This document shows, one piece after another, positions 1 to 64,000 of a DNA stretch of 64,000 bases. Both the position numbers and the translations under genes were made by a program. The notes below the pieces were generated by a model. It was not told the DNA's origin. It saw nothing but the letters and a program-made list of their open reading frames with translations, and searched no databases. This DNA comes from Streptomyces sp. NL15-2K. GTDB taxonomy: Bacteria > Actinomycetota > Actinomycetes > Streptomycetales > Streptomycetaceae. Numbering within the stretch: position 1 is the first letter of the stretch; each line of letters opens with the position of its first letter. The stretch is from assembly GCF_030551255.1 (NCBI RefSeq), contig NZ_CP130630.1:2461501-2525500 (forward strand). The letters run 5' to 3'.

Positions 1-544
1 ACGTGAACGCGACCGCCCCTCCCGCCCCCGCCACGACGAGGGCGAGCGCGCTGGTGCCCGCCATGTCGGGGCCGCCGATCAGTGCGCCCGCCGCGATCGG
101 GCCGACCAGCTGGCCGAGGGAGGCGCCGATGGTGAAGTGGCCGAAGTTGCGGTCCTGTTCGTGCGGGGCGGACTGGCGGGCGACGAGCGACTGGGCGCCG
201 ATCACGAAGCAGAGATGGCCGAGGCCCATCACACCGCTCCAGATCGCCATCGCCCAGAGGGAGCCCGCGATACCGCTCAGGGCGCAGCCGCCGGATATCA
301 GGACCACGCCGACGGGCAGCAGGGGCGCGCAACGGCCGTGGTCGGTGCGGCGGCCCAGCGGTACGGCGGCGAACAGCGGGAGCAGCGCGTACACACCCGC
401 GATCACACCGATCGCCCGCTCGTCCGCGCCCAGCGCGAGGGCCCGGTAGGAGACGGCGGGCCGGGCCATCGACACCGCCCCCTGCGCGAAGCTGAAGGCG
501 ATGACGAGGCGGAGCAGCCAGCCGCGGTTCCCACCGGGCCCCAT
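1..544 (-). CDS. MFS transporter, N-terminal part (runs off window)
   Basis: This is the first 181 codons of a major facilitator superfamily permease; the rest lies beyond the left edge. The start is the ATG at 542-544. The product begins MGPGGNRGWLLRLVIAFSFA and shows about five hydrophobic helices. A loop between helices 2 and 3 reads GRRTDHGRCAP, which resembles the conserved MFS loop 2-3 motif (G-x-x-x-D-R-x-G-R-R). The gene begins 49 bp after the stop of the CitMHS carrier gene on the same strand, so the two are probably co-transcribed. The substrate cannot be read from the sequence. Confidence 0.85.
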   Translation of the reverse strand, partial: MGPGGNRGWLLRLVIAFSFAQGAVSMARPAVSYRALALGADERAIGVIAGVYALLPLFAAVPLGRRTDHGRCAPLLPVGVVLISGGCALSGIAGSLWAMAIWSGVMGLGHLCFVIGAQSLVARQSAPHEQDRNFGHFTIGASLGQLVGPIAAGALIGGPDMAGTSALALVVAGAGGAVAFT

Positions 545-593
545 GATCGAATCCTCCGTCGAGTGTTCGGACGACCGTTCTTCGGGCGAATGT

Positions 594-2009
594 TCAGATG
601 ATCCCGAAGAGCATCCCTGCCCCGAGGATGATGAGGCATGTGAGGGCCGCCCACTTGACCACGAACCGCGTGTGGTCGCCGAACTCGACCTTGGCCATGC
701 CGACCAGGACGTACACGGCCGGGACGAGCGGGCTCGACATGTGCAGCGGCTGGCCCACCAGCGAGGCGCGGGCGATCTCCAGCGGGGACACGCCGTGTGC
801 CGCGCCCGCCTCGGCGAGCACCGGCAGGACGCCGAAGTAGAAGCCGTCGTTCGACATGAAGTACGTCAGCGGCAGGCTCAGCACGCCGGTGACGAGGGCC
901 ATGTGCGGGCCCATGCCCTCGGGGATGACGTCCACCATCCACTTGGCCATGTGCTCGACCATGCCGGTGCCCTGGAGGACGCCGGTGAAGACGGCGGCGG
1001 CGAAGACCATGCCGGACACGTTGAGGACGTTCTCGGCGTGGGCGGCGATGCGGGCCTTCTGGTCGGGGATGTGCGGGAAGTTCACCGTGAGCACCAGCGC
1101 GGCGCCGATCAGGAACAGCACCGGGATCGGCAGCCACTCCATGATCATGGCGGTGAGCAGAATGACCGTGAGCAGCGCGTTGAACCAGTAGAGCTTGGGG
1201 CGCAGGGTGGCCCGGTGGGGGTCGAGGCCCTGGAAGCCGTCGTCCTCCTTCTCGGTGTCCTGCGGCGCGTCCGCGTCCGCGTCGGCGCCGGAGCCGGAGC
1301 CGGCGGTGCGCACAGGGGTCTTCTTGTCGCCGGAGCCGCCCGCGCCCACGAGAACGGTCTCGGTTTCCGGCTCGAGCACCTCGTCCAGCGTGAGCACGCC
1401 CAGCCGCTTGCGCTCGCGCAGACCGAGCGCGTACGAGAGCACGAAGACACCGAGCAGGCCGACGGCGAGGGCCGGGATCATCGGGACGAAGATGTCGCTG
1501 GCGTCCAGCTTGAGGGCGGTGGCGGCGCGGGCCGTGGGGCCGCCCCAGGGCAGGGTGTTCATCACGCCGTTGGCCATGGCGGCGACACCGGTCATCACGA
1601 CCATGCTCATCTTCAGGCGCTTGTACAGCGGGTACATGGCGGAGACGGTGATCATGAAGGTGGTCGAGCCGTCGCCGTCCAGCGAGACGATCGCGGCGAG
1701 CACGGCGGTGCCCACGACGATCCGCATCGGGTCGGCCTTGCAGAACTTCAGGATCCCGCGCACGATCGGGTCGAAGAGGCCGACGTCGATCATCACACCG
1801 AAGTAGACGATCGCGAACATGAGCATCGCCGCGGTGGGGGCGAGGCTGGTGACGCCGTCGATGACGTAGTCACCGAGGTTGGCGCCCTTGCCGACGAACA
1901 CACAGAACAGTGCGGGGATCAGCACGAGCGCCGCGATCGGCGACATCTTCTTCAGCATGATCAGGACCAGGAAGGTCGCGATCATGGTGAAGCCGAGGAT
2001 GGTCAGCAT
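594..2009 (-). CDS. CitMHS-family citrate/metal:H+ symporter
   Basis: A 471-residue inner-membrane carrier of the CitMHS family, whose members import citrate complexed with divalent metal together with protons. The protein starts MLTILGFTMIATFLVLIMLK and has roughly 11-12 hydrophobic segments. The family-typical stretches SLDGDGSTTF and NTLPWGGPTARA, which form the re-entrant substrate region, are both present. A hydrophilic charged loop of about 60 residues (near residues 200-265) separates the two halves. Length is normal for the family (430-480). The MFS gene follows downstream in the same direction. No citrate two-component system is visible nearby, so the metal specificity and regulator are unknown. 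Confidence 0.9.
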   Translation of the reverse strand: MLTILGFTMIATFLVLIMLKKMSPIAALVLIPALFCVFVGKGANLGDYVIDGVTSLAPTAAMLMFAIVYFGVMIDVGLFDPIVRGILKFCKADPMRIVVGTAVLAAIVSLDGDGSTTFMITVSAMYPLYKRLKMSMVVMTGVAAMANGVMNTLPWGGPTARAATALKLDASDIFVPMIPALAVGLLGVFVLSYALGLRERKRLGVLTLDEVLEPETETVLVGAGGSGDKKTPVRTAGSGSGADADADAPQDTEKEDDGFQGLDPHRATLRPKLYWFNALLTVILLTAMIMEWLPIPVLFLIGAALVLTVNFPHIPDQKARIAAHAENVLNVSGMVFAAAVFTGVLQGTGMVEHMAKWMVDVIPEGMGPHMALVTGVLSLPLTYFMSNDGFYFGVLPVLAEAGAAHGVSPLEIARASLVGQPLHMSSPLVPAVYVLVGMAKVEFGDHTRFVVKWAALTCLIILGAGMLFGII

Positions 2010-2142
2010 GAGTGGATACCTAACGTTCGCCCTTGAACTCCCACCAGGGCCGGCGGTGCGATGACGTTAGGTCGCGTCAAGCGGCGTTAACAAGACGTTG
2101 ACATGCGAGCAATAAGCGCAAAATTCCAGGTCAGCGCTTTGC
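2010..2142 (-). promoter_or_regulatory. Upstream region of the CitMHS gene with an 8-bp inverted repeat
   Basis: The gap between the CitMHS start and the oxidoreductase stop is less GC-rich than its surroundings. It carries the inverted repeat CCTAACGT (2019-2026) and ACGTTAGG (2064-2071), 37 bp apart. Short GTTAAC and GTTGAC motifs lie at 2086-2102. These are plausible regulator and RNA polymerase contacts for the minus-strand CitMHS operon. No -35/-10 pair is convincing enough to place a start site. Confidence 0.35.
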
Positions 2143-4431
2143 TCAGGTCAGAGGGCTGAGCTTTTCGGCCACGGGGGCGGCTTCGACGGCGGATACGGCG
2201 GCCAGTTCGACGGGCACGCCGTTGAGAACCGCGTTGCCGGACAGCGGGTCGAGCAGGGTGCCGTCGAGGAGCTGGTTGACGTTGACGCCGGGGTCGGCGG
2301 AGGCGTGGCTCAGCCGGGTGCCGGGCCGGTCGTGGCCCCAGCCGTGCGGCAGGCTCACCACGCCCCGGCGCACGCCGTCGGTGACCTCGGCCGGGGCGGT
2401 GACCTCTCCCCCGGCGCCCTTCACGCGCACGGGCGCCCCGTCCCGTATGCCCAGCCGTTCGGCGTCCTCGGGGTGGATGTGCACGGTGCAGCGGTTGCTG
2501 CCGCCGGTGAGGGCGGGCACGTTGTGCATCCAGCTGTTGTTGGAGCGCAGATGGCGGCGGCCGACGAGGACGAAGCCGGCGGGGCGTTCGTGCAGGGCCC
2601 GCCGGAGGCGGGGCAGGTCGTCGGCGATCGGCTGCGGCAGCAGCTCCACCTTGCCGCTCCTGGTCTTCAGCTGCTGGGGCAGGCGCGGCCGCAGCGGCCC
2701 GAGGTCGATGCCGTGCGGGTGGGCCAGCAGTTTCTCCAGGCTCAGCCCGTCCGGTCGTACGCCGAAGCCGTCGCCGTAGGGGCCGAGGCGCAGCATCATG
2801 TCCAGCCGCCGCTCGGGGCCGTTGTCGCCGGTGAGTTGTGCGGCGAGTTCGCGCGGGTCGCGGCCGTGCACCGGGGAGTGCGGTTCCTTGACCGCCTTGC
2901 CGAGGCTCTGGTCGATCACCATCGCGTCGACGGCGGCCGGGTCGGCGCCGTGCATGCCGGTCGCGGCCAGGATCAGGCGGGCGAGGATCTCGGTCTCGGC
3001 CATGCGGCCGGGTTCCAGGGGGACGGCGGGGCGGGTGTAGCGGACCTGGTTGTGGACGGCGAGGGTGTTGAAGGCGAAGTCGTGGTGCGGGCTCTGGGCG
3101 GGCGGCGGCGGGGGCAGGACGACATGGGCGTGGCGCGAGGTCTCGTTCAGGTACGGGTCGACGCTGACCATGAAGTCGAGCGAGTGGAGGGCTTTGTCGA
3201 GCCGGTCGCCGTCGGGGGCGGACAGGACGGGGTTGGCGGCGACGGCGACGAGCGCCCGGACCGGCTCGCCCTCGTCGGTGGCGGTGTCGATCTCCTCGGC
3301 CAGGGCCGAGATCGGCAACTCCCCCTTGGCCTCCGGATGTTGACCGACCCGGGAGCGCCAGCGGCCGAGCGCGAACCCGCGGCCCGGGCCTGCCGGGCGG
3401 GGCGTCTTGTCGGTGGCGGCCTGCGGGAAGAGGGCGCCGCCGGGGCGGTCGAGGTTGCCGGTGAGGATGTTGAGGACGTCGACGAGCCAGCTGGCGAGGG
3501 TGCCGTGGCGAACCGTGCAGCTGCCGATGCGGCCGTACACGGCGGCGGTGGGGGCGGCGGCGAGTTCGCGGGCGAGGGTACGGGTGACGGAGGCGTCCAC
3601 GTCACAGGCCGGTGCGACGGCTTCCGGGGTGAAGTCCCGTACGGATGCCCTGAGTTCGTCGAGACCTTGCACATGTGGGGCCAACGCGCCGAGCTCCACG
3701 AGGCCTTCCTCGAAGAGCACATGGACCATCGCCGCGAGCAGCAGGGCGTCGGTGCCGGGGCGGATCGCGAGGTGCCGGTCGGCGAGTTTGGCGGTGCGGG
3801 TGCGGCGGGGGTCGATGACGGTGAGGGTGCCACCGCGCGCCTTGAGCGCCTTGAGCTTGCCGGGGAAGTCGGGGGCGGTGCACAGACTCCCGTTGGATTC
3901 CAGGGGGTTGGCGCCGAGGAGCAGCAGGTGGTCGGTGCGGTCGAGGTCCGGTACGGGGATGGCGTTGGCGTCGCCGTAGAGCAGCCCGCTGGAGACGTGC
4001 TTGGGCATCTGGTCGACCGTGGAGGCGGTGAAGATGCTGCGGGTGCCGAGTCCGGCGAGGAGCACGGGCGGGTAGAGGGCGCCGGCCATGGTGTGCACGT
4101 TGGGGTTGCCGAGGACGACACCGACGGAGTGCGGGCCGTACCGCTCGACGACGGGCCGGATCCCGGCGGCGACCGCGTCGAAGGCATCCTCCCAGGTGGC
4201 CTCCCGCAGCTCCCCGTCCTTGCGCACGAGCGGGCCGCGCAGCCGGTCGGGGTCGCCGTCGACGGCTCCGAAGGAGGCGCCCTTCGGGCAGATGAACCCA
4301 CGGCTGAACACATCGTCCCGGTCACCGCGGGCGCCGGTCACACGGCTGCCTTCGATGGTGAGGGTCAGTCCGCAGGTGGCCTCGCAGAGGGGGCAGATGC
4401 GCAAGGCGGTGCGGGAGTCGGTGGTGGGCAC
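2143..4431 (-). CDS. Molybdopterin (bis-MGD) oxidoreductase, formate dehydrogenase-like
   Basis: A 762-residue catalytic subunit of the DMSO-reductase superfamily. The GTG start at 4431 is chosen because GGGAGGA lies just upstream; the reading frame stays open further but upstream is repeat-rich. Residues about 10-45 hold the CPLCEATCG...CPKG cysteines that ligate a [4Fe-4S] cluster. The molybdopterin domain follows (GNPNVHT, LLLLGANPLESN, VIDPRRT), and a C-terminal dinucleotide-binding barrel starts near residue 640 (LRSNNSWMHN). No Cys or Sec is evident where formate dehydrogenases carry their metal ligand; the local sequence is DQMPKHVSSG. There is no signal peptide, so it is cytoplasmic. 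No partner subunit lies next to it. The substrate is unknown. A TetR-type palindrome lies 50 bp upstream. Confidence 0.9.
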   Translation of the reverse strand: MPTTDSRTALRICPLCEATCGLTLTIEGSRVTGARGDRDDVFSRGFICPKGASFGAVDGDPDRLRGPLVRKDGELREATWEDAFDAVAAGIRPVVERYGPHSVGVVLGNPNVHTMAGALYPPVLLAGLGTRSIFTASTVDQMPKHVSSGLLYGDANAIPVPDLDRTDHLLLLGANPLESNGSLCTAPDFPGKLKALKARGGTLTVIDPRRTRTAKLADRHLAIRPGTDALLLAAMVHVLFEEGLVELGALAPHVQGLDELRASVRDFTPEAVAPACDVDASVTRTLARELAAAPTAAVYGRIGSCTVRHGTLASWLVDVLNILTGNLDRPGGALFPQAATDKTPRPAGPGRGFALGRWRSRVGQHPEAKGELPISALAEEIDTATDEGEPVRALVAVAANPVLSAPDGDRLDKALHSLDFMVSVDPYLNETSRHAHVVLPPPPPAQSPHHDFAFNTLAVHNQVRYTRPAVPLEPGRMAETEILARLILAATGMHGADPAAVDAMVIDQSLGKAVKEPHSPVHGRDPRELAAQLTGDNGPERRLDMMLRLGPYGDGFGVRPDGLSLEKLLAHPHGIDLGPLRPRLPQQLKTRSGKVELLPQPIADDLPRLRRALHERPAGFVLVGRRHLRSNNSWMHNVPALTGGSNRCTVHIHPEDAERLGIRDGAPVRVKGAGGEVTAPAEVTDGVRRGVVSLPHGWGHDRPGTRLSHASADPGVNVNQLLDGTLLDPLSGNAVLNGVPVELAAVSAVEAAPVAEKLSPLT

Positions 4432-4480
4432 GGGTCCTCCCGGAGGGTGGCGGCTACGGTGACGCACAGACTCGACCGAG

Positions 4481-4496
4481 CATACCGACCGGTATG
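4481..4496. promoter_or_regulatory. TetR-type operator palindrome
   Basis: CATACCGACCGGTATG has perfect 6-bp arms (CATACC/GGTATG) around a 4-bp centre. This is the usual geometry of TetR-family operators. It lies 50 bp upstream of the oxidoreductase GTG and about 140 bp beyond the stop of the neighbouring TetR gene, the obvious candidate to bind it. Confidence 0.6.
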
Positions 4497-4537
4497 GACG
4501 GATGCGAGGGGTCGCTCGGCACGGATACCCGAAGCCG

Positions 4538-4593
4538 CGTACCGAAAGGCACGTACCGAAAGGCACGTACCGAGAGGCACGTACCGAGAGGCG
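4538..4593. repeat. Four tandem 14-bp repeats
   Basis: The unit CGTACCGAAAGGCA occurs four times head to tail; copies 3 and 4 read CGTACCGAGAGGCA/G. Decayed copies continue to about 4620. The array sits directly after the TetR stop codon and upstream of the oxidoreductase. Each unit contains TACCG, the half-site core of the palindrome at 4481, so it might be a cluster of weak sites. It may equally be simple slippage DNA. Confidence 0.75.
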
Positions 4594-4636
4594 CGTAGGC
4601 GCGCACTGAGAGGCACGCACCGAGCGCCGCGCGCTG

Positions 4637-5254
4637 TCAGTCCAGCACCCGCGCCAGATACGCCCGCAGCATCTGCCGCGTCTCCTCGATGATCTTCTCG
4701 TCGCCCTCCGGAGTCACCCGGAAGGCGAGGTGGACGAGGGTGTCGGCGGTCTCCACGGCGACCAGGAAGACGCGGCGCAGGTCCTCGTCCGGTGCGCGGT
4801 CGAGGTAGCCGGAGAGGAGGTCGGTGAGGCGGTCGGCGACGCGGTGGTTGGGTTCGGCGTGACGGGTGCCGACCGGGATCTGGTTGCCGAAGTCGACGAG
4901 GGAGAAGCCGGGCGCGGTGCGCTTCATGGCGAGGTACTCGTCGAGCACGGCGTCCACCGCCGCGCGCCAGCCCGCGTCGCCGGTCTCCTCGAGGCGCTCG
5001 GTGACGCGCACGGTGTAGCGCTCCAGGTTGCGCTGGGCGAGGGCGTCGGCCATCTGGCGCTTGTTGCCGAAGAAGCGGTAGACCGAGCCGATGGGCACGT
5101 CGGCACGCAGGGCGACGGCCCGGGTGCTCAGGGCGTCGTAGCCGACCTCGTCGAGCAGGTCGGCGCACGCGTCGAGGATCCTGGTGAGCCGTTCGGCGCT
5201 GCGCCGCTGCACCGGCGCTCGGCGAAGCGATGTCGCTGGGGGCACGGGCTTCAT
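4637..5254 (-). CDS. TetR-family transcriptional regulator
   Basis: A 205-residue TetR/AcrR repressor. The N-terminal helix-turn-helix spans about residues 20-65 (RILDACADLLDEVGYDALST, then VPIGSVYRFFGNKRQM, the classical recognition helix and following residues). The remaining all-helical part is the ligand and dimer domain. The ATG at 5254 overlaps the stop codon of the upstream lipoprotein gene by ATGA, so the two genes are translationally coupled. The palindrome at 4481-4496 downstream is a likely target, which would make the molybdopterin oxidoreductase the regulated gene. The ligand is unknown. Confidence 0.92.
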   Translation of the reverse strand: MKPVPPATSLRRAPVQRRSAERLTRILDACADLLDEVGYDALSTRAVALRADVPIGSVYRFFGNKRQMADALAQRNLERYTVRVTERLEETGDAGWRAAVDAVLDEYLAMKRTAPGFSLVDFGNQIPVGTRHAEPNHRVADRLTDLLSGYLDRAPDEDLRRVFLVAVETADTLVHLAFRVTPEGDEKIIEETRQMLRAYLARVLD

Positions 5255-5847
5255 GATGCCTCTCCATCGGGGCCCGGGGAAGCTTGCCCCTCGGTACGCG
5301 GACGGGTGCCTGACGCGCTCGTCGCGGGGTTCACGGTCCCGGCGGGTTCCGGCTCCGAGGCCGTGATGTCCGCCGTGCTCTCGACCGGCTCGCCGTCCAC
5401 GGCCCACACCGTGCCGTCGTCGGCGTACAGCCGCACGGTGACCTGGTGCGTGCCGTGCGGGACGTAGCGGCCCGAGAGGCGGTACTCGGACGTGCGCAGG
5501 CCGGTGACGGGGCGGTCGTCCACGAAGAGACGGGCGACACCGCGTCCGGGCACGGCCTTGGGCTTGGCGCCGGCGGGCGTGAAGCGGAAGTTGCGGACGG
5601 TCAGCCGGACCTTCCAGCTGTCGTCGGCGCCGGGCTGCACTTCGACGCCGACGTCGGGCGCGTCCTCTTCTTTCACTTCACGGAAGTGGCGCCCTTCGTG
5701 GTCCGTGTCGTCGAGGACCTTCCCCACCGGCGAGGGGGAGGCGTTCTCTTCCTGCTTCGGCGCATCGCCGGAACCGCAGCTCACGGATCCGGTCAGCAGC
5801 AGGACACAGACCGCGAGCGCGGCAAGGAGTCCCCGCGTCCACGACAT
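5251..5847 (-). CDS. Secreted lipoprotein of unknown function
   Basis: A 198-residue exported lipoprotein. The ATG at 5847 gives a standard lipoprotein signal: positive start MSWTRG, hydrophobic core, then a lipobox ending SVSC with the acylated Cys near residue 24. The mature part has an acidic linker and a beta-rich middle (about residues 70-150, WKVRLTVRNFRFTPAG... and GTHQVTVRLYADDGTVW). This looks like a small Ig-like fold with an alternating hydrophobic pattern. The Pro/Thr/Ser-rich C-terminal tail is probably disordered. It is coupled to the TetR gene by a 4-bp overlap. I do not recognise a named family. Confidence 0.8.
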   Translation of the reverse strand: MSWTRGLLAALAVCVLLLTGSVSCGSGDAPKQEENASPSPVGKVLDDTDHEGRHFREVKEEDAPDVGVEVQPGADDSWKVRLTVRNFRFTPAGAKPKAVPGRGVARLFVDDRPVTGLRTSEYRLSGRYVPHGTHQVTVRLYADDGTVWAVDGEPVESTADITASEPEPAGTVNPATSASGTRPRTEGQASPGPDGEAS

Positions 5848-6010
5848 GCCGGGGAGCCTAGAACACCGGTGCGACCCGTCGAATCCCCCTGGAGTCGGGT
5901 TCCGGCCGCCTCCCGTCGTCCTCCAAGAGGAGGTCCTCCTCAGCCAGGACCCCCTAGTCAGGAGGAGCCCGCGGCCGGTTCTCGCCCCTTCCTGCCCCCT
6001 GCTGCTCCTC

Positions 6011-6050
6011 TTGCGTCCGGGAAAACGCAATCCTACGGTGGAGCATAGGA
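6011..6050 (+). promoter_or_regulatory. Probable hmgA promoter with overlapping operator palindromes
   Basis: A sigma-70-type pair TTGCGT (6011-6016) and TACGGT (6034-6039) is spaced by 17 bp. The start site would be near 6046, about 27 bases before the hmgA ATG. The -35 is one arm of the inverted repeat TTGCGT/ACGCAA (6011-6016, 6025-6030). A second inverted repeat TCCTA/TAGGA (6031-6035, 6046-6050) straddles the -10. Both are candidate sites for the GntR regulator encoded downstream. Confidence 0.5.
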
Positions 6051-6072
6051 ATAAGACCGCAAGGGAGCGACC

Positions 6073-7413
6073 ATGAGCGGGGACGCGCGGAAGACAGCCG
6101 AGGCCTTGACCTACCTCTCCGGTTTCGGCAACGAGCACAGTTCCGAGGCCGTTCCGGGCGCACTGCCCGAGGGCCGCAACTCGCCGCAGCGCGCGCCCCT
6201 CGGTCTGTACGCGGAGCAGCTCAGCGGTACGGCGTTCACCGAGCCGCGGGCCCACAACCGCCGCTCGTGGCTGTACCGCATCCGCCCGTCGGCAGCGCAC
6301 CCGGCGTTCACCCACACGCACAACGGCTGGATCCGTACGGCCCCGTTCACGGAGTCCGTGCCCGACCCGAACCGGCTGCGCTGGAACCCCCTGCCGGAAC
6401 CGGTGGAAGGCACCGACTTCCTCGCCGGCCTGTGGACCCTCGGCGGCAACGGCGACGCGACGCAGCGTTCCGGCATGGCCGTGCACCTCTACCACGCCAA
6501 CGCCTCCATGGACCGGGTCTTCAGCGACGCCGACGGTGAGCTGCTGATCGTGCCGGAGCGCGGCGGGCTGCTGCTGCGCACGGAGTTCGGGCTGCTGCAT
6601 GTGGAGCCGGGACATGTGGCGCTGATCCCGCGTGGAGTGCGCTTCCGTGTGGAGCTGCTGGACACCGCTTCCGGTGGCGGGCGGAGCCCGGCTGCGCGCG
6701 GCTATGTGTGCGAGAACTACGGCGCCCCCTTCCGCCTCCCCGACCTCGGCCCCATCGGCGCCAACGGCCTCGCCAACGCCCGCGACTTCCAGGCGCCGGT
6801 CGCCGCGTACGAGGACGTCGAGGGCCCGGTGGAGGTGGTGAACAAGTTCTGCGGCAACCTCTGGACGGCCGTCTACGACCACTCACCGCTCGACGTGGTC
6901 GCCTGGCACGGCAACCATGTGCCGTACGTCTACGACCTGCGCCGTTTCAATGTGATCGGCACCATCTCCTACGACCACCCCGACCCGTCGATCTTCACGG
7001 TGCTGACGTCCCCCTCGGACACCCCGGGCCTGGCGAGCGTCGACTTCGTGGTCTTCGCGCCGCGCTGGCTGGTGGGCGAGGACACCTTCCGGCCGCCGTA
7101 CTTCCACCGGAACGTGATGAGCGAGTACATGGGCCTCATCGAGGGCGCCTACGACGCGAAGGCGGAGGGCTTCGTGCCGGGCGGCGGCTCGCTGCACAAC
7201 ATGATGTCGGCGCACGGCCCGGACCGGGAGACGTTCGATCGCGCGAGCGCCGCCGAACTGAAGCCGCAGAAGGTCGACGACGGCCTTGCCTTCATGTTCG
7301 AGACCCGCTGGCCGGTGACGCTGACCCCGCACGCGGCCCGGGCGGAGCACCTGCAACAGCGCTACGACGACGTGTGGGAGGGCCTTCAGCGCCACTTCCG
7401 CCCCTCGCCCTGA
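6073..7413 (+). CDS. hmgA: Homogentisate 1,2-dioxygenase
   Basis: A 446-residue non-heme iron dioxygenase that opens the ring of homogentisate to maleylacetoacetate in tyrosine and phenylalanine catabolism. The start ATG follows AAGGGAG. The protein opens with [20 protein letters not shown], a family signature. The Fe(II) ligands expected from the human enzyme are present with correct spacing: His345 and Glu351 in [10 protein letters not shown], and His381 in MSAHGPD. His375 lies in the SLHNMMS loop. It is cytoplasmic and full length. No maleylacetoacetate isomerase or fumarylacetoacetase gene is adjacent, so the rest of the pathway must be elsewhere. A GntR gene starts 71 bp downstream. Confidence 0.97.
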
Positions 7414-7484
7414 GGAGTCCGCCCCGGAGCCCACCCCGGAGTCCACCCCTTGCACGGAAGATTCCCTACCGGTACGGATGGCCC

Positions 7485-8234
7485 GTGACCTCCTTCGCCC
7501 CGGACTCGATCGTCCTGAACCGCAAGCTGCCGCTCTGGTACCAGGTGTCGCAGTCGCTGCGCGCCTCGATCCTCGGCCGCTCGCCCCAGGACCCGCTGCG
7601 CCTGCCCACCGAGGAGCAGCTGGCGGGCCACTACGGAGTCAGCGTGCTGACCATGCGCCAGGCGCTTAAGGAGCTGGAGGACGAGGGCCTGATCACGCGC
7701 CACCGCCGCCGCGGCACCTTCATCGAGCCGGACGCCCGCAGAGGCGCCCCCGTGCGGCTGCTCGGCTCGGTGGACGCGATCGTGGCCCAGCAGTCCGGCA
7801 TGGCGACCCAGCTGCTCGACCACGGCAAGGGACCGGTGCCCGCCGAACTCGCCGAGTACTTCCCGGACATCGCCGAGGTGGCCACGTACCACCGCCTGCG
7901 CGGCGACGAGAAGACCGGCGAGCCCACCAACCACGCCCGCAACTACGTCCGCCCCGAACTGGCCGCCCGCATCGACCTGGACGACCTGCTCCGCTGGCCG
8001 ATGACCAAGGTGCTCAGAGATGTCGTCGGGGCGGACATCAGCCGCATCACCGACACCGTTCAGGCCCGGCTGGCGGACCCGGAGACGTCCCGGCTCCTCC
8101 AAGTCCCGCTCCTCAGCCCGATCCTGCACTACACGGGCGTCACCTACGACACGGAGGGGCGAGTGCTGGACGCGGCGGTCATCCACTACCGGGGCGACCG
8201 CTTCTCCTTCACGGTGACCCTGGACGCCACCTGA
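7485..8234 (+). CDS. GntR/HutC-family regulator (UTRA domain)
   Basis: A 249-residue regulator. The GTG at 7485 is the most likely start, giving VTSFAPDSIVLNRKLPLWYQ. The winged helix spans about residues 15-80 (LRLPTEEQLAGHYGVSVLTM and GLITRHRRRGTFI). The UTRA-type ligand pocket covers roughly residues 95-245, ending with YRGDRFSFTVTLD. It follows hmgA in the same direction, 71 bp apart. Tyrosine-pathway intermediates are the natural guess for its ligand, and the palindromes at 6011-6050 the natural guess for its operator. Both are inferences from position only. Confidence 0.9.
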   Translation: MTSFAPDSIVLNRKLPLWYQVSQSLRASILGRSPQDPLRLPTEEQLAGHYGVSVLTMRQALKELEDEGLITRHRRRGTFIEPDARRGAPVRLLGSVDAIVAQQSGMATQLLDHGKGPVPAELAEYFPDIAEVATYHRLRGDEKTGEPTNHARNYVRPELAARIDLDDLLRWPMTKVLRDVVGADISRITDTVQARLADPETSRLLQVPLLSPILHYTGVTYDTEGRVLDAAVIHYRGDRFSFTVTLDAT

Positions 8235-8274
8235 CACCGGTGGCCCCCACTGCCTGTCGGCGGTACGTCGTACG

Positions 8275-9432
8275 ATGCCCAGCGTGACGCACGACGACGC
8301 TCCGCTGCTGGCGGACCTCATGCCGTGGTCCGTCGCACCGCCGCGGCTCGGCCGGGGGTGGCCGACGGGCCCCGACCCGGCATCCCTCAAGGCCCGCTGG
8401 GACGCCCTGATGAAGGCGGAGGGGCCGGACCGCGAGGCCCTCTTCGAACCGACGCGCTCACGCACGCTGCGCTCGGCGGTGGGGCAGCTGCCGGGCCGGT
8501 CCGGCGGCACGGAGAAGCTGGTCCGCGCGACGGGCCCCTGCCCCGAGCCCGTACGGGTCCTGCACGCACCCTTCGACGAGCAGTGGCTGATCCCCGACCA
8601 CCGGCTGATCGACGCGGCCCGGCCCGAGCTGTGGCGGGTGGCGGACGAGCACCAGATCTTCGTCACGGAGACACCCGGCAGCCCCGGCCCCGTGTTGCTG
8701 GCGACCTCCCTGCTCCCCCTGCTCCGCCCCGGCCGCGTCCACCCCCTCTACCGCCGCCCCGGCGGCACGGAACCCAACCTCGCACCAGGCCTGTTGGACC
8801 ACCTGACGGCCCGCCTCGGCCTCTCCCCCACCCCGCCGGACCTCCTGGCCTGGGCCGTCACGGCAACACGCCCCGACCTCACCGTCCCTCTCACCGAGGA
8901 CCCCGAACTCTGGGCCCACGGGGTCGAACTCGGCCACCGCACCCTCTGGCTGATGCGCCGCAACGGCGACCGCCCCAAGCTCCCCGGCGGCCGCCGCCCC
9001 TACGTCCGCGCCCCTCTGCCCACCCGCCCCCTGACCCTGCACTACGACCGCGACGAGGAGACCCTCCATATCGACGAGGGCCGCATCTCCCCGGTGCCGC
9101 CGGAGTCCTGGGACTTCGAGGTGAGCGGAACACGGGTGCTGGAGGACTGGTTCACGTCGCGGACCGCCGAACCCGTCCCCGGCACCCTGGCAGCGATCCA
9201 CCCGGCGACCTGGCCGCAGGCGTGGACGTCGGAACTGCTGGAGCTGATCACGGTGCTGGCACTGCTGGCGGCACTGGGGCCGCGGCAGGAGGAGCTGACA
9301 GTGACGGCCCCGATCACGGCGCAGGAGCTGCGCAAGGCGGGCGTGCTGCCGGCACCGGAGGCGGCACGCAGGCCGGCGTCCGTCCTCGACCACCACGAGG
9401 AAGGCCCGGAAGGCCAGTTCGCTCTGATCTAG
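8275..9432 (+). CDS. Type ISP restriction/modification-like protein (C-terminal domain only)
   Basis: A 385-residue cytoplasmic protein that I recognise as the stand-alone Streptomyces protein usually annotated as type ISP restriction/modification enzyme. Landmarks are LMPWSVAPPR near residue 16, EQWLIPDHRLIDAARPELWR near 105, LATSLLPLL, the YDRDEETLHIDEGRISPVPP block near 260, and the terminal PASVLDHHEEGPEGQFAL. These match the specificity-side segment of the large enzymes. No nuclease, helicase or SAM-binding methylase motif is present, so a restriction function is unlikely from this gene alone. The ATG at 8275 lies 40 bp after the GntR stop, so it may share that transcript. Its true role is unknown. 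Confidence 0.7.
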   Translation: MPSVTHDDAPLLADLMPWSVAPPRLGRGWPTGPDPASLKARWDALMKAEGPDREALFEPTRSRTLRSAVGQLPGRSGGTEKLVRATGPCPEPVRVLHAPFDEQWLIPDHRLIDAARPELWRVADEHQIFVTETPGSPGPVLLATSLLPLLRPGRVHPLYRRPGGTEPNLAPGLLDHLTARLGLSPTPPDLLAWAVTATRPDLTVPLTEDPELWAHGVELGHRTLWLMRRNGDRPKLPGGRRPYVRAPLPTRPLTLHYDRDEETLHIDEGRISPVPPESWDFEVSGTRVLEDWFTSRTAEPVPGTLAAIHPATWPQAWTSELLELITVLALLAALGPRQEELTVTAPITAQELRKAGVLPAPEAARRPASVLDHHEEGPEGQFALI

Positions 9433-9453
9433 GGCCCTGGCCTCTAGGGCCCT
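9431..9453. terminator. Bidirectional hairpin between convergent genes
   Basis: AGGGCCCT occurs at 9431-9438 and again at 9446-9453 with a 7-base loop, giving an 8-bp stem in either direction. It sits between the convergent ISP-like and TetR genes and overlaps the TetR stop codon. There is no T-run, which is normal for Streptomyces. Confidence 0.5.
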
Positions 9454-10165
9454 AGCCCCTGAGCTCGTGGGCGTCCATGACCCGATGGAGCGCCCGCTCG
9501 AACACCGCCTCCAGGTCGATCGGCCCCGCGTCCTCCATGAAGGCCGCCGCCAGTCGCGGATAGGCGCCGGTGGCCACCTGGCTGCCGAGATAGGCCATAC
9601 GGGCCGCGTTCTCCTCCTCCTCGGACCAGGGCATGGAGCGGGTGCGCTCGGCAGTGGCGAGTTCGTTCGCGGTGTACGTCGTCACGACGACGTTGAGCAA
9701 CGCGACCATCTCCATCTTCGTGCTGTACGGGAGCTCGAGCGGTTCGAGGCAGGCCAGGCAGTGCTCCAGATAGCGCAGGGTGTTGGGGCTGAAGCCGTAG
9801 ACGCCCGCCATGAGGCGCGGCACCCACGGGTGGCGGCGCATGATGGTCCGGGTCTCATGGCAGTTGCGGAGCATGTCGGCACGCCAGTCGCCCGAGGGCT
9901 CGCTGAACTCGTGCTCGGCGCCCACGGCGTCGAGCATCAGCTCGTACAGGTCCTCCTTGCGCGGTACGTAGTTGTACAGCGACATCGTTCCGCAGCCCAG
10001 TTCGGCCGCGACATGCCGCATGGAGACGCCGTCCAGCCCCTGCGCGTCCGCGATCCGCACGGCCGCCGCCGCGATGTCCGCTCGTGTGAACGCCGGCTTC
10101 GGCCCCCGGCCCGTCCGCTCGGGACGCGCCCAGATCACTTCGGGTACGGCCGGTCGGCCCGTCAT
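9452..10165 (-). CDS. TetR-family repressor, likely of the adjacent ABC exporter
   Basis: A 237-residue TetR regulator with an arginine/proline-rich N-terminal extension. The helix-turn-helix lies at about residues 30-75 (FTRADIAAAAVRIADAQGLD, then CGTMSLYNYVPRKEDLYELM). The large C-terminal domain resembles the TetR_C type found with drug-resistance regulators. It is transcribed divergently from the DrrAB-like exporter genes, with 63 bp between starts. That gap holds a perfect TACGTAC-N3-GTACGTA palindrome, and a second near-copy overlaps the exporter start. This arrangement suggests autoregulation and repression of the exporter until a drug binds. Confidence 0.92.
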   Translation of the reverse strand: MTGRPAVPEVIWARPERTGRGPKPAFTRADIAAAAVRIADAQGLDGVSMRHVAAELGCGTMSLYNYVPRKEDLYELMLDAVGAEHEFSEPSGDWRADMLRNCHETRTIMRRHPWVPRLMAGVYGFSPNTLRYLEHCLACLEPLELPYSTKMEMVALLNVVVTTYTANELATAERTRSMPWSEEEENAARMAYLGSQVATGAYPRLAAAFMEDAGPIDLEAVFERALHRVMDAHELRG

Positions 10166-10193
10166 CGATCATCACCTCGGCCACCATCCTAGT

Positions 10194-10210
10194 TACGTAC
10201 AGCGTACGTA
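10194..10210. promoter_or_regulatory. TetR operator 1
   Basis: A perfect inverted repeat TACGTAC-AGC-GTACGTA in the divergent intergenic region, 19 bp before the exporter ATG and 29 bp before the tetR ATG. It could block both promoters. Confidence 0.75.
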
Positions 10211-10228
10211 GTGCGCTATGGTCGAGGC

Positions 10229-11184
<956 letters not shown>

Positions 11185-11188
<4 letters not shown>

Positions 11189-11967
11189 CCGAACTGGCGT
11201 ACGACGGAACCGCCATGCTGGGCCGCCAGCTGCTGCGGCTGCGCAACAACCCGGGCCTGCTGATCCTGACCCAGACCATGCCGGTCAGCATGCTGCTGTT
11301 CTTCGGCTACGTCTTCGGCAGCGCCCTCGCGATGCCGGGCGAGGAGTACCGCTCGTTCCTCGTACCGGGGCTGCTGGTGGCGACCGCCGCGAACGGGATC
11401 ATGACCGGGATGTTCCAGGCGGCCCAGGACACGCACCGGGGGGTGATGGACCGCTTCCGGACGCTGCCGGTGAGCCGGGCGGCCGTACCGCTCGGGCAGG
11501 CGGCCGCGGACCTGGTCGTCACGGCGGCCGGGACGGTGCCCTTCGTGCTGGTCGGCCTCGCGGTGGGCTGGCGGATCGAGGGGAGCGCGCTCGACGCGGC
11601 GGGGGCCTTCGGCCTGTTGCTGCTGTTCCGGTTCGCGACCACGTGGGTCGGGATCTTCCTCGGCCTGCTCACCCGGAACGAGGAGGCCGCGGGCCAGCTG
11701 GGCGGTGCGACCTTCCTGCTGCCGCTGCTGTCCAACGCCTACATCCCGACCGAGGGGCTGCCGGGCTGGCTGCGCACGGTCGCCGAGTGGAATCCGATCA
11801 GCGCGGTGACCACGGCCCTGCGGGACCTGTTCGGGAACGCGCCGGTGCCGGAGGGGGCGGCCTGGCCGGTGGCGCATCCGGTCGCCGGGTCGCTGGCCTG
11901 GTGTGCGGTGCTGCTCGCCGTGTTCGTTCCGTCGGCTGTGCGCCGGTACGCGCACGGCGAGCGGTGA
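11185..11967 (+). CDS. DrrB-like ABC-2 exporter permease
   Basis: A 260-residue ABC-2 type integral membrane protein and partner of the upstream ATPase, with which it overlaps by ATGA. It has six hydrophobic segments. The conserved region after segment 2 reads GVMDRFRTLPVSRAAVPLGQ, the family's coupling/signature stretch. The WNPISAVTTALRDLFGN motif before the last helices is also typical of drug exporters. Length is normal for DrrB. Together with the TetR gene this forms a complete regulated efflux unit. The drug is unknown. Confidence 0.92.
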
Positions 11968-12204
11968 ACCGGCACCGACAGGCGGCTCGTCAACGGTCGC
12001 GGGGAAAGCGGTGTTGGGCACGTGGGTGAGGAGTGCCCAGGTGAGAGGGCGGGGGGACGTGCCCGCGCTCGGGGCGTCGCGCCGGTGCGTCGCTGCGTGC
12101 CGTGGGGATGACGGACGGCGAGAGTGCAGCGCCGCACCGGAACGGCGTGGCGATCGACCCGAGTGCGGGCCCTTGGGGACTGCCCTGTGGAACGCCGGTG
12201 TCGC
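11968..12204. other. Intergenic region between convergent genes, no gene seen
   Basis: This stretch separates the exporter permease from the converging 89-residue gene. It is GC-rich and G-tracted, and I see no codon-biased frame, strong hairpin or repeat in it. Confidence 0.5.
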
Positions 12205-12474
12205 TCAGCGTCCGCCGAACAGCGAACGGCGCAGCCGGCGCAGCGGCGCGAAGAGCGAGACCCGCCTCACGCGCTTGCCCCTGTCACTGCGGTTCTGCGT
12301 GGTGTCACGAGCGGTCAGCTCCTGCATCAGCGAGGTCGCCTCGGCCGTCTCTCCCTGAGGGACGGCGGGACCCCCGAGCACCGAGAGATGGCGATCGAGG
12401 CGCGAACTGGTCGCGCTGCTCCCGCAGGTGATCGCAGGGACCCGTGCCCTGCTGCGCACTGTTATCTGTTCCAT
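12205..12474 (-). CDS. Small basic protein of unknown function
   Basis: An 89-residue protein starting MEQITVRSRARVPAITCGSS. The ATG at 12474 is chosen because GGGGAG lies about 8 bases upstream; the frame is open further but reads antisense DNA there. The N-terminal part has a conserved-looking segment (RLDRHLSVLGG) and a helix around TSLMQELTARD. The C-terminus is strongly basic (RSDRGKRVRRVSLFAPLRRL), suggesting contact with nucleic acid or membrane. It follows the sigma/anti-sigma pair on the same strand, 137 bp after the anti-sigma stop. I do not recognise a family. Confidence 0.65.
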   Translation of the reverse strand: MEQITVRSRARVPAITCGSSATSSRLDRHLSVLGGPAVPQGETAEATSLMQELTARDTTQNRSDRGKRVRRVSLFAPLRRLRRSLFGGR

Positions 12475-12611
12475 GTCACTCCCCACCCGTACGAGTCCAC
12501 CCGGCCCGGGCAGGGTAACCCTATCGTCCCCTCGGGGCACTCGTGTATCGCGGTCACAGGATTCACCTTCCCCGTAAGGCGGTTGACGACTCCCCGCCGC
12601 CCCCTCGTCGA

Positions 12612-13421
12612 TCATTCTCCGAATCCAACCGATTCCAGGGCGAGTTGGACAACCGGCTGGGTAGTGGGCTGCGCCGATCCGCCGTCGGGCTCTACGGTCA
12701 CAGCGAGTGACGTGGCCGACTTGTTCAGATCGGACGCCACCAAGGGCGTGTCGCCGTCGAAGAGGCCCAGGGAGCGCGGTTGCGCGTCGGGGCGCATCAG
12801 CCACAGTTGGTGCACTCGATCGCTCGGCAGGTCGCCGTATCCGCTCAGGGTGACGACCGCGCTCCCCTCCGATGCGGAGGCGATCACTCCGATACTGCGG
12901 CCGCGGTTGTCCTGCCCGCTCGTCGCCCGGGCGTCGGGGGCCGCGAGAACGTGGGCGATCTCACGTGCCTGGGCCCGCTGCGCGTCCAGCTCGTCCTGCG
13001 TCTGACCGGCCTGGACGGCGAACAGGGAGGCGACGACGAGGGCCGCGGCGGCGGTGGCGGTCGCGAAGGGCACGAAGAGGGGGATCCGCCGCCGCTCACG
13101 GGGGCGCGGCGGAGGCTCGGCGCCCCACACATGAGGCGGCAGCTGGGGCGTACGCGCGCGTGCCGGTTCCTGCTGCGGGCCGGGCTCCTGCGGAATCGTG
13201 CGTACGGCGGACAGGACGCGGTCGCGCAGCGCGGCCGGCGGCGGCGCTGCCGTCGACCAGGCGAGCCGGACGGCGTCCTCGGACAGGGCCCGCACCTCGA
13301 CGGCGCAGACGGCGCAGTCCTTGAGGTGCCTCTCGAAGCGGACCCGCTCGGCGGGTTCCAGGGCGTCGAGGGCGTAGGGCGCGGCGAGGGAGTGGAGGTC
13401 CTCGCGGCGGAAGAGGCTCAT
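12612..13421 (-). CDS. RskA-type anti-sigma factor
   Basis: A 269-residue membrane-anchored anti-sigma factor. The start MSLFRREDLHSLAAPYALDA follows GGGAGGTG. Residues about 10-60 form the cytosolic anti-sigma domain with the zinc-binding HLKDCAVC (H-x3-C-x2-C) motif. A single transmembrane helix lies near residues 120-145. The extracytoplasmic part (about 150-269) is the beta-rich RskA/anti-sigma-K domain ending VQLALESVGFGE. The ATG overlaps the sigma gene's stop by ATGA. By analogy with RskA it should hold the sigma factor at the membrane until regulated proteolysis releases it. Confidence 0.92.
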   Translation of the reverse strand: MSLFRREDLHSLAAPYALDALEPAERVRFERHLKDCAVCAVEVRALSEDAVRLAWSTAAPPPAALRDRVLSAVRTIPQEPGPQQEPARARTPQLPPHVWGAEPPPRPRERRRIPLFVPFATATAAAALVVASLFAVQAGQTQDELDAQRAQAREIAHVLAAPDARATSGQDNRGRSIGVIASASEGSAVVTLSGYGDLPSDRVHQLWLMRPDAQPRSLGLFDGDTPLVASDLNKSATSLAVTVEPDGGSAQPTTQPVVQLALESVGFGE

Positions 13422-13960
13422 GCGACACCTCCCAGGCACTCACGCATCCGGGTCAGCCCGTCGCGCATCCGCGTCTTGACCGTGCCCAGCGGCAGGGAGA
13501 GCCGCTCGGCCACCTCACGGTACGTGTAGCCCTCGTAATAGGCGAGCGTGACCGACTGGCGCTGCAGGTCCGTGAGCCGGTCGAGGCAGTGGCGCACCCA
13601 CTCGCGTTCGAGGCCGGCCTCGACCTCCTCGGTGACCTGGTCGAAGGCCGGCTGGTTGGCGCGCAGTGCCTCCCGCTGCTCGCGCTCGCCGGCCGCGCGG
13701 GCGCTGCGCACCCGGTCGACGGCCCGGCGGTGGGCGAGGGTGAGGATCCACGACATGGCGCTGCCCCGCGCCGGATCGAACCGCGCGGCGGACCGCCAGA
13801 GTTCCAGCAGCACTTCCTGCGCCACCTCCTCCGACTGCGCCGGATCCCGTACGACCCGCCTGACGAGCCCGAACACCGGCCCGGACACCAGGCCGTACAG
13901 GTCCTCGAATGCCTTCTGGTCGCCGCCTGCCACGAGTACTAGAAGCTGGTCCGCATCCAA
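13418..13960 (-). CDS. ECF sigma factor, SigK-like (ECF19-type)
   Basis: A 180-residue group IV sigma factor with only regions 2 and 4. The TTG at 13960 is the favoured start because GGGGGAG lies just upstream and the product then begins LDADQLLVLVAGGDQKAFED, in line with the family; the frame stays open to an ATG at 14029. Region 2 covers about residues 20-85 (VAQEVLLELWRSAARFDP, MSWILTLAHRRAVDRVR). Region 4 covers about 125-175 (TYREVAERLSLPLGTVKTRM). It is coupled to its anti-sigma gene and faces the DUF4331 gene. Matching promoter-like motifs flank both divergent starts, suggesting autoregulation. Confidence 0.92.
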   Translation of the reverse strand: MDADQLLVLVAGGDQKAFEDLYGLVSGPVFGLVRRVVRDPAQSEEVAQEVLLELWRSAARFDPARGSAMSWILTLAHRRAVDRVRSARAAGEREQREALRANQPAFDQVTEEVEAGLEREWVRHCLDRLTDLQRQSVTLAYYEGYTYREVAERLSLPLGTVKTRMRDGLTRMRECLGGVA

Positions 13961-14012
13961 ACCGTCTCCCCCTCTCCGCAAGCCGCACCCGGCCCGTCCC
14001 GTCCCACGAGGT

Positions 14013-14039
14013 ATTCGCAACGAACACACCTCCGGATGG
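14013..14039 (-). promoter_or_regulatory. Candidate SigK-type promoter for the sigma operon
   Basis: Read on the minus strand: CCATCC (14034-14039), 15 bp, GCGAAT (14013-14018). This resembles the promoter reported for mycobacterial SigK (CCATCC, then CCGAAT). The start site would be near 14006, about 46 bases before the TTG codon. Confidence 0.45.
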
Positions 14040-14103
14040 GGTTACGGATCAGCGGGCCGAAAACGCGGGTCCAGCAGCGAGGAAAAGAGTTTTGAGATTC
14101 GAC

Positions 14104-14130
14104 CAATCCGGCCCGGCCCCCGTTCCGAAT
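14104..14130 (+). promoter_or_regulatory. Candidate SigK-type promoter for the DUF4331 gene
   Basis: CAATCC (14104-14109), 15 bp, CCGAAT (14125-14130). It has the same spacing as the opposing sigma-operon motif and differs from it at one base per hexamer. It lies 38 bp before the DUF4331 ATG. Confidence 0.4.
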
Positions 14131-14168
14131 CCCCCGCGTCAGGCAAGTTGGCACGGAGGACGGACGGC

Positions 14169-15704
14169 ATGACAGCTATCTCCAGGAGCGGCGCGGGACG
14201 CAGGAGCATCGCGACCCTCATATGTGGTGCGCTGGCCGCAGGCGGGCTCGCAGCCGCCGGCGTGGCCGCGCTGCAACCGGGGGCGGCCAGCGCCTCCAGC
14301 CACCGGGAGGCCCCGCTGATCTCGGGGCAGCCCCAGTACGACAACACGGACGTGTACGCGTTCGTCAGCCCGGACAAGCCCGACACCACGACGATCGTGG
14401 CCAACTGGATCCCCATGGAGGAACCGGCGGGCGGGCCCAACTTCTTCACGTTCGCCGAGGACGCGCAGTACGACATCCACATCGACAACAACGGTGACGC
14501 GCAGGGCGAGCTGCTGTACCGCTTCACCTTCGAGACGCACGTCAAGAACGACAAGACGTTCCTGTACAACACCGGGCCGGTCGAGAGCCTGGACGACCCC
14601 GACCTGAACATCACGCAGACGTACGACATCGAGCTGCTGCGGCTGAAGAACCAGCACCTGGAGTCGAAGACGAAGGTCGCGGACGACGTGCCGGTGGCGC
14701 CGTCGAACGTCGGCAAGGCGTCCATGCCGGACTACGCCAAGCTGCGCGACCAGGCGGTGCACGAGCTGCCGGGCGGCTCGACGACCTTCGCCGGACAGGC
14801 CGACGACCCCTTCTTCCTGGACCTGCGGGTCTTCGACCTGCTGTACGGCGGGAACCTCACCGAGGTCGGCAACGACACGCTCAAGGGCTACAACGTCAAC
14901 TCGATCGCCCTTCAGGTGCCGACCCACATGCTCACCGAGTCGGCCGAGCAGCCGATCGTCGGCATCTGGTCGACCACGCAGCGCAAGAACGCGCAGGGGC
15001 ACTTCCGGCAGGTGTCGCGGCTGGGCATGCCGCTGGTCAACGAGGTCGTCAACCCGCTGAAGGACAAGGACAAGTTCAACGCGTCCGCGCCGTGGGACGA
15101 CGCACAGTTCCTCGAGAACGTGACCAATCCGGAGCTGCCGAAGCTCATCGAGGCGATCTACAAGATCCCGGCACCGGACGAGCCGCGCAACGACCTGGTC
15201 GACGTCTTCCTCAAGGGCGTCGAGGGCCTCAACCAGCCGCCGCACGTGCGCCCGGCGGAGGAACTGCGCCTGAACACCTCGATCAAGCCGGTCGCCGACC
15301 CCAAGCGTCTCGGCGTCCTCGACGGCGACAACGCGGGCTTCCCGAACGGCCGTCGGCTCACCGATGACGTGATCGACGCCTCGCTCCAGGTCGTCGAGGG
15401 TGAACTGCTCGGCGCCAAGAACGACCTCGGTGACGCGGTCGACAAGAACGACAAGGACTTCGAGAAGGCCTTCCCGTACGTCGCCCTGCCGACGGAGGGC
15501 TCACGTGGCCCGCTCGCCAAGGGCACGACCGGCGGCAACGACGTCCGCAACGAGATCGGCGACGCGCTCCAGCCGGCCGGCGGCGCCTCCGGCTCCGACG
15601 ACACCACCCTGATCGCCGCCTCCGCGGGCGCCGGCGCGGCCGGCATCCTCCTGATCGGCGCGGGCCTGACGTGGTGGCGCCGGATGCGGGACCGGGCGTA
15701 CTAG
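14169..15704 (+). CDS. DUF4331 secreted, C-terminally anchored protein
   Basis: A 511-residue exported protein. The ATG at 14169 follows GGAGG and gives a signal peptide of about 43 residues (RRSIATLICGALAAGGLAAA ... ASA). The DUF4331 body begins at once with ASSHREAPLISGQPQYDNTD, the family hallmark, and runs to about residue 460. A single transmembrane helix near 485-505 followed by WWRRMRDRAY anchors the C-terminus. The biochemical role of DUF4331 is not established. It sits opposite the ECF sigma gene, behind a possible SigK-type promoter, and leads a same-strand group with the TPR and metal-transporter genes. Confidence 0.88.
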   Translation: MTAISRSGAGRRSIATLICGALAAGGLAAAGVAALQPGAASASSHREAPLISGQPQYDNTDVYAFVSPDKPDTTTIVANWIPMEEPAGGPNFFTFAEDAQYDIHIDNNGDAQGELLYRFTFETHVKNDKTFLYNTGPVESLDDPDLNITQTYDIELLRLKNQHLESKTKVADDVPVAPSNVGKASMPDYAKLRDQAVHELPGGSTTFAGQADDPFFLDLRVFDLLYGGNLTEVGNDTLKGYNVNSIALQVPTHMLTESAEQPIVGIWSTTQRKNAQGHFRQVSRLGMPLVNEVVNPLKDKDKFNASAPWDDAQFLENVTNPELPKLIEAIYKIPAPDEPRNDLVDVFLKGVEGLNQPPHVRPAEELRLNTSIKPVADPKRLGVLDGDNAGFPNGRRLTDDVIDASLQVVEGELLGAKNDLGDAVDKNDKDFEKAFPYVALPTEGSRGPLAKGTTGGNDVRNEIGDALQPAGGASGSDDTTLIAASAGAGAAGILLIGAGLTWWRRMRDRAY

Positions 15705-15802
15705 GCCCTGCCGGGCGTCTGACCGAAGGCCGGCGCAGGGCCCCGGTCAGGCGTATTGGCCCCATCCGGGCCTGAAGCCCCGCCGCCCGCCCCACTGACT
15801 GG

Positions 15803-15840
15803 CGCGGCCCGCACATACATCCCCCACGGTGCGGGCCGCG
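15803..15840 (+). terminator. Strong hairpin after the DUF4331 gene
   Basis: A perfect 12-bp inverted repeat CGCGGCCCGCAC (15803-15814) / GTGCGGGCCGCG (15829-15840) with a 14-base loop. It lies 99 bp after the DUF4331 stop and 49 bp before the TPR gene, so it may end or attenuate the first transcript. A weaker stem (CCCTGC/GCAGGG) lies at about 15706-15741. Confidence 0.6.
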
Positions 15841-15889
15841 CCGCTCCGCGCGAGAACTTCCGCCCCCAGCAAGCCGATCGAGGAGAGGC

Positions 15890-17581
15890 ATGGCCCCGCG
15901 TACGAACGACAGCGCCCCGGAGAACGAGGCTGCGGCGGGGGCTGCCCCTACGGGCCCCGCCGTGCGGGACGGGGACGATACAAGCGCTGCTTGGCTGAAG
16001 GTCTTCGCGACTGAGGACGAGGTCGAGCGGGAAGCCAGTGAACCGCAGAGCCAAAGCCTGCCCGTGTCCGAGACCGATTCACGGGCCGAAGCCTCGCCCG
16101 GAACCGGAACTGGACCGACAGCCGATGCCGATGCCGAAACCAGGTCCGAGGACGAAGCGCCACTCCGAGTGCGGGCAGGGATCGCCGGCGAACCAGCCGT
16201 CGATCCGCGCGTCGCTGCCGTGCGGCGGGTTTCGGCTGCCGGCCGGCGTTGGCGTGGGGTCCAACTGGTCGGGTGTGCGGCGCTGTTGGCCGTTGCGCTG
16301 ACTGCCGGTGCCGTCGCCGTCGGGTCCGTGCGGGACGGTGGGAGCGGCGCGGCGGTCGCGTCCGCGCCGGGGGCCCTCTCGCCGGAGCTGCCGGCCGGTG
16401 GCGACCTCGACGCGAGCATCACCGCCCTCCAGTCCCAGCTCCGCGCCCAGCCGAAGGACTTCGGCGGCTGGGCCACCCTCGGCCTCGCCTACGTCGAGCA
16501 GGCCCGGACCAAGGGCGACCCCTCGCGCTACCCGCAGGCCGAACGCGCCCTGAAGCGCTCCCTGGACCTGAAGCCCGACAACGACCGCGCGCTGGCCGGC
16601 CGCGCCGCCCTCGCCGCCGCCCGGCACGACTTCGAGGACGCCCTGAGGTACGCGGACCAGGCCCTGGAACAGAACCCCTACAGCGAACGCGCCCTGTCCT
16701 CCCGTATCGACGCCCTCGTGGAACTGGGCCGTTACGACGACGCGTTGAAGGCCGCCGAGCTCGCGGACACCCGGCGGCCCGGAATCCCCGTCTTCACCCG
16801 GTACGCGTACGTCCACGAGCTGCGCGGCGACGTCGCCACCGCCCAACGCGTGCTGGAGCAGGCGCTCGCCTCCGCCACCGCGCCGGGAGACGTGGCGTAC
16901 GTCGCCACCGCACTCGGCCAACTCGCCTGGAACCAGGGCGACCACACCACCGCCCTGCACCACTACGCACGCGCCCTCGCCGCCGACGACACCTACGTCC
17001 CGGCCCTGGAGGGCCGCGCCCGCGCCCAGGCCGCGAGCGGCGACCGCGCCGCCGCGATCAAGGGCATGGAGGACGTGGTCGCCCGCTACCCCCTGCCCGG
17101 CCCGCTCGTCGAACTCGGCGAGCTGTACGAGGACCGCGGCGGCGAAGGCGACCGTGCCAAGGCCCACGACCAGTACGCCCTCGTCGACGCCTGGACCTCC
17201 CTCGCCCGCGCGGCCGGCGTCAACGCCGACCTCGACACCGCGCTCGCCGCCGCCGACCACGGCGACGCCGCCTCGGCCCTGCGCGCGGCCCGCGCCGAGT
17301 GGGACCGCCGCCGCACCGTGCACACCGCGGACGCCCTCGCCTGGGCGCTGCACGTCAACGGCCGCAGCGAGGAAGCCCTGCCGTACGCCCGCCGGGCCAC
17401 GGCCACCGGCTACCGCAACGCCGCGTTCCTCCACCACCGCGGCATGATCGAACTCGCCACGGGCCATGAACAGGAAGGCCGCGCCCACTTGAAGGCAGCA
17501 CTGGAGCTGAACCCCGGCTTCTCGCCGACCGGGGCCCGCGAGGCCGGTAAGGCCCTCAAGGCGCGGGAGGCGGCCAAGTGA
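15890..17581 (+). CDS. Membrane-anchored tetratricopeptide-repeat protein
   Basis: A 563-residue protein with a good ribosome site (GAGGAGAGG). The first 115 residues are acidic and low-complexity. One transmembrane helix lies at about 122-145 (GVQLVGCAALLAVALTAGAV), and the rest is outside. Residues about 165-555 form a TPR array; individual 34-residue repeats are visible, for example around YPQAERALKRSLDLKPDNDR, FEDALRYADQALEQNPYSER and HTTALHHYARALAADDTYVP. TPR arrays are protein-binding scaffolds. The stop codon overlaps the ATG of the NicO transporter gene (TGATG), so the two are made together. A role in assembling the transporter or DUF4331 protein at the surface is only a guess. Confidence 0.88.
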   Translation: MAPRTNDSAPENEAAAGAAPTGPAVRDGDDTSAAWLKVFATEDEVEREASEPQSQSLPVSETDSRAEASPGTGTGPTADADAETRSEDEAPLRVRAGIAGEPAVDPRVAAVRRVSAAGRRWRGVQLVGCAALLAVALTAGAVAVGSVRDGGSGAAVASAPGALSPELPAGGDLDASITALQSQLRAQPKDFGGWATLGLAYVEQARTKGDPSRYPQAERALKRSLDLKPDNDRALAGRAALAAARHDFEDALRYADQALEQNPYSERALSSRIDALVELGRYDDALKAAELADTRRPGIPVFTRYAYVHELRGDVATAQRVLEQALASATAPGDVAYVATALGQLAWNQGDHTTALHHYARALAADDTYVPALEGRARAQAASGDRAAAIKGMEDVVARYPLPGPLVELGELYEDRGGEGDRAKAHDQYALVDAWTSLARAAGVNADLDTALAAADHGDAASALRAARAEWDRRRTVHTADALAWALHVNGRSEEALPYARRATATGYRNAAFLHHRGMIELATGHEQEGRAHLKAALELNPGFSPTGAREAGKALKAREAAK

Positions 17582-19317
17582 TGCCCCGTCGCCTGTTCGC
17601 CTCCGCCGCGGCCGTCCTCGCCGCCGCCGGCGCGCTCGCGCTGCTCCCCGCCACCACCGCGAGCGCGCACCCCCTCGGCAACTTCACCGTCAACCGCTAC
17701 GACGGTCTCGTCGCCGCCCCCGGCGAACTGCGCGTCGACCACGTCGAGGACCTCGCCGAGATCCCCGCGACCCAGGCCCAGCCGGACATCAAGAAGCTGG
17801 GCATGACCGAGTGGGCCCGGCAGCGGTGTGCGAGGGCCGCCGAGGACACCGGGCTCACCATCGACGGACGCACGGTCGGCCTCACGGCTCAACGCAGCGA
17901 CGCGCGCGTGCGACCCGGTCAGGCCGGGCTCGACACCCTCCGCGTGGAGTGCCGGCTGACCGCACCGCTCCCCGAGGGCGACACGACGACCCTCGGCTTC
18001 CGCGGCGCGGGCGCGGACGCCGGCCCCGGCTGGCGGGAGATCACCGCGCGCGGCGACCGGATGACGCTCACCGCGTCGGACGTACCGAAAGAGTCTCTGT
18101 CGCGCGAACTGACCAGTTACCCCGAGGAGTTGCTCTCCTCCCCCGCCGACACCGCGGCCGCGTCGCTCCGGGTGCGCCCCGGCGGCCCCGCCCTGACCGA
18201 GGAGGAGGCGGACGCGCCCGCCGCCTCCGTCCTGCCGCGTGGCGTCGACCGCTGGACCCGGGCCCTGGACGACCTTGTGGCCCGCCACGATCTCACCCCC
18301 GCGTTCGCCGCCCTCGCCCTCCTCATCGCCGTCGCCCTCGGCGCGATGCACGCCCTCGCACCGGGCCACGGCAAGACCCTGATGGCCGCCGTGGCCGCCG
18401 CCCGGGGAGGCAGGGCCCGCATGAAGGACGTCCTGCCCCTGGCCGCGTCGGTCACGGTCACCCACACCCTCGGCGTGGTCGCCCTCGGCCTCCTGGTCAC
18501 GGCCGGCTCGGCGGCGGCGCCCTCGGTGATCACCTGGCTGGGCATCGCGAGCGGCGCACTGGTGACGGCCGCGGGGCTGACCCTCGTACGACGGGCCTGG
18601 CGCAACCGGAGCCACACGCACGGGCACGGGCATGCGCACGAGGACGGGCCCGGCCATACGCACGGGCACAGCCACGACCACGGGCATACACACGATCACC
18701 GGCATACACACGACCACGGGCATACAGACGACCACGGCCACGGCGACGAGCCCGGTGGCACACACCAGACGGCCGACGCCCCCGAGCGCCCCTTGGTCCT
18801 CGCGGCCGCACACAGCCACGCCGCCGCTGAAACCCACACGCACAGTCACGCCACTGCCGAACCCCACCCGCACAGTCACGACCACAGCCACTCCAGCCAC
18901 CCCAACCACCACACCGCTCACACCCCCATACGCCACACCCACGGCGGCTTCACCCACACCCACGCCACCGCCCCCACCCTCCGCGGCACGATCCTCCTCG
19001 GCTTCGCCGGTGGCCTCGTGCCCAGCCCCTCCGCCGTGGTGGTGCTGGTGGGCGCGGCGGCCCTGGGGCAGGCCTGGTTCGGGCTCCTGCTCGTCGTCGC
19101 GTACGGCATCGGGCTCGCCCTCACCCTCACCGCGGCCGGCTTCGCGGTCGTCAAGCTCGGGACCGGTGTCACCCGCGTGCTGGACAAGCGCCCGCGCTGG
19201 GCGACCAGCCCCGTGACGGCCCTGGTCCGCCGGACCGCCCCCCTGGCGTCCGCGCTCGTCGTCGTGGCGCTCGGCGCCGGACTGGTGCTCAAGGGGGCGG
19301 CATCCGCACTCGGCTGA
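17581..19317 (+). CDS. NicO/RcnA-like nickel-cobalt transporter with His-rich loop
   Basis: A 578-residue membrane protein; ATG 17581 is preferred over the in-frame GTG at 17578. After a signal peptide (to about residue 28), an extracytoplasmic domain of roughly 210 residues begins HPLGNFTVNRYDGL. The transporter core starts near 240 with the motif HALAPGHGKTLMAAVAAARG, continues through four helices, and resumes near 465 with GGLVPSPSAVVVLVGAAALG. Between the halves a loop of about 120 residues (DNA about 18610-18970) is packed with His-Thr, His-Gly and His-Asp pairs, an obvious metal-binding segment. Metal direction (efflux as in RcnA or uptake) cannot be decided. Its TPR partner is translationally coupled. 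Confidence 0.85.
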   Translation: MPRRLFASAAAVLAAAGALALLPATTASAHPLGNFTVNRYDGLVAAPGELRVDHVEDLAEIPATQAQPDIKKLGMTEWARQRCARAAEDTGLTIDGRTVGLTAQRSDARVRPGQAGLDTLRVECRLTAPLPEGDTTTLGFRGAGADAGPGWREITARGDRMTLTASDVPKESLSRELTSYPEELLSSPADTAAASLRVRPGGPALTEEEADAPAASVLPRGVDRWTRALDDLVARHDLTPAFAALALLIAVALGAMHALAPGHGKTLMAAVAAARGGRARMKDVLPLAASVTVTHTLGVVALGLLVTAGSAAAPSVITWLGIASGALVTAAGLTLVRRAWRNRSHTHGHGHAHEDGPGHTHGHSHDHGHTHDHRHTHDHGHTDDHGHGDEPGGTHQTADAPERPLVLAAAHSHAAAETHTHSHATAEPHPHSHDHSHSSHPNHHTAHTPIRHTHGGFTHTHATAPTLRGTILLGFAGGLVPSPSAVVVLVGAAALGQAWFGLLLVVAYGIGLALTLTAAGFAVVKLGTGVTRVLDKRPRWATSPVTALVRRTAPLASALVVVALGAGLVLKGAASALG

Positions 19318-19362
19318 GCTACTTTTGGGGAGAAATCACGCGGATGCGAAGAGGGGGCGCCC

Positions 19363-20997
19363 GTGTCCGAAGCACCGGGCAGTGAACGTCTGATCGCGGG
19401 CCGCTACCGTCTGCTGTCCCCGCTCGGCGAGGGCGGCATGGGCACCGTGTGGCGCGCCCGCGACGAGGTGCTGCACCGCGAGGTCGCCGTCAAGGAGGTG
19501 CGCGCGCCCGCCGGACTGCAGGGACCCGAGGTCGAGCGGATGTACGCCCGGCTGGAGCGCGAGGCGTGGGCGGCGGCCAGGGTCGCCAACCGCAACGTCG
19601 TGACGGTGTACGACGTGGCCACCCAGGACGGCCGCCCCTGGATCGTGATGGAGATCGTCCGCGGTATCTCGCTCGCCGAGCTCCTGGACGCCGAGGGCCC
19701 GCTCACCCCGCAGCGCACCGCGCACATCGGCGCCGAGGTGCTGGCCGCGCTGCGGGCCGCCCACGCTGCCGGGGTGCTGCACCGGGACGTGAAGCCTGCC
19801 AACGTGCTGCTGTCGAACGACGGGCGGGTCGTGCTCACCGACTTCGGCATCGCCATGGTCGAGGGCAGTTCCGCGCTGACCATGACCGGCGAGGTCATCG
19901 GGTCGCCCGAGTTCCTGGCTCCGGAGCGGGCGCTGGGCCGCACGCCGGGCCCGGAGTCCGACCTGTGGTCGCTCGGCGTGCTGCTGTACGCGGCGGTCGA
20001 GGGCAACTCCCCCTTCCGTCAGAACACCCCGCTCAGCACCCTGCGCGCGATCGTGGACGAGGAGCTGCCGCCGCCGCACCGGGCCGGTCCGCTCACGCCC
20101 GTGATCGAGGGGCTGCTGCGCAAGGACCCGGCCGAGCGGCTGTCGGCCGAGCGCGCCGAGCAGGATCTGCGGGTGATCAGCGCTGGGGGTACCCCCTCTG
20201 GGGGAGGCACACCTCGCGCGGACGCCGTTCAGGCATCCCCCTACACGCCGACGATCGCCGCGCAGCCCCAGCAGCCCCCACCGACCGCACCCGGTCCCGG
20301 GCCGTGGACGCGGCCGGCCCCGGCGGCGGGGCCGACGACCGCCCCGACCACCGGCCCGGGACCGCACCGCGACCGCCGCGCCGCCGTCGTACTGATCGCG
20401 GGCCTCGCCGCCCTGGCACTGGCGATCGCCGGGCTGACGTACGCGCTGCTGAACCGCGACGACGGCGACCAGGCCGGAGGCGGCGGCACCAAGAACGAGA
20501 CACCCGGGCTGAGTTCGCCGGCGCCCACCGACACCCCCACCGGTACGCAGGACACCGGAGGTCCCGAGCCCACTCCGAGCCGGAGCAGCAGCGCCACGAC
20601 CGCTCCCCCGCCGCAGTCGGTGCAGGTCGCGCTCGCCGGCTCGAACACCGACTACACCGGCAGCTGTCCGCCGCCGCAGGGTGAGGCGCCCGCCTTCACG
20701 GCTACGTTCACGGTCGGCGACCTGCCGGCGGAGGTGAGCTATCGCTGGGTGTCGCGGGACGGCGAGGTCATGGACGCGGGGTGGAAGACCCTCTCGTTCC
20801 CGGAGGGCGGCGGCCGGACCAGGCAGGACACGGCGTTCGTGACCACGAACGACGACAGCGGGAGCTTCGAGAACGAGATCAGTGTCGAGGTCCGCGATCC
20901 GGTGCGGACGACATCCAACTCGGTGCCGTTCTCGGTGACCTGCGAGACGGAGACCCCGTCGGACGGGGCCTCCGCTTCTGTCTCACCCTCTGATTGA
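19363..20997 (+). CDS. Ser/Thr protein kinase, PknB-type, membrane-anchored
   Basis: A 544-residue Hanks-type kinase. The GTG start follows GAGGGGG. The kinase domain spans about residues 14-275: glycine loop LGEGGMGTVW (22-27), ATP Lys44 in VAVKEV, catalytic HRDVKPAN with Asp142, metal-binding DFG at 160, then GSPEFLAPE. A low-complexity Pro/Thr linker follows, with a transmembrane helix near 345-365. The extracellular part of about 175 residues has a Ser/Thr/Pro stalk and a folded end with two Cys (SCPPPQ and VTCETE). The 28-bp G/C repeat at 20183-20210 sits in frame in the linker. The extracellular domain is not PASTA, so the signal sensed is unknown. Confidence 0.94.
   Translation: MSEAPGSERLIAGRYRLLSPLGEGGMGTVWRARDEVLHREVAVKEVRAPAGLQGPEVERMYARLEREAWAAARVANRNVVTVYDVATQDGRPWIVMEIVRGISLAELLDAEGPLTPQRTAHIGAEVLAALRAAHAAGVLHRDVKPANVLLSNDGRVVLTDFGIAMVEGSSALTMTGEVIGSPEFLAPERALGRTPGPESDLWSLGVLLYAAVEGNSPFRQNTPLSTLRAIVDEELPPPHRAGPLTPVIEGLLRKDPAERLSAERAEQDLRVISAGGTPSGGGTPRADAVQASPYTPTIAAQPQQPPPTAPGPGPWTRPAPAAGPTTAPTTGPGPHRDRRAAVVLIAGLAALALAIAGLTYALLNRDDGDQAGGGGTKNETPGLSSPAPTDTPTGTQDTGGPEPTPSRSSSATTAPPPQSVQVALAGSNTDYTGSCPPPQGEAPAFTATFTVGDLPAEVSYRWVSRDGEVMDAGWKTLSFPEGGGRTRQDTAFVTTNDDSGSFENEISVEVRDPVRTTSNSVPFSVTCETETPSDGASASVSPSD
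20183..20210. repeat. Short interspersed G/C hairpin repeat inside the kinase linker
   Basis: CTGGGGGTACCCCCTCTGGG and the following GGAG form a tight GGGGGTACCCCC fold-back plus a GGGGGAGG tail. The same style of unit occurs in the DUF1684 pseudogene (51367) and inside both MITE copies. Here it keeps the reading frame and encodes Gly/Thr/Pro/Ser-rich linker. Confidence 0.5.
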
Positions 20998-21012
20998 CAC
21001 TCTGATCGGCAC

Positions 21013-21819
21013 TCAGGCGGCGCCGGTCAGCACCGGCAGGTACCCGCCGGACTGACCCGCCGCCGTCGGGTGGTACGACTCGCCTACGTTGAGCCAGTTG
21101 AGGCTGTGCAGCCAGGAGCTGCCGGAGCAGATCTCGTGGCCGGTGAAGGTGGGGCGGACGTCGCCGAACACGAAGCCGTGGTTCGCGGCGCGCTTGGCGA
21201 TGGCGGTGTCGAGGTGGTCCGCGGCGTCGTTGATCGCCTTCCGCTTGGTCTCGGAGAGGCCGACGCACGAGGTGCCGAGCTTGTAGAAGCGGGGATAGCC
21301 GAGCACGACCACGCGGGCGTTGGGGGCCTTGGTGCGGATCGCCGAGTAGACGCCGTCGAGCCGGCCGGGCAACGTCGAGTCGACGTACGCCTTGGCGGTG
21401 TTGATCCGGGAGAGGCAGGCGCTGTCGGACTGGAGCACACAGGTCGTCATGACGTCGGAGAAACCCGCGTCGTTGCCGCCGACGCTGATCGAGACCAGGG
21501 CGGTGGCCGCGCTGAGCGGGGTGAGTTGATTCGCCAGAACATCACCCGTTCGGGCGCCCGAGCAGGCGGTGAAGTCGAAGGACGAGGGTGAGTGGGCTGC
21601 GGCCCAGAGGTAGGGGTAGGCCTTCGTGCTGCGCTTGCAGTCGCCGCTCGCGGAGAGGTAGCTGCCCGCGCCGAGCCCGGAGGAGTAGGAGTCGCCGAGC
21701 GCCACGTAGCCGCCGGGTGCGGCGTGTTGGGACGCCTGGGCGGTGCCGGCCCCGGTGAGGGCGGCACAGGCGGCGAGGAGGAGCGAGCTTACGTATACGG
21801 CAAGTCGGGAACGTCTCAT
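21013..21819 (-). CDS. Secreted GDSL (SGNH) lipase/esterase
   Basis: A 268-residue extracellular hydrolase with a signal peptide of about 30 residues (MRRSRLAVYVSSLLLAACAA ... AQAS) and the ribosome site AAAGGGAGG. Block I GDSYSSG carries Ser44. Block III GGND carries Asn116. The block V His250 is in ESYHPTAAGQ, where the usual D-x-x-H is E-x-x-H. Six Cys in the mature protein (near 61, 86, 127, 134, 184 and 232) would allow three disulfides, as in Streptomyces extracellular lipases. It resembles the enzyme I remember as SCO1725. It converges on the kinase gene and diverges from the subtilase gene. Confidence 0.93.
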   Translation of the reverse strand: MRRSRLAVYVSSLLLAACAALTGAGTAQASQHAAPGGYVALGDSYSSGLGAGSYLSASGDCKRSTKAYPYLWAAAHSPSSFDFTACSGARTGDVLANQLTPLSAATALVSISVGGNDAGFSDVMTTCVLQSDSACLSRINTAKAYVDSTLPGRLDGVYSAIRTKAPNARVVVLGYPRFYKLGTSCVGLSETKRKAINDAADHLDTAIAKRAANHGFVFGDVRPTFTGHEICSGSSWLHSLNWLNVGESYHPTAAGQSGGYLPVLTGAA

Positions 21820-22119
21820 GGAACCTCCCTTTAGCAGGATCTCTGCCCCAACCGTCGTAGCAACTACGCGTGTTGACCGGAAGTGTCCATGCCAAAACTT
21901 GTCTCAGTGGCGCATTCGCGACCTTGCTTGATTACGCGGGCATGACAACTATGTGACAGGGCGTCAAGTCTCTTGTCCTGCACACATGGACCACTGATTC
22001 TTTACTCAGCCGTAGGGCGGAACGCGACGCTCCATGGCCGTGCGCGCGACTACGCGCGCACCCCCCACAGACGCGCGCCCCACCCAGGCGTGCGCCGCCA
22101 AGAGGAGGACTCCCTCGTA
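21820..22119. promoter_or_regulatory. Divergent promoter region of lipase and subtilase genes
   Basis: A 300-bp gap between two divergent exoenzyme genes. The middle (about 21895-22015) is relatively AT-rich, with TTGATT and TATGTGACA near 21925-21955 as possible plus-strand promoter elements. The part near the subtilase is GCGCGC-rich and ends in the ribosome site GAGGAGG. I see no clear shared operator. Confidence 0.4.
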
Positions 22120-23328
22120 ATGGCACAACTGCGTAGCAAGAAGGTCCGGATCGCCGCGATATCCAGCCTGGCGACCGCCGCCCTCGTGAGCGGGCTCACC
22201 GCTCTCCCCGCCCAGGCCGCACCGGCCGAGGGCAAGGTCCTGGCCGCCGGTTCCCCCACGGCGGTCAAGGACAGCTACATCGTCACGCTCAAGCAGGACG
22301 CCGGCCTGAAGGCGTCCTCGAGCGCGGGCAGGAGTCTGGTCAAGGAATACGGCGGCACGGTCAAGAAGACGTTCGGCGCGGCGCTGAACGGCTACTCGGC
22401 CACCCTCTCCGCGGCCGAGGCCAGAAGACTCGCCGCCGACCCGGCGGTGGCCTCGGTCGAGCAGGACCAGCGCGTCCGGCTCGCCGACACCACGCAGTCC
22501 AACGCCCCCTGGGGCCTGGACCGCATCGACCAGACCTCCCTGCCGCTGTCCGGCACCTACACCTACCCGGACAGCGCGGGCAGCGGCGTGACGGCCTACG
22601 TCATCGACACCGGCGTGCGCATCACCCACCAGCAGATCAGCGGCCGCGCCGCGAACGGCTACGACGCCGTCGACGGCGACAACGTCGCCCAGGACGGCAA
22701 CGGCCACGGCACCCACGTGGCCACGACGATCGCGGGCAGTACGTACGGCGTCGCCAAGAAGGCGAAGATCGTGGCGGTCCGGGTGCTGAACAACTCCGGC
22801 TCCGGCACCACGGCCGGCGTGATCGCGGGCATCGACTGGGTGACGGCGAACCACTCCGGCCCCTCGGTCGCCAACATGTCCCTCGGCGGCGGGGTGTCCA
22901 CCACCCTGGACGCGGCCGTGCGCCGCTCCATCGCGAGCGGCGTGACCTACGCCGTCGCGGCGGGCAACAGCAGCACCACCGCCTCCTCGTCCTCCCCCGC
23001 CCGGGTCGGCGAGGCGATCACCGTCGGCGCCACCACGAGCACCGACGCCAAGGCCGGCTACTCCAACTACGGCTCGGTCCTGGACATCTTCGCCCCCGGC
23101 TCCTCCATCACGGCGGGCTGGCACACCAGCGACACCGCGACGAACACCATCTCCGGTACGTCGATGGCGACCCCGCACGTCGCGGGCGCGGCCGCGGTCT
23201 ACCTGGCGGGCCACACCTCGGCCACCCCGGCCCAGGTCGCCACGGCCCTGGTGAACGGCGCCACCACCGGCAAGGTCACCAGCGCGGGCAGCGGTTCCCC
23301 GAACCGGCTGCTGAAGATCGTGCCGTGA
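22120..23328 (+). CDS. Secreted subtilisin-like serine protease (S8)
   Basis: A 402-residue pre-pro-protease. The ATG at 22120 follows GAGGAGG. A signal peptide ends near AQAA (residue 34). An I9 inhibitor propeptide spans about 50-120 (DSYIVTLKQD ... ASVEQDQRVR). The mature S8 domain begins near 122 with NAPWGLDRIDQ. The catalytic triad is complete: Asp163 in VIDTGV, His196 in GHGTHV, and Ser348 in GTSMATPHVAG, with the oxyanion Asn in AAGNSS. Length is typical of proteinase K-like actinobacterial enzymes without an extra C-terminal domain. It should be secreted, self-processed and used for protein scavenging or maturation of other exoproteins. Confidence 0.95.
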   Translation: MAQLRSKKVRIAAISSLATAALVSGLTALPAQAAPAEGKVLAAGSPTAVKDSYIVTLKQDAGLKASSSAGRSLVKEYGGTVKKTFGAALNGYSATLSAAEARRLAADPAVASVEQDQRVRLADTTQSNAPWGLDRIDQTSLPLSGTYTYPDSAGSGVTAYVIDTGVRITHQQISGRAANGYDAVDGDNVAQDGNGHGTHVATTIAGSTYGVAKKAKIVAVRVLNNSGSGTTAGVIAGIDWVTANHSGPSVANMSLGGGVSTTLDAAVRRSIASGVTYAVAAGNSSTTASSSSPARVGEAITVGATTSTDAKAGYSNYGSVLDIFAPGSSITAGWHTSDTATNTISGTSMATPHVAGAAAVYLAGHTSATPAQVATALVNGATTGKVTSAGSGSPNRLLKIVP

Positions 23329-23366
23329 GTGCCGTGAGTGCCGTGAGTGCCGTAAGTGCCGTAACG
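23322..23366 (+). repeat. Five tandem 9-bp repeats over the subtilase stop codon
   Basis: GCCGTGAGT occurs three times, then GCCGTAAGT and GCCGTAACG. The first copy contains the subtilase stop codon, and every TGA/TAA copy lies in the same frame. The gene therefore ends in a series of consecutive in-frame stops. Confidence 0.8.
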
Positions 23367-23390
23367 CCGGCTCGCGCCATCTGAACCACC

Positions 23391-23422
23391 GTTCCCCGGA
23401 GGCCCGGCGGCCTCCGGGGAAC
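23391..23422 (+). terminator. Subtilase terminator
   Basis: A perfect 14-bp stem GTTCCCCGGAGGCC (23391-23404) / GGCCTCCGGGGAAC (23409-23422) with a CGGC loop, 62 bp after the stop codon. There is no T-run. Confidence 0.8.
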
Positions 23423-23537
23423 GCCCGTACCAAGTCGGCCACCCATCGGTATGAGCGTCTTCCGCATCTTGACGGCCCCCGCGCGGCTGAGCGACATTGA
23501 AGCCCGGCATCCGGCGCTTCGGGGGGCAAAGTCGCCA

Positions 23538-23966
23538 ATGCAGACGTTACGCATCAAGACATCTTCAACAGCGTCATCGGACGGCGCCGCGCGGCCAGGG
23601 CCGGGGAGGGACCTGTCACCGCTGCTCGCGGGCGCCGCGACGGCCGTCGCGGGATGCGGCGCGGTGCTCGCGCTCGTCGACTCGGACTCGCCGCTGCGCG
23701 GTCCGCTCACGCTGTTCTTCCTGCTCGCGGCGCCCGCCGCGGGCATCGCGGCAGCCCTGCGCGGGCTGGAACCGTTCGGCCGTACCGTCGCCGCGGTTGC
23801 GGGCTCGGTCGTGGTCAACATGGTGGTGGCCCAGGGCATGCTGGCCGTGCACCGCTGGTCGGTGCGCGGTGGAATCGTGGCCGTGACGGCGATCAGCGCC
23901 CTCGTTCTCCTGCTGGTTCTGGTACGGCGGCCGCGTGGCCGCACGGCGAGAGGACAGGGCATCTGA
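23538..23966 (+). CDS. Small membrane protein at the head of the glycan locus
   Basis: A 142-residue protein starting MQTLRIKTSSTASSDGAARP, with four predicted transmembrane helices (about residues 30-50, 58-78, 85-105 and 112-132) and a basic C-terminus (RRPRGRTARGQ). An upstream in-frame ATG at 23451 would add 29 residues but has no ribosome site; the chosen start has a G-run upstream at loose spacing, so either is possible. It ends one base before the next gene's GTG, so it is part of the glycan operon. It resembles small lipid-carrier or polymer-length accessory proteins only in layout. I recognise no family. Confidence 0.65.
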   Translation: MQTLRIKTSSTASSDGAARPGPGRDLSPLLAGAATAVAGCGAVLALVDSDSPLRGPLTLFFLLAAPAAGIAAALRGLEPFGRTVAAVAGSVVVNMVVAQGMLAVHRWSVRGGIVAVTAISALVLLLVLVRRPRGRTARGQGI

Positions 23967-23967
23967 C

Positions 23968-25065
23968 GTGGACATCAGCGTGTACCGCCCCGGCGAGCTG
24001 AGCGCCGCCGACCGGGCGGCGTGGACGGCGATGCAGTCCAAGGCCCATCTGCACGGATCGCCCGAGCTGGCGAACCCTTTCCTCGCACCGGAGTTCGCGC
24101 TCGCGGTGGGCCGGTGCAGACGCGGGGTGCGGATCGCGGTCGTACGGGAGGACGGCGAGCCCGCCGCGTTCTTCCCCTACCAGAAATCGGCCGCCGGCGT
24201 CGGCCGGGCCATCGGCCTCGGCGTCTCGGACGCCCAGGGCGTGGTGCACCGGCCCGGGTTCGCCTGGGACGCCCGTGAGCTGATGCGGGCCTGCGGGCTC
24301 GCCGTCTGGGAGTTCGACCACCTGGTTCAGGGCCAGGAGCCGTTCGAGGCGGAGGCCTCCGGCACCTTCCCGTCCCCGGTCATGGACGTCGACCGGGGCT
24401 ACGAGGCCTACCTGGCCCAACTGCGGGAGCAGTCACCGAAGTTCACCCGCACCACACTCGCCAAGGAACGCAAGCTCGGCCGGGACGCGGGCGAGGTGAC
24501 GTACGTCCACGACGAGCGCGACCCGGCCGCCCTGCGCACCCTGATGGACTGGAAGTCCGCGCAGTACCGCAGGACCGGGCGCAGCGACCGCTTCGCGCAC
24601 GACTGGATCACCCGGCTCGTGCAGCAACTGTTCCACACCCGCTCCGAGCCGTTCGCGGGGATCCTGTCGGTGCTGTACGCGGACGGCAAGCCGCTCGCCG
24701 CGCACTTCGGGCTGCGCACCGAGCGGGTGCTCGCCTGCTGGTTCCCGGCGTACGACCCGGCGTACTCGAAGTACTCCCCGGGCCTGGTGCTGCATCTGCG
24801 CATGGCCGAGGCGGCCGCCGCCGACGGCATCGCCCATCTCGATCTCGGCCGGGGCCAGAAGGAATACAAGGACTCCCTGAAGACACGCGAGCTCCAAGTG
24901 TCCGAGGGGTGGGTGACACGCCGTCACCCGGTGGCGCTCGGGCATCGGGCCCGCCGCGCCCCGGTACGAGCTCTGCGCAATGCCGTGGTGTCCCGGCCGG
25001 AGCTGTTCGAACCTGCCGACAAACTGCTCAAACAGGTGGGAAAGATCCGATCGGGTCGTTCGTGA
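23968..25065 (+). CDS. GNAT/CelD-like (BioF2-like) acetyltransferase
   Basis: A 365-residue cytoplasmic protein with the two-lobed GNAT layout of the CelD/BcsL and FemAB-like group (Acetyltransf_6). The GTG at 23968 starts VDISVYRPGELSAADRAAWT. The C-terminal lobe carries the family landmarks: FTRTTLAKERKLGRD near 155, the central RTLMDWKSAQYRRTG near 190, ILSVLYADGKPLAAHFGLRT near 235, and HLDLGRGQKEYKDSLK near 300. Members modify sugars or peptides in polysaccharide and capsule pathways, so acylation of the glycan repeat is a reasonable inference. It is followed by a 392-bp gap before the glycosyltransferases. Confidence 0.82.
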   Translation: MDISVYRPGELSAADRAAWTAMQSKAHLHGSPELANPFLAPEFALAVGRCRRGVRIAVVREDGEPAAFFPYQKSAAGVGRAIGLGVSDAQGVVHRPGFAWDARELMRACGLAVWEFDHLVQGQEPFEAEASGTFPSPVMDVDRGYEAYLAQLREQSPKFTRTTLAKERKLGRDAGEVTYVHDERDPAALRTLMDWKSAQYRRTGRSDRFAHDWITRLVQQLFHTRSEPFAGILSVLYADGKPLAAHFGLRTERVLACWFPAYDPAYSKYSPGLVLHLRMAEAAAADGIAHLDLGRGQKEYKDSLKTRELQVSEGWVTRRHPVALGHRARRAPVRALRNAVVSRPELFEPADKLLKQVGKIRSGRS

Positions 25066-25457
25066 CAAGTGATCCACACACGTGACAAGCGATCTGTAAC
25101 GGTCAAACCAACAAAAACGTGAGGCCTAGTTCCAGGTCTTGCCATAAAGGTTCAATCATCAATATCGTCATACATCTCACCCGCATCGGTCCGTCATCCA
25201 GCGGTTTCAGGGGAGGGCTCAAGGACCGCGACGGCCCGGCGCGGGGCGCGGTAGGGGGGTGCCGTGCTCGGTGACGCACTGTGTGACCGAGTCGTGCCGC
25301 GCGACCGGCTGCCGTTCTGCGGGGCCGGCCAGCTTTGCCAGCTCACCGGGTGGGTGCGGAGATTCCTTCCGTCCTGCCGTGCGTGAGAAACCCCCCTTTC
25401 GAACCGAAGCGGAGCGCCCAGGGGCGGGCGGTCCACCGGACGAGAGGGACCAGACTC
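25066..25457 (+). promoter_or_regulatory. Promoter region of the glycosyltransferase operon
   Basis: A 392-bp gene-free gap, unusually AT-rich at 25085-25200. It contains a 14-bp direct repeat CGTGACAAGYGATC (25061-25074 and 25081-25094) with 20-bp period, and a possible promoter TTGCCA (25139-25144)-N18-TATCGT (25163-25168). The right half is GC-rich with no obvious coding frame and could be a long leader. Confidence 0.45.
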
Positions 25458-26279
25458 ATGAGCTCAGTTCTGCGCCCGGCGACATCGGGTCAGGATCCTG
25501 TGAAAGCCGGCCAATACCGGCCCATCTCCTCTCACCTGGCCATAGCGCCGCCGGTGAGCGTGGTGATCCCCGCCATGAACGAGGCGGAGAACCTCCCGTA
25601 CGTCTTCAAGACCCTTCCGGACTGGATCCATGAAGTGGTTCTCGTGGACGGCAATTCCACCGACGACACCGTCGAAGTGGCCCGCCGACTGTGGCCGGAC
25701 GTCAAGGTCGTCGAGCAGCGCGGCAAGGGCAAGGGTGACGCGCTGATCACCGGCTTCCACGCCTGCACCGGCGACATCATCGTCATGGTCGACGCGGACG
25801 GCTCGGCCGACGGCAACGAGATCGTGTCGTACGTCTCCGCCCTCGTCTCCGGCGCGGACTTCGCCAAGGGCTCCCGTTTCGCCAACGGCGGCGGCACCGA
25901 CGACATGACCTTCATCCGCAAGCTCGGCAACTGGGCGCTGTGCACGGCCGTCAACCGCAAGTTCGGCGCCCGCTACACGGACCTGTGCTACGGCTACAAC
26001 GCCTTCTGGAGGTACTGCCTGGACAAGATCGACCTCGACTGCACCGGCTTCGAGGTCGAGACGCTGATGAACATCCGGGTGGTGAAGGCCGGGCTGAAGG
26101 TGCAGGAGATACCGAGCCACGAGTACCTCCGCATCCACGGCACCAGCAATCTGCGGGCCGTGCGGGACGGGCTGAGGGTGCTCAGGGTGATCCTGAACGA
26201 GCGCTCCAACCGGCGTGCCCTGCGCAGCCGTCCGCAGCACTCCCCGATGCTCGACACGGTCCGGGGAGAGGTGTCTTGA
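25458..26279 (+). CDS. GT2 glycosyltransferase, polyprenyl-phosphate sugar transferase-like
   Basis: A 273-residue family 2 glycosyltransferase without membrane helices. The GT-A fold begins VSVVIPAMNEAENLPYVFKT near residue 32. The nucleotide-binding DGNSTDDT and the metal-binding DADGSADGNE (D-x-D type) are present, followed by FAKGSRFANGGGTDDMT and the acceptor-side GFEVETLMNIR. This pattern is closest to dolichyl/polyprenyl-phosphate mannose or glucose synthases. A likely role is to load a sugar on a lipid carrier for this locus. It overlaps the next GT gene (TTGA), so the two are coupled. Confidence 0.9.
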   Translation: MSSVLRPATSGQDPVKAGQYRPISSHLAIAPPVSVVIPAMNEAENLPYVFKTLPDWIHEVVLVDGNSTDDTVEVARRLWPDVKVVEQRGKGKGDALITGFHACTGDIIVMVDADGSADGNEIVSYVSALVSGADFAKGSRFANGGGTDDMTFIRKLGNWALCTAVNRKFGARYTDLCYGYNAFWRYCLDKIDLDCTGFEVETLMNIRVVKAGLKVQEIPSHEYLRIHGTSNLRAVRDGLRVLRVILNERSNRRALRSRPQHSPMLDTVRGEVS

Positions 26280-27271
26280 CCGATCTCGACATCTCCGTCG
26301 TGATCTGCGTCTACACCGAGGACCGCTGGGAGGACATCCTCGCGGCGGTCTCCTCGGTCCGGGCGCAGTCACGGCCGGCCCTGGAAACACTGCTTGTCGT
26401 CGACCACAACGCGGCGCTCCTGGACCGGCTGTCCAGGGAGTACAAGGACGCCGAGGGGACCGACCGGGTGCGGGTGCTCGCCAACGCGGGCCCCCGCGGC
26501 CTGTCCGCCGGCCGCAACACCGGGATCGCCGCCTCGCGCGGCGACGTCGTCGCGTTCCTGGACGACGACGCCGTCGCCGAGCGGGACTGGCTCTGGCACC
26601 TCGCCGACGGCTACGCCGATCCCCGGGTGATGGCCGTCGGCGGCCGTACGGAGCCCATCTGGGCGTCGGGCCGCCGCCCGGACTGGTTTCCCGAGGAGTT
26701 CGACTGGGTGGTGGGCTGCACGTACAAGGGTCTGCCGTCCGGGCTGGTGCGGGTGCGCAACGTGCTCGGCGGCAACGCCTCCTTCCGCCGTACGGCGTTC
26801 GACGCGGCGGGCGGTTTCGCCACCGGCATCGGGCGCGACGGCGACAAGCGGCCGCTGGGCTGCGAGGAGACGGAACTGTGCATCCGCCTCACCCGCGCCC
26901 GGCCCGACGCCATCCTGCTGATCGACGACCGCGCGGTGATCCACCACCGGGTGCCCGAGGTGCGCGAGCACTTCGGGTACTTCCGCACGCGTACGTACGC
27001 CGAGGGCCTGTCGAAGGCGCTGGTGGCCCGAAGTGTCGGGTCGGACAAGGGACTCGAGTCCGAGCGCCGGTACGCCACGCGGGTGCTGCCCGCCGGTGTG
27101 GCGCGCGGGCTGCGGGACGCCCTGCTGTCCCGGCCGGGGGGCGCCGGACGCGCGGGGGCGATCGTCGCCGGGGTGCTGACGGCGGCCGGTGGGTACGTCG
27201 TGGGGAGCGTCCGGGCGCGCCGGGCCGGGACGACCTTCGTGGTGCCGGAGATCGAGGGGGGAAGCGGATGA
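26276..27271 (+). CDS. GT2 glycosyltransferase
   Basis: A 331-residue family 2 transferase. The TTG at 26276 is the start because it follows GGAGAGG and overlaps the upstream stop (TTGA). The product opens LTDLDISVVICVYTEDRWED. The GT-A motifs are VVDHN, GLSAGRNTGIAASRGDVVAF with LDDDAV (the D-x-D metal site) near residue 100, GGNASFRR near 165 and GCEETELCIRLTR near 195. A C-terminal hydrophobic segment (about residues 290-310) may hold it at the membrane. It should add a sugar to the lipid-linked repeat. Its stop overlaps the deacetylase ATG. Confidence 0.9.
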   Translation: MTDLDISVVICVYTEDRWEDILAAVSSVRAQSRPALETLLVVDHNAALLDRLSREYKDAEGTDRVRVLANAGPRGLSAGRNTGIAASRGDVVAFLDDDAVAERDWLWHLADGYADPRVMAVGGRTEPIWASGRRPDWFPEEFDWVVGCTYKGLPSGLVRVRNVLGGNASFRRTAFDAAGGFATGIGRDGDKRPLGCEETELCIRLTRARPDAILLIDDRAVIHHRVPEVREHFGYFRTRTYAEGLSKALVARSVGSDKGLESERRYATRVLPAGVARGLRDALLSRPGGAGRAGAIVAGVLTAAGGYVVGSVRARRAGTTFVVPEIEGGSG

Positions 27272-28068
27272 CCGAGGCGCCCGTGCCGATCCTCATGTAC
27301 CACGCGATCGCGGCCGACCCGAACGAGGCCACACGGGAGTTGTCGGTGACCCCGGAGGCCTTCGCCCAGCAGATGGCGGTGATCGCGGAGCTCGGTTTCA
27401 CCCCCGTCACCACGGCCGCGCTCGCCGCCCGTTGGCGTTCCGGCCGGCCGCTGCCCGAGCGGCCGGTCCTGATCACCTTCGACGACGGCTACGAGGGCGT
27501 GCACCGCCACGCCCTCCCCGTCCTCACCAAGCACGGCTTCGCCGCCACCCTGTTCGTCTCCACCGGGTGGATCCGGGGCGCGTACGACACCGGGAGCGGC
27601 CTGGACACCATGCTGGACTGGGACCAGGTCCGCGAACTCGCGGCGGCGGACGTGGAGATCGGCGGGCACAGCCACACCCATCCGCAGCTCGACCAGCTCG
27701 ACGACGCCGGCCTGCGCCACGAGCTGATCCACTGCAAGGAGATCGTCTCGGACGAACTCGGCGCCGTCCCGGCCTCGTTCGCCTACCCCTACGGCTACTC
27801 CAGCCGCCGGGTGCGGCAGGCGGTGCGCGAGACGGGGTACGGCCAGGCGCTCGCCGTCGGCAACGGCTTGGCGCGCCGCCGCCAGGGGCCGTACGCCCTG
27901 CACCGCGTCACCGTGCGCCGGAGCACGGGCGTCGAGGAGTTCGAGCGGCTGGTCGAGGGCCGTGCGATCGCCCGGAACTCCGCCGGGGACCGTGCCCTCA
28001 CCAAGGGGTACGCCCTGGTCCGCAGAGCACGACAGGTCCGCCGGAAGGCCATCCGTTCCCGTGTCTGA
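27268..28068 (+). CDS. Polysaccharide deacetylase (NodB/CE4)
   Basis: A 266-residue carbohydrate esterase 4 enzyme. It starts MTEAPVPILMYHAIAADPNE, and the MYH start of the NodB fold is typical. Motif 1 TFDDGYEG near residue 72 supplies the catalytic and metal Asp pair. Motif 2 GHSHTHPQL near 132 supplies the two metal His. Motif 3 YPYGYSSRRVRQA lies near 173. There is no signal peptide, so it probably acts on cytoplasmic lipid-linked sugar, unlike most secreted CE4 enzymes. The C-terminus is very basic. It is coupled by overlaps to genes on both sides (ATGA upstream, 8 bp downstream). Confidence 0.92.
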   Translation: MTEAPVPILMYHAIAADPNEATRELSVTPEAFAQQMAVIAELGFTPVTTAALAARWRSGRPLPERPVLITFDDGYEGVHRHALPVLTKHGFAATLFVSTGWIRGAYDTGSGLDTMLDWDQVRELAAADVEIGGHSHTHPQLDQLDDAGLRHELIHCKEIVSDELGAVPASFAYPYGYSSRRVRQAVRETGYGQALAVGNGLARRRQGPYALHRVTVRRSTGVEEFERLVEGRAIARNSAGDRALTKGYALVRRARQVRRKAIRSRV

Positions 28069-31000
28069 CACGACCACGACCACGACCGAGGAAGAGTCGC
28101 CGGCGACCGAGGCGCCCGAGCGGCCGGGGCGCCGGTTCCGGCTGCCCGGAATGAGTGCGGGGGGCAGCCAGCTGTTCCGCAACGCCTACGCCCTGATGCT
28201 GAACACCGGCATCTCCGCGGTGCTCGGCCTCGGTTTCTGGCTGGCCGCGGCCCGCTACTACTCCGAGTCCGCCGTGGGCCAGGGCTCCGCCGCGATCGCC
28301 GCGATGAAGCTCCTCGCCGGCCTGACCGCGGTCACCCTGACCGGGGCGCTGGCCCGTTTCATCCCGATCGCGGGACGGGCCACCGGGCGGCTCATCTTCC
28401 GCACCTACGCGGGCAGTTCGGTGATCGTGGCGCTGGCCGCGCTGGTCTTCCTGCTCACCCTGGACGCGTGGGGGCCGTCGTACCGCTTCCTGCACGGGCC
28501 GGTGAACGGGCTCGGCTTCGTCGTGGCCGTCGTCGCCTGGTCCCTGCTGACGCTCCAGGACGGGGTGCTGACCGGGCTGCGCAGCGCGCTGTGGGTGCCG
28601 GTCGGCAACACCGTGTTCTCCGCCGTCAAGCTGGCGCTGCTGGTCGCCTTCGCGGTGGCCATCCCCACCACCGGCGTCTTCGTCTCCTGGGTCGCGGCGA
28701 TCGCCTTCTCCGTGCTGCCGCTGGGCTGGCTGGTGTTCCGGCGGCTGGTGCCGCGGCATGTGAAGGCCACCGACGACCATGCCCGGCCGCCGACGCTGAA
28801 GGAGGTCGGGCGGTTCCTGGCGGGCGACTACACCGGCTCGCTGTTCTCGCTCGCCGTGGTCTACCTGGTCCCCGTGATCATCGCCTCGCAGGTCAGCTCC
28901 GAGGACAACGCGTACTTCTACATCACCACCACGATCGGCGGCACGGTCAACCTGCTCGCCATCAACATGGGCGCTTCCCTCACCGTCGAGGGCTCGCACG
29001 ACCCGCGCCGGCTGGCCGCCAACACCCGGGCCGCGCTGAAGCGGATGGCGCGGATCATGCTGCCCGTCGCCGGCGTGCTGTTCTTCGGCGCCCCCTGGAT
29101 CCTCGGCGTCTTCGGCGCGGGCTACGCGGACGCGGCCACCCCGCTGCTGCGCTGGTTCGCGGTCGGCGCGGTGCTGCGGGTCGTCATGGAGACGTACTTC
29201 GCGGTGCTGCGCGCCCAGAGCCGCACCGCCGGACTGGCCTGGTTGCAGGGCCTGCTCTGCGTCATGGTGCTCGGTCTGACGCTGCTGCTGCTCCCCCGCA
29301 TGGGTCTGACCGGCGCGGGCGTCGCCGAGATCGCGTCGCTCGCGGTGATCGTCGCGATCGCCGCGCCCAAGCTGTACAACATCGTCCGTGCCCCGGGTGC
29401 CGACGTCCCCGAGAGCGCGGCGCCCGACGGGGACCTCGCCGACCTGGGGGCGCGCGAGGTCCCCGCCCAGGCGGCACCGCACAGGCGCGGGCCCGGCTGG
29501 GCGCTCGACCAGGACACGCTCGCCCTCGGCGTCCACGTCGACTTCGACCACCTGGAACGCCGGCCGGACGTCCGCCCGGGGCCGGGCACGCCGCCCACGG
29601 GCACGCCGGTGGTTTTCGAGGTGGACGCGCCGTTCGAGGCGGAGGCCGTCGAGGACGACGTACCGGACGCCGTAAGGGACTTCGTACGGGAAGAGGTACC
29701 GGAGCCGGAAGAAGAACCCACGCGTGCGCCCACCCGCCTCGGGGTCGTCCTCGGCTGCCTGCTGACCGCCGCGCTCTTGTTGTATTGGGTGCCCGCGCTG
29801 CGCCTCGGCGAGGCCGACCTCGACGAGATGGGCGGGCTCGGGCTGATCTCCGTCCTGCCGACACCCACGCTCCTGGGCGCGGCACTGCTGATCGTGGTGT
29901 TCGCCTCACTGCTGTGGCTGGGCCGCGAGCACCGAGCGCTGCTGCTGGTCACGCTGCTCGCGACCGTGGTCTCGTTGCACGCGCTGCCCGCCGTGATCGA
30001 GACCGAGCCGCGGTTCGCGACGGCCTGGCAGCATCTCGGCTTCCTCGACTACATCGACCGGACCGGGTCGGCCGTACCCGATCTGGACGCGCGCTGGAGC
30101 TGGCCGGGCTTCTTCGCGGTGGCCGCGTTCGTGCTGAAGGCCTGCGGGGTCAGTGACTTCACCGAGGTCATCCGCTGGTGGCCGCTGGCCATCCAATTGT
30201 TGTACCTCGCGCCGATGTTCCTCCTTGTACGCTCGATGCGGGCGAGCTGGCGGGCCAAGTGGACCGGCATCTGGATCTTCGTGCTCAGCGGCTGGGTCGG
30301 CCAGGACTACTTCTCCCCGCAGGGCTTCACCTATCTCCTCTACCTGGTGTTCGTGGCGATCCTGCTGGTCTGGTTCCGGGCTCCGGGCGTGATCTGGACG
30401 AAGCGGCGACCGGGCGAGATCGAGGTCGAGCCGACGGACCGGCGGCAGCGGGCCGTGCTGCTCATGGTCGTGATCGGCCTGTTCGCGGCGAGCGTCCCGG
30501 CGCACCAGCTCACCCCGTTCGTGATGCTGGGTGTGCTGGCGGTGCTCGTCCTGATCGGCCGCAGCGAACTGCGCGGCCTGCCCATCCTGTTCGGCGTCCT
30601 GGTGGCCGTCTGGGTCGGCTTCATGGCCGAGCCGTACTGGTCCGGGCACTTCGACGAGCTGTTCGGCGGGGTCGGCGGCGTCGGCGGCAATGTGTCGTCG
30701 TCCGTGTCCGGCCGTATCGAGGGCGGCAGTTCGACGCACAAGCTGGTGCTCTACGCGCGCGTGCTGCTCGCCGGCGGTGTGATGGCCTTCGCCTGCTGGG
30801 GCTGGTGGCGGCGGCGCTGGCACAAGTACCGCGAGCGGTCGCTGCTGGTCCTGACCTTCGTGCCGTTCCTGGGCTTCGGCATGCAGTCGTACGGCGGCGA
30901 AATGGCGCTGCGCGTCTTCATGTTCGCCCTGCCGGGCGCGGCCCTGCTCGCCGCCCTCGCCCTGTTCCCGCGTACCGGCGTCACGGTCGAGGAGCGCGAC

Positions 31001-31738
31001 AAGGACCGGGTGAGCCTGGCACCGCTGGCCGCGCTGATGGCGGGCCTGGTGCTCATGGGCGGCTTCCTGGTGGCCCGCTGGGGCAACGAGCCGTTCGAGC
31101 GGATCCGGCCCGGCGAGGTCTCCGCCATGGACTACGTGTACGCCCACGACGAGCCGACGGTACGCCTGCTGTGGCTGAGCAACGACACGGTGGACAACGT
31201 GACGCCGGCGATGCCGTGGGGCGCGAAGGACATGGAGAAGGTCGAGTACGTGCCCACGCTCGCGCCGCCCGACCCGGTGCTGGTGTCGGGGCTGGTCAAG
31301 GCGCTGAAGGACGCGGGCCCGAACTCGTACCTGATGATCAACCGCAGTCAGGTGATCTATCTCCAGCTGGACGTGGGCTACTCGAAGACCTGGGAGCCGC
31401 GGCTGATCAGGAACCTGGACGCCCGCAAGGAACTGAAGAAGGTCTTCGTCAACGACGACGTGACGATGTACACGCTGCGCAAGCAGCCCGAGGGCAAGGT
31501 CCCGGCCGCGGACCCCGGTCCGATCGGGCCGCAGGTGACGTGGACGCCCTGGTCGGTCGTCGGGGCCCTCGCGGCGCTCGCGCTGATCGTGCTGCTGACG
31601 ACACGGGAGGTCGTACGGGTCGCGGTGCGCCCGAGCGTGCGGCAACTGCGGTGGCTGCAGAGCAGCTTCTGGTTCGCGCTGCCGCTGCTGGCGGTGCTGC
31701 TCGCCTCGCTGGTGCAGCGCTTCGTGACGATGAAGTGA
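28061..31738 (+). CDS. Fused polysaccharide flippase / GT-C-like membrane protein
   Basis: A 1225-residue protein; the GTG at 28061 overlaps the deacetylase stop. Residues about 40-450 are a MATE/Wzx-like flippase with some 12 helices (FRNAYALMLNTGISAVLGLG ... LYNIVRAPG). An acidic cytosolic linker follows (about 450-565). A second unit of about 11 helices begins TRLGVVLGCLLTAALLLYWV, with an acidic first outer loop (GEADLDEMGG) and WQHLGFLDYIDRTG, features of GT-C transferases or polymerases. A soluble outer domain (about 1020-1150, YLMINRSQVIYLQLDVGYSK) and a last helix pair close it. Separate proteins normally do these jobs; here export and transfer/polymerisation look fused. The second unit's chemistry is inferred. 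Confidence 0.85.
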   Translation: MSDTTTTTTEEESPATEAPERPGRRFRLPGMSAGGSQLFRNAYALMLNTGISAVLGLGFWLAAARYYSESAVGQGSAAIAAMKLLAGLTAVTLTGALARFIPIAGRATGRLIFRTYAGSSVIVALAALVFLLTLDAWGPSYRFLHGPVNGLGFVVAVVAWSLLTLQDGVLTGLRSALWVPVGNTVFSAVKLALLVAFAVAIPTTGVFVSWVAAIAFSVLPLGWLVFRRLVPRHVKATDDHARPPTLKEVGRFLAGDYTGSLFSLAVVYLVPVIIASQVSSEDNAYFYITTTIGGTVNLLAINMGASLTVEGSHDPRRLAANTRAALKRMARIMLPVAGVLFFGAPWILGVFGAGYADAATPLLRWFAVGAVLRVVMETYFAVLRAQSRTAGLAWLQGLLCVMVLGLTLLLLPRMGLTGAGVAEIASLAVIVAIAAPKLYNIVRAPGADVPESAAPDGDLADLGAREVPAQAAPHRRGPGWALDQDTLALGVHVDFDHLERRPDVRPGPGTPPTGTPVVFEVDAPFEAEAVEDDVPDAVRDFVREEVPEPEEEPTRAPTRLGVVLGCLLTAALLLYWVPALRLGEADLDEMGGLGLISVLPTPTLLGAALLIVVFASLLWLGREHRALLLVTLLATVVSLHALPAVIETEPRFATAWQHLGFLDYIDRTGSAVPDLDARWSWPGFFAVAAFVLKACGVSDFTEVIRWWPLAIQLLYLAPMFLLVRSMRASWRAKWTGIWIFVLSGWVGQDYFSPQGFTYLLYLVFVAILLVWFRAPGVIWTKRRPGEIEVEPTDRRQRAVLLMVVIGLFAASVPAHQLTPFVMLGVLAVLVLIGRSELRGLPILFGVLVAVWVGFMAEPYWSGHFDELFGGVGGVGGNVSSSVSGRIEGGSSTHKLVLYARVLLAGGVMAFACWGWWRRRWHKYRERSLLVLTFVPFLGFGMQSYGGEMALRVFMFALPGAALLAALALFPRTGVTVEERDKDRVSLAPLAALMAGLVLMGGFLVARWGNEPFERIRPGEVSAMDYVYAHDEPTVRLLWLSNDTVDNVTPAMPWGAKDMEKVEYVPTLAPPDPVLVSGLVKALKDAGPNSYLMINRSQVIYLQLDVGYSKTWEPRLIRNLDARKELKKVFVNDDVTMYTLRKQPEGKVPAADPGPIGPQVTWTPWSVVGALAALALIVLLTTREVVRVAVRPSVRQLRWLQSSFWFALPLLAVLLASLVQRFVTMK

Positions 31739-31753
31739 AGTGGCGTTTCCGGC

Positions 31754-33175
31754 TCACCGGTTGAGCCACTTCACCTCGTACGCCTGCATGTCGAACCGCT
31801 TGCCGTCGATCTTCGCGCTGATCCGCCGGTCGAGGATGTTGACGACCAGGATCACCTTGTCGGTCGCCAGGACGCGGACATCGGGTACGTCGTCCGGGGC
31901 GACGGACACGGTCTCGTACTCGGTGCCCGCCGGGAACTCGGCGCCGAAGCGGGAGACGAGGTCGTACATGGGCAACTTCTCGCCGCCGCTGTCCTGGTCG
32001 GTCGGTGTCCACAGGCAACCCGCGCACTCGGTGCCCTTCTCCTTCTCCGGGTTCCAGTAGAAGCCGGAGGTGGCGCCGCCCTTGACCATGGCGATCATTC
32101 CGGTGGCCTGGACGGCGACGCGCCGGGTCTCGGACCAGCCCTTGCGGTCGTCGTTGCCGTCGGCGGGCTCGACGTAGTACTCGGCCCACCACAGCGGCAG
32201 GTCACCGGTCCGCGCACGCACCCATTCGCTCACCGCCGTGAACTTGTCGGTGGCGGCGAACTCGTCGGGCAGCAGTTCGTCGTCCTTGGTGTAGCTGGAA
32301 CCGTCCACGACCACGAAGTCGGCGCCCACCTTGTTCTCGTTCCAGTGGGCGAAGGCGTCGAGGACCCGCTGGTCCATGGCGCCCCACGGCCCCTTGAAGG
32401 CCGCGGAGGCGTCATCCGACCGCGGGTCGAGGCTGTCCATCACCAGGTACGGCCCGCCCACCATGATGTCCTTGTCGACTTTCTTGAGGGCTTTGTAGAC
32501 CAGGTTGTACAGCCGGGTGTAGCCCTCGTAGTCCCAGCGGGCCTCGGCGTCGTTCCAGAAGCCCTTGAACTCGTTCCAGACGACGAAGTGGCGTACGTCC
32601 GGATAGCGCTTGGCGACGGTCGCGGCCAGGTCGGCGAAGTCCTGGTAGTGCTCGGGCGTCGGGGCGGTCTCCAGGGCGGCCCGGCTCCAGTCGGTGTTGT
32701 CGACGCCGCCCCTGCCGCCCTTCATCCAGTCCGGGGCACAGCACAGGGTGACCACGGGCGTGCCGCCGGAGGAGCGCATGAAGTCGATGCGGCGGTCCAG
32801 TGCCTCGAAGTCGTAACGCCCCTTCACCGGCTCCGGGTTGTCGGCACCCCAGCCCATGATGTGCTGGTTCTGCGGCAGGCCCCCGGCCTCCGACAGCAGC
32901 CCCTCGACGCGCCCGGTGGCCGCGGAGCTGCCCTCGTCGGCGCTGAACTGGGTGTGCGTGAAACCCCAGCCGACGTCCGGGGTCGTCTCGTCGGGCGGGG
33001 CGGCCGGTGTGCCGTGCACCTTGTCGCCGTCGCGCGAGGTGCCCTCCGTGCTCGTGCCACCCCCGGGAAGCGTGTTGAGCAGGGTCACCACCAGGGCCAG
33101 AGCGGCCACGCCCACGCCGAGCAGCGCGGTGAGCCGCCACCGCCCCACCCCCGAATTCCACCCATGACGTCCCAT
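31754..33175 (-). CDS. Membrane-anchored glycoside hydrolase, GH39-like
   Basis: A 473-residue enzyme anchored by an N-terminal helix (about residues 13-35, LTALLGVGVAALALVVTLLN). ATG 33175 is preferred; the open frame upstream reads promoter DNA. The TIM-barrel domain runs from about 70 to 400. The acid/base Glu lies in VVWNEFKGFW (W-N-E motif) and the nucleophile Glu in LPLWWAEYYVEP, the clan GH-A pair at strands 4 and 7. A beta-rich tail ends ILVVNILDRRISAKIDGKRF. It converges on the glycan operon, with 15 bp between stops, so it probably trims or remodels the polymer made there. The substrate linkage is unknown. Confidence 0.82.
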   Translation of the reverse strand: MGRHGWNSGVGRWRLTALLGVGVAALALVVTLLNTLPGGGTSTEGTSRDGDKVHGTPAAPPDETTPDVGWGFTHTQFSADEGSSAATGRVEGLLSEAGGLPQNQHIMGWGADNPEPVKGRYDFEALDRRIDFMRSSGGTPVVTLCCAPDWMKGGRGGVDNTDWSRAALETAPTPEHYQDFADLAATVAKRYPDVRHFVVWNEFKGFWNDAEARWDYEGYTRLYNLVYKALKKVDKDIMVGGPYLVMDSLDPRSDDASAAFKGPWGAMDQRVLDAFAHWNENKVGADFVVVDGSSYTKDDELLPDEFAATDKFTAVSEWVRARTGDLPLWWAEYYVEPADGNDDRKGWSETRRVAVQATGMIAMVKGGATSGFYWNPEKEKGTECAGCLWTPTDQDSGGEKLPMYDLVSRFGAEFPAGTEYETVSVAPDDVPDVRVLATDKVILVVNILDRRISAKIDGKRFDMQAYEVKWLNR

Positions 33176-33342
33176 CGAGGGCAACGGTAGCCGGAAGGGT
33201 ACGCGCTGGGGCAGATGTCGTAGCCGCACAGCTCTGTAACAGGACGGAAGGGATACACCGGAAGCACGAGGGCACACGCGACACAACCGGCGCACAACGG
33301 AAACCGGGTGCACGAGGCCCTCCCGTGCCGGATCATGGCGGC

Positions 33343-34437
<1,095 letters not shown>

Positions 34438-34470
34438 TGCTTGCGTGATCCGTGGTGCTTTCATGAAGGT

Positions 34471-35244
34471 ATGACCCTGTTCGTCGGTACGTCGGGGTGG
34501 CAGTACAAGGACTGGCGCGGCGTCCTCTACCCGGACGGGTGCCCCACTCGGCTGTGGCTGGAGGAGTACGCGAGGCGCTTCGCGACCGTCGAGATCAACA
34601 ACGCCTTCTACCGGCTGCCGTCGCGGGAGAACTTCGAGGCCTGGCGGGAGCGGATCCCGCCGGACTTCGTCGTCGCGGTCAAGGCCAGCCGCTATCTGAC
34701 CCACATCAAGCGGCTGCGCGACCCCGAGGAACCGGTGCACCGCCTGATGAGCCACGCGGAAGGCCTGGGCGACCGGCTCGGCCCGGTGCTGCTGCAGCTG
34801 CCGCCGACGCTGCGCGTCGACGCCGGCCTGCTGGAGGACTGCCTGGGCTGCTTCCCGTCGGCGACCCGGATCGCGGTGGAGCCACGCCACGAGTCCTGGT
34901 GGACACCCGAGGTGCGCAAGGTACTGGAGAGCCGGGGCGCGGCGCTGTGCTGGGCCGACGTACGAGCCCGGCCGGTGACACCGTTGTGGCGGACCACCGA
35001 CTGGGGGTACGTCCGCTTCCACCAGGGCCGCGCCCAGGCCTGGCCGCGCTACGGCCGGCAGTCCCTGAGGACGTGGGCCGAGCGGATCGCCGAGACGTGG
35101 GCCGACGGGGAGGACGTGTACACGTACTTCAACAACGACCCGAACGGGGCGGCGGTGGAGGACGCGGTGACCTTTGCCCGGGCGGCGAGGACGGCGGGCC
35201 TGCATGTGACGCGAACACCGAAGCGGCTACTGGCGCAGACCTAG
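34471..35244 (+). CDS. DUF72 family protein
   Basis: A 257-residue DUF72 (YecE-like) TIM-barrel protein. It starts MTLFVGTSGWQYKDWRGVLY, the family signature. Other conserved stretches are TVEINNAFYRLP, FVVAVKASRYLTHIKRL, LGPVLLQLPP, RIAVEPRHESWW and DVYTYFNNDPNGAAVEDA. The biochemical function of DUF72 is unknown despite broad conservation. It lies 33 bp after the AAA ATPase stop and may be co-transcribed. Confidence 0.92.
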   Translation: MTLFVGTSGWQYKDWRGVLYPDGCPTRLWLEEYARRFATVEINNAFYRLPSRENFEAWRERIPPDFVVAVKASRYLTHIKRLRDPEEPVHRLMSHAEGLGDRLGPVLLQLPPTLRVDAGLLEDCLGCFPSATRIAVEPRHESWWTPEVRKVLESRGAALCWADVRARPVTPLWRTTDWGYVRFHQGRAQAWPRYGRQSLRTWAERIAETWADGEDVYTYFNNDPNGAAVEDAVTFARAARTAGLHVTRTPKRLLAQT

Positions 35245-35307
35245 GGCCTGCCTGACGCTCCCCCCTGCCCGGCGGCGCCGAACCCTGCTCAGCCCCGCCA
35301 CCCGGCC

Positions 35308-35676
35308 CTACTCCCCGTAAGCCGCCCGCAGGGCATCCCGCACAGCCGTCAACGCATCCTCCTCCGAAAGCCCCAGCCGCCGCACACGCTCGGCATATCC
35401 CTGCGCAGCCGACGCCGCTTCCCGCTCCGCGGCCGAGCCGGCGGCAGCCACGAACGTGCCGTTGCGCCCCCGCGTCTCGATCACCCCGTCGCTCTCCAGC
35501 GCCCGGTACGCCTTGGCGACCGTGTTGGCCGCCAGGCCCAGCGACTCGGCCAGTCCCCGCACGGTCGGCAGCCGGTACCCCACGGGCAGCACGCCGGACC
35601 GCGCCTGCTCGGAGATCTGCGCCCGCACCTGCTCGTACGGCGGTGCGCTCTCATCGATGTGGATCTTCAAGGTCAC
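35308..35676 (-). CDS. YtrA-type GntR regulator
   Basis: A 122-residue short GntR protein with the winged helix (residues about 12-80: PPYEQVRAQISEQARSGVLP, YRLPTVRGLAESLGLAANTV, GVIETRGRNGTFV) and only about 40 helical residues for dimerisation. This is the YtrA layout. The GTG at 35676 is the start. Such proteins usually repress an ABC transporter operon in which they are encoded, but none is adjacent. It diverges from the GNAT gene across 71 bp. Confidence 0.92.
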   Translation of the reverse strand: MTLKIHIDESAPPYEQVRAQISEQARSGVLPVGYRLPTVRGLAESLGLAANTVAKAYRALESDGVIETRGRNGTFVAAAGSAAEREAASAAQGYAERVRRLGLSEEDALTAVRDALRAAYGE

Positions 35677-35747
35677 AGGGGTGATTGTCCCGCACCTGCC
35701 GCAAAATGAGAGGAACCCGCGCTCGTCCCGCCGTAGCGTGCGCGTAT

Positions 35748-36677
35748 ATGACTGTCACCGTGCGCGACCTCCGCACCGAGGTCAGAACCGACATCGAGGG
35801 CTTCGTCCACGTCCGCCGCCTTGCGATCCCCTTCTTCCTGATCACCCCGGACTCCCTGGCCTACGACCTCAGCCACACCCACCCCGACGCCCACTACCGC
35901 CCTCTCGTCGCGGAGGCGGACGGCGAGGTGATCGGCACGGCCCAGGTCGGGATCGTCCACGACAGTCCGGAGCCCGGCCAGGGGTACGTCAACGTGTATG
36001 TGCACCCCGAGCGGACGCGACTCGGCGCCGGCTCCCTGCTGGTCCGCGCCGCCGAGGAGCACCTGGCCGCCCAGGGCGCGACGAGGCTGTTCTCCTGGGT
36101 CCTGGACGAACCCGGTAACCGGGCCTTCGCCGAGCGGCACGGCTACCGCGAGAGCCGCTCCGCCCACTTCCTCCGTCTGGACCTGGCGAACGGCACGCTG
36201 CCGCCGCTCCAGAGCCTCCCGCCGGACGTCGAGTTGCGCACGGGCGCCGACTTCGTGGACGACCCGCGCCCCCTGTTCGAGCTGGACTCGGAGACGATGT
36301 CGGACGAACCGAGCGACATCGCCTACGAGTTCACCGACTACGGGGCCTGGCTGAAGGAGACCTGGAACCATCCCCTCCTCAGCCATGAGCTCACCTCCGT
36401 GGCCGTCGTCGACGGCCGCCCCGCCGCCTTCAGCGCGGCCCGCACGGACGGCGGCACCTGGTACGGCACCGTCATGACCGGCACCGCCCGCGCCTTCCGC
36501 GGCCGGGGTCTGGCCAAGCTCGCCAAGAACGACTCCCTGCACCGCGCCCGCGCCGCCGGTTTCACGGAGGCGTTCACGGGCAATGACGCGGGGAACGGTC
36601 CGATGATCGCGATCAACAAGTGGTTCGGGTACGAGATCTGCGCGACGGAGGTGCGATATGTCCGCGAATTCGGCTGA
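35748..36677 (+). CDS. Tandem-domain GNAT acetyltransferase
   Basis: A 309-residue N-acetyltransferase with two GNAT lobes. The first (about residues 5-150) has the acetyl-CoA motif in YVNVYVHPERTRLGAGSLLV. The second (about 160-305) has TGTARAFRGRGLAKLAKNDS followed by NDAGNGPMIAINKWFGYEIC. The double-GNAT form is common among actinobacterial small-molecule acetyltransferases, including mycothiol synthase relatives. The substrate is unknown. The last 20 bp overlap the start of the DUF402 gene, giving a coupled pair. Confidence 0.9.
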   Translation: MTVTVRDLRTEVRTDIEGFVHVRRLAIPFFLITPDSLAYDLSHTHPDAHYRPLVAEADGEVIGTAQVGIVHDSPEPGQGYVNVYVHPERTRLGAGSLLVRAAEEHLAAQGATRLFSWVLDEPGNRAFAERHGYRESRSAHFLRLDLANGTLPPLQSLPPDVELRTGADFVDDPRPLFELDSETMSDEPSDIAYEFTDYGAWLKETWNHPLLSHELTSVAVVDGRPAAFSAARTDGGTWYGTVMTGTARAFRGRGLAKLAKNDSLHRARAAGFTEAFTGNDAGNGPMIAINKWFGYEICATEVRYVREFG

Positions 36678-37155
36678 GCCGGCACGCCACGTGGACGTCG
36701 TCCTCGTCAAGGCGGGCCGTACGAAGATCCGCTACGGCGCCGAGCTCCTCGCCGATGACGGCACGCGCATCGCCGTCCGCGCCCCGTGGGCCGGTGACGG
36801 CGTCCGCGACTTCGGCTTCGTCCGCTTCGAGCCCGGCGACGTCTTCACGGAGTACTACTGGCGGGACCGTTGGTACTCGGTCAAGGAGGTCCGCGATGCG
36901 CAGGGCACTCTCAAGGGCTGGTACTGCGACATCACCCGCCCGGCGCTCTCCGGCGCCGAACTCGTCGTGGAGGACCTCGACCTGGACCTGTGGCGCTCCG
37001 CCGACGGCACGGACGTACGGCGGTTGGACGAGGACGAGTTCGCCGAGAGCGGCCTGTCCGAAAGGGATCCGCAGGCAGCGGCAGCCGCCATGGCCGCCCT
37101 CGACGAATTGGAGGGGCTGGCCCGTGGAGGCGACTTCGAAGCACTGCTCACGTAA
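36658..37155 (+). CDS. DUF402 family protein
   Basis: A 165-residue protein whose ATG follows CGGAGGTG inside the end of the GNAT gene. The DUF402 beta-barrel covers about residues 40-130, with landmarks FGFVRFEPGDVFTEYYWRDR and GWYCDITRPA ... EDLDLDLW. Related proteins include nucleoside tri/diphosphatases and RNA-associated FAU-1-like barrels, so nucleotide or RNA handling is possible. The acidic C-terminal helix matches the family. It is translated with the GNAT protein. Confidence 0.88.
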   Translation: MSANSAEPARHVDVVLVKAGRTKIRYGAELLADDGTRIAVRAPWAGDGVRDFGFVRFEPGDVFTEYYWRDRWYSVKEVRDAQGTLKGWYCDITRPALSGAELVVEDLDLDLWRSADGTDVRRLDEDEFAESGLSERDPQAAAAAMAALDELEGLARGGDFEALLT

Positions 37156-37229
37156 TCCGCAGGTCGTAAGCCCCTGCTCGCATAACCCGCAAGTCGTAAG
37201 CCCCGCATCACTCAGTCGTAGGTCCCGCA
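37154..37229. repeat. Imperfect 30-bp tandem repeats after the DUF402 gene
   Basis: AAYCCGCARGTCGTAAGCCC occurs at about 37154 and again 30 bp later, with a shorter third copy around GTCGTAGGTCCCGCATC. They fill the space between the convergent DUF402 and methyltransferase genes. There is no clear hairpin. Confidence 0.55.
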
Positions 37230-37233
37230 TCCC

Positions 37234-37851
37234 TCAACCGACGACCGCCACCGCCGCATACCGCTCGTCCTCCACGTCCTTCCCCCACAGCAGCGCGTCC
37301 GCCGACAACGAGTCCACGCGCACGTGCGAGGCGAGCGGCGCGAGGAGGGCCGTGAGCCGGTCGGCGGATATGCCGACGGGACCGGCCGTCCCCCACACCC
37401 CCTCGATCAGCACCAGCCGTCCTCCGGGCCGCAGCAGCTCCCGCCAGTGCCGCAGGGCGCGGCCGGGGTCGGGCAGCGCCCACAGCACATGCCGTACGAG
37501 CACGACATCGAAGCGCTGCTCCCCCACCGGCGGTGCCGCCGCGTCACCGACCAGGAACACTGCGTCACGTCCGGCGAGCTTCGCGCGCGCGAGGTCCACC
37601 ATGGGCGGGGACCGGTCCACGCCGGTGACACGGTGCCCCTGCTCGGCCGCGAGGAGCGACAGGCTGCCCGTGCCGCAGCCGAGGTCGAGGACGTCGGACG
37701 CGCGGTCCGGCAGCCAGTCGCGCAGCCGCTCGGCCCAGGCCCGGCGGACCTCCGGGGCGCGCAGGCCGTGGTCCGGCTCGTCGTCGAAGGAGGCGGCCCG
37801 CGCGTCCCAGTCGACACCCACCGAAGTCGTACCGTCACTCTCGTTCGTCAT
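37234..37851 (-). CDS. SAM-dependent methyltransferase (class I)
   Basis: A 205-residue Rossmann-fold methyltransferase. ATG 37851 gives MTNESDGTTSVGVDWDARAA. SAM-binding motif I is VLDLGCGTGSLSLLAAEQGH near residue 53. Motif II VTGVDRSPPMVDLAR lies near 74. Motif IV is FDVVLVRHVLWALPDPGRAL, followed by LLRPGGRLVLIEGVWG. This is the UbiE/Methyltransf_11 pattern used on small molecules. The substrate is unknown. Two 20-bp direct repeats lie immediately upstream and may be its control site. Confidence 0.9.
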   Translation of the reverse strand: MTNESDGTTSVGVDWDARAASFDDEPDHGLRAPEVRRAWAERLRDWLPDRASDVLDLGCGTGSLSLLAAEQGHRVTGVDRSPPMVDLARAKLAGRDAVFLVGDAAAPPVGEQRFDVVLVRHVLWALPDPGRALRHWRELLRPGGRLVLIEGVWGTAGPVGISADRLTALLAPLASHVRVDSLSADALLWGKDVEDERYAAVAVVG

Positions 37852-37861
37852 GCGCCCAAGA

Positions 37862-37908
37862 GTGACACCCGCCACTGACAGTCGAATCGTGACAACGGCC
37901 ACTGACAG
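37862..37908. promoter_or_regulatory. Twin 20-bp direct repeats upstream of the methyltransferase
   Basis: GTGACACCCGCCACTGACAG (37862-37881) and GTGACAACGGCCACTGACAG (37889-37908) differ at two bases and start 27 bp apart. Each contains GTGACA and ACTGACAG. They begin 10 bp before the methyltransferase ATG, in the gap it shares with the divergent 44-codon gene. Direct repeats of this kind suit a regulator that binds as tandem dimers. Confidence 0.55.
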
Positions 37909-37991
37909 AACACGAACCGATGAGGAACTCTCCCCGAACGGGTCTACCTCCGCGAGAACGCGGAACCCGGTAGATCCTCAAGGAGGCAGCC

Positions 37992-38126
37992 ATGCGCCGA
38001 ATGACCGTGCAGAAGCCCCTGAAGAAGAAGGACTCCCGCCGGGTCCACGAGGAGGCGGACGAGCGTCCCGCCGGACGCCCGGAGGTCCGAAAGGACATCG
38101 CACGCACGTGGTGGCCGGACGGGTGA
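37992..38126 (+). CDS. Small charged protein, 44 residues
   Basis: A short gene with a near-perfect ribosome site, AAGGAGG, 7 bases before the ATG. The product is MRRMTVQKPLKKKDSRRVHE..., ending ARTWWPDG. It is strongly charged, with no hydrophobic segment. Third codon positions are GC-biased, supporting translation. It diverges from the methyltransferase and ends 13 bp before the remnant of the disrupted GNAT gene. The function is unknown. Confidence 0.6.
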   Translation: MRRMTVQKPLKKKDSRRVHEEADERPAGRPEVRKDIARTWWPDG

Positions 38127-38139
38127 CGGACGCGGTCCG

Positions 38140-38244
38140 TCAGTCCAGCCGCTTGCGGTAGTGGAGGCGGTCGTACGCCGCTTCCACCCGCCGCTCCACG
38201 AGCCGCGACGAGCTCGCGAGGAGCTCTCGCTTCTCGCTTCTCAT
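38140..38244 (-). pseudogene. 3' remnant of the GNAT gene split by the IS element
   Basis: This minus-strand frame ends in a plausible GNAT C-terminus (RLVERRVEAAYDRLHYRKRL plus D). It lacks every other part of the fold. It lies directly beyond the tnpB-side end of the IS200/IS605 element, while the N-terminal part of a GNAT gene lies beyond the tnpA-side end in the same orientation. The simplest reading is one gene split by the insertion. About 13 codons next to the IS end do not look like GNAT, so a few host codons may have been lost or altered. Confidence 0.6.
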
Positions 38245-38303
38245 AACCGAACCTCGGTTGAAGTGCTCTCCTTCCTTCGCAGGCTCAGGAAGGAGATTCC
38301 CGC
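38245..38303 (-). ncRNA. Probable omega-RNA 3' region downstream of tnpB
   Basis: In IS605 elements the guide (omega) RNA overlaps the 3' end of tnpB and runs to the element end. Here, after the TAG, the minus strand folds into CTCCTTCC/GGAAGGAG (38268-38275, 38288-38295) and then AACCGA/TCGGTT at the tip. The sequence just beyond (below about 38245) would be the guide. The start of the RNA inside tnpB cannot be placed by eye. Confidence 0.5.
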
Positions 38304-39626
38304 CTACCTTGCGGTGGCGGGCTTGACGCCGCGCGTGCGCCTGACGACTGCCCTTCCGGCAGCCGGGATGAGCCCGTGGCCCATCCGGTACAGGTGCAAG
38401 ACGTTCCGGGCTGCGTTGTGGTCGGCGTTGCCTTCCCAACCGCAGTCCGGGTTCTTGCATACGAACGTGGCCTGGTCCTCGCGGCTGCCGGGTGTGATGA
38501 ACCCGCAGGCGGAGCAGCGCCGGGAGGTGTTCGGAGCGGGAACCTTGTGCAGGGTGCCACCCTGGCGGGCGGTCTTGTACGTCAGCATGGTCACGGTCCG
38601 GCCCCAGGCCTCCTGGCTGATGGAGCGGTTCAGGCCGGACTTCTGCGCGACGTTCCTCCCCGGCTCCTCCAGGGTGCCCTGGGCGCTCATGGTCATGTTC
38701 GTGATGGTGAGTGCTTCGACCACGACGGTGCCGTACTGGCGGGCGATGGCGGTAGTGGTCTTGTGCTGCCAGTCGAGGGCGCGGCGCGTGGCTCTTGCGC
38801 GGAGCTGCTTGATCTGGTCGTAGGTGGCGTGCAGCCGGTTGGAGCTGCGTTCCTTGGGCTTGCGGAAGGACTTGCGGTGTGCGGCCCTCTGTTCCAGGCG
38901 GAGCAGCTGGGCTTTCTCGTCCGGGTTCAGCCACTTGTCGCGGTCGGCGGTGCCGTCCGGGAGTCGGGGCGGCCGTCCGTGGTCCTGGTGGTTGCCATCG
39001 GACAGGGCGAGAGGGAGGTTCACTCCGGCGTCGATGCCGACTTCCGGGCCGGTGTGCGGTTCGGGTCTGGGCTGAAGGGTTTGGACGCGGAGGGCGATGT
39101 GCCAGCCGAGCGCGTCTTTGACGAGCCGGGCCCCGGTGATGCGGTTCTCCTTGTCGGCGTTCTTGCCGACAAGGAGATCTTTGGTCCAACGGAAGCGGAC
39201 GCGGCCGATCTTGGGGATGTTGACCATGCCCCAGCGGCGGTGCACCCGCTTGATGTGCAGGTCGCGGCCCTGCGGGATGTCCACGGACATCACGGTACGG
39301 ATGCGGGCCTTGAACGTCGGCTCCTCGGCCCGGCCGTCCCAGTAGTTCTTCCACGCCTGGAAATACGTCTTGAGGACTGCTTGTGCGGCCTGCGCGGGCA
39401 GCACCGCGTACCAGTCGATCTCCTTGCGGGCCTGCCGCAGCGTCTGGTCCATGCGGGTCAGGGAGCGCTGGCATTTCGGCGTCATCTGCCACAGGTCGTG
39501 GAGCTGATTCCACATCGCGCGGGCGGCGTGCGCCTGGTCGTCCACGAGCCGTGTCTGCGCAGGCGTCAGCGTCAGCCGGGCGCGATGCCCGAACTGCCGC
39601 TTCTCCAGCACACGTTCCGTGGTCAC
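38304..39626 (-). CDS. tnpB: TnpB RNA-guided endonuclease
   Basis: A 440-residue TnpB, ancestor-type relative of Cas12. The GTG start at 39626 gives VTTERVLEKRQFGHRARLTL. The N-terminal helical/WED region precedes a RuvC-like nuclease whose acidic residues are all present: Asp199 in EVGIDAGVN, Glu304 in VVVEALTI and Asp402 in GNADHNAARN. The zinc ribbon is intact (Cys371/Cys374 in CSAC, Cys390/Cys395 in CKNPDC). Length is usual for the family, with no frameshift. TnpB should cut the empty donor site using its omega RNA and so help the element persist. Confidence 0.93.
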   Translation of the reverse strand: MTTERVLEKRQFGHRARLTLTPAQTRLVDDQAHAARAMWNQLHDLWQMTPKCQRSLTRMDQTLRQARKEIDWYAVLPAQAAQAVLKTYFQAWKNYWDGRAEEPTFKARIRTVMSVDIPQGRDLHIKRVHRRWGMVNIPKIGRVRFRWTKDLLVGKNADKENRITGARLVKDALGWHIALRVQTLQPRPEPHTGPEVGIDAGVNLPLALSDGNHQDHGRPPRLPDGTADRDKWLNPDEKAQLLRLEQRAAHRKSFRKPKERSSNRLHATYDQIKQLRARATRRALDWQHKTTTAIARQYGTVVVEALTITNMTMSAQGTLEEPGRNVAQKSGLNRSISQEAWGRTVTMLTYKTARQGGTLHKVPAPNTSRRCSACGFITPGSREDQATFVCKNPDCGWEGNADHNAARNVLHLYRMGHGLIPAAGRAVVRRTRGVKPATAR

Positions 39627-39649
39627 ACGGTCACTGTATCATTTGGTTT

Positions 39650-40081
39650 ATGTCGCCGCGCTGGAATCCAAACCCTGATGTACGCACCGGCCGTCACGTC
39701 GTCTGCAACCTGCACGTCCACTTGGTGTTCCTCACCAAGTACCGGCGCGGGGCACTCACCGACGCCATGCTCAGCCGGTGCGAAGAGATCATGCGGGAGG
39801 TGTGCGCGGACTTCGAGGCCGAACTGAAACAGTTCAACGGCGAGCAGGACCAAGTCCACCTCCTCGTGCACTACCCGCCCAAGGTCCAGCTCTCGAAGCT
39901 GGTCAACTCCCTCAAAGGCGTCTCCGCCCGGCTGCTGCGCAAGGAATACGACACCCACGTACGCAGGCATCTGTGGGGCGGCCACTTCTGGTCCGGCTCC
40001 TACTTCGCCGGATCCTGCGGCGGGGCACCGCTGACCGTCGTCAAGCAATACATCGAGAACCAGCAGCGCCCCACAGGCTGA
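39650..40081 (+). CDS. tnpA: TnpA Y1 transposase with altered HUH motif
   Basis: A 143-residue IS200/IS605 Y1 transposase (MSPRWNPNPDVRTGRHVVCN). The catalytic Tyr134 is present in VVKQYIENQ. The metal-binding HUH motif, normally DHVHLLVHYPP in close relatives, reads DQVHLLVHYPP: codon 68 at 39851-39853 is CAA (Gln) where CAC/CAT (His) is expected. That His coordinates the divalent metal used in strand cleavage, so the enzyme is probably impaired. Otherwise the protein is full length. It is divergent from tnpB. Confidence 0.9.
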   Translation: MSPRWNPNPDVRTGRHVVCNLHVHLVFLTKYRRGALTDAMLSRCEEIMREVCADFEAELKQFNGEQDQVHLLVHYPPKVQLSKLVNSLKGVSARLLRKEYDTHVRRHLWGGHFWSGSYFAGSCGGAPLTVVKQYIENQQRPTG

Positions 40082-40138
40082 TGACAACACTGCGGACCTG
40101 TGCGAAAAGTGCGGGTCAGAGCGGTCTTGAGATGGCCT

Positions 40139-40513
40139 TCACCTCCGCCCTGAAGGGCGAAGCACTGGCCAAGCCCAAAGGTAGAGCCTGACCTCGGGCA
40201 GACCGAGCGCACGCGCGCGTGCGTCCACGAACTCCAGCAGCCGTCGCCCCACGCCCCTGCCGTGCGCGTCGGGGTGGACGGCGATGCTGTCGAGGAAGAG
40301 GTGGTCGTCGTACGCCTCGATCACCACCAGGCCGACGACGGGATCGCCCGTCACGAACACCCGCCCGGCGGCCACGTTCGCCGCGTGGTCCGCCTCCATG
40401 GGCACCGGCACTGTCCCGATGCGCTCGATGTAGGGGTGGTACGCGGCACCGGTGACGGCCTTCACGGCCGGCACGTCGGCCGCCGTGGCGGGCCGGATCT
40501 CCTCGCTCGTCAT
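40139..40513 (-). pseudogene. 5' part of the GNAT acetyltransferase gene split by the IS
   Basis: It starts MTSEEIRPATAADVPAVKAV. The acetyl-CoA-binding block LDSIAVHPDAHGRGVGRRLL is intact near residue 80. At GLPEVRLY (host DNA from about 40181 upward) the GNAT sequence stops and the frame runs into IS DNA, adding 13 foreign residues before a stop at 40139. The missing last strands and the C-terminal YDRLHYRKRL-like end are found at 38140-38244, beyond the element. The truncated 124-residue product lacks strands needed for the acceptor side and is probably inactive. Confidence 0.75.
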
Positions 40514-40641
40514 GGCGCGCAGACTCCCTACCTGATCTCAGTCCACGGTTTCTCGGACCCGGCACCCATCAGCACCGGTTCCAAGGAGATCCCCCATGCC
40601 CGCACGCCGCAAGGCCGCCACCGCCGCCGCCCTCGGCATCA

Positions 40642-40668
40642 CCTGTCCGGCGGCTCAGGCCGGACAGG
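40642..40668 (-). terminator. Lipase terminator
   Basis: A perfect 10-bp stem CCTGTCCGGC (40642-40651) / GCCGGACAGG (40659-40668) with a 7-base loop, 22 bp beyond the lipase stop codon. Confidence 0.75.
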
Positions 40669-40689
40669 CACCGAGGGCGTGCGCGAGCC

Positions 40690-41547
40690 TCAACCGGACG
40701 CCGAGGCGCAGGTGGTCGGGGTGGCGCGCGCCGGATCCAGGGCGTTGGCCACTTCGTGGAAGGCGATCCGGTCCAGCAGCCCTATCGCCGCGTGCTCGGA
40801 GAGGTCGAGCGGGCACAGGTCCTGCAGCAGGACGTTGTGGACGTTCGATCCGCTGAGGAACTGGCTCCGGTACGGCGTGACCACCTCGTCGTACTTGGTG
40901 GCGAGGACGGTGTAGCGGACGCCGGGCACGGTGTCGCCGCCCTCGTTGAGCTTGGCGAGGAAGGCGGATCCGGCGACCTGGTCGGCGAGGGCGGGGGTGC
41001 GGGTGGAGAGCAGGTCTCCGGCACCCGGGAAGTACTCCAGCAGTTGGGTGAGGCCGTTCAGGGTGGTGCCGTGGTTGCTGGGCGCTATGCCGACGAAGGC
41101 GTTCACCTTGGCGGCTCCGCCGAGGAACTTCAGGTAGTAGCGGGGCATCATGCCGCCCTGCGAGTGGCCGACTAAGTCGGTCTCGGCGGCGCCGGTCGCG
41201 GCGAGCACCTTGTCGACGAAGGCCTTCAGCTGCTCGGCCGACTTGTCGATCGGGCCGAGGCCGTTGAAGAAGGGGACGCCGGGCAGTTGGCCGTAGTCGA
41301 GGGAGAAGACGCAGTAGCCGCGGGCCTTCAGGTACGGCGCGAAGGCCAGCCAGTTGTCGACGGAGTTCGCGAAGGTGCCGTGCACGAGGACGATGGGGCG
41401 GGGGTGGGCGGCGGAGGGCTTGCAGGAGTAGTCGTTCCAGCCACGGCTGGGTGCGTCGACGGCCTGGGCGGCGGCGGGAACGGTGGCGACCGCAGCGGTC
41501 AGCAGCAGCGCGGCCAGTGGTCCGAACACTCGTTTCCAGGGCAGCAT
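40690..41547 (-). CDS. Secreted lipase/triacylglycerol hydrolase (alpha/beta fold)
   Basis: A 285-residue exported lipase with a signal peptide of about 29 residues (LAALLLTAAVATVPAAAQA). It has the class 2 lipase pattern: the oxyanion segment IVLVHGTFANSVDNW near residue 52, the nucleophile elbow GHSQGGMMPRYYLKF with Ser near 129, the acid in ATKYDEVVTPY, and His in LSEHAAIGLLD. Cys42, Cys79, Cys244 and Cys281 could pair in disulfides. The closest type is EstB/LipA-like Streptomyces lipases; the gene matches SCO1735 in position as I remember it. The strong terminator at 40642 follows. Confidence 0.92.
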   Translation of the reverse strand: MLPWKRVFGPLAALLLTAAVATVPAAAQAVDAPSRGWNDYSCKPSAAHPRPIVLVHGTFANSVDNWLAFAPYLKARGYCVFSLDYGQLPGVPFFNGLGPIDKSAEQLKAFVDKVLAATGAAETDLVGHSQGGMMPRYYLKFLGGAAKVNAFVGIAPSNHGTTLNGLTQLLEYFPGAGDLLSTRTPALADQVAGSAFLAKLNEGGDTVPGVRYTVLATKYDEVVTPYRSQFLSGSNVHNVLLQDLCPLDLSEHAAIGLLDRIAFHEVANALDPARATPTTCASASG

Positions 41548-41761
41548 CGGGTGATCTCCTTGCGGCTCAAGGGAGGTGCGACGGCACTACGCCCTGTGAT
41601 CCGGATCACGAGGATGCTGTTCACTCGTCAAGTTACGGACGAGTAGTTCAGTTGTGAAGTTACGCGTCGGTAAAAACTTCCAGTGATAATCGGTGACGCT
41701 GCGAAAGCTGATGAGACGCTGATAAAACGCTGACGAAAAGTGATGGAATGCTGGTGAACGG

Positions 41762-41944
41762 TCACCAGTTTGGCCTGATAGGCCCATAGGGAGCGATACG
41801 CGCCAACTGATCGCGCAACGCCCGCACTTCCCCCTCACTCAGCAGCTCGACCCACACCCCGACAGCCTCCGCCGCCGCCTCCTCCGCGGCGCGGGTGCAG
41901 GCCCAGCCACGCTCGGTCAACACGACCAGCCGGGCACGCGCGTC
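41762..41944 (-). pseudogene. 3' remnant of a MarR-family regulator gene
   Basis: Sixty codons ending in a stop encode DARARLVVLTERGWACTRAA ... ALRDQLARIAPYGPIRPNW. This is the wing end, dimer helices and C-terminus of a MarR regulator (the D-x-R-A-R-L-V-V-L-T wing motif is diagnostic). There is no start codon and no DNA-binding helix. Upstream of about 41944 the frame runs antisense through a cupin remnant, so the 5' half is gone. Confidence 0.8.
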
Positions 41945-42130
41945 CTGATCACCCTCGACGGCCGTACGGACCGCATCACCGCGGGCGACACGGTGATCAT
42001 CAACCGCCACGCGACCCTGGCCGCCGAGAACCCGACCGATCACACGGCGATCTTCTGGGTCACCACCTCCATCGGCCTGGAGGCGGAACTGGCCGACGGC
42101 ACGCGGATCACCCCTCCGTGGGCTAACTGA
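41933..42130 (+). pseudogene. 3' remnant of a cupin-domain gene
   Basis: Sixty-five codons plus a TGA encode RVLITLDGRTDRITAGDTVI ... GLEAELADGTRITPPWAN. This is the second half of a small single-domain cupin (beta strands with the GDTVII motif). There is no start and no first metal-binding cupin motif. It abuts and slightly overlaps the MarR remnant on the other strand, so the two originally divergent genes lost both 5' ends and their shared promoter. Its end overlaps the imuB 3' end by 91 bp. Confidence 0.75.
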
Positions 42131-43098
42131 GCCCTGTACAGGCGCCCCGGCATCACCGCCCGCGGCCCGAACTTCGCTCGCGCGCGGTCCGCGACCTCCT
42201 CGATGCGGCGGGCCTTCTCGTCCAGGGGATCGAAGGTGAGCTGGTGGGAGGCCTTTTCGGCGGGGTCGAGGCCCTCGGCGCGCAGAGCCATCGAGCGGAC
42301 CCGAGCACGCTGGAGGCCGAGCGCCTCGTACATGCCGTACGCCGCCCTGGTCAGCGCCGGCGAGTGGGCCGTCGGTTCCTTGAGGGTGCGGCTGCGGGTC
42401 GTCGCGGAGCGGTCGGCGTAGCGGACGGTGAGGGTCAGGGTGCCGCAGACCTTGTCCAGGGCGCGCAGCCGGGCGCCCAGTTCCTCGGCGGCCGAGAGCA
42501 GGGCGCGGCGATGCCGCTCGGGGTCCAGCTCGTCGCGGGTGAAGGGGCGTTCGGTGGCCAGCGAGCGGGAGACGGCGTTCGGGACGACCCGGCCGCGGTC
42601 GATGCCGTTCGCCTTCTCGTGCAGTTCGCGGCCGGCCTTCACACCGACCAGGCGCTGGAGCGTGGACAGGGGCGCGGCGGCGACCCCGCCGAGGGTGTCG
42701 AGCCCGTAGTCGCCCAGGGTGCGGGCGGTCGCGGTGCCGACGCCGGGGAGCGCGGCGACGGGCTTGTCGGCGAGGAACTGCGCGACGGCGTCTTCGGGCA
42801 CCGCACACGGCACCCCGGGCGCGGCGTCCCGCAGCGCCATGCGGGCCAGCATCGGCCCCGGCCCGGCGCCGATCACGCAGTCGACGCCGTGCAGGGCGAG
42901 GGCACGGACCCGGATCATCGTCGCCAGCTCGGCGGCGTCACGTCCGAAGTACCGTTCGGCGCCCCGCAGATCGGCCAGCGCCCCGTCCGGGGGCAGGGCT
43001 TCGACTACGGGCGTGAACTCCTCCAGCAGCCCGAGCAGCCCCGGCAGGGCCGCCTCGGACGTCGGCGGCAGCTGGAAACGTACGCAGAGAATGGTCAT
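42040..43098 (-). CDS. imuB: ImuB-like Y-family polymerase homologue (mutasome adaptor)
   Basis: A 352-residue Y-family protein. ATG 43098 overlaps the dnaE2 stop (ATGA). The first strand reads MTILCVRFQLPPTSEAAL where active Pol IV has an Asp-bearing (H-V-D-M-D) motif, so the catalytic acidic residue is missing as in ImuB. The fold is otherwise clear: LADLRGAERYFGRD, the finger/palm GAGPGPMLARMAL, the helix-hairpin-helix LPGVGTATARTLGDYGLDTL near 140, and a little-finger domain from about 200. The C-terminal 25-30 residues read antisense over the cupin remnant and may not be native. It should link DnaE2 to the clamp and damaged template. No imuA is adjacent. Confidence 0.88.
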   Translation of the reverse strand: MTILCVRFQLPPTSEAALPGLLGLLEEFTPVVEALPPDGALADLRGAERYFGRDAAELATMIRVRALALHGVDCVIGAGPGPMLARMALRDAAPGVPCAVPEDAVAQFLADKPVAALPGVGTATARTLGDYGLDTLGGVAAAPLSTLQRLVGVKAGRELHEKANGIDRGRVVPNAVSRSLATERPFTRDELDPERHRRALLSAAEELGARLRALDKVCGTLTLTVRYADRSATTRSRTLKEPTAHSPALTRAAYGMYEALGLQRARVRSMALRAEGLDPAEKASHQLTFDPLDEKARRIEEVADRARAKFGPRAVMPGRLYRAQLAHGGVIRVPSASSASRPMEVVTQKIAV

Positions 43099-46000
43099 CC
43101 CGCACTCCCCGGACTCTGGTGCCACAACTTCCGTACCTTTGCGGGCTCTTCGCCCGCCGGGCGCAGATCGGCCCACGGATGCATTTCGTATCCGGTGGGC
43201 ATCTGGATTCGCCGGCCGTGGGTCGGATCGCCGTCCGGCCGCTCCGGCAGCGGCTCCGCCAGCCGTGCCGCCACCTCGTCGAGGCCGCCCTCGGCGCGCA
43301 GTTCGATCAGGTCGGCGAGGTTCCAGGCGGCGGCGCCCACCACGCTGAGGCTGCGCGGGCCGCGGCGCTGCACCACCCCGCGCACCAGCAGCAGCCAGGA
43401 GTGGAAGACCGTGTGGGCGCAGGCGTCGTGGGAGTCGTCGAAGAAGGCGAGGTCGACCAGGCCCGTCCCGTCGTCCAGCGTGGTGAAGATGACCCGCTTG
43501 CCGGACCGGATCGGCGGCGTCTGGGTGGCCGCCTTGGCCCCCGCGACCAGCACCGACTCGCCGTGCCGCGCGTCGCGCAACCGCCGCGCCGACACCACGC
43601 CCAGTTCGTCGAGGAAGGCCCGGTGATCGTCCATCAGATTCCGTGAGGCGTCCATGGACAGCACACCCAGCTCGGCGCTCAGCTTCTCCGCCGAGGACAG
43701 GTCGGGCAGCCCGGCCGGTGCGGTCTTCCGCCCGCCGGACAGTGGAAGTTGGTCACCGCGGCCGGCGCGCGCGCCCCGATGCAGTTCGGTCAAGTGCAGT
43801 TGCAGATCACGGCGGTTGGCACCGAAGGCGTCCAACGCGCCCACCTGGGCCAGTCTTTGGGCGAGCGGCCTGCTGGGGCGCGCCCGTTCCCAGAAGTCGA
43901 GCAGCGAGGCGTACGGCTGCCCGTCCGCGATCCGCGCCGCCTCGGCCTCGCTGATGCCGTGCACGTCGGAGAGCGCCAACCGCAGGCCCCACCGTGCGGA
44001 AGAACCGTCAGATTCAGACACCAGTTCGATCCCGTGTGCGACCCCCGACTCGTTCACGTCCAACGGCAGGATCGGCACCCCGCGCCGCCGCGCGTCCGCC
44101 AGCAGCAGCCGCTTCGGATACATCCCGGGGTCGTGCGTGAGCAACCCGGCATAGAAGGCGGCGGGGTGGTGCGCTTTCAGCCAGGCCGACTGGTACGTCG
44201 GTACGGCGAAGGCGACCGCGTGCGCCTTGCAGAAGCCGTAGGACCCGAAGGCCTCGACGATCTCCCAAGTGCGCCGAATCGTTTCTGCGTCATATCCCTT
44301 CGCCGCCGCGTGCTGCGCGAACCAGACCTTGATCCGCCCCTGCGACTCCGGATCGGACAGCCCGCGCCGCACCTGGTCCGCCACCCCTCGCCCGCAGCCG
44401 GCCATGATGGCGACGATGTCGATGATCTGCTCGTGGAAGACGACGACTCCGTACGTCCCCTTCAGCGGCCCTTCCAGATCCGGGTGCGGGTAACGGACGG
44501 GCGCCCGCCCGTGCCGCGCCTCGATGAACGGCCGCACCATGTCGGCGGCGACCGGACCGGGCCTGAAGAGCGAGATGTCGACGACCAGATCGTGGAAGGT
44601 GGCCGGCTGGAGCCGCCCGACGAGGTCACGCTGGCCCGGCGACTCGATCTGGAAGCAGCCGAGCGTCTCGGTGGAGCGGATGAGCCGATACGTCGCCGGA
44701 TCGCCCGGCGCCACGGAGTCCAGGTCGATCCGCTCGCCCGTCGCCCGCTCCACCTCCGCGACCGCGTGCGCCATCGCCGACTGCATCCGCACCCCCAGCA
44801 CATCGAGCTTGAGCAGCCCGAGGTCCTCGACGTCGTCCTTGTCGAACTGGGACATGGGGAACCCCTCGCCGCTGGTCGGCATGACCGGCGTACGGGTCAG
44901 GAGGGAGGCGTCGGAGAGCAGGACCCCGCAGGGGTGCATGGCGACTCCGCGCGGGAGGGCGTCGAGGGCCTCGGCCAGCTCCCACAGCCTGCCGTACCTC
45001 TCCTTCTCCCCTGCCAGTTGCTTGAGCTCGGGCAGCTCCTCCAGGGCCGCGCGGGCGTCGCGGGCGCGGATGTGCGGGAAGGACTTGGCGATGCGGTCGA
45101 TGTCGGCGGGGTCCATGGACAGGGCCGCGCCGACGTCGCGGATCGCGTGGCGGACGCGGTACGTCTCCGGCATCGCGACCGTCGCGACCCGCTCGGTGCC
45201 GAACCGGTCGATGATCGCGCGGTAGACCTCGAGCCGGCGCGCGGACTCCACGTCGATGTCGATGTCGGGCAGGACGACCCGCTCCTTGGACAGGAAGCGC
45301 TCCATCAGCAGCCCGTGCTCGACGGGATCGGCGTGGGCGATGCCGAGGAGGTGGTTCACCAGCGACCCCGCGCCGGAGCCGCGCGCGGCGACCCGGATAC
45401 CCATCTTCCGTACGTCATCGACGACTTGAGCGACCGTCAGGAAGTAGGAGGCGAAGCCGTGGTGGGCGATGATGTCCAGCTCGTGGTGCATCCGCTCCCA
45501 GTACGCGCGCTTCCCGGAGTAACCGTGCAGCACCATCCCGGCCGCCGCCCGCGAGGCCAGCGCCCGCTGTGCGGTGCGGCGGCCCGCGCCGACGAGGTGC
45601 GGCTCGGGGAAGTGGACGGTGCCGATGCCGAGGTCGTCCTCGGGGTCGACCAGGCACTCGGCGGCCGTCGCCCGGGTCTGCTCCAGCAGCCGGTGGGCGG
45701 TGTCGCGCCGGAAGCCCGCGGCCTCCACGACCCGCTCGGCCACCCCCAGCATCGCGCCCGCGTCCTTGAGCCAGGCCTCGCCGGAGTCCAGCTCCTTGGT
45801 CCCGTCGATGGGGACCAGACGACGGGCGGCGTCCAGGACGTCGGCGACCGGGCCCAGGCCGGGGTCGGCGTACCGGACGGCGTTGCTGAGCACGGGCCGG
45901 ACCCGCTGCTCGGCGGCGAAGCCGACGGTACGGGCGGCCAGCCGCAGCGAGCCGGGTCCCGTGCCCTTGCGGCCGTGCCAGACGGTCTCCAGGCGCAGGG

Positions 46001-46541
46001 CGTCGCCGTAGGCCTCCCGCCAGGGGACGAGGAGCTTGGCCGCGCGGTCGGGACGCCCTGCGGCGAGGGCGCGGCCGACGTCGGAGTCGGGGCCGAGCAG
46101 GACGGTCAGGCCGTCTCCCCTGTTGTCGGCCCAGGGCAGCAGAGGCGTGCCCTCCCCCGCGTGCGCCGCCGTGACGATCCGGCACAGGTCGGCCCAGCCG
46201 CGGGCCCCGTCCCGGGCGAGGAAGGTGACGCGAGGTGTCGACTCGTCGATGAAGGCGCCTCCGCGCACGGGAGTGCGGCGCCTTTCCCGTCGTACGGACG
46301 TGTCCCCCGACTCGTTCCGATGGGGTTCCTCCACCGCCAGTTCCACCCCGAACAGCGGCCGCACGCCCGCCTTGGCGCAGGCCTTGGCGAAGCGGACCGT
46401 ACCGGCGAGGGTGTCGCGGTCGGTGAGGGCGAGGGCGTCCATGCCCTGTTCCGAGGCGCGCTCGGCCAGCCGCTCCGGGTGCGAGGCGCCGTAGCGCAGG
46501 GAGAACCCGGAGACGGTGCGCAGATGCGCGAAGCCCGGCAC
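43095..46541 (-). CDS. dnaE2: Error-prone DNA polymerase III alpha, DnaE2 (ImuC)
   Basis: A 1148-residue C-family translesion polymerase. The GTG at 46541 is chosen because GGGAGG lies 5 bases upstream and the product starts VPGFAHLRTVSGFSLRYGAS. The PHP domain (about residues 1-290) shows FSLRYGASHPERL and DALALTDRDTLAGTVRFAKA. The polymerase core includes HGFASYFLTVAQVVDDVRKM, AARGSGAGSLVNHLLGIAHA and the catalytic VVLPDIDIDV near residue 430, then SEGFPMSQFDKDDVEDLGLL. A C-terminal OB domain follows (RVIFTTLDDGTGLVDLAFFD). It makes damage-induced mutagenic synthesis with ImuB. A LexA box lies 37 bp upstream of the start, indicating SOS control. Confidence 0.96.
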   Translation of the reverse strand: MPGFAHLRTVSGFSLRYGASHPERLAERASEQGMDALALTDRDTLAGTVRFAKACAKAGVRPLFGVELAVEEPHRNESGDTSVRRERRRTPVRGGAFIDESTPRVTFLARDGARGWADLCRIVTAAHAGEGTPLLPWADNRGDGLTVLLGPDSDVGRALAAGRPDRAAKLLVPWREAYGDALRLETVWHGRKGTGPGSLRLAARTVGFAAEQRVRPVLSNAVRYADPGLGPVADVLDAARRLVPIDGTKELDSGEAWLKDAGAMLGVAERVVEAAGFRRDTAHRLLEQTRATAAECLVDPEDDLGIGTVHFPEPHLVGAGRRTAQRALASRAAAGMVLHGYSGKRAYWERMHHELDIIAHHGFASYFLTVAQVVDDVRKMGIRVAARGSGAGSLVNHLLGIAHADPVEHGLLMERFLSKERVVLPDIDIDVESARRLEVYRAIIDRFGTERVATVAMPETYRVRHAIRDVGAALSMDPADIDRIAKSFPHIRARDARAALEELPELKQLAGEKERYGRLWELAEALDALPRGVAMHPCGVLLSDASLLTRTPVMPTSGEGFPMSQFDKDDVEDLGLLKLDVLGVRMQSAMAHAVAEVERATGERIDLDSVAPGDPATYRLIRSTETLGCFQIESPGQRDLVGRLQPATFHDLVVDISLFRPGPVAADMVRPFIEARHGRAPVRYPHPDLEGPLKGTYGVVVFHEQIIDIVAIMAGCGRGVADQVRRGLSDPESQGRIKVWFAQHAAAKGYDAETIRRTWEIVEAFGSYGFCKAHAVAFAVPTYQSAWLKAHHPAAFYAGLLTHDPGMYPKRLLLADARRRGVPILPLDVNESGVAHGIELVSESDGSSARWGLRLALSDVHGISEAEAARIADGQPYASLLDFWERARPSRPLAQRLAQVGALDAFGANRRDLQLHLTELHRGARAGRGDQLPLSGGRKTAPAGLPDLSSAEKLSAELGVLSMDASRNLMDDHRAFLDELGVVSARRLRDARHGESVLVAGAKAATQTPPIRSGKRVIFTTLDDGTGLVDLAFFDDSHDACAHTVFHSWLLLVRGVVQRRGPRSLSVVGAAAWNLADLIELRAEGGLDEVAARLAEPLPERPDGDPTHGRRIQMPTGYEMHPWADLRPAGEEPAKVRKLWHQSPGSAG

Positions 46542-46577
46542 ACGCACCTCCCGCACTCGTGAGCCGCGACCAGCTCT

Positions 46578-46590
46578 CGAACGTATGTTC
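46578..46590. promoter_or_regulatory. LexA (SOS) box of dnaE2-imuB
   Basis: CGAACGTATGTTC fits the actinobacterial LexA site (CGAAC-N4-GTTC/G), missing only the final G. It lies 37 bp before the dnaE2 GTG. Confidence 0.85.
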
Positions 46591-46808
46591 CCAACTGCCT
46601 CACCCCCACCATAGACCAATTCTCGAATACGTGTGCGACATCCACCCGACCCCGTCCCACCTGCGCAAACACCCCGCGGCCCGGGCCGCGGGGACATGAC
46701 ACAGACCCCGGCACCGACGCTCCCCGCGCCCCCTTCCCACCGAGCCGGAGGACGCCGTCACGCCGAGGGCAACGCCGCTACGACACGAAAGTCCCCCTAC
46801 GAACACGA
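46591..46808. other. Intergenic region upstream of the SOS operon, no gene seen
   Basis: This is the rest of the 328-bp gap between dnaE2 and the downstream end of the S1 protease gene. Near the terminator is a 12-bp direct repeat ACACGAAAGTCC (around 46783 and 46804). I see no coding frame. Confidence 0.5.
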
Positions 46809-46840
46809 AAGTCCCGCCCCTCGCGCGCGGGGCGGGACTT
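46809..46840 (-). terminator. Terminator of the first S1 protease gene
   Basis: A perfect 12-bp stem AAGTCCCGCCCC (46809-46820) / GGGGCGGGACTT (46829-46840) with an 8-base loop, 30 bp beyond the protease stop. Confidence 0.8.
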
Positions 46841-46869
46841 CACGCGGCTTCAGCGAGCCGGAGTGGGCG

Positions 46870-47949
46870 TCAGCCGATCTCGGTACCGGTCGCGGACAGC
46901 GCCTCCGTCACCGGCTGGAAGAAGGTCTCGCCGCCCGAGGTGCAGTCGCCGCTGCCGCCGGAGGTGAGGCCGATCGCGTTGCTGCCCGAGAAGAGCGAGC
47001 CGCCGCTGTCGCCGGGCTCGGCGCAGACGTCGGTCTGGATCAGGCCGCTGACCGTGCCCTCCTGATAGTTCACGGTGGCGTCCAGGCCGGTGACCGTGCC
47101 GTCGTGCACCTGGGTCGTGGAGCCGCTGCGGGTGACCTCCATGCCGACGGTGGCCTCGGCCGCGCCGGTGATCTCCTGGGCGGAGCCGTTGTAGAGGTTC
47201 ACCTCGCTCGGGTGGTCGACCTCGGCGGTGTACTTGACGAGGCCGTAGTCGTCGCCCGGGAAGCTGGAGACCTCGTTGGTGCCGATCTCCTTGCCGCTGG
47301 AGTCCGACCAGGTGGAGATGGACTCGGTGCAGTGCCCGGCGGTCAGGAAGAACGGCTCGCCGCCCTTGACCACGTTGAAGCCGAGCGAGCAACGGCCACC
47401 GCCACCGGTGATGGCGTCGCCGCCCGCGATGAAGGGCTTGAACTCACTCTTGGCGCGCTGAACTTCGGCCGTGCCGCCGAGCCCCTTCACCACCTTGGTC
47501 AGCTTGGCCCACTCGGCCTTGGAGACCGTACGGTCGGCGGTGACGACGACCTTGTTGGTCGTCGGGTCGGTCACCCAGGAGGTGCCCGGGATGGTCGCGT
47601 CCTGCTTCAGCGTGCTGCGGGCGCTCTTGAGCTCGGCGAGGGAGTTCTGGACGAGTCTGGCCTGCGCTCCGGCCGCCTCGACGGTCTTCGCCGCGGCCTC
47701 GTCGAGCACGTTGACCACGAGGCTCTTGGTCTTCGCGTCGTAGAACGTGCCCGCCGCGTCGGCGCCGAGGTCCTGGCCGAGCGTCGAGGCGAGCTTTCCG
47801 GCCGCCAGGGCCGACAGCGTCTTGGGTGCGGAACTCTCCGGCGTCTCGCTGGCGTTCGCGGTCTGGAAGGTGACTCCCGCGGCGACCAGTGCGGCGATAC
47901 CCGCACCTGCCACGGCCGCCCGTCGCTTGGGTATGCGTCGGTGCTTCAA
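46870..47949 (-). CDS. Secreted S1 (streptogrisin/alpha-lytic type) protease
   Basis: A 359-residue pre-pro-protease. The TTG at 47949 is the start: AGGAGG lies 7 bases upstream and the product begins [20 protein letters not shown], a signal peptide ending at ANA. A long pro-region (about residues 35-165) includes [20 protein letters not shown], an alpha-lytic propeptide pattern. The catalytic domain starts near 170 ([20 protein letters not shown]). It has His in LTAGHCT, Asp in GDDYGLV and Ser in [10 protein letters not shown], with Cys pairs around CSLG/GHC and DVC/GDC. A strong terminator follows. It is similar to the second protease gene 2 kb away. Confidence 0.95.
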
Positions 47950-48191
47950 CTCGCGTCCTCCTGTGGGGGGTCGGCCCGGTCGGTTGTGGGGACCTCGCGG
48001 ACCGAAAGGCTGGTTGACGAGCGCCCACTCTTCCGAACTCCACAGGGAGCACACAAGGTCGACTTCCGGACGCGCGTAGAGTGACGAACGCGCCCTCCTT
48101 CCCCCCGACTTGTCTTGACTGTCCACGGTCAGACCAGGCCGGTTCGCGCCGCAAACACTACGCGCGAGTAACCTTCACCAGTCCGTGAGGT

Positions 48192-49148
48192 CTAATCCTG
48201 TCTTGAATCCGGCTCTTGCGAATCGGGTTTCAGATGTGACTCGGCAGGCGGAAGTTGCTCCTGCACCGGTTGCTGCGGCACGGCCGACATCTGCGGCGCC
48301 TGCTGCGGCACGGCCTGCGTCTGCGGCGTCTGCTGCTGCACGGCCTGCGTCTGCGGCGTCTGCTGCTGCACGGGCATCTGCGGCACCTGCTGCTGTGCCT
48401 TCTCCAGGAACCGCAGCAGCTCCACCGGGAACGGCAGCACCAGCGTCGAGTTCTTCTCGGCCGCGACCGCCACCACCGTCTGCAGCAGCCGCAGTTGCAG
48501 CGCGGCCGGCTGATCGGACATCTCCCGGGCGGCCTCGGAGAGCTTCTTCGACGCCTGGAGCTCGGCGTCGGCGTTGATGACCCGGGCCCGCCGCTCCCGG
48601 TCGGCCTCCGCCTGCCGGGCCATGGACCGCTTCATGGTCTCGGGCAGCGACACGTCCTTGATCTCGACCCGGTCGATGGTGACGCCCCACTCCACGGCCG
48701 GGCTGTCGATCATCAACTCCAGCCCCTGGTTGAGCTTTTCGCGGTCGGCCAGCAGATCGTCCAGCTCGCTCTTGCCGATGATGGACCTGAGCGAGGTCTG
48801 CGCCATCTGCGAGACCGCGAACCGGTAGTCCTCCACGCGGACCACCGCCTCGGCCGGCGCGGTCACCTTGAAGTAGACGACGGCGTCCACCCGCACCGTG
48901 ACGTTGTCCCGGGTGATGCCCTCCTGCGCGGGCACGGGCATCGTCACGATCTGCATGTTGACCTTCCGGAGCTTGTCGATGCCCGGAACGATCATCGTGA
49001 ACCCCGGCCCGCGCACCTCGGACCGGAGCTTGCCGAGGCGGAACACCACGCCCCGTTCGTACTGTTTGACGACCCGCGCCGCCGCCATCACGTACACCGC
49101 TCCGGCGGACGCGAGCGTCAGCCCCGCCGCCACCAGCTCCTCGACCAT
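48192..49148 (-). CDS. Band-7/SPFH (stomatin-like) membrane protein
   Basis: A 318-residue SPFH protein. After an N-terminal membrane helix (VAAGLTLASAGAVYVMAAAR) comes the stomatin signature YERGVVFRLGKLRSEVRGPG and DNVTVRVDAVVYFKVTAPAE. The SPFH core runs to about residue 185 and is followed by a helical segment (RQAEADRERRARVINADAEL). The last 65 residues are Gln/Pro-rich and contain decapeptide repeats QQQTPQTQAV encoded by 30-bp DNA repeats. Prokaryotic stomatins organise membrane microdomains. No NfeD-type protease partner is adjacent. It lies between two S1 protease genes on the same strand. Confidence 0.92.
   Translation of the reverse strand: MVEELVAAGLTLASAGAVYVMAAARVVKQYERGVVFRLGKLRSEVRGPGFTMIVPGIDKLRKVNMQIVTMPVPAQEGITRDNVTVRVDAVVYFKVTAPAEAVVRVEDYRFAVSQMAQTSLRSIIGKSELDDLLADREKLNQGLELMIDSPAVEWGVTIDRVEIKDVSLPETMKRSMARQAEADRERRARVINADAELQASKKLSEAAREMSDQPAALQLRLLQTVVAVAAEKNSTLVLPFPVELLRFLEKAQQQVPQMPVQQQTPQTQAVQQQTPQTQAVPQQAPQMSAVPQQPVQEQLPPAESHLKPDSQEPDSRQD
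48301..48373 (-). repeat. 30-bp in-frame repeats encoding Gln/Pro decapeptides
   Basis: Two 30-bp units (48301-48330 and 48331-48360) differ at one or two bases, and a partial third follows. They encode QQQTPQTQAV-like decapeptides in the C-terminal tail of the band-7 protein. The unit length keeps the frame, so copy number can vary without breaking the gene. Confidence 0.8.
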
Positions 49149-49214
49149 CACGGCCCCCAGGGTCCGACGTGACCGCCTGTACGTCGACGGTAACTCCGGG
49201 ACACGGACAAGGGC

Positions 49215-49247
49215 GAGCCCCCGCACGCCAGTTGCGTGCGGGGGCTC
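49215..49247 (-). terminator. Terminator of the second S1 protease gene
   Basis: A perfect 14-bp stem GAGCCCCCGCACGC (49215-49228) / GCGTGCGGGGGCTC (49234-49247) with a 5-base loop, between the protease stop and the band-7 start. Confidence 0.85.
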
Positions 49248-49301
49248 TTCTGCTGCCGGCCGCGGATCAGGCCGTACGAGTACCCAGGTGCCGCCCGGGC
49301 A

Positions 49302-50204
49302 TCAGTAGACGCTGACGCCGTAGGCGCTCAGGGCCTCGGTGACGGGCTGGAAGAAGGTCGTACCGCCGGAGGAGCAGTTGCCGCTGCCGCCGGAGGTCAG
49401 ACCGTACGCGGTGCCGTTGCTGCCGTAGAGCGAGCCGCCGGAGTCGCCGGGCTCGGCGCAGACGTTGGTCTGGATCAGGCCGCTGACTGTGCCCTCCTGG
49501 TATCGCACAGTGGCGTTCAGGGCGGTGACCCGGCCGCTGTGGGTGCCGGTCGTGGAGCCGTCGCGGATGACGGTGGTGCCCACGCTCGGCGTGGCGGCAC
49601 GAGTGATGTCCACGCCGTTCGCGGTGCCGGGCCTGCTGACGGAGCCGCTGTAGCGCACGAGGCCGTAGTCGTTGCCCGGGAAACTCGAGCCGGCGGTCGA
49701 GCCGATGACGTTGGTGCGGCCGGAGTTGGAGTACCACGTGCCCGCGCCGTCGGTGCAGTGACCGGCGGTCAGGAAGTACTCGGTTCCGTTGCTGGCGCGG
49801 ACGTTGAACCCGAGGGAGCAGCGCCAGCTACTCGCATAGATGGCGTCGCCGCCCTGGATCAGCTTGGTGAACTTGCCAGGGCTGCGTTTGATGGTGAGCG
49901 CGTCGGCGTCGGCGCCGGCCTGCTGCTTGATCTTCGCCAGCTCCGCCTGGGAGACCGTGCTGTCGGCGGTCAGCACGACGCGGTTGGTCTTGCTGTCGAC
50001 GTACCAGGCGGTGCCGGGGATGTCGGCCTTGAGCACCGCGGAGTCGACGCTCTTGAGCTCGGCTGCGCTGAAGGTGGTGGGGGTGTCTGCCGCGTTCGCG
50101 CTGGGGATCGCGATCGCGGCGGCGGCCGCGAGGCCGGTGGAAACGGCGATCAGCCGGGTCCGTCTCGCAATGCCGCTACGGGGGGTGGTGCGCTTGATCC
50201 TCAC
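49302..50204 (-). CDS. Secreted S1 protease, streptogrisin-like (second copy)
   Basis: A 300-residue pre-pro-protease. The GTG at 50204 follows GGAGG and gives the signal peptide [20 protein letters not shown] ... ANA. The pro-region is short (about residues 40-110) and includes [20 protein letters not shown]. The mature domain starts near 115 ([20 protein letters not shown]) with His in LTAGHCT, Asp in GNDYGLV and Ser in [10 protein letters not shown]. It matches the other S1 protease closely over the catalytic half ([24 protein letters not shown]) but has a much shorter pro-region. The two copies probably arose by duplication and then diverged in maturation or specificity. Confidence 0.95.
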
Positions 50205-50959
50205 TTTTCGTTCCTCCACATGGGAAGTCGGGGGCTCTCGTGGGGTTCGGGCCCGTGAGGCGCAGCCAGGGATCCGGTCGCCCGGATTCCGGACATGCCG
50301 TGCCCCTGACAAGCGCTGTGGGGGGAAGTATTCGGCCGAACGGACGGTCGGCGCAAGAGCGCCTTTCGGCCGTCAACCTTTGAACGATCTCTGTGGTCTA
50401 CGCGAGATGACCGCTCGTCAGAGCAGGTTCCGCTCCCCCGCCTCGACGGCGTCGTCCAGCGTGTTCCCCGGTGGCGGGAAGGGGCAGACGAAGTGGTCGG
50501 CGAACGCGCAGGGGGGCAGCAGGGCGCGGTTGAAGTCGACCGTCGTACGGCCCTCGGCGTCGGGCGCGGCCGGCCGCAGGAACCGGAAGCGGTAACTGCT
50601 GTCCCCGCTCGTGGTATCGCCGAAAACCGCCCACAGCGAGCCGTCGCCCTGGACCGTCACCTGGAGGGTCGCCTCCCGCCCGTCCAGGACGAAGGCCAGC
50701 TCACCGCCGAGGCCGAGACCGCGCTCGCGTCCGTCCGCGTTCTCGACGCGTACGGTGCGGTCCTCGCCGTACGGCGTGAAGCGCCCCGGCACCGACCAGC
50801 GCGCGGCGTACGGCGTGGCCTCGATTCCGCGGAACGCCCGGCGGGCCGCGGAGGCGGGGTCGAAGTCGCGTACGCCCCACACGCCCTCGCGGACCAGCAC
50901 GACCAGCCGGCGCTCGCCGTACGCCACCCGAGCGGCAGCCGCCGGTCCGGCGTCGGCCG

Positions 50960-51229
50960 CTAGGGCCTGTGTCGAAAGTGGCGTCGTCCGCCCGAAGGGC
51001 GGGCCGGGCGCCCGCCGCGATGGGGGTCCCCCCGCTCGAGCGAAGCCGAGAGTGGGGGAGGCTGATGACTGCGTTGGTGCGTGCTCTCGGCGTGCCGGGC
51101 GGAAGGCCCCGTCGATGGACCGGATGTACTTGGGCTTTCGCCCGGTGCGGCGAGAGTGCGCCCGCCGCGGTAGCGGCTGATGTCACTGCGGCGTCGCCCG
51201 GCAGGCGCCACTTTCGACACAGGCCCTAG
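50960..51229. mobile_element. MITE copy 1 (262 bp plus CTAG target duplication)
   Basis: It is bounded by CTAG at 50960-50963 and 51226-51229. Inside are perfect 20-bp terminal inverted repeats GGCCTGTGTCGAAAGTGGCG (50964-50983) and its complement (51206-51225). There is no transposase. The CTAG duplication fits the YTAR targets of IS5-family enzymes. The interior (CGTCCGCCCGAAGGGCGGG ... GGGGGAGGCTGATG) is shared with the copy at 60236. Confidence 0.85.
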
Positions 51230-51366
51230 CCGCACCTCACCGCTGAAAGGCCGCCCGTCCACGCTGAGACCGTCCCCGGCGTCGGCCTCGAGCACGACCG
51301 CGTCATCCTTGACGGTCCATGTCCCGGGGATGTCCGGAAGTCGCCCGTCCGGATAGTCCTCCAGCC

Positions 51367-51400
51367 TGGGGGTGCCCCCAGGCCGTTTAGGCACTGGGGG
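51367..51400. repeat. Short G/C hairpin repeat inserted in the DUF1684 gene
   Basis: TGGGGGTGCCCCCAGGCCGT and the following TTAGGCACTGGGGG form a fold-back plus a GGGGG tail. It closely resembles the interior of MITE copy 2 (about 60426-60470, where TGGGGGCACCTCCCA and GGCAGTGGGGGAGCGTGCC occur). It shifts the reading frame. Confidence 0.6.
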
Positions 51401-51592
51401 AGCGTGCCCGTCAGCGCGAGCGGTCCGTAGGGCGCCGACACCGTCTCGACGCGGTGCTCGTGCCATCGCTTCCACGCGTCGGACGCGTCCGTCGTCATCT
51501 GATCAACCCTTCCACGTCGGGTCGGACCACCCGTGGGGTGAGCGCGAAGTCGCGCCCCGGTATTCCGTATCGAGCCCGGATGTCGGGGGCTT

Positions 51593-53386
51593 TCAGGCGG
51601 CCGCGCGGCTGCTGAGCGCCCGCAGGAACAGCAGCGCCGCCCGTGCCGTGGCGTCGTTCTGCCGGAACGCCGGCCCGCCGGTGCGCGGCCGGGTGAACGC
51701 GCCGGAGCCCCGCGCGTCGGTGTGCGGCCCGAGCGCGAACCGCCGGGGGTGCGGCCGTCCGGCCCGGTCCAGGACCCGCCCGTCGGCGGGGTCGACGGAC
51801 AGCAGCCCGTCGGGAGTCACGGCGGCCCCGTCGGCGTACAGCTCCCGCAGCAGCGGATCCCGGGACCGCTCGACGGTGGGCTGCGGCAGCCGCGCCTCGA
51901 CGAGCGCCCGGGCCTCGACGACCGATCCCGGCACGGTGGCGCTCGACGCCCGGAACACACCGTCCTGCGCGGTGACGGTCATGTCGGCGCCCAGGAACTT
52001 CAGGACGCCCGCACGGGACAGCGCGAGCATCTGCCGCAGCCGGGGGCCGGGCGGCCCGGAGGCCAGATAGCTGAAGAAGCCGTGCCACCAGGGTCCGACG
52101 TCACCGAGCCGGACCAACTGGCCGTAGACGGACAGCAGCCCGAGGAAGACGGCGAAGTCGGGGCTGTGCGCCGGATCATGACGTCGCGTCAAGTCGGCCA
52201 TGACGTAACGGCGCAATCCCTCCTGAAGATCCTCGTACGAGCCGTACCGCAGTCCCTCCAGCGGACGGTCGAGCGCGGCGAGGTCGAGCCGGTCGGCGGG
52301 ATCGGGCACGGCGGACGCGACGAGGGCCGCACGCTCGGCCGGGTCGTCGCAGGCCGCGTACTTCTCCTCGAAGGCGGTCCAGGCGACGGCGGTCCGCTCG
52401 GGGTGGGCCGAGAACAGCCGGTGGTAGTGGGCGAAGCCCAACTCCTTCTCGATCAGCGGCCACACGTCCCGCCGGAAGTCGAAGCCTCCCGGCCGGGCGA
52501 GCAGCGAGTCGACCTGAGCCGGCCCGAAGAACCTGGGCAGCGGCGGCCGTTCACCGCTCCAGTCGTAGCCGATCTTGGAGTGGTACGGCACTCCGCGCCG
52601 CGAGCCGACGTACAGGACCGGCTCCCGCCCCGACGGCACGTACGTGTCCCCGACGTACCGGCCGCCCCGGCCCTCCGTCAGCAGCGCCATCAGGTCGACG
52701 AAGGCGAGCCCGAAGCCCCGGACGAGGACGGGGGCGCCGGGCGCGAGCGGGGACAGGTCGCTGTCGGCGGTGAAGTCCGGCGGGAGGTGGACGAGACCGT
52801 GGTCGCGCGCGTACGCGGTCAGCTCGCGCTGCTCGTCGTCCGGTTCGGCGTCCAGGTGGCCGAGAGCGAGGACGACCAGGTCGGCGAGGAGCGGACGCGG
52901 GCGGCCCTCCAGCCACACCTGCTGGCGGCCCTCGCGCGGCCCGCCGACGCGCAGGGCGCGCCGCGGATGGTGGTGGACGGTCACGCCCGGCGGCAGGGCG
53001 GCCACCGCCCGCTCGTGCACCCAGCGCAGGTACGCGCCCTGGAGTCTGCGGTCCGAGAAGGTACGGCCGTCGATGCCGGCCCATTCGTGCAGGGTGGGCC
53101 CCTCGCGCACGGGTCCGGCCATGTCGACCGTCTCGTCGGTGAACATGGTGACGTCCTCGGCGTGCGAGTTCATCCACAGCAGCGGCGACTGGGCCGCGCG
53201 CCAGATGCGTCCGGCGCCCGGTGGATGGGGGTCGACAAGGTGGATGTCGAGGCCCGAACCGGCGTACAGCTCGGGCGCGTTGGCGGCGACCCGCTCGATC
53301 AGGCCGGTCCCCCGTGGTCCGGCACCGACGATCACGAGAGAGGGCCTCGGCGCGGCGAGGGCTTGGGCGAGGGTGTCGGAGGACAT
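51593..53386 (-). CDS. FAD/NAD(P)-binding protein (NAD_binding_9 type)
   Basis: A 597-residue flavoprotein-like enzyme. The N-terminal Rossmann motif is LVIVGAGPRGTGLIERVAAN near residue 17. The family block IHLVDPHPPGAGRIWRAAQS and LWMNSHAEDVTMFTDE follows. A second dinucleotide region contains LADLVVLALGHLD, and VLVRGFGLAFVDLMALLTEG closes it near 230. The C-terminal half is long and mostly helical. This matches the 'FAD/NAD(P)-binding protein' family seen near amino acid and natural product genes in actinobacteria; the reaction is unknown. There is no signal peptide or membrane helix. It is encoded alone, downstream of a region with divergent transcription. Confidence 0.85.
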   Translation of the reverse strand: MSSDTLAQALAAPRPSLVIVGAGPRGTGLIERVAANAPELYAGSGLDIHLVDPHPPGAGRIWRAAQSPLLWMNSHAEDVTMFTDETVDMAGPVREGPTLHEWAGIDGRTFSDRRLQGAYLRWVHERAVAALPPGVTVHHHPRRALRVGGPREGRQQVWLEGRPRPLLADLVVLALGHLDAEPDDEQRELTAYARDHGLVHLPPDFTADSDLSPLAPGAPVLVRGFGLAFVDLMALLTEGRGGRYVGDTYVPSGREPVLYVGSRRGVPYHSKIGYDWSGERPPLPRFFGPAQVDSLLARPGGFDFRRDVWPLIEKELGFAHYHRLFSAHPERTAVAWTAFEEKYAACDDPAERAALVASAVPDPADRLDLAALDRPLEGLRYGSYEDLQEGLRRYVMADLTRRHDPAHSPDFAVFLGLLSVYGQLVRLGDVGPWWHGFFSYLASGPPGPRLRQMLALSRAGVLKFLGADMTVTAQDGVFRASSATVPGSVVEARALVEARLPQPTVERSRDPLLRELYADGAAVTPDGLLSVDPADGRVLDRAGRPHPRRFALGPHTDARGSGAFTRPRTGGPAFRQNDATARAALLFLRALSSRAAA

Positions 53387-53611
53387 GCGAAGGCTCCATG
53401 ACGGCGAGTCGGTAGAACTCGGTGAGTACCTTCACACGGACGCGCCGCAGAACGCGGCGCCGCGCGGCCGAGCCCCTCAGCAGGGCCGCTCTTCGAGACT
53501 ACGGGTCCCTTTCCCCTGGCTGTCAAGGTTGTCCGGACTGTGAGCAGTGCGTCTCAGGTCGTGCGTCACAACTCGGTTGACGCGGAACCGGATGCCTGTT
53601 CCACTTGGCCC

Positions 53612-53683
53612 ATGCATCGGCAGCAGTGGCTGGTCACGCGCTCCCACATCGACTTCGGTCGAGTGTGGTCCTCGTCCTGTTGA
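53612..53683 (+). CDS. Putative leader peptide (orphan)
   Basis: A 23-residue ORF MHRQQWLVTRSHIDFGRVWS plus SSC. It matches the pattern of Streptomyces attenuation leader peptides, typically ending R-[RS]-H-[VI]-D-[LF]-x-R-V-x-S-[AS]-x-C. Such peptides usually precede sulfur/cysteine genes. A hairpin followed by a pyrimidine run lies 14 bp after its stop. No plus-strand gene follows; the next gene is on the minus strand. No strong ribosome site is seen. Confidence 0.55.
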   Translation: MHRQQWLVTRSHIDFGRVWSSSC

Positions 53684-53696
53684 GCTGACCCCCTGC

Positions 53697-53726
53697 GCGC
53701 CCCGACCCCCTGATCCGGCGGGGCGC
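53697..53726 (+). terminator. Terminator/attenuator after the leader peptide
   Basis: GCGCCCCG (53697-53704) / CGGGGCGC (53719-53726) with a 14-base loop, followed by TTCTCGCGTTCTCCTTCTTC. The pyrimidine-rich tail makes it look like a real intrinsic terminator on the plus strand. Confidence 0.6.
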
Positions 53727-53803
53727 TTCTCGCGTTCTCCTTCTTCCTACGCCTTTTCTTCCTTCGCCCGCACACGGGCGGCCTTCACACGCGCGCCCTC
53801 CCC

Positions 53804-54988
53804 TCAGCAGCTGCACCCGCAGTCACAGCCGTCGCAACCGCAGTCGCACCCGTCGTCACCACAGCAGTTCCCGCAGCACTCACAGCAGCTGCAGCAGTCG
53901 CCGCAACCGCTGCAGTCGGCGTTGGCGCACAGTCCTTCCCTGCGCTCCCGGCTCCAGGGGTCCTCGTACGCGCCGCAGCACATCTGGCACGTGCAGGCGA
54001 GCCCCGCCCAGACCAGGCACCCCGCGAGCAGCCCGCGCCGGTCGCGGCGCGGCGGCTGGGGAGGCAGCGGCGGCCCTCCCGGACCACCGGGCGGGGCGTA
54101 CGGCCCGGACGGCGCGGATCCGTGCGCGCAGGAGGCGGTGCCGAAGGCCCGGTCCACGGAGGTGCGCAGTTCGTGCACGAGCAGCCGGTGCGCGAGCCGC
54201 CCGTCCGAGAAGGACGCCTCCCGCAGGGCGAGGCGTATCCCATGCAGGGCGTCGTCGGCGAGCCGCCGGGCCTCCGCCAGGGACGTCCCGGTCGCGGTGA
54301 GCGGGTTCCAGGCACCCGACGCGGCGTCGGTCTCCCTGTCCTCCACGGCGTCCAGGAGGTGGGCGAGCCGCCCGAAGAGCCGTCCGGCCTCGGCGAGCGG
54401 ATCGGCGTTGCCGGGCCGTCCGGCGAGGACCGCGGTGTGCGCGAAGGCCGCGGCGGTCGCGGTCTCGGTCGGCTCGGTGACGGTCAGCAGGGGCGTGCCG
54501 GGCCCGGCCAGCGCCTCGATGCCGAGCTGCCGGTCCACGGCGTCGACGAGTACGGCGGTGTCGAAGCCCACGACGGATCCGGTACGGGCCCCCGCGGCGC
54601 CCCAGCTCGCGGCGACCCGGCGTGCGGCGAGCGCCACCGGCCGTCGGGCGAGCAGCCCGTCCCCGTCGGCCACATGGTCGCGCACCTTGGCCGAGGCGAG
54701 CACCAGCGAGACGGCGGCCGCGAGCCGCGCCCCCTCACCGTGCGCGACGGACGCGGTACGCATTCCGCGCAGCGGACACGGTCCCGCCGTACGCCTGCCG
54801 GCACCGCCGCGCTCGGCCTGAGCTTCTGTCAAAACCGATATCAGCAAGCCGTCGTAGTTCGTCACCACCCGCGCGAACTGACCGTGGTCCTTACGCAGGG
54901 CGAGACACAGCCCGCACAAATGGGCCATCCACTGCGACTTGAGGGTCTCCCCCAGGCGGTGACGGCATGGCCTGACGATTCCGAACAA
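53804..54988 (-). CDS. DUF5685 protein with a cysteine-packed C-terminal tail
   Basis: A 394-residue protein. It starts MFGIVRPCRHRLGETLKSQW, then MAHLCGLCLALRKDHGQFAR, a conserved DUF5685 opening with a CxxC. Residues about 40-290 are helical (LLISVLTEAQAERGG, ACAD-like helices without transmembrane pattern). A Pro/Gly-rich linker (about 300-325) leads to a segment with a short hydrophobic stretch and a Cys cluster. The last ~35 residues contain about 20 Cys in repeated CxC and CxCGCDG-like units, a clear metal-binding or cross-linking tail. No signal peptide is apparent. The function is unknown. Confidence 0.85.
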   Translation of the reverse strand: MFGIVRPCRHRLGETLKSQWMAHLCGLCLALRKDHGQFARVVTNYDGLLISVLTEAQAERGGAGRRTAGPCPLRGMRTASVAHGEGARLAAAVSLVLASAKVRDHVADGDGLLARRPVALAARRVAASWGAAGARTGSVVGFDTAVLVDAVDRQLGIEALAGPGTPLLTVTEPTETATAAAFAHTAVLAGRPGNADPLAEAGRLFGRLAHLLDAVEDRETDAASGAWNPLTATGTSLAEARRLADDALHGIRLALREASFSDGRLAHRLLVHELRTSVDRAFGTASCAHGSAPSGPYAPPGGPGGPPLPPQPPRRDRRGLLAGCLVWAGLACTCQMCCGAYEDPWSRERREGLCANADCSGCGDCCSCCECCGNCCGDDGCDCGCDGCDCGCSC

Positions 54989-55311
54989 GACGATCCCCCG
55001 TGATGCCTACGGCGTTGAACTGCGGCGAGCCGCCGTGATGAGCTGCGCTGATCTGCGGCATCGTAGCGACCGCTTCGTTCACCCGTACGCACCGTCCATC
55101 ACCCGTACGCCGTGAAGAATCATATTTCACTCACAGTCAGCAGCCGTTTACGGCAGGACCCTTGGGACACATGGACTCTCGACGAATTGGCTGTGCACCA
55201 GTACCGTCACAAACCCCCCGCGCGGCGTCTATCCACTTGGCGCGCCGTCCGCATCATGGATGACCATAGGGATGCGGAAAGCAAGAATGACCGCTGTGAG
55301 AGGAGGCGTCC
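54989..55311. promoter_or_regulatory. Divergent region between the DUF5685 and sflA genes
   Basis: A 323-bp gap with a direct repeat CACCCGTACGC at 55080-55090 and 55100-55110 (20-bp period), next to an AT-rich patch (AGAATCATATTTCAC near 55116). The sflA end closes with the ribosome site GAGAGGAGG. No small gene is convincing here. Confidence 0.4.
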
Positions 55312-55749
55312 ATGGGATCGGTGCGCAAGGCGAGTGCCTGGCTGGGCCTCGTTGACGACAACGATGACGAGCGTTACTACGACGACGACTACTCCGAAGG
55401 GACCGAGCCCGGGGATGCCTGGGTCACCGACCCTCGGGTCAAGGTGGCCTCGGACGTGGCCGAGGAGAAGGGCCGCCGGATCGGCACGGTCACCCCGGAC
55501 AGTTTCCGGGACGCCCGCGCCATCGGCGAACTGTTCCGCGAAGGCGTTCCGGTCATCGTGAACCTCACGGCCATGGAGGCCGCCGACGCCAAGCGTGTCG
55601 TCGACTTCGCGGCGGGGCTGATTTTCGGCCTGCGGGGTTCCATCGACCGCGTGTCCAACCGTGTGTTTCTGCTGACCCCCGCCGACACGGAAATCGTCAG
55701 CGGGGATCCGGCCGCGCACCGGACGGACGGATTCTTCAACCAGAGCTGA
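55312..55749 (+). CDS. sflA: SepF-like protein SflA
   Basis: A 145-residue SepF homologue starting [20 protein letters not shown]. An acidic N-terminal linker (residues about 14-40, poly-Asp/Tyr) is followed by the SepF fold (about 45-140): [40 protein letters not shown] and [20 protein letters not shown]. SepF links FtsZ to the membrane and shapes the division ring. Streptomyces keep extra copies; the position and sequence fit SflA of S. coelicolor (SCO1749), which restrains FtsZ polymer positioning. The main sepF sits with ftsZ elsewhere, so this is a paralogue. The symbol is by similarity from memory. Confidence 0.88.
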
Positions 55750-55868
55750 GGCAGGGCCGCTCACCGGCCCTGCCCCGCGCAGGGTTCACCGGATCATCAC
55801 CGGAACGCGTCGAGTCCGGTGAGCGCCTTGCCCAGCACGAGCCGACGCACGACCGGAAGACCCCGGAG

Positions 55869-57473
55869 TCAAGCCGAGACGCGGGACTCGGCGACCTCCC
55901 TCGGCGAGGGCAGCTCCACCGCCTCGGTCTCAGCCTCACCGCACTGCATGACCCGCGGCAACCGCAACGCCATGACCGCCCCCAGCAACAACAGCCCCGC
56001 ACTCACCAGCAACGTCACGTGCAGTCCGTGCACGAAGCAGTCCTGAGCGGTCCGGCGCAGGGCCACGCCTGCCTCGCCCCCGAGCCGCCCGGCCACCTCG
56101 TACGCCTCGCCCAGCGAATGCCCCGCCGCCGCCGACGCGGCCGCCGGCACCCCCGGTACGGACGAGAGCCCGGGCGCATACGCCGCGTTCATCACACTGC
56201 CGAGCAGCGCGATCCCGATCCCCGCGCCCAGCTGGTACGACGTCTCGCCGATCGCCGCCGCCCCGCCCGCCTGCTCCGGCGGAGCCTCGCTCAGCATCGA
56301 CTCGTACGCTCCGAACAGCGTCGTCTCGAGCCCGAACCCCAGCAGCACGAACCCGAACAGCATCAGAGCGGTGTTGTCCTCCCCGCCCATCCCGGTCAGC
56401 AGCACCACCGCCACGGCCGTGAGACAGAACCCGAGGCTCACCATCAGCCGCGGCCCGAACCGCCGCAGCATCCGCGCGCCCGCCAAGCCCGCCGCCATCG
56501 CGGCGACCGTCAGCGGCAGCAGCCGTAGACCCGTCTGAAGCGGAGACAGCCCCAGCACCAGCTGCAGATACTGCGCCGCGATCAGCTCCAGACCCACCAG
56601 CGCGAGCATCGCCAGCACGATGCACCCCACCGACGTGCTGAACGCCGGCCGCGCGAACATCCGCAGGTCCACCAAGGGATGCGCCCGGCGCCGCTGACGC
56701 CGCACGAAGAGAACGATCAGCGCAGCGCCCGTCACCAGCGGCACCACCGTGAACGGGCCCAGTTCCCCGCCCCCGAGCCGCTTCACGCCCAGCACGATCC
56801 CGAACAGCCCGGCCGCCGCCATCAGCGCGCCGACCACGTCCCAGGGACCGTCGCCGTCCCCCTTCGACTCGGGCAGCAGCAGCCGCCCCACCGGCAGGCT
56901 GACCAGCATCAACGGGATGTTGATGAAGAAGACCGATCCCCACCAGAAGTGCTCCAGGAGGAAGCCGCCGAGAAGGGGCCCCACCGCCGCGCCCACCGCG
57001 GCCACCGCACTCCAGATCCCTATCGCCAGCGCCCGCTCCCGCCGGTCGGGAAAGACCTGGCGCAGGATCGACAGCGTCGCGGGCATGATCATCGCGCCGC
57101 CGACACCGAGCAGTGCCCGCGCCGCGATCAGCACCTGGGCGCTGTCGGCACAGGCGGCCATGGCGGAGGCGACGCCGAAGAGTCCGTAACCGAGAAGGAG
57201 GACCCGTCTGCGGCCGACGCGGTCGCCGAGCGTGCCGAAGAGGATCAGCAGCGAGGCGCAGACCAGCGGATAGATGTCGACGATCCAGAGCAGCTCTATC
57301 CCGCCGGGCTTGAGGTCCTCGGAGACGGCGGGCACCGCCACGTGCAGCACGGTCGCGTCGAGGGCGACGAGGAGCAGGCTGACGCAGAGGACGACGAGGA
57401 CGACCCAGCGGTTGGCACCGGCCCCGGCCGCCCGACGGCGCAGCCCCATGGCGGCCGTGGTCGTCCCGGACAT
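55869..57473 (-). CDS. MFS drug exporter (DHA2, 14 TMS)
   Basis: A 534-residue multidrug exporter of the DHA2 family. ATG 57473 follows GGGAGG. Fourteen helices start near residue 22 (WVVLVVLCVSLLLVALDATV). Motif A is FGTLGDRVGRRRVLLLGYG near 80, and motif C, typical of drug:H+ antiporters, is AIGIWSAVAAVGAAVGPLLG near 150. LDATVLHVAVPAV is the DHA2 motif D1. The C-terminal tail is polar. It is divergent from the PIG-V-like gene across 260 bp that holds a 14-bp palindrome. The substrate is unknown and no dedicated regulator is adjacent. Confidence 0.94.
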   Translation of the reverse strand: MSGTTTAAMGLRRRAAGAGANRWVVLVVLCVSLLLVALDATVLHVAVPAVSEDLKPGGIELLWIVDIYPLVCASLLILFGTLGDRVGRRRVLLLGYGLFGVASAMAACADSAQVLIAARALLGVGGAMIMPATLSILRQVFPDRRERALAIGIWSAVAAVGAAVGPLLGGFLLEHFWWGSVFFINIPLMLVSLPVGRLLLPESKGDGDGPWDVVGALMAAAGLFGIVLGVKRLGGGELGPFTVVPLVTGAALIVLFVRRQRRRAHPLVDLRMFARPAFSTSVGCIVLAMLALVGLELIAAQYLQLVLGLSPLQTGLRLLPLTVAAMAAGLAGARMLRRFGPRLMVSLGFCLTAVAVVLLTGMGGEDNTALMLFGFVLLGFGLETTLFGAYESMLSEAPPEQAGGAAAIGETSYQLGAGIGIALLGSVMNAAYAPGLSSVPGVPAAASAAAGHSLGEAYEVAGRLGGEAGVALRRTAQDCFVHGLHVTLLVSAGLLLLGAVMALRLPRVMQCGEAETEAVELPSPREVAESRVSA

Positions 57474-57654
57474 GTACGTACCTCCCAGATGTTCCCTCGC
57501 ATTCGGCGGGCTCACGGGGTGGGGACTCCCCGTGACTCGGCCGGAGAGGAGCGGTGGTCTCCGGCCCGCGCAACGAATGGCGAGTGACACGTCAGCGTAC
57601 GCGAGTCCGTGCCGGTACCAAGTGGCGGACCTCTCAGACCTGTGCGGAACGTGT

Positions 57655-57668
57655 GTGGCGTACGCCAC
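57655..57668. promoter_or_regulatory. Perfect 14-bp palindrome between the exporter and PIG-V genes
   Basis: GTGGCGTACGCCAC is fully self-complementary. It lies in the divergent gap, 182 bp before the exporter start and 66 bp before the PIG-V-like start. It may be a repressor site. A weaker minus-strand promoter candidate (TTGGTA-N16-TACGCT) lies nearby at about 57596-57623. Confidence 0.45.
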
Positions 57669-57733
57669 TCCCCTCTGCCGCGAGCACGCCCCGGCGGACG
57701 GCCCGGTTCCGTACGGGGTCGATAATCGGGCCC

Positions 57734-58936
57734 GTGACCGATCTTGAGACGCGCGCGGCTCCGCCCGGCGCCGCGGCCCTGCGCCGTGCGGCCCCTGCCC
57801 TCCTCGGGTACGCGGCCGTACGCGCTCTGGGCCTGCTCGCGCTGGCGCTGTGGAGCGCGGCGCGCGACAAGAGCGCGTACACACTGCTGACCGCCCGCTG
57901 GGACGCGCTGTGGTACACGCGGGTCGCCGAGCGGGGGTACGGCTACGAGGTGCGCCTGCCGAACGGCGACGTGCACTCCAATCTCGCCTTCTTCCCGCTG
58001 CTGCCCTGGCTGGAGCGGGCGCTGGCCGCGGTGACCCCGCTGTCGTACGCCGACGCGGGCTTCGTCGTCGCCCTGCTCGCCTCGCTCGCCGCGGCCTGGG
58101 GGATCTTCGCGGTGGCGGATCATGTGTACGGCAGCCATGAAGAAGGGCGCGAAGCGCGGCCTTGGAAGGGTGGTGGCGGGAGACGGGTGGGCGTCTGCGC
58201 GGTCCTGCTGTGGGCCGTGCTTCCCGTCGGGATCGTGCAGTCGATGGCGTACAGCGAGTCGCTGTTCACGGCGCTGGCCGCCTGGTCGCTGTACGCGGTC
58301 CTGACCGGCCGCTGGGTGACGGCGGGCGCCCTGGCCTGTCTGGCGGGCCTGACCCGCCCGGTGGGCCTCGCCGTGGTGGCGGCGGTGTGGGCGGCGGCGA
58401 TCGCCTCGTTCGGGCGGGACCGTGGCACGCCCGGCCTCGCCAAGCGTCGCGCCCTCGGCATGCTGCTCGCCCCGCTCGGCGCAGCGGCCTACGTCCTGTG
58501 GGTCGGCCACCGCACCGGCAACGGCCCGCTCGGGTATCTCGACGTCCAGGCCGGCTGGCGCAACGGCTTCGACGGCGGCTACGCCTTCGCCCGCTTCGTC
58601 GCCGACAAGTTCACGTCGCTTCCGTCGGCCCTCGCGGGCGTGGGGCTGATCGTCGGGGTCGGGCTGGTGGTCTGGCTGTATGTCGTCTGCGTACGGCAGG
58701 CCCAGCCGCTCCCGCTGCTGGTGTACGCCGGTGTCGTCACCGCGCTCGCCCTGTGCGCGTCGAGCTACTTCGGCTCGAAACCGCGCCTGCTGATGCCCGC
58801 CTTCCCCCTGCTGCTGCCCCTCGCGCTCGCCCTGGCCCGGCTGCGTACGCCCAGGTCGGCGCTGGTCCTGGGCACCGTCGCGGCGGCGTGTGCGACATAT
58901 GGGGCGTTCTGGCTGAACGGCTCCGGTCCGCCATGA
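57734..58936 (+). CDS. PIG-V-like mannosyltransferase (GT-C)
   Basis: A 400-residue integral membrane protein. The GTG start gives VTDLETRAAPPGAAALRRAA. About ten helices are present. The first outer loop holds LTARWDALWYTRVAERGYGY, the PIG-V (GPI mannosyltransferase 2-like) motif with the acidic catalytic residue expected in GT-C enzymes. Further landmarks are HSNLAFFPLLPWL, SMAYSESLFTALAAWSLYAV and LTRPVGLAVVAA. In actinobacteria such proteins use polyprenyl-phosphate mannose to mannosylate membrane or secreted products. It is encoded alone. Confidence 0.88.
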   Translation: MTDLETRAAPPGAAALRRAAPALLGYAAVRALGLLALALWSAARDKSAYTLLTARWDALWYTRVAERGYGYEVRLPNGDVHSNLAFFPLLPWLERALAAVTPLSYADAGFVVALLASLAAAWGIFAVADHVYGSHEEGREARPWKGGGGRRVGVCAVLLWAVLPVGIVQSMAYSESLFTALAAWSLYAVLTGRWVTAGALACLAGLTRPVGLAVVAAVWAAAIASFGRDRGTPGLAKRRALGMLLAPLGAAAYVLWVGHRTGNGPLGYLDVQAGWRNGFDGGYAFARFVADKFTSLPSALAGVGLIVGVGLVVWLYVVCVRQAQPLPLLVYAGVVTALALCASSYFGSKPRLLMPAFPLLLPLALALARLRTPRSALVLGTVAAACATYGAFWLNGSGPP

Positions 58937-59175
58937 TCGACTCCGAGGCGTCGATGAGCACTCGGATAATTCCAGCCCATGATTCGGTGAACGAATTCAT
59001 AAGCACCATAAAACCGCCACCCGGAACGATCAAAGGAATTGCAGGGTAGCGGACGTCCGGCTTTGCGGATTCCTCAGAAATAAACCTCTCCCTGAGAGGA
59101 ATCCCACATCACATCGTCATCACAAAGCCGTGGATTCGCAGGGCAACTGCGCTCACTCGCTGTAACGTCGATTAG
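58937..59175. other. AT-richer intergenic region upstream of the PAP2 gene
   Basis: A 239-bp gap of lower GC than its flanks. It holds a small hairpin CCTCTC-CCT-GAGAGG (59085-59099), which could end the PIG-V transcript, and probably the PAP2 promoter. An open frame of 38 codons begins at 58933 but has no ribosome site, so it is not called. Confidence 0.45.
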
Positions 59176-60177
59176 GTGCGTACCGAACGAACTCTCACCC
59201 GTCTGGACCGGGTGTTCGCCAGGCTCGACCGTGAGCCGGAACGACCGGCCCACATCGATGTGCCGAAGATGAGTAGGCACCGGGTCGCGCTGTTCGCCGG
59301 GGCTCTCGCCTTCTATCTGGCGATCGTGTGGCTCGTGGTGATCACCTCGTGGCTGGTCCGCCTCGACTGGCAGGTCATGTTCTTCCGGCCGTACCAGCAG
59401 TGGGCGGGGATCCACTGGTTCGTCGACTACTACGTGGTGCTCGGCCAGCGCGGCCCGACCGCGGTGATGGTCGCGGCCTGGCTGGGCTGGCGTTCCTGGC
59501 GGCAGCACACGCTGCGCCCGCTGCTGACCCTGGGCACGTCGCTGCTGCTGCTGAACATCACGGTCGGTGCGGCCAAGATCGGCATGGGCCGGCTCGGCCC
59601 TCACTACGCGACGACCATCGGCTCGAACGAGATGGGCCTGGGCGGCGATATATTTCCCAGCGGCCACACCGCCAACGCCGTGGTGACCTGGGGCATCCTG
59701 GCGTATCTGGCCTCCACCCCGAGAGCGCGCCGCTGGCTGTCCGCCCTGTCGGCGGTGGTCTCGCTCGGCGTCGGAATGGCCACGGTCTACCTCGGTACGC
59801 ACTGGCTCAGCGACGTACTCCTCGGCTGGGTCGCGGGCCTGCTGATCCTGCTGGCCCTGCCGTGGTTCGAGCCGCTGATGGCCCGCGCCGAGGCCGGGAT
59901 CTTCGACCTGCGCGACCGCTGGCGCGCCCGCCACCGCAGCACGGTGCCGGCATCGCTGTCGCCCGTCGAGGCTCCCGTGCTGGTCAAGACGTATGCGGCC
60001 GGGCAGAACGAGACCGCGGCGCGTTCGCCCCGGGCGCCGGTCTACCTGGCCCCGGGCCCGCACACGGCCCGCTCGGAGCGCACACCGGTCACCCCGGTCG
60101 GCAGCCGCCGCCCACCGCAGTCGGACCGCGGCGTGCGCGGTACGACATCGCCCGCCCGCCCCGTCACAGGCGGCTGA
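59176..60177 (+). CDS. PAP2-family membrane phosphatase
   Basis: A 333-residue membrane phosphatase of the type 2 phosphatidic acid phosphatase family. The GTG start gives VRTERTLTRLDRVFARLDRE. Five to six helices span about residues 40-240. The PAP2 catalytic motifs are KIGMGRLGP near 135 (shortened C1), PSGHTANAV near 163 with the catalytic His, and GTHWLSDVLLG near 213 with the second His. The last 90 residues are basic, Pro/Ser/Thr-rich and probably cytosolic. Likely substrates are lipid phosphates such as undecaprenyl pyrophosphate or phosphatidate. A strong terminator, now split by a MITE, follows. Confidence 0.9.
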   Translation: MRTERTLTRLDRVFARLDREPERPAHIDVPKMSRHRVALFAGALAFYLAIVWLVVITSWLVRLDWQVMFFRPYQQWAGIHWFVDYYVVLGQRGPTAVMVAAWLGWRSWRQHTLRPLLTLGTSLLLLNITVGAAKIGMGRLGPHYATTIGSNEMGLGGDIFPSGHTANAVVTWGILAYLASTPRARRWLSALSAVVSLGVGMATVYLGTHWLSDVLLGWVAGLLILLALPWFEPLMARAEAGIFDLRDRWRARHRSTVPASLSPVEAPVLVKTYAAGQNETAARSPRAPVYLAPGPHTARSERTPVTPVGSRRPPQSDRGVRGTTSPARPVTGG

Positions 60178-60216
60178 CACGAGCCGGCGGGGCCGGTACG
60201 CACCCCTCCCCCGCAC

Positions 60217-60524
60217 ACGACGGCCCCGGCTCCTTCTAGGCCCTGTCGTCAAATTCCCGTCGTCCGCCCGAAGGGCGGGCCGCGCGCCCGCCGCGATGGG
60301 GGTCCCCCCGCTCGAGCGAAGCCGAGAGTGGGGGAGGCTGATGTCCGCGTAGGTGCGTGCTCTCGGCGCGCCGGGCGCAGGCCCTCGTACTGGTTGTACG
60401 TGGGTCTGCGCCCGGTGCGGCGAGTGGGGGCACCTCCCACGCCTTTAAGGCAGTGGGGGAGCGTGCCTGGCGTCGCGCGGCAGGCGGGAATTTGACGACA
60501 GGGCCTAGGAGCCGGGGCCGTCGT
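60217..60524. terminator. 17-bp terminator stem interrupted in its loop by a MITE
   Basis: The arms ACGACGGCCCCGGCTCC (60217-60233) and GGAGCCGGGGCCGTCGT (60508-60524) are perfectly complementary. Without the MITE and one CTAG they would be joined by the loop TTCTA. The hairpin sits between the convergent PAP2 and I78-inhibitor genes and would have served both. Confidence 0.75.
60236..60508. mobile_element. MITE copy 2 (265 bp plus CTAG target duplication)
   Basis: It is bounded by CTAG at 60236-60239 and 60505-60508. The perfect 20-bp terminal inverted repeats are GCCCTGTCGTCAAATTCCCG (60240-60259) and its complement (60485-60504). The interior shares long stretches with copy 1 at 50960, including CGTCCGCCCGAAGGGCGGGC and the CCGCTCGAGCGAAGCCGAGA segment. 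The two tips differ in sequence from copy 1. No transposase is present. Confidence 0.85.
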
Positions 60525-60555
60525 CGTCCTGCAGCAGAGCCTGTGTCACAGGCTC

Positions 60556-60771
60556 TCAGCCCTTCCAGGCCCGGGCCACGCGGCCGTCCTTCACCTCGAA
60601 GTTCAGCCGCCCCACCCGGTACTCCATCGTGATGATCGCCCCCGGCGGCAGCGAGCGCACGGTCGACCACCCCCGCTCGCGCGCGAGCCGCTCGGCGCTG
60701 TCGGCATCGAGGCCCACGTAGGTGTCCGGACTGTCGTCGGGTTCGGCGGAAGGACTCGGAATCGGTGCCAT
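60556..60771 (-). CDS. Small I78-like peptidase inhibitor family protein
   Basis: A 71-residue cytoplasmic protein starting MAPIPSPSAEPDDSPDTYVG. The region from residue 18 fits the I78 inhibitor pattern: YVGLDADSAERLARERGWST, then the R-S-L-P-P-G loop, the TMEYRVGRLNFEVKDGRVAR strands and a final aromatic (AWKG). Family members inhibit serine proteases, and several secreted proteases are encoded in this window, but no signal peptide is present here. It converges on the PAP2 gene across the split terminator. Confidence 0.75.
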   Translation of the reverse strand: MAPIPSPSAEPDDSPDTYVGLDADSAERLARERGWSTVRSLPPGAIITMEYRVGRLNFEVKDGRVARAWKG

Positions 60772-61200
60772 ACGGCAACGCTAGGCCCTGTCCGGCGGCC
60801 GGGGAAGTCGGGGCCCGCATCCCGGGTCACGCGTCCCTCTCCGGTCACGCTTCTGTCACAGAATCACGACACACGTTTCCGTCGAACTCCGTCACACGTA
60901 TGAGCGGTTCTCTACGCCTTCCGCAGGTATTCGAACGCAATTCCCGCGTGTCGCCACGACTGCGGGAAAAGCCCGGCGGAAAGTTCCCGGAGAACCGCCC
61001 CCGCCCCCCTTTTCCCGCTGATTACGGGCGGGCCGGCGGAAGCCGAGGCCGCATAGGAAATGCATGGTTCCGGCACAGAACCCCCCGTACGTCCCCAGTC
61101 GGAGCACGCGACGGCGCGAGCATCATGACGGGAGCTCGCGACCACGCGTGGCGCGGGCTCAGCGGGCCCGGGGCGCGACGAGCGAAGGGGCGAGCGAGCG
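60772..61200. promoter_or_regulatory. Long upstream region of the orphan ctaD
   Basis: A 429-bp gap upstream of the oxidase gene. The part 60840-61060 is relatively AT-rich for this genome (runs such as TTCCGTCGAACTCC and TTTTCCCGCTGATTACGG), as expected for a promoter with a long leader. The ctaD ribosome site is GAAGGGG near the end. I see no Rex-type or other known operator and no convincing small gene. Confidence 0.4.
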
Positions 61201-62892
61201 ATGGGGACGCAGACCGCGCAGGCGACGGCACGACCCATGCCGGGGAATCAGCTCGGGCGGGTGGTGGTCGACTGGCTGATCACCACCGACCACAAGAAGA
61301 TCGGCCACCTCTACCTGATCACGTCGTTCGTGTTCTTCCTGATCGGCGGCGTCATGGCGCTGCTGATGCGGGCCGAGCTGGCCCGGCCCGGTCTGCAGAT
61401 CGTCGACAACTTCCAGTTCAACCAGCTGTTCACGCTGCACGGCACGATCATGCTGCTGCTGTTCGCGACGCCGAGTTTCGCGGGCTTCGCGAACGAGCTG
61501 ATGCCGCTGCAGATCGGCGCGCCCGACGTCGCCTTCCCGCGGCTGAACATGCTGTCGTACTGGCTGTTCCTCTTCGGCGGCCTGATCGTCCTCGGCTCAC
61601 TGCTGGTGCCCACGGGGCCGGCCGCCTTCGGCTGGTTCGCCTACGCGCCGCTCAACAGCGCCGAGCACTCCCCCGGCGTCGGACCCGACCTGTGGATCAT
61701 GGGTCTCGCGCTGGCCGGCTTCGGCACGATCCTGGGCGCGGTCAACTTCATCACCACCATCGTCGGGATGCGCGCCCCCGGCATGACGATGTTCCGTCTG
61801 CCGATCTTCACCTGGAACACCCTGTTCACGTCGATCATGATCCTGATGGCGTTCCCGGTGCTCGCCGCGGCGCTGCTGTGCCTGGAGTCGGACCGGCGGT
61901 TCGGCTCGCACATCTTCGACGCGACCAACGGCGGGGCGATCCTGTGGCAGCACCTGTTCTGGTTCTTCGGGCATCCCGAGGTGTACATCATCGCGCTGCC
62001 GTTCTTCGGGATCATCACCGAGATCGTCCCGGTCTTCAGCCGCAAACCGATGTTCGGCTATCTGACGCTGGTCGCGGCGACGATGGCGATCACCGGTCTG
62101 TCGATGGTGGTGTGGGCCCACCACATGTTCGCCACGGGCGCGGTGCTGCTGCCGTTCTTCTCCTTCATGAGCTTCCTGATCGCGGTGCCGACGGGCGTGA
62201 AGTTCTTCAACTGGATCGGCACCATGATCAAGGGCTCGCTGTCCTTCGAGACGCCGATGCTGTGGGCGACGGGCTTCCTGGTGACGTTCCTGCTCGGCGG
62301 GCTGTCCGGGGTGATCCTGGCCTCGCCGCCGCTGGACTTCCACGTCACGGACACGTACTTCGTCGTCGCGCACTTCCACTACGTGGTCTTCGGCACGGTC
62401 GTCTTCGCGATCTTCGCCGGCTTCTACTTCTGGTGGCCGAAGTTCACCGGGAAGCTGCTCGACGAACGGCTCGGCAAGATCCAGTTCTGGACGCTGTTCA
62501 TCGGCTTCCACACCACGTTCCTGGTGCAGCACTGGCTGGGCGCGGAGGGCATGCCGCGCCGCTACCCGGACTACCTCGCCGCGGACGGCTTCACCGCGCT
62601 CAACACCGTCTCGTCGATCGGCTCGTTCCTGCTCGGCATCTCGACGCTGCCGTTCCTCTACAACGTCTGGAAGACGACCAAGTACGGCGAGAAGGTCGGC
62701 GTCGACGACCCCTGGGGCTACGGCCGCTCGCTGGAGTGGGCGACCTCCTGCCCGCCGCCCCGGCACAACTTCACCGTGCTGCCGCGGATCCGCTCGGAGT
62801 CCCCGGCGTTCGATCTGCACTATCCGGATTACGCGGCCGAGACTCCCCAGCCCGAGCCAAAGAGCGAGCAAGCCGGTCGCGAGCCGTCCTGA
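61201..62892 (+). CDS. ctaD: Cytochrome c oxidase subunit I (orphan copy)
   Basis: A 563-residue heme-copper oxidase subunit I with 12 helices. It starts [20 protein letters not shown], then [19 protein letters not shown]. Heme and copper ligands are present: low-spin heme His in [12 protein letters not shown], the CuB His with the cross-linked Tyr in [15 protein letters not shown], the CuB pair in [12 protein letters not shown], and the heme His pair in [10 protein letters not shown]. It should reduce oxygen in the membrane. No ctaC, ctaE or cytochrome bc genes are adjacent, so this is an additional copy outside the main oxidase operon. The last 122 bp overlap the WYL regulator gene on the opposite strand. 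Confidence 0.95.
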
Positions 62893-63811
62893 CCGCCTCG
62901 GTCAGCTCGGCCGGCTCCAGCACCTCGAACTCGAAGCCCAGCATCATCACGTGGATGACCATCACGTCCAGGCTCGCGGCGCCGGTGCGCAGGATGCAGC
63001 TGTCGGCGGTTTCGGCCTCCAAGGTTCCGGCGGACGGCGAGATCTCCTCGGTGGCCTCCTCCAGGGGCACGAGCAGCCGGACGACCGCGTGCGAGGCGTA
63101 CGCGCGCGTGGAGACGCCCTTGGAGACATAGGCGGCCAGGTCGTCGGCAGGGGGCTTGCGCGGCTGGAAGCGCGGGCCGTGCGGCGGCTTGGGGGTGACG
63201 CGGTCGACGCGGAACGTACGCCAGTCGTCGCGGTCGACGTCCCAGGCGACCAGGTACCAGCGGCGCTCGGAGCACACCAGGCGGTGCGGTTCGACGGTAC
63301 GGCGGGTGGAAGCGCCCTCGTGGTCCCGGTACTCGAAGCGCAGTCGTTCGGCGTCCCGGCAGAGGTTGGCCAGCTCGGTGAGGACGGCCGGGTCGGCGGC
63401 GGAGGGCCTCGGGCCGCGCAGCATCGGCACGGTGAAGGCGTTGAGGGCGCTCACCCGGCGGCGCAGCCGGCCCGGCAGGACCTGCTCCAGCTTGGCGAGC
63501 GCCCGTACGGAGGTCTCGCCGATGCCCTCGATGCCCTGCCCGGCGGCCGTGCGCAGCCCCACGGCGACGGCGACCGCCTCGTCGTCGTCCAGGAGCAGCG
63601 GCGGCAGCTCGGCGCCCGCGCCCAGCTGGTAGCCGCCGCCCGTGCCGGGGCTGGCGTTGACGGGGTAGCCCAGCTCGCGCAGCCGGTCCACGTCCCGGCG
63701 CACCGTGCGCGGGGTGACGCCGAGGCGCTCGGCGAGGTCGGCGCCGGACCACTCGCGGTGGGCCTGGAGGAGCGAGAGCAGGCGCAGCAGTCGTGCCGAG
63801 GTGTCCAACAT
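62771..63811 (-). CDS. WYL-domain transcriptional regulator
   Basis: A 346-residue regulator. The N-terminal winged helix (residues about 5-60) is an HTH_11 type: [20 protein letters not shown] and [20 protein letters not shown]. The WYL ligand domain starts near 140 ([20 protein letters not shown] and [20 protein letters not shown], with W-Y-L visible). A WCX-type dimer domain occupies about 225-315. WYL proteins sense small ligands or nucleic acid ends. The gene's 3' end overlaps the ctaD 3' end by 122 bp in antisense; the last 35 residues ([14 protein letters not shown]...) lie in this overlap and look non-conserved. The target is unknown. Confidence 0.92.
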
Positions 63812-63887
63812 GGATCCGAGTCTGCCAGCACTTGCGGACAGATGCTGTCCTCAAGCCCTCAAGGGAATCTCAAGAGAATCAAGCGGC

Positions 63888-64000
63888 TCAAGGGGCCATG
63901 GCGGTCACGGAAACGGACAAGTCGTTGTCCCGTGTGTAGTACGGCCCCGCCTCCACCGGCCCGTACGGCGTCCGCACGCGCGTGCGGGGGTAGGTGAGCA
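63888..64000 (-). CDS. C-terminal end of an unidentified gene (runs off window)
   Basis: The frame ending at the TGA at 63888-63890 reads LTYPRTRVRTPYGPVEAGPY, then YTRDNDLSVSVTAMAP. Third positions are strongly GC, so it is a genuine coding end, but only 37 codons are visible. I do not recognise the family. It is upstream of the WYL regulator on the same strand, separated by 76 bp that contain several TCAAG repeats. Confidence 0.5.
   Translation of the reverse strand, partial: LTYPRTRVRTPYGPVEAGPYYTRDNDLSVSVTAMAP

Follow-up and report, generated by a model that had tools for sequence, protein, structure and literature searches.

A probable MITE-like superfamily in Streptomyces: a conserved one-strand hairpin with many kinds of ends

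The window analysed here, a stretch of 64,000 nt from Streptomyces sp. NL15-2K, contains two short elements that have related interiors and different ends, and in each of them the two ends are matched to one another. This raises the question of what keeps or exchanges both ends together, for which an initial annotation proposed recognition by different transposases, hairpin-based gene conversion or selection for the stem itself. Both copies are present (Table 1), with CTAG on each side and 20-bp tips that are perfect within each copy, and the tip pairs differ between the copies at 8 of 20 positions. The description of the interior as nearly identical was too strong. Aligned to copy 2, copy 1 agrees at 150 of 165 bases over its positions 25–195 and at 36 of 49 over positions 196–246; the contrast between tips and interior in these two copies is a matter of degree. 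The right third of copy 2 also contains an extra small hairpin compared to copy 1. The tip pattern has four matches in the window against a mean of 0.05 in shuffled sequence, and positions 50700–60800 gave no match in Rfam at E up to 1.

The flanking CTAG had been read as a duplication. This is supported for copy 1 by one relative (L164; L numbers denote loci), in which the region is collinear and uninterrupted, with a single CGAG at the empty site. The element is also absent at this site from a second relative (L165), where the join is too diverged. L161, L162 and L163 lack copy 2, and their flanks have diverged too far for its exact site to be seen. A lone small hairpin at 51367–51403, in the same coding region as copy 1, resembles the second side hairpin of copy 2 and falls in an alignment gap with both L164 and L165, which suggests that the small side hairpins may themselves be mobile.

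Table 1. Features of the two copies in the window, and two further tip types carried by the same core
Feature	Position	Strand	Sequence	Remarks
Copy 1	50960..51229	+ (strand whose hairpin is kept)		270 nt counting CTAG at each end
Copy 1 left tip	50964..50983	+	GGCCTGTGTCGAAAGTGGCG	
Copy 1 right tip	51206..51225	-		perfect inverted match to left tip
Copy 1 conserved apical core	51077..51154	+		78 nt; read from sequence; same core definition as in the 202-element set
Copy 2	60236..60508	+		273 nt counting CTAG at each end
Copy 2 left tip	60240..60259	+	GCCCTGTCGTCAAATTCCCG	
Copy 2 right tip	60485..60504	-		perfect inverted match to left tip
Copy 2 conserved apical core	60353..60424	+		72 nt; read from sequence; same core definition as in the 202-element set
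Part of small side hairpin common to copies 1 and 2	51035..51061	+		second match 60311-60337
Second small side hairpin, in copy 2, absent in copy 1	60425..60462	+		pattern match 60448-60467
Type II tip			TGCC[CG]CGGCAGGCAACGTT	e.g. L093-L098, L100
Type III tip			GGCCCTTCTGATGGATCTCC	L021

Many such elements are present in the genome of origin. Copy 1 as query gives 65 matches and the tip pattern gives 85 (reversed control, 0). Elements tabulated with both ends number 50; end pairs with more than two mismatches (except the hybrid L083) and one unrelated pair in L003 were dropped before this count. The tabulated elements are 69–280 nt long with their flanks, too short for a transposase. Each of the length classes 179–182, 214–220, 238–241 and 270–280 nt contains several tip classes, and tips and length therefore assort freely. 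The 181-nt form looks to be the basic one, with longer forms adding small side hairpins at places that recur. In this genome the same core also occurs between the wholly different ends of types II and III. Type II tips have 152 matches at up to three mismatches (control, 0), from which about 75 further copies are inferred, and each of 12 small type II regions that were read contains at least one such element. The total for the genome is roughly 125 sites (50 tabulated and about 75 of type II). Three hybrid elements (L381, L383 and L083) carry unlike tip classes at their two ends and are possible recombinants. At L025 and L077 (4.42 and 5.19 Mb in the same genome) a type I and a type II element adjoin, with one CTAG common to both.

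The family extends across the genus. A covariance model built from 13 elements of the genome of origin matches 114 of 150 genomes of its own genus (taken as Streptomyces) at E up to 0.001, no more than 17 candidates having been scored in any one genome. Across the class the model finds 28 of 394 genomes, 26 belonging to the same genus and two lying outside it with weak matches (E 1.3e-6 and 1.5e-4). A scan of named genomes with the exact core pattern matched at least 115 stretches; among the 80 loci listed, 77 are from Streptomyces, two from 'Actinobacteria bacterium OV450' and one from Kitasatospora. The Streptomyces carrying the core include S. coeruleorubidus ATCC 13740 and S. narbonensis JCM 4147. 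Matches also occur in 17 plasmid records (16 Streptomyces, one Embleya) and in no phage record. Among the open-access papers listed by literature searches, none was recognised as describing these elements, and five tip or module sequences are absent from the open-access texts searched.

The conserved core is joined to a wide range of ends. Core hits in the examined loci number 221, of which 202 gave element boundaries (55 from the genome of origin by locus number and 147 others) and 19 without boundaries were dropped. These 202 elements have 103 different left tips, about seven of which, by eye, are shifted by boundary errors. By name pattern the tips divide into types I (157, the rest class), II (29), IV (7), III (6), V (2) and VI (1). 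An identical 72-nt core is joined to GGCCTGTGTCGAAAGTGGCG, GGCCTGTGTCGGAAGTGGCG, GGCGTGTTGCGAAAGTCCCG and GGCTTGTTTCGAAAGTCCCG, and among the 202 elements no exact core is common to different tip types. The commonest flank is CTAG, present on both sides of 126 elements under a boundary score that favoured CTAG-like flanks. The two tips differ at no position in 95 elements, at one in 63, at two in 27 and at three in 17. Gradual, independent divergence of left and right tips is consequently not the main pattern, since the tips are perfect in 39 of the 50 tabulated elements (over 20 bp) and in 95 of the 202, but 107 of the 202 carry one to three mismatches, and the count for the 202 is conditional on a boundary finder that took at most three.

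Each copy in the window folds end to end as a whole-element hairpin, with z-scores of -10.3 for copy 1 and -12.5 for copy 2. The reverse strand of copy 2 is less stable (-179.8 versus -207.2 kcal/mol for the plus strand) and still lies beyond its own shuffles (z -11.4). In the alignment of the 13 elements from the genome of origin, paired cells make up 99.5%, and both partners have changed in 19 of the 79 pairs. None of 500 shuffles reaches the observed covariation on any of five measures, in a test that relatedness can inflate. Structures slid along the alignment have at most five pairs changed on both sides versus the 19 observed, a comparison in which the structure is favoured because it was derived from the same 13 sequences. 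A larger set of 75 elements combines these 13 with 62 others found with the covariance model and realigned by MAFFT; three repeated elements and all reverse-strand and partial hits were left out. Of its 85 pair columns (79 of the structure and six added by hand), 48 contain two or more Watson-Crick types, and pairs vary in the tips as well as close to the apex, in the inner stem. Nearly all 75 sequences retain tandem UG/GU pairs (columns 60-138 in 73 and columns 61-137 in 75). Covariation beyond the controls, as is looked for in structured RNAs, is present, and the matching of the tips belongs to this wider pairing of the element.

The mismatches that interrupt the pairing differ in kind between the two strands. 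When 50 elements are folded with G.U pairs forbidden, the mismatches filled on the plus strand comprise 229 G.U and 11 A.C, while those on the reverse strand comprise 7 G.U and 215 A.C. G.G (116) and T.T (55) are also frequent on the plus strand of these 50, exceeding their complements, and strand composition bias could be the source of part of the asymmetry. The 75-element set contains 743 G.U versus 36 A.C cells, G.U occurring in 47 of the 85 pair columns and A.C in 21. The tips of the 202 elements have 103 G.U, 17 A.C and 48 other mismatches; since 57 of these 168 fall at positions 2 and 20, the mismatches are not independent events. In tips with at most one mismatch per element, 46 G.U are found versus 3 A.C. 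Single changes at mostly Watson-Crick pairs run towards G.U in 51 cases (C>T 39, A>G 12) and towards A.C in 18, and unpaired sites show six transitions, five in the same way (C>T or A>G); six of the 75 sequences were left out of these transition counts. The plus-strand fold is the more stable in all 202 elements, by a mean of 36 kcal/mol. This asymmetry is predicted by the folding of one strand and not by the reading of double-stranded ends. Against a one-strand reading, the reverse strand, too, is more stable than its shuffles, and A.C occurs in those 21 columns. A mutation bias on one strand may also lie behind the asymmetry, with the unpaired transitions leaning the same way. Selection for the stem, as first proposed, is thus supported more widely than at the tips, by stems that covary along the whole element and by strand-specific mismatch types, and is not separated by them from conversion. 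NucS mismatch repair favours G.T, G.G and T.T; it was set aside by reasoning as the source of the strand bias, because a mismatch that is G.T when read on one strand is A.C on the opposite one.

Near copies show concerted change. Over 279 nt the elements of L003 and L004 (8.12 and 4.05 Mb) have just two differences, which lie at the partner positions 16 and 264, so that each tip has one. Near copies were joined in minimum spanning trees with 104 elements and 72 edges of up to 10 differences, on which 34 matched double changes are observed versus 4.9 expected by chance; the 38 edges of up to four differences carry five versus 0.44. The tree edges are not independent of one another, and neither are the alignment cells counted above. 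Single changes on the edges connect Watson-Crick pairs with G.U in 137 cases, with A.C in 24 and with other mismatches in 58. A comparison of flanks among the 202 elements, in search of in-place tip change, yielded two pairs of elements with similar flanks left and right. One is the orthologous insertion L192/L125, whose left flanks are identical at 128 of 140 positions and right flanks at 98 of 153. Here both partners of pairs 21-161 (in the tips) and 80-118 have been replaced in place, and next to the former the two bases of tip pair 22-160 have both changed to give a mismatch. In the orthologous L247/L256, with flanks identical at 137 of 140 positions each, a 27-nt side hairpin differs, an apparent in-place gain or loss. 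The concerted changes fit templated correction, and selection too. Hairpin-based gene conversion, the second of the proposed causes, accordingly suits the matched double changes and is not separated from selection by them.

Some tip classes are also found at the ends of insertion sequences. Fourteen insertion sequences were hand-chosen from a longer list and both ends of each were tested; with 28 ends, a few low shuffle counts would arise by chance. At both of their ends, five of the 14 (L346, L352, L354b, L356 and L363) match an element tip class, with 7–8 of 8 inner positions at each, a level reached by 0–18 of 500 shuffles per end. One (L049) matches at one end, and eight do not match. The tip class of copy 2 matches L356 and L363, the two ends of the latter differing from each other at 6 of 18 positions, and that of copy 1 has no partner among the 14. 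The involvement of different transposases thus gains partial support from the five, including those with the class of copy 2, and this support does not extend to the class of copy 1. L043, L346, L354 and L356 encode DUF4096 and/or DDE_Tnp_1, and we take the insertion sequences to be of the IS5 type from the Pfam descriptions. A 1.1-kb insertion sequence with six copies in the genome of origin has the ends CTAG GGCCTGTGTGACGTTGTGATCA.

This likeness is short. By blastn, L346, L352 and L363 resemble elements over 14–22 bp at their ends, and nine insertion sequences compared to the 202 elements gave no interior match better than E 0.026. On these alignments the element appears not to be a deleted copy of an insertion sequence, with likeness confined to the ends. 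Among the tip matches listed for the genome of origin, no copy 1 or copy 2 tip pair was seen by eye to lie 0.8–2 kb apart. Eight larger regions of this genome near unpaired type II tips or a transposase contain short elements, a lone tip or no tip, and none has a transposase between two such tips. On contig C1 of the same genome (66 places) there are many DDE_Tnp_1 transposases, some within insertion sequences that have other CTAG-adjoining ends (such as CTAG AAGATCACTG and CTAG TAGGACTCCG).

The feature is real and larger than could be seen from the window, namely a MITE-like superfamily in which a conserved one-strand hairpin occurs with ends of many kinds. In our view both copies probably belong to one such superfamily of non-autonomous elements of Streptomyces, moved by several IS5-type transposases and with arms kept matched by one-strand selection and/or hairpin-templated correction. 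The sequences themselves show that core and stems make up a single end-to-end hairpin in one defined strand, with the tips as its foot, that changes in tips and inner stems come in matched pairs, and that the same core is bounded by about six kinds of tip. Some tip classes appear equal to the outer part of IS5-type insertion-sequence ends that are also at CTAG. The elements would be moved in trans by IS5-type transposases, and a tip class would persist only as long as a single enzyme accepts both of its ends. Once one arm has changed, the other would follow through hairpin-templated replication and/or through selection for a stable fold, presumably that of the G/T-rich strand, whether in RNA or in single-stranded DNA; a role for the folded strand at the RNA level is a guess. 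New tip types would arise once the core comes between the ends of another element. The hairpin (through correction and/or selection), together with the need of a transposase for two equal ends, would explain why both ends go together. The original idea that something keeps or exchanges both ends together is partly supported. Counting against this reading, nine of the 14 insertion sequences have no tip-class match at both ends, no autonomous relative with the tips of copy 1 turned up among them, tip pair 22-160 of L192/L125 became a mismatch, and the antisense lean of tandem elements puts the other strand into most read-through mRNA. A bolder version, which we hold tentatively and as the less probable way to see these elements, is that of a mobile structured RNA. 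Here the core would be a folded RNA or single-stranded DNA that spreads via the borrowed ends of several unrelated CTAG-targeting transposons, with the tips as exchangeable adaptors and the whole element, its transposon ends among the rest, evolving as one base-paired molecule.

Templated correction could in principle act alone, with template switching during replication keeping long inverted repeats matched, the folded strand functionless and the asymmetry a product of mutation bias. The tree edges carry double transversions about as commonly as double transitions (17 and 14) though single G.U changes (137) exceed other mismatched singles (58), which suits one-step events, and adjacent pairs change together, as at columns 45 and 46 in L119/L166. 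The lean of the unpaired transitions, five of six in one direction, agrees with mutation bias. PMC8794818 describes template switching that yields single-event compensatory changes and so fixes the stems of RNA hairpins; the process is alike in keeping stems matched, but concerns RNA genes there and is proposed here for a mobile element, including its ends. Correction alone is nevertheless unlikely. The excess of G.U over A.C is strong at varying pair positions, the core is conserved across species, and correction would not keep mismatched pairs such as the tandem UG/GU retained in nearly all 75 elements.

MITEs of IS5-type insertion sequences are short, lack a transposase gene, have terminal inverted repeats and a short target duplication, and carry tips common to larger insertion sequences; MITEs are usually taken as leftovers of one transposon. 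The present elements are like them in being short and transposase-free, with terminal inverted repeats; some of their tip classes match insertion-sequence ends, and their CTAG flanks may mark a target duplication. They are unlike them in an interior with no match better than E 0.026 to the nine insertion sequences compared (an origin from the autonomous element is not required of all MITEs), in one core with about six tip types and in inner stems that covary. It is quite improbable that they are simply ordinary MITE families, in which tips match only since each transposase needs two equal ends and interior likeness reflects common descent and recombination between copies. Such families would account for the matches of tip classes to insertion-sequence ends, for hybrid tips (L083; L381 and L383) and for exact 72-nt cores common to elements of different tip class, as copy exchange would give. 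They leave the covariation of the inner stems unexplained, as no end-binding enzyme should read inner stems, and likewise the strand-specific mismatch types. In the superfamily as we describe it, a folded core is conserved across a genus while the ends differ and vary by the rules of RNA stems. It is now testable how long inverted repeats stay matched, by selection or by templated correction, and also if a folded RNA or single strand can be the unit of selection of a non-autonomous element.

A REPIN-like single-strand DNA element, whose plus-strand hairpin would be the substrate of a tyrosine transposase, is very improbable: pairing on one strand with compensatory changes recalls the REPINs, inverted-repeat mobile hairpins with compensatory changes on both sides according to PMC3116915, but the flanks are CTAG/CTAG in 126 of 202 elements (by a score favouring such flanks) and the tips match DDE-type insertion sequences. 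Compared to the REPINs of that paper, the present elements differ in being 69–280 nt long and branched, with CTAG flanks, IS5-like tips, no REP foot GTAG as a rule and a probably different transposase link. The GTAG- and CGTC-tagged palindromic repeats described in PMC3733652 are similarly short, palindromic and spread through genomes, but consist of units of 20–40 bp, the CGTC group being without a dedicated transposase. The word Actinobacteria is absent from the main text of that paper.

The placement of the elements relative to genes was assessed with gene calls from a simple codon model (244 training genes) for the 180 elements whose flanks extend at least 300 bp in both directions. The context is convergent in 63, tandem with the element antisense in 59, tandem sense in 25 and divergent in 21, with one side uncalled in 12. 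Tandem elements are more often antisense than sense (59 versus 25, p 2.7e-4 with elements taken as independent), and read-through mRNA therefore usually carries the other strand. A facing reading frame ends at the element or within 1 bp of it in 48 cases on the left and 57 on the right. Of these frames, 40 of 48 on the left and 38 of 57 on the right close with the TAG at the flank, the rest being open or closed otherwise. With roughly 125 sites in one genome, many of them at the 3' ends of genes, the family may affect many transcripts. Elements in the genome of origin may tend to lie on plus in the left chromosome arm and on minus in the right one, as do 37 of 54 when the split is at the midpoint (p 0.013) and 39 of 54 with the most favourable of five splits (p 0.0024); among the matches listed in 13 other contigs the count is 30 of 52, hardly a lean. 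By the codon model, copy 1 (L001) has minus-strand gene calls on both sides, and copy 2 (L011) sits between convergent gene calls.
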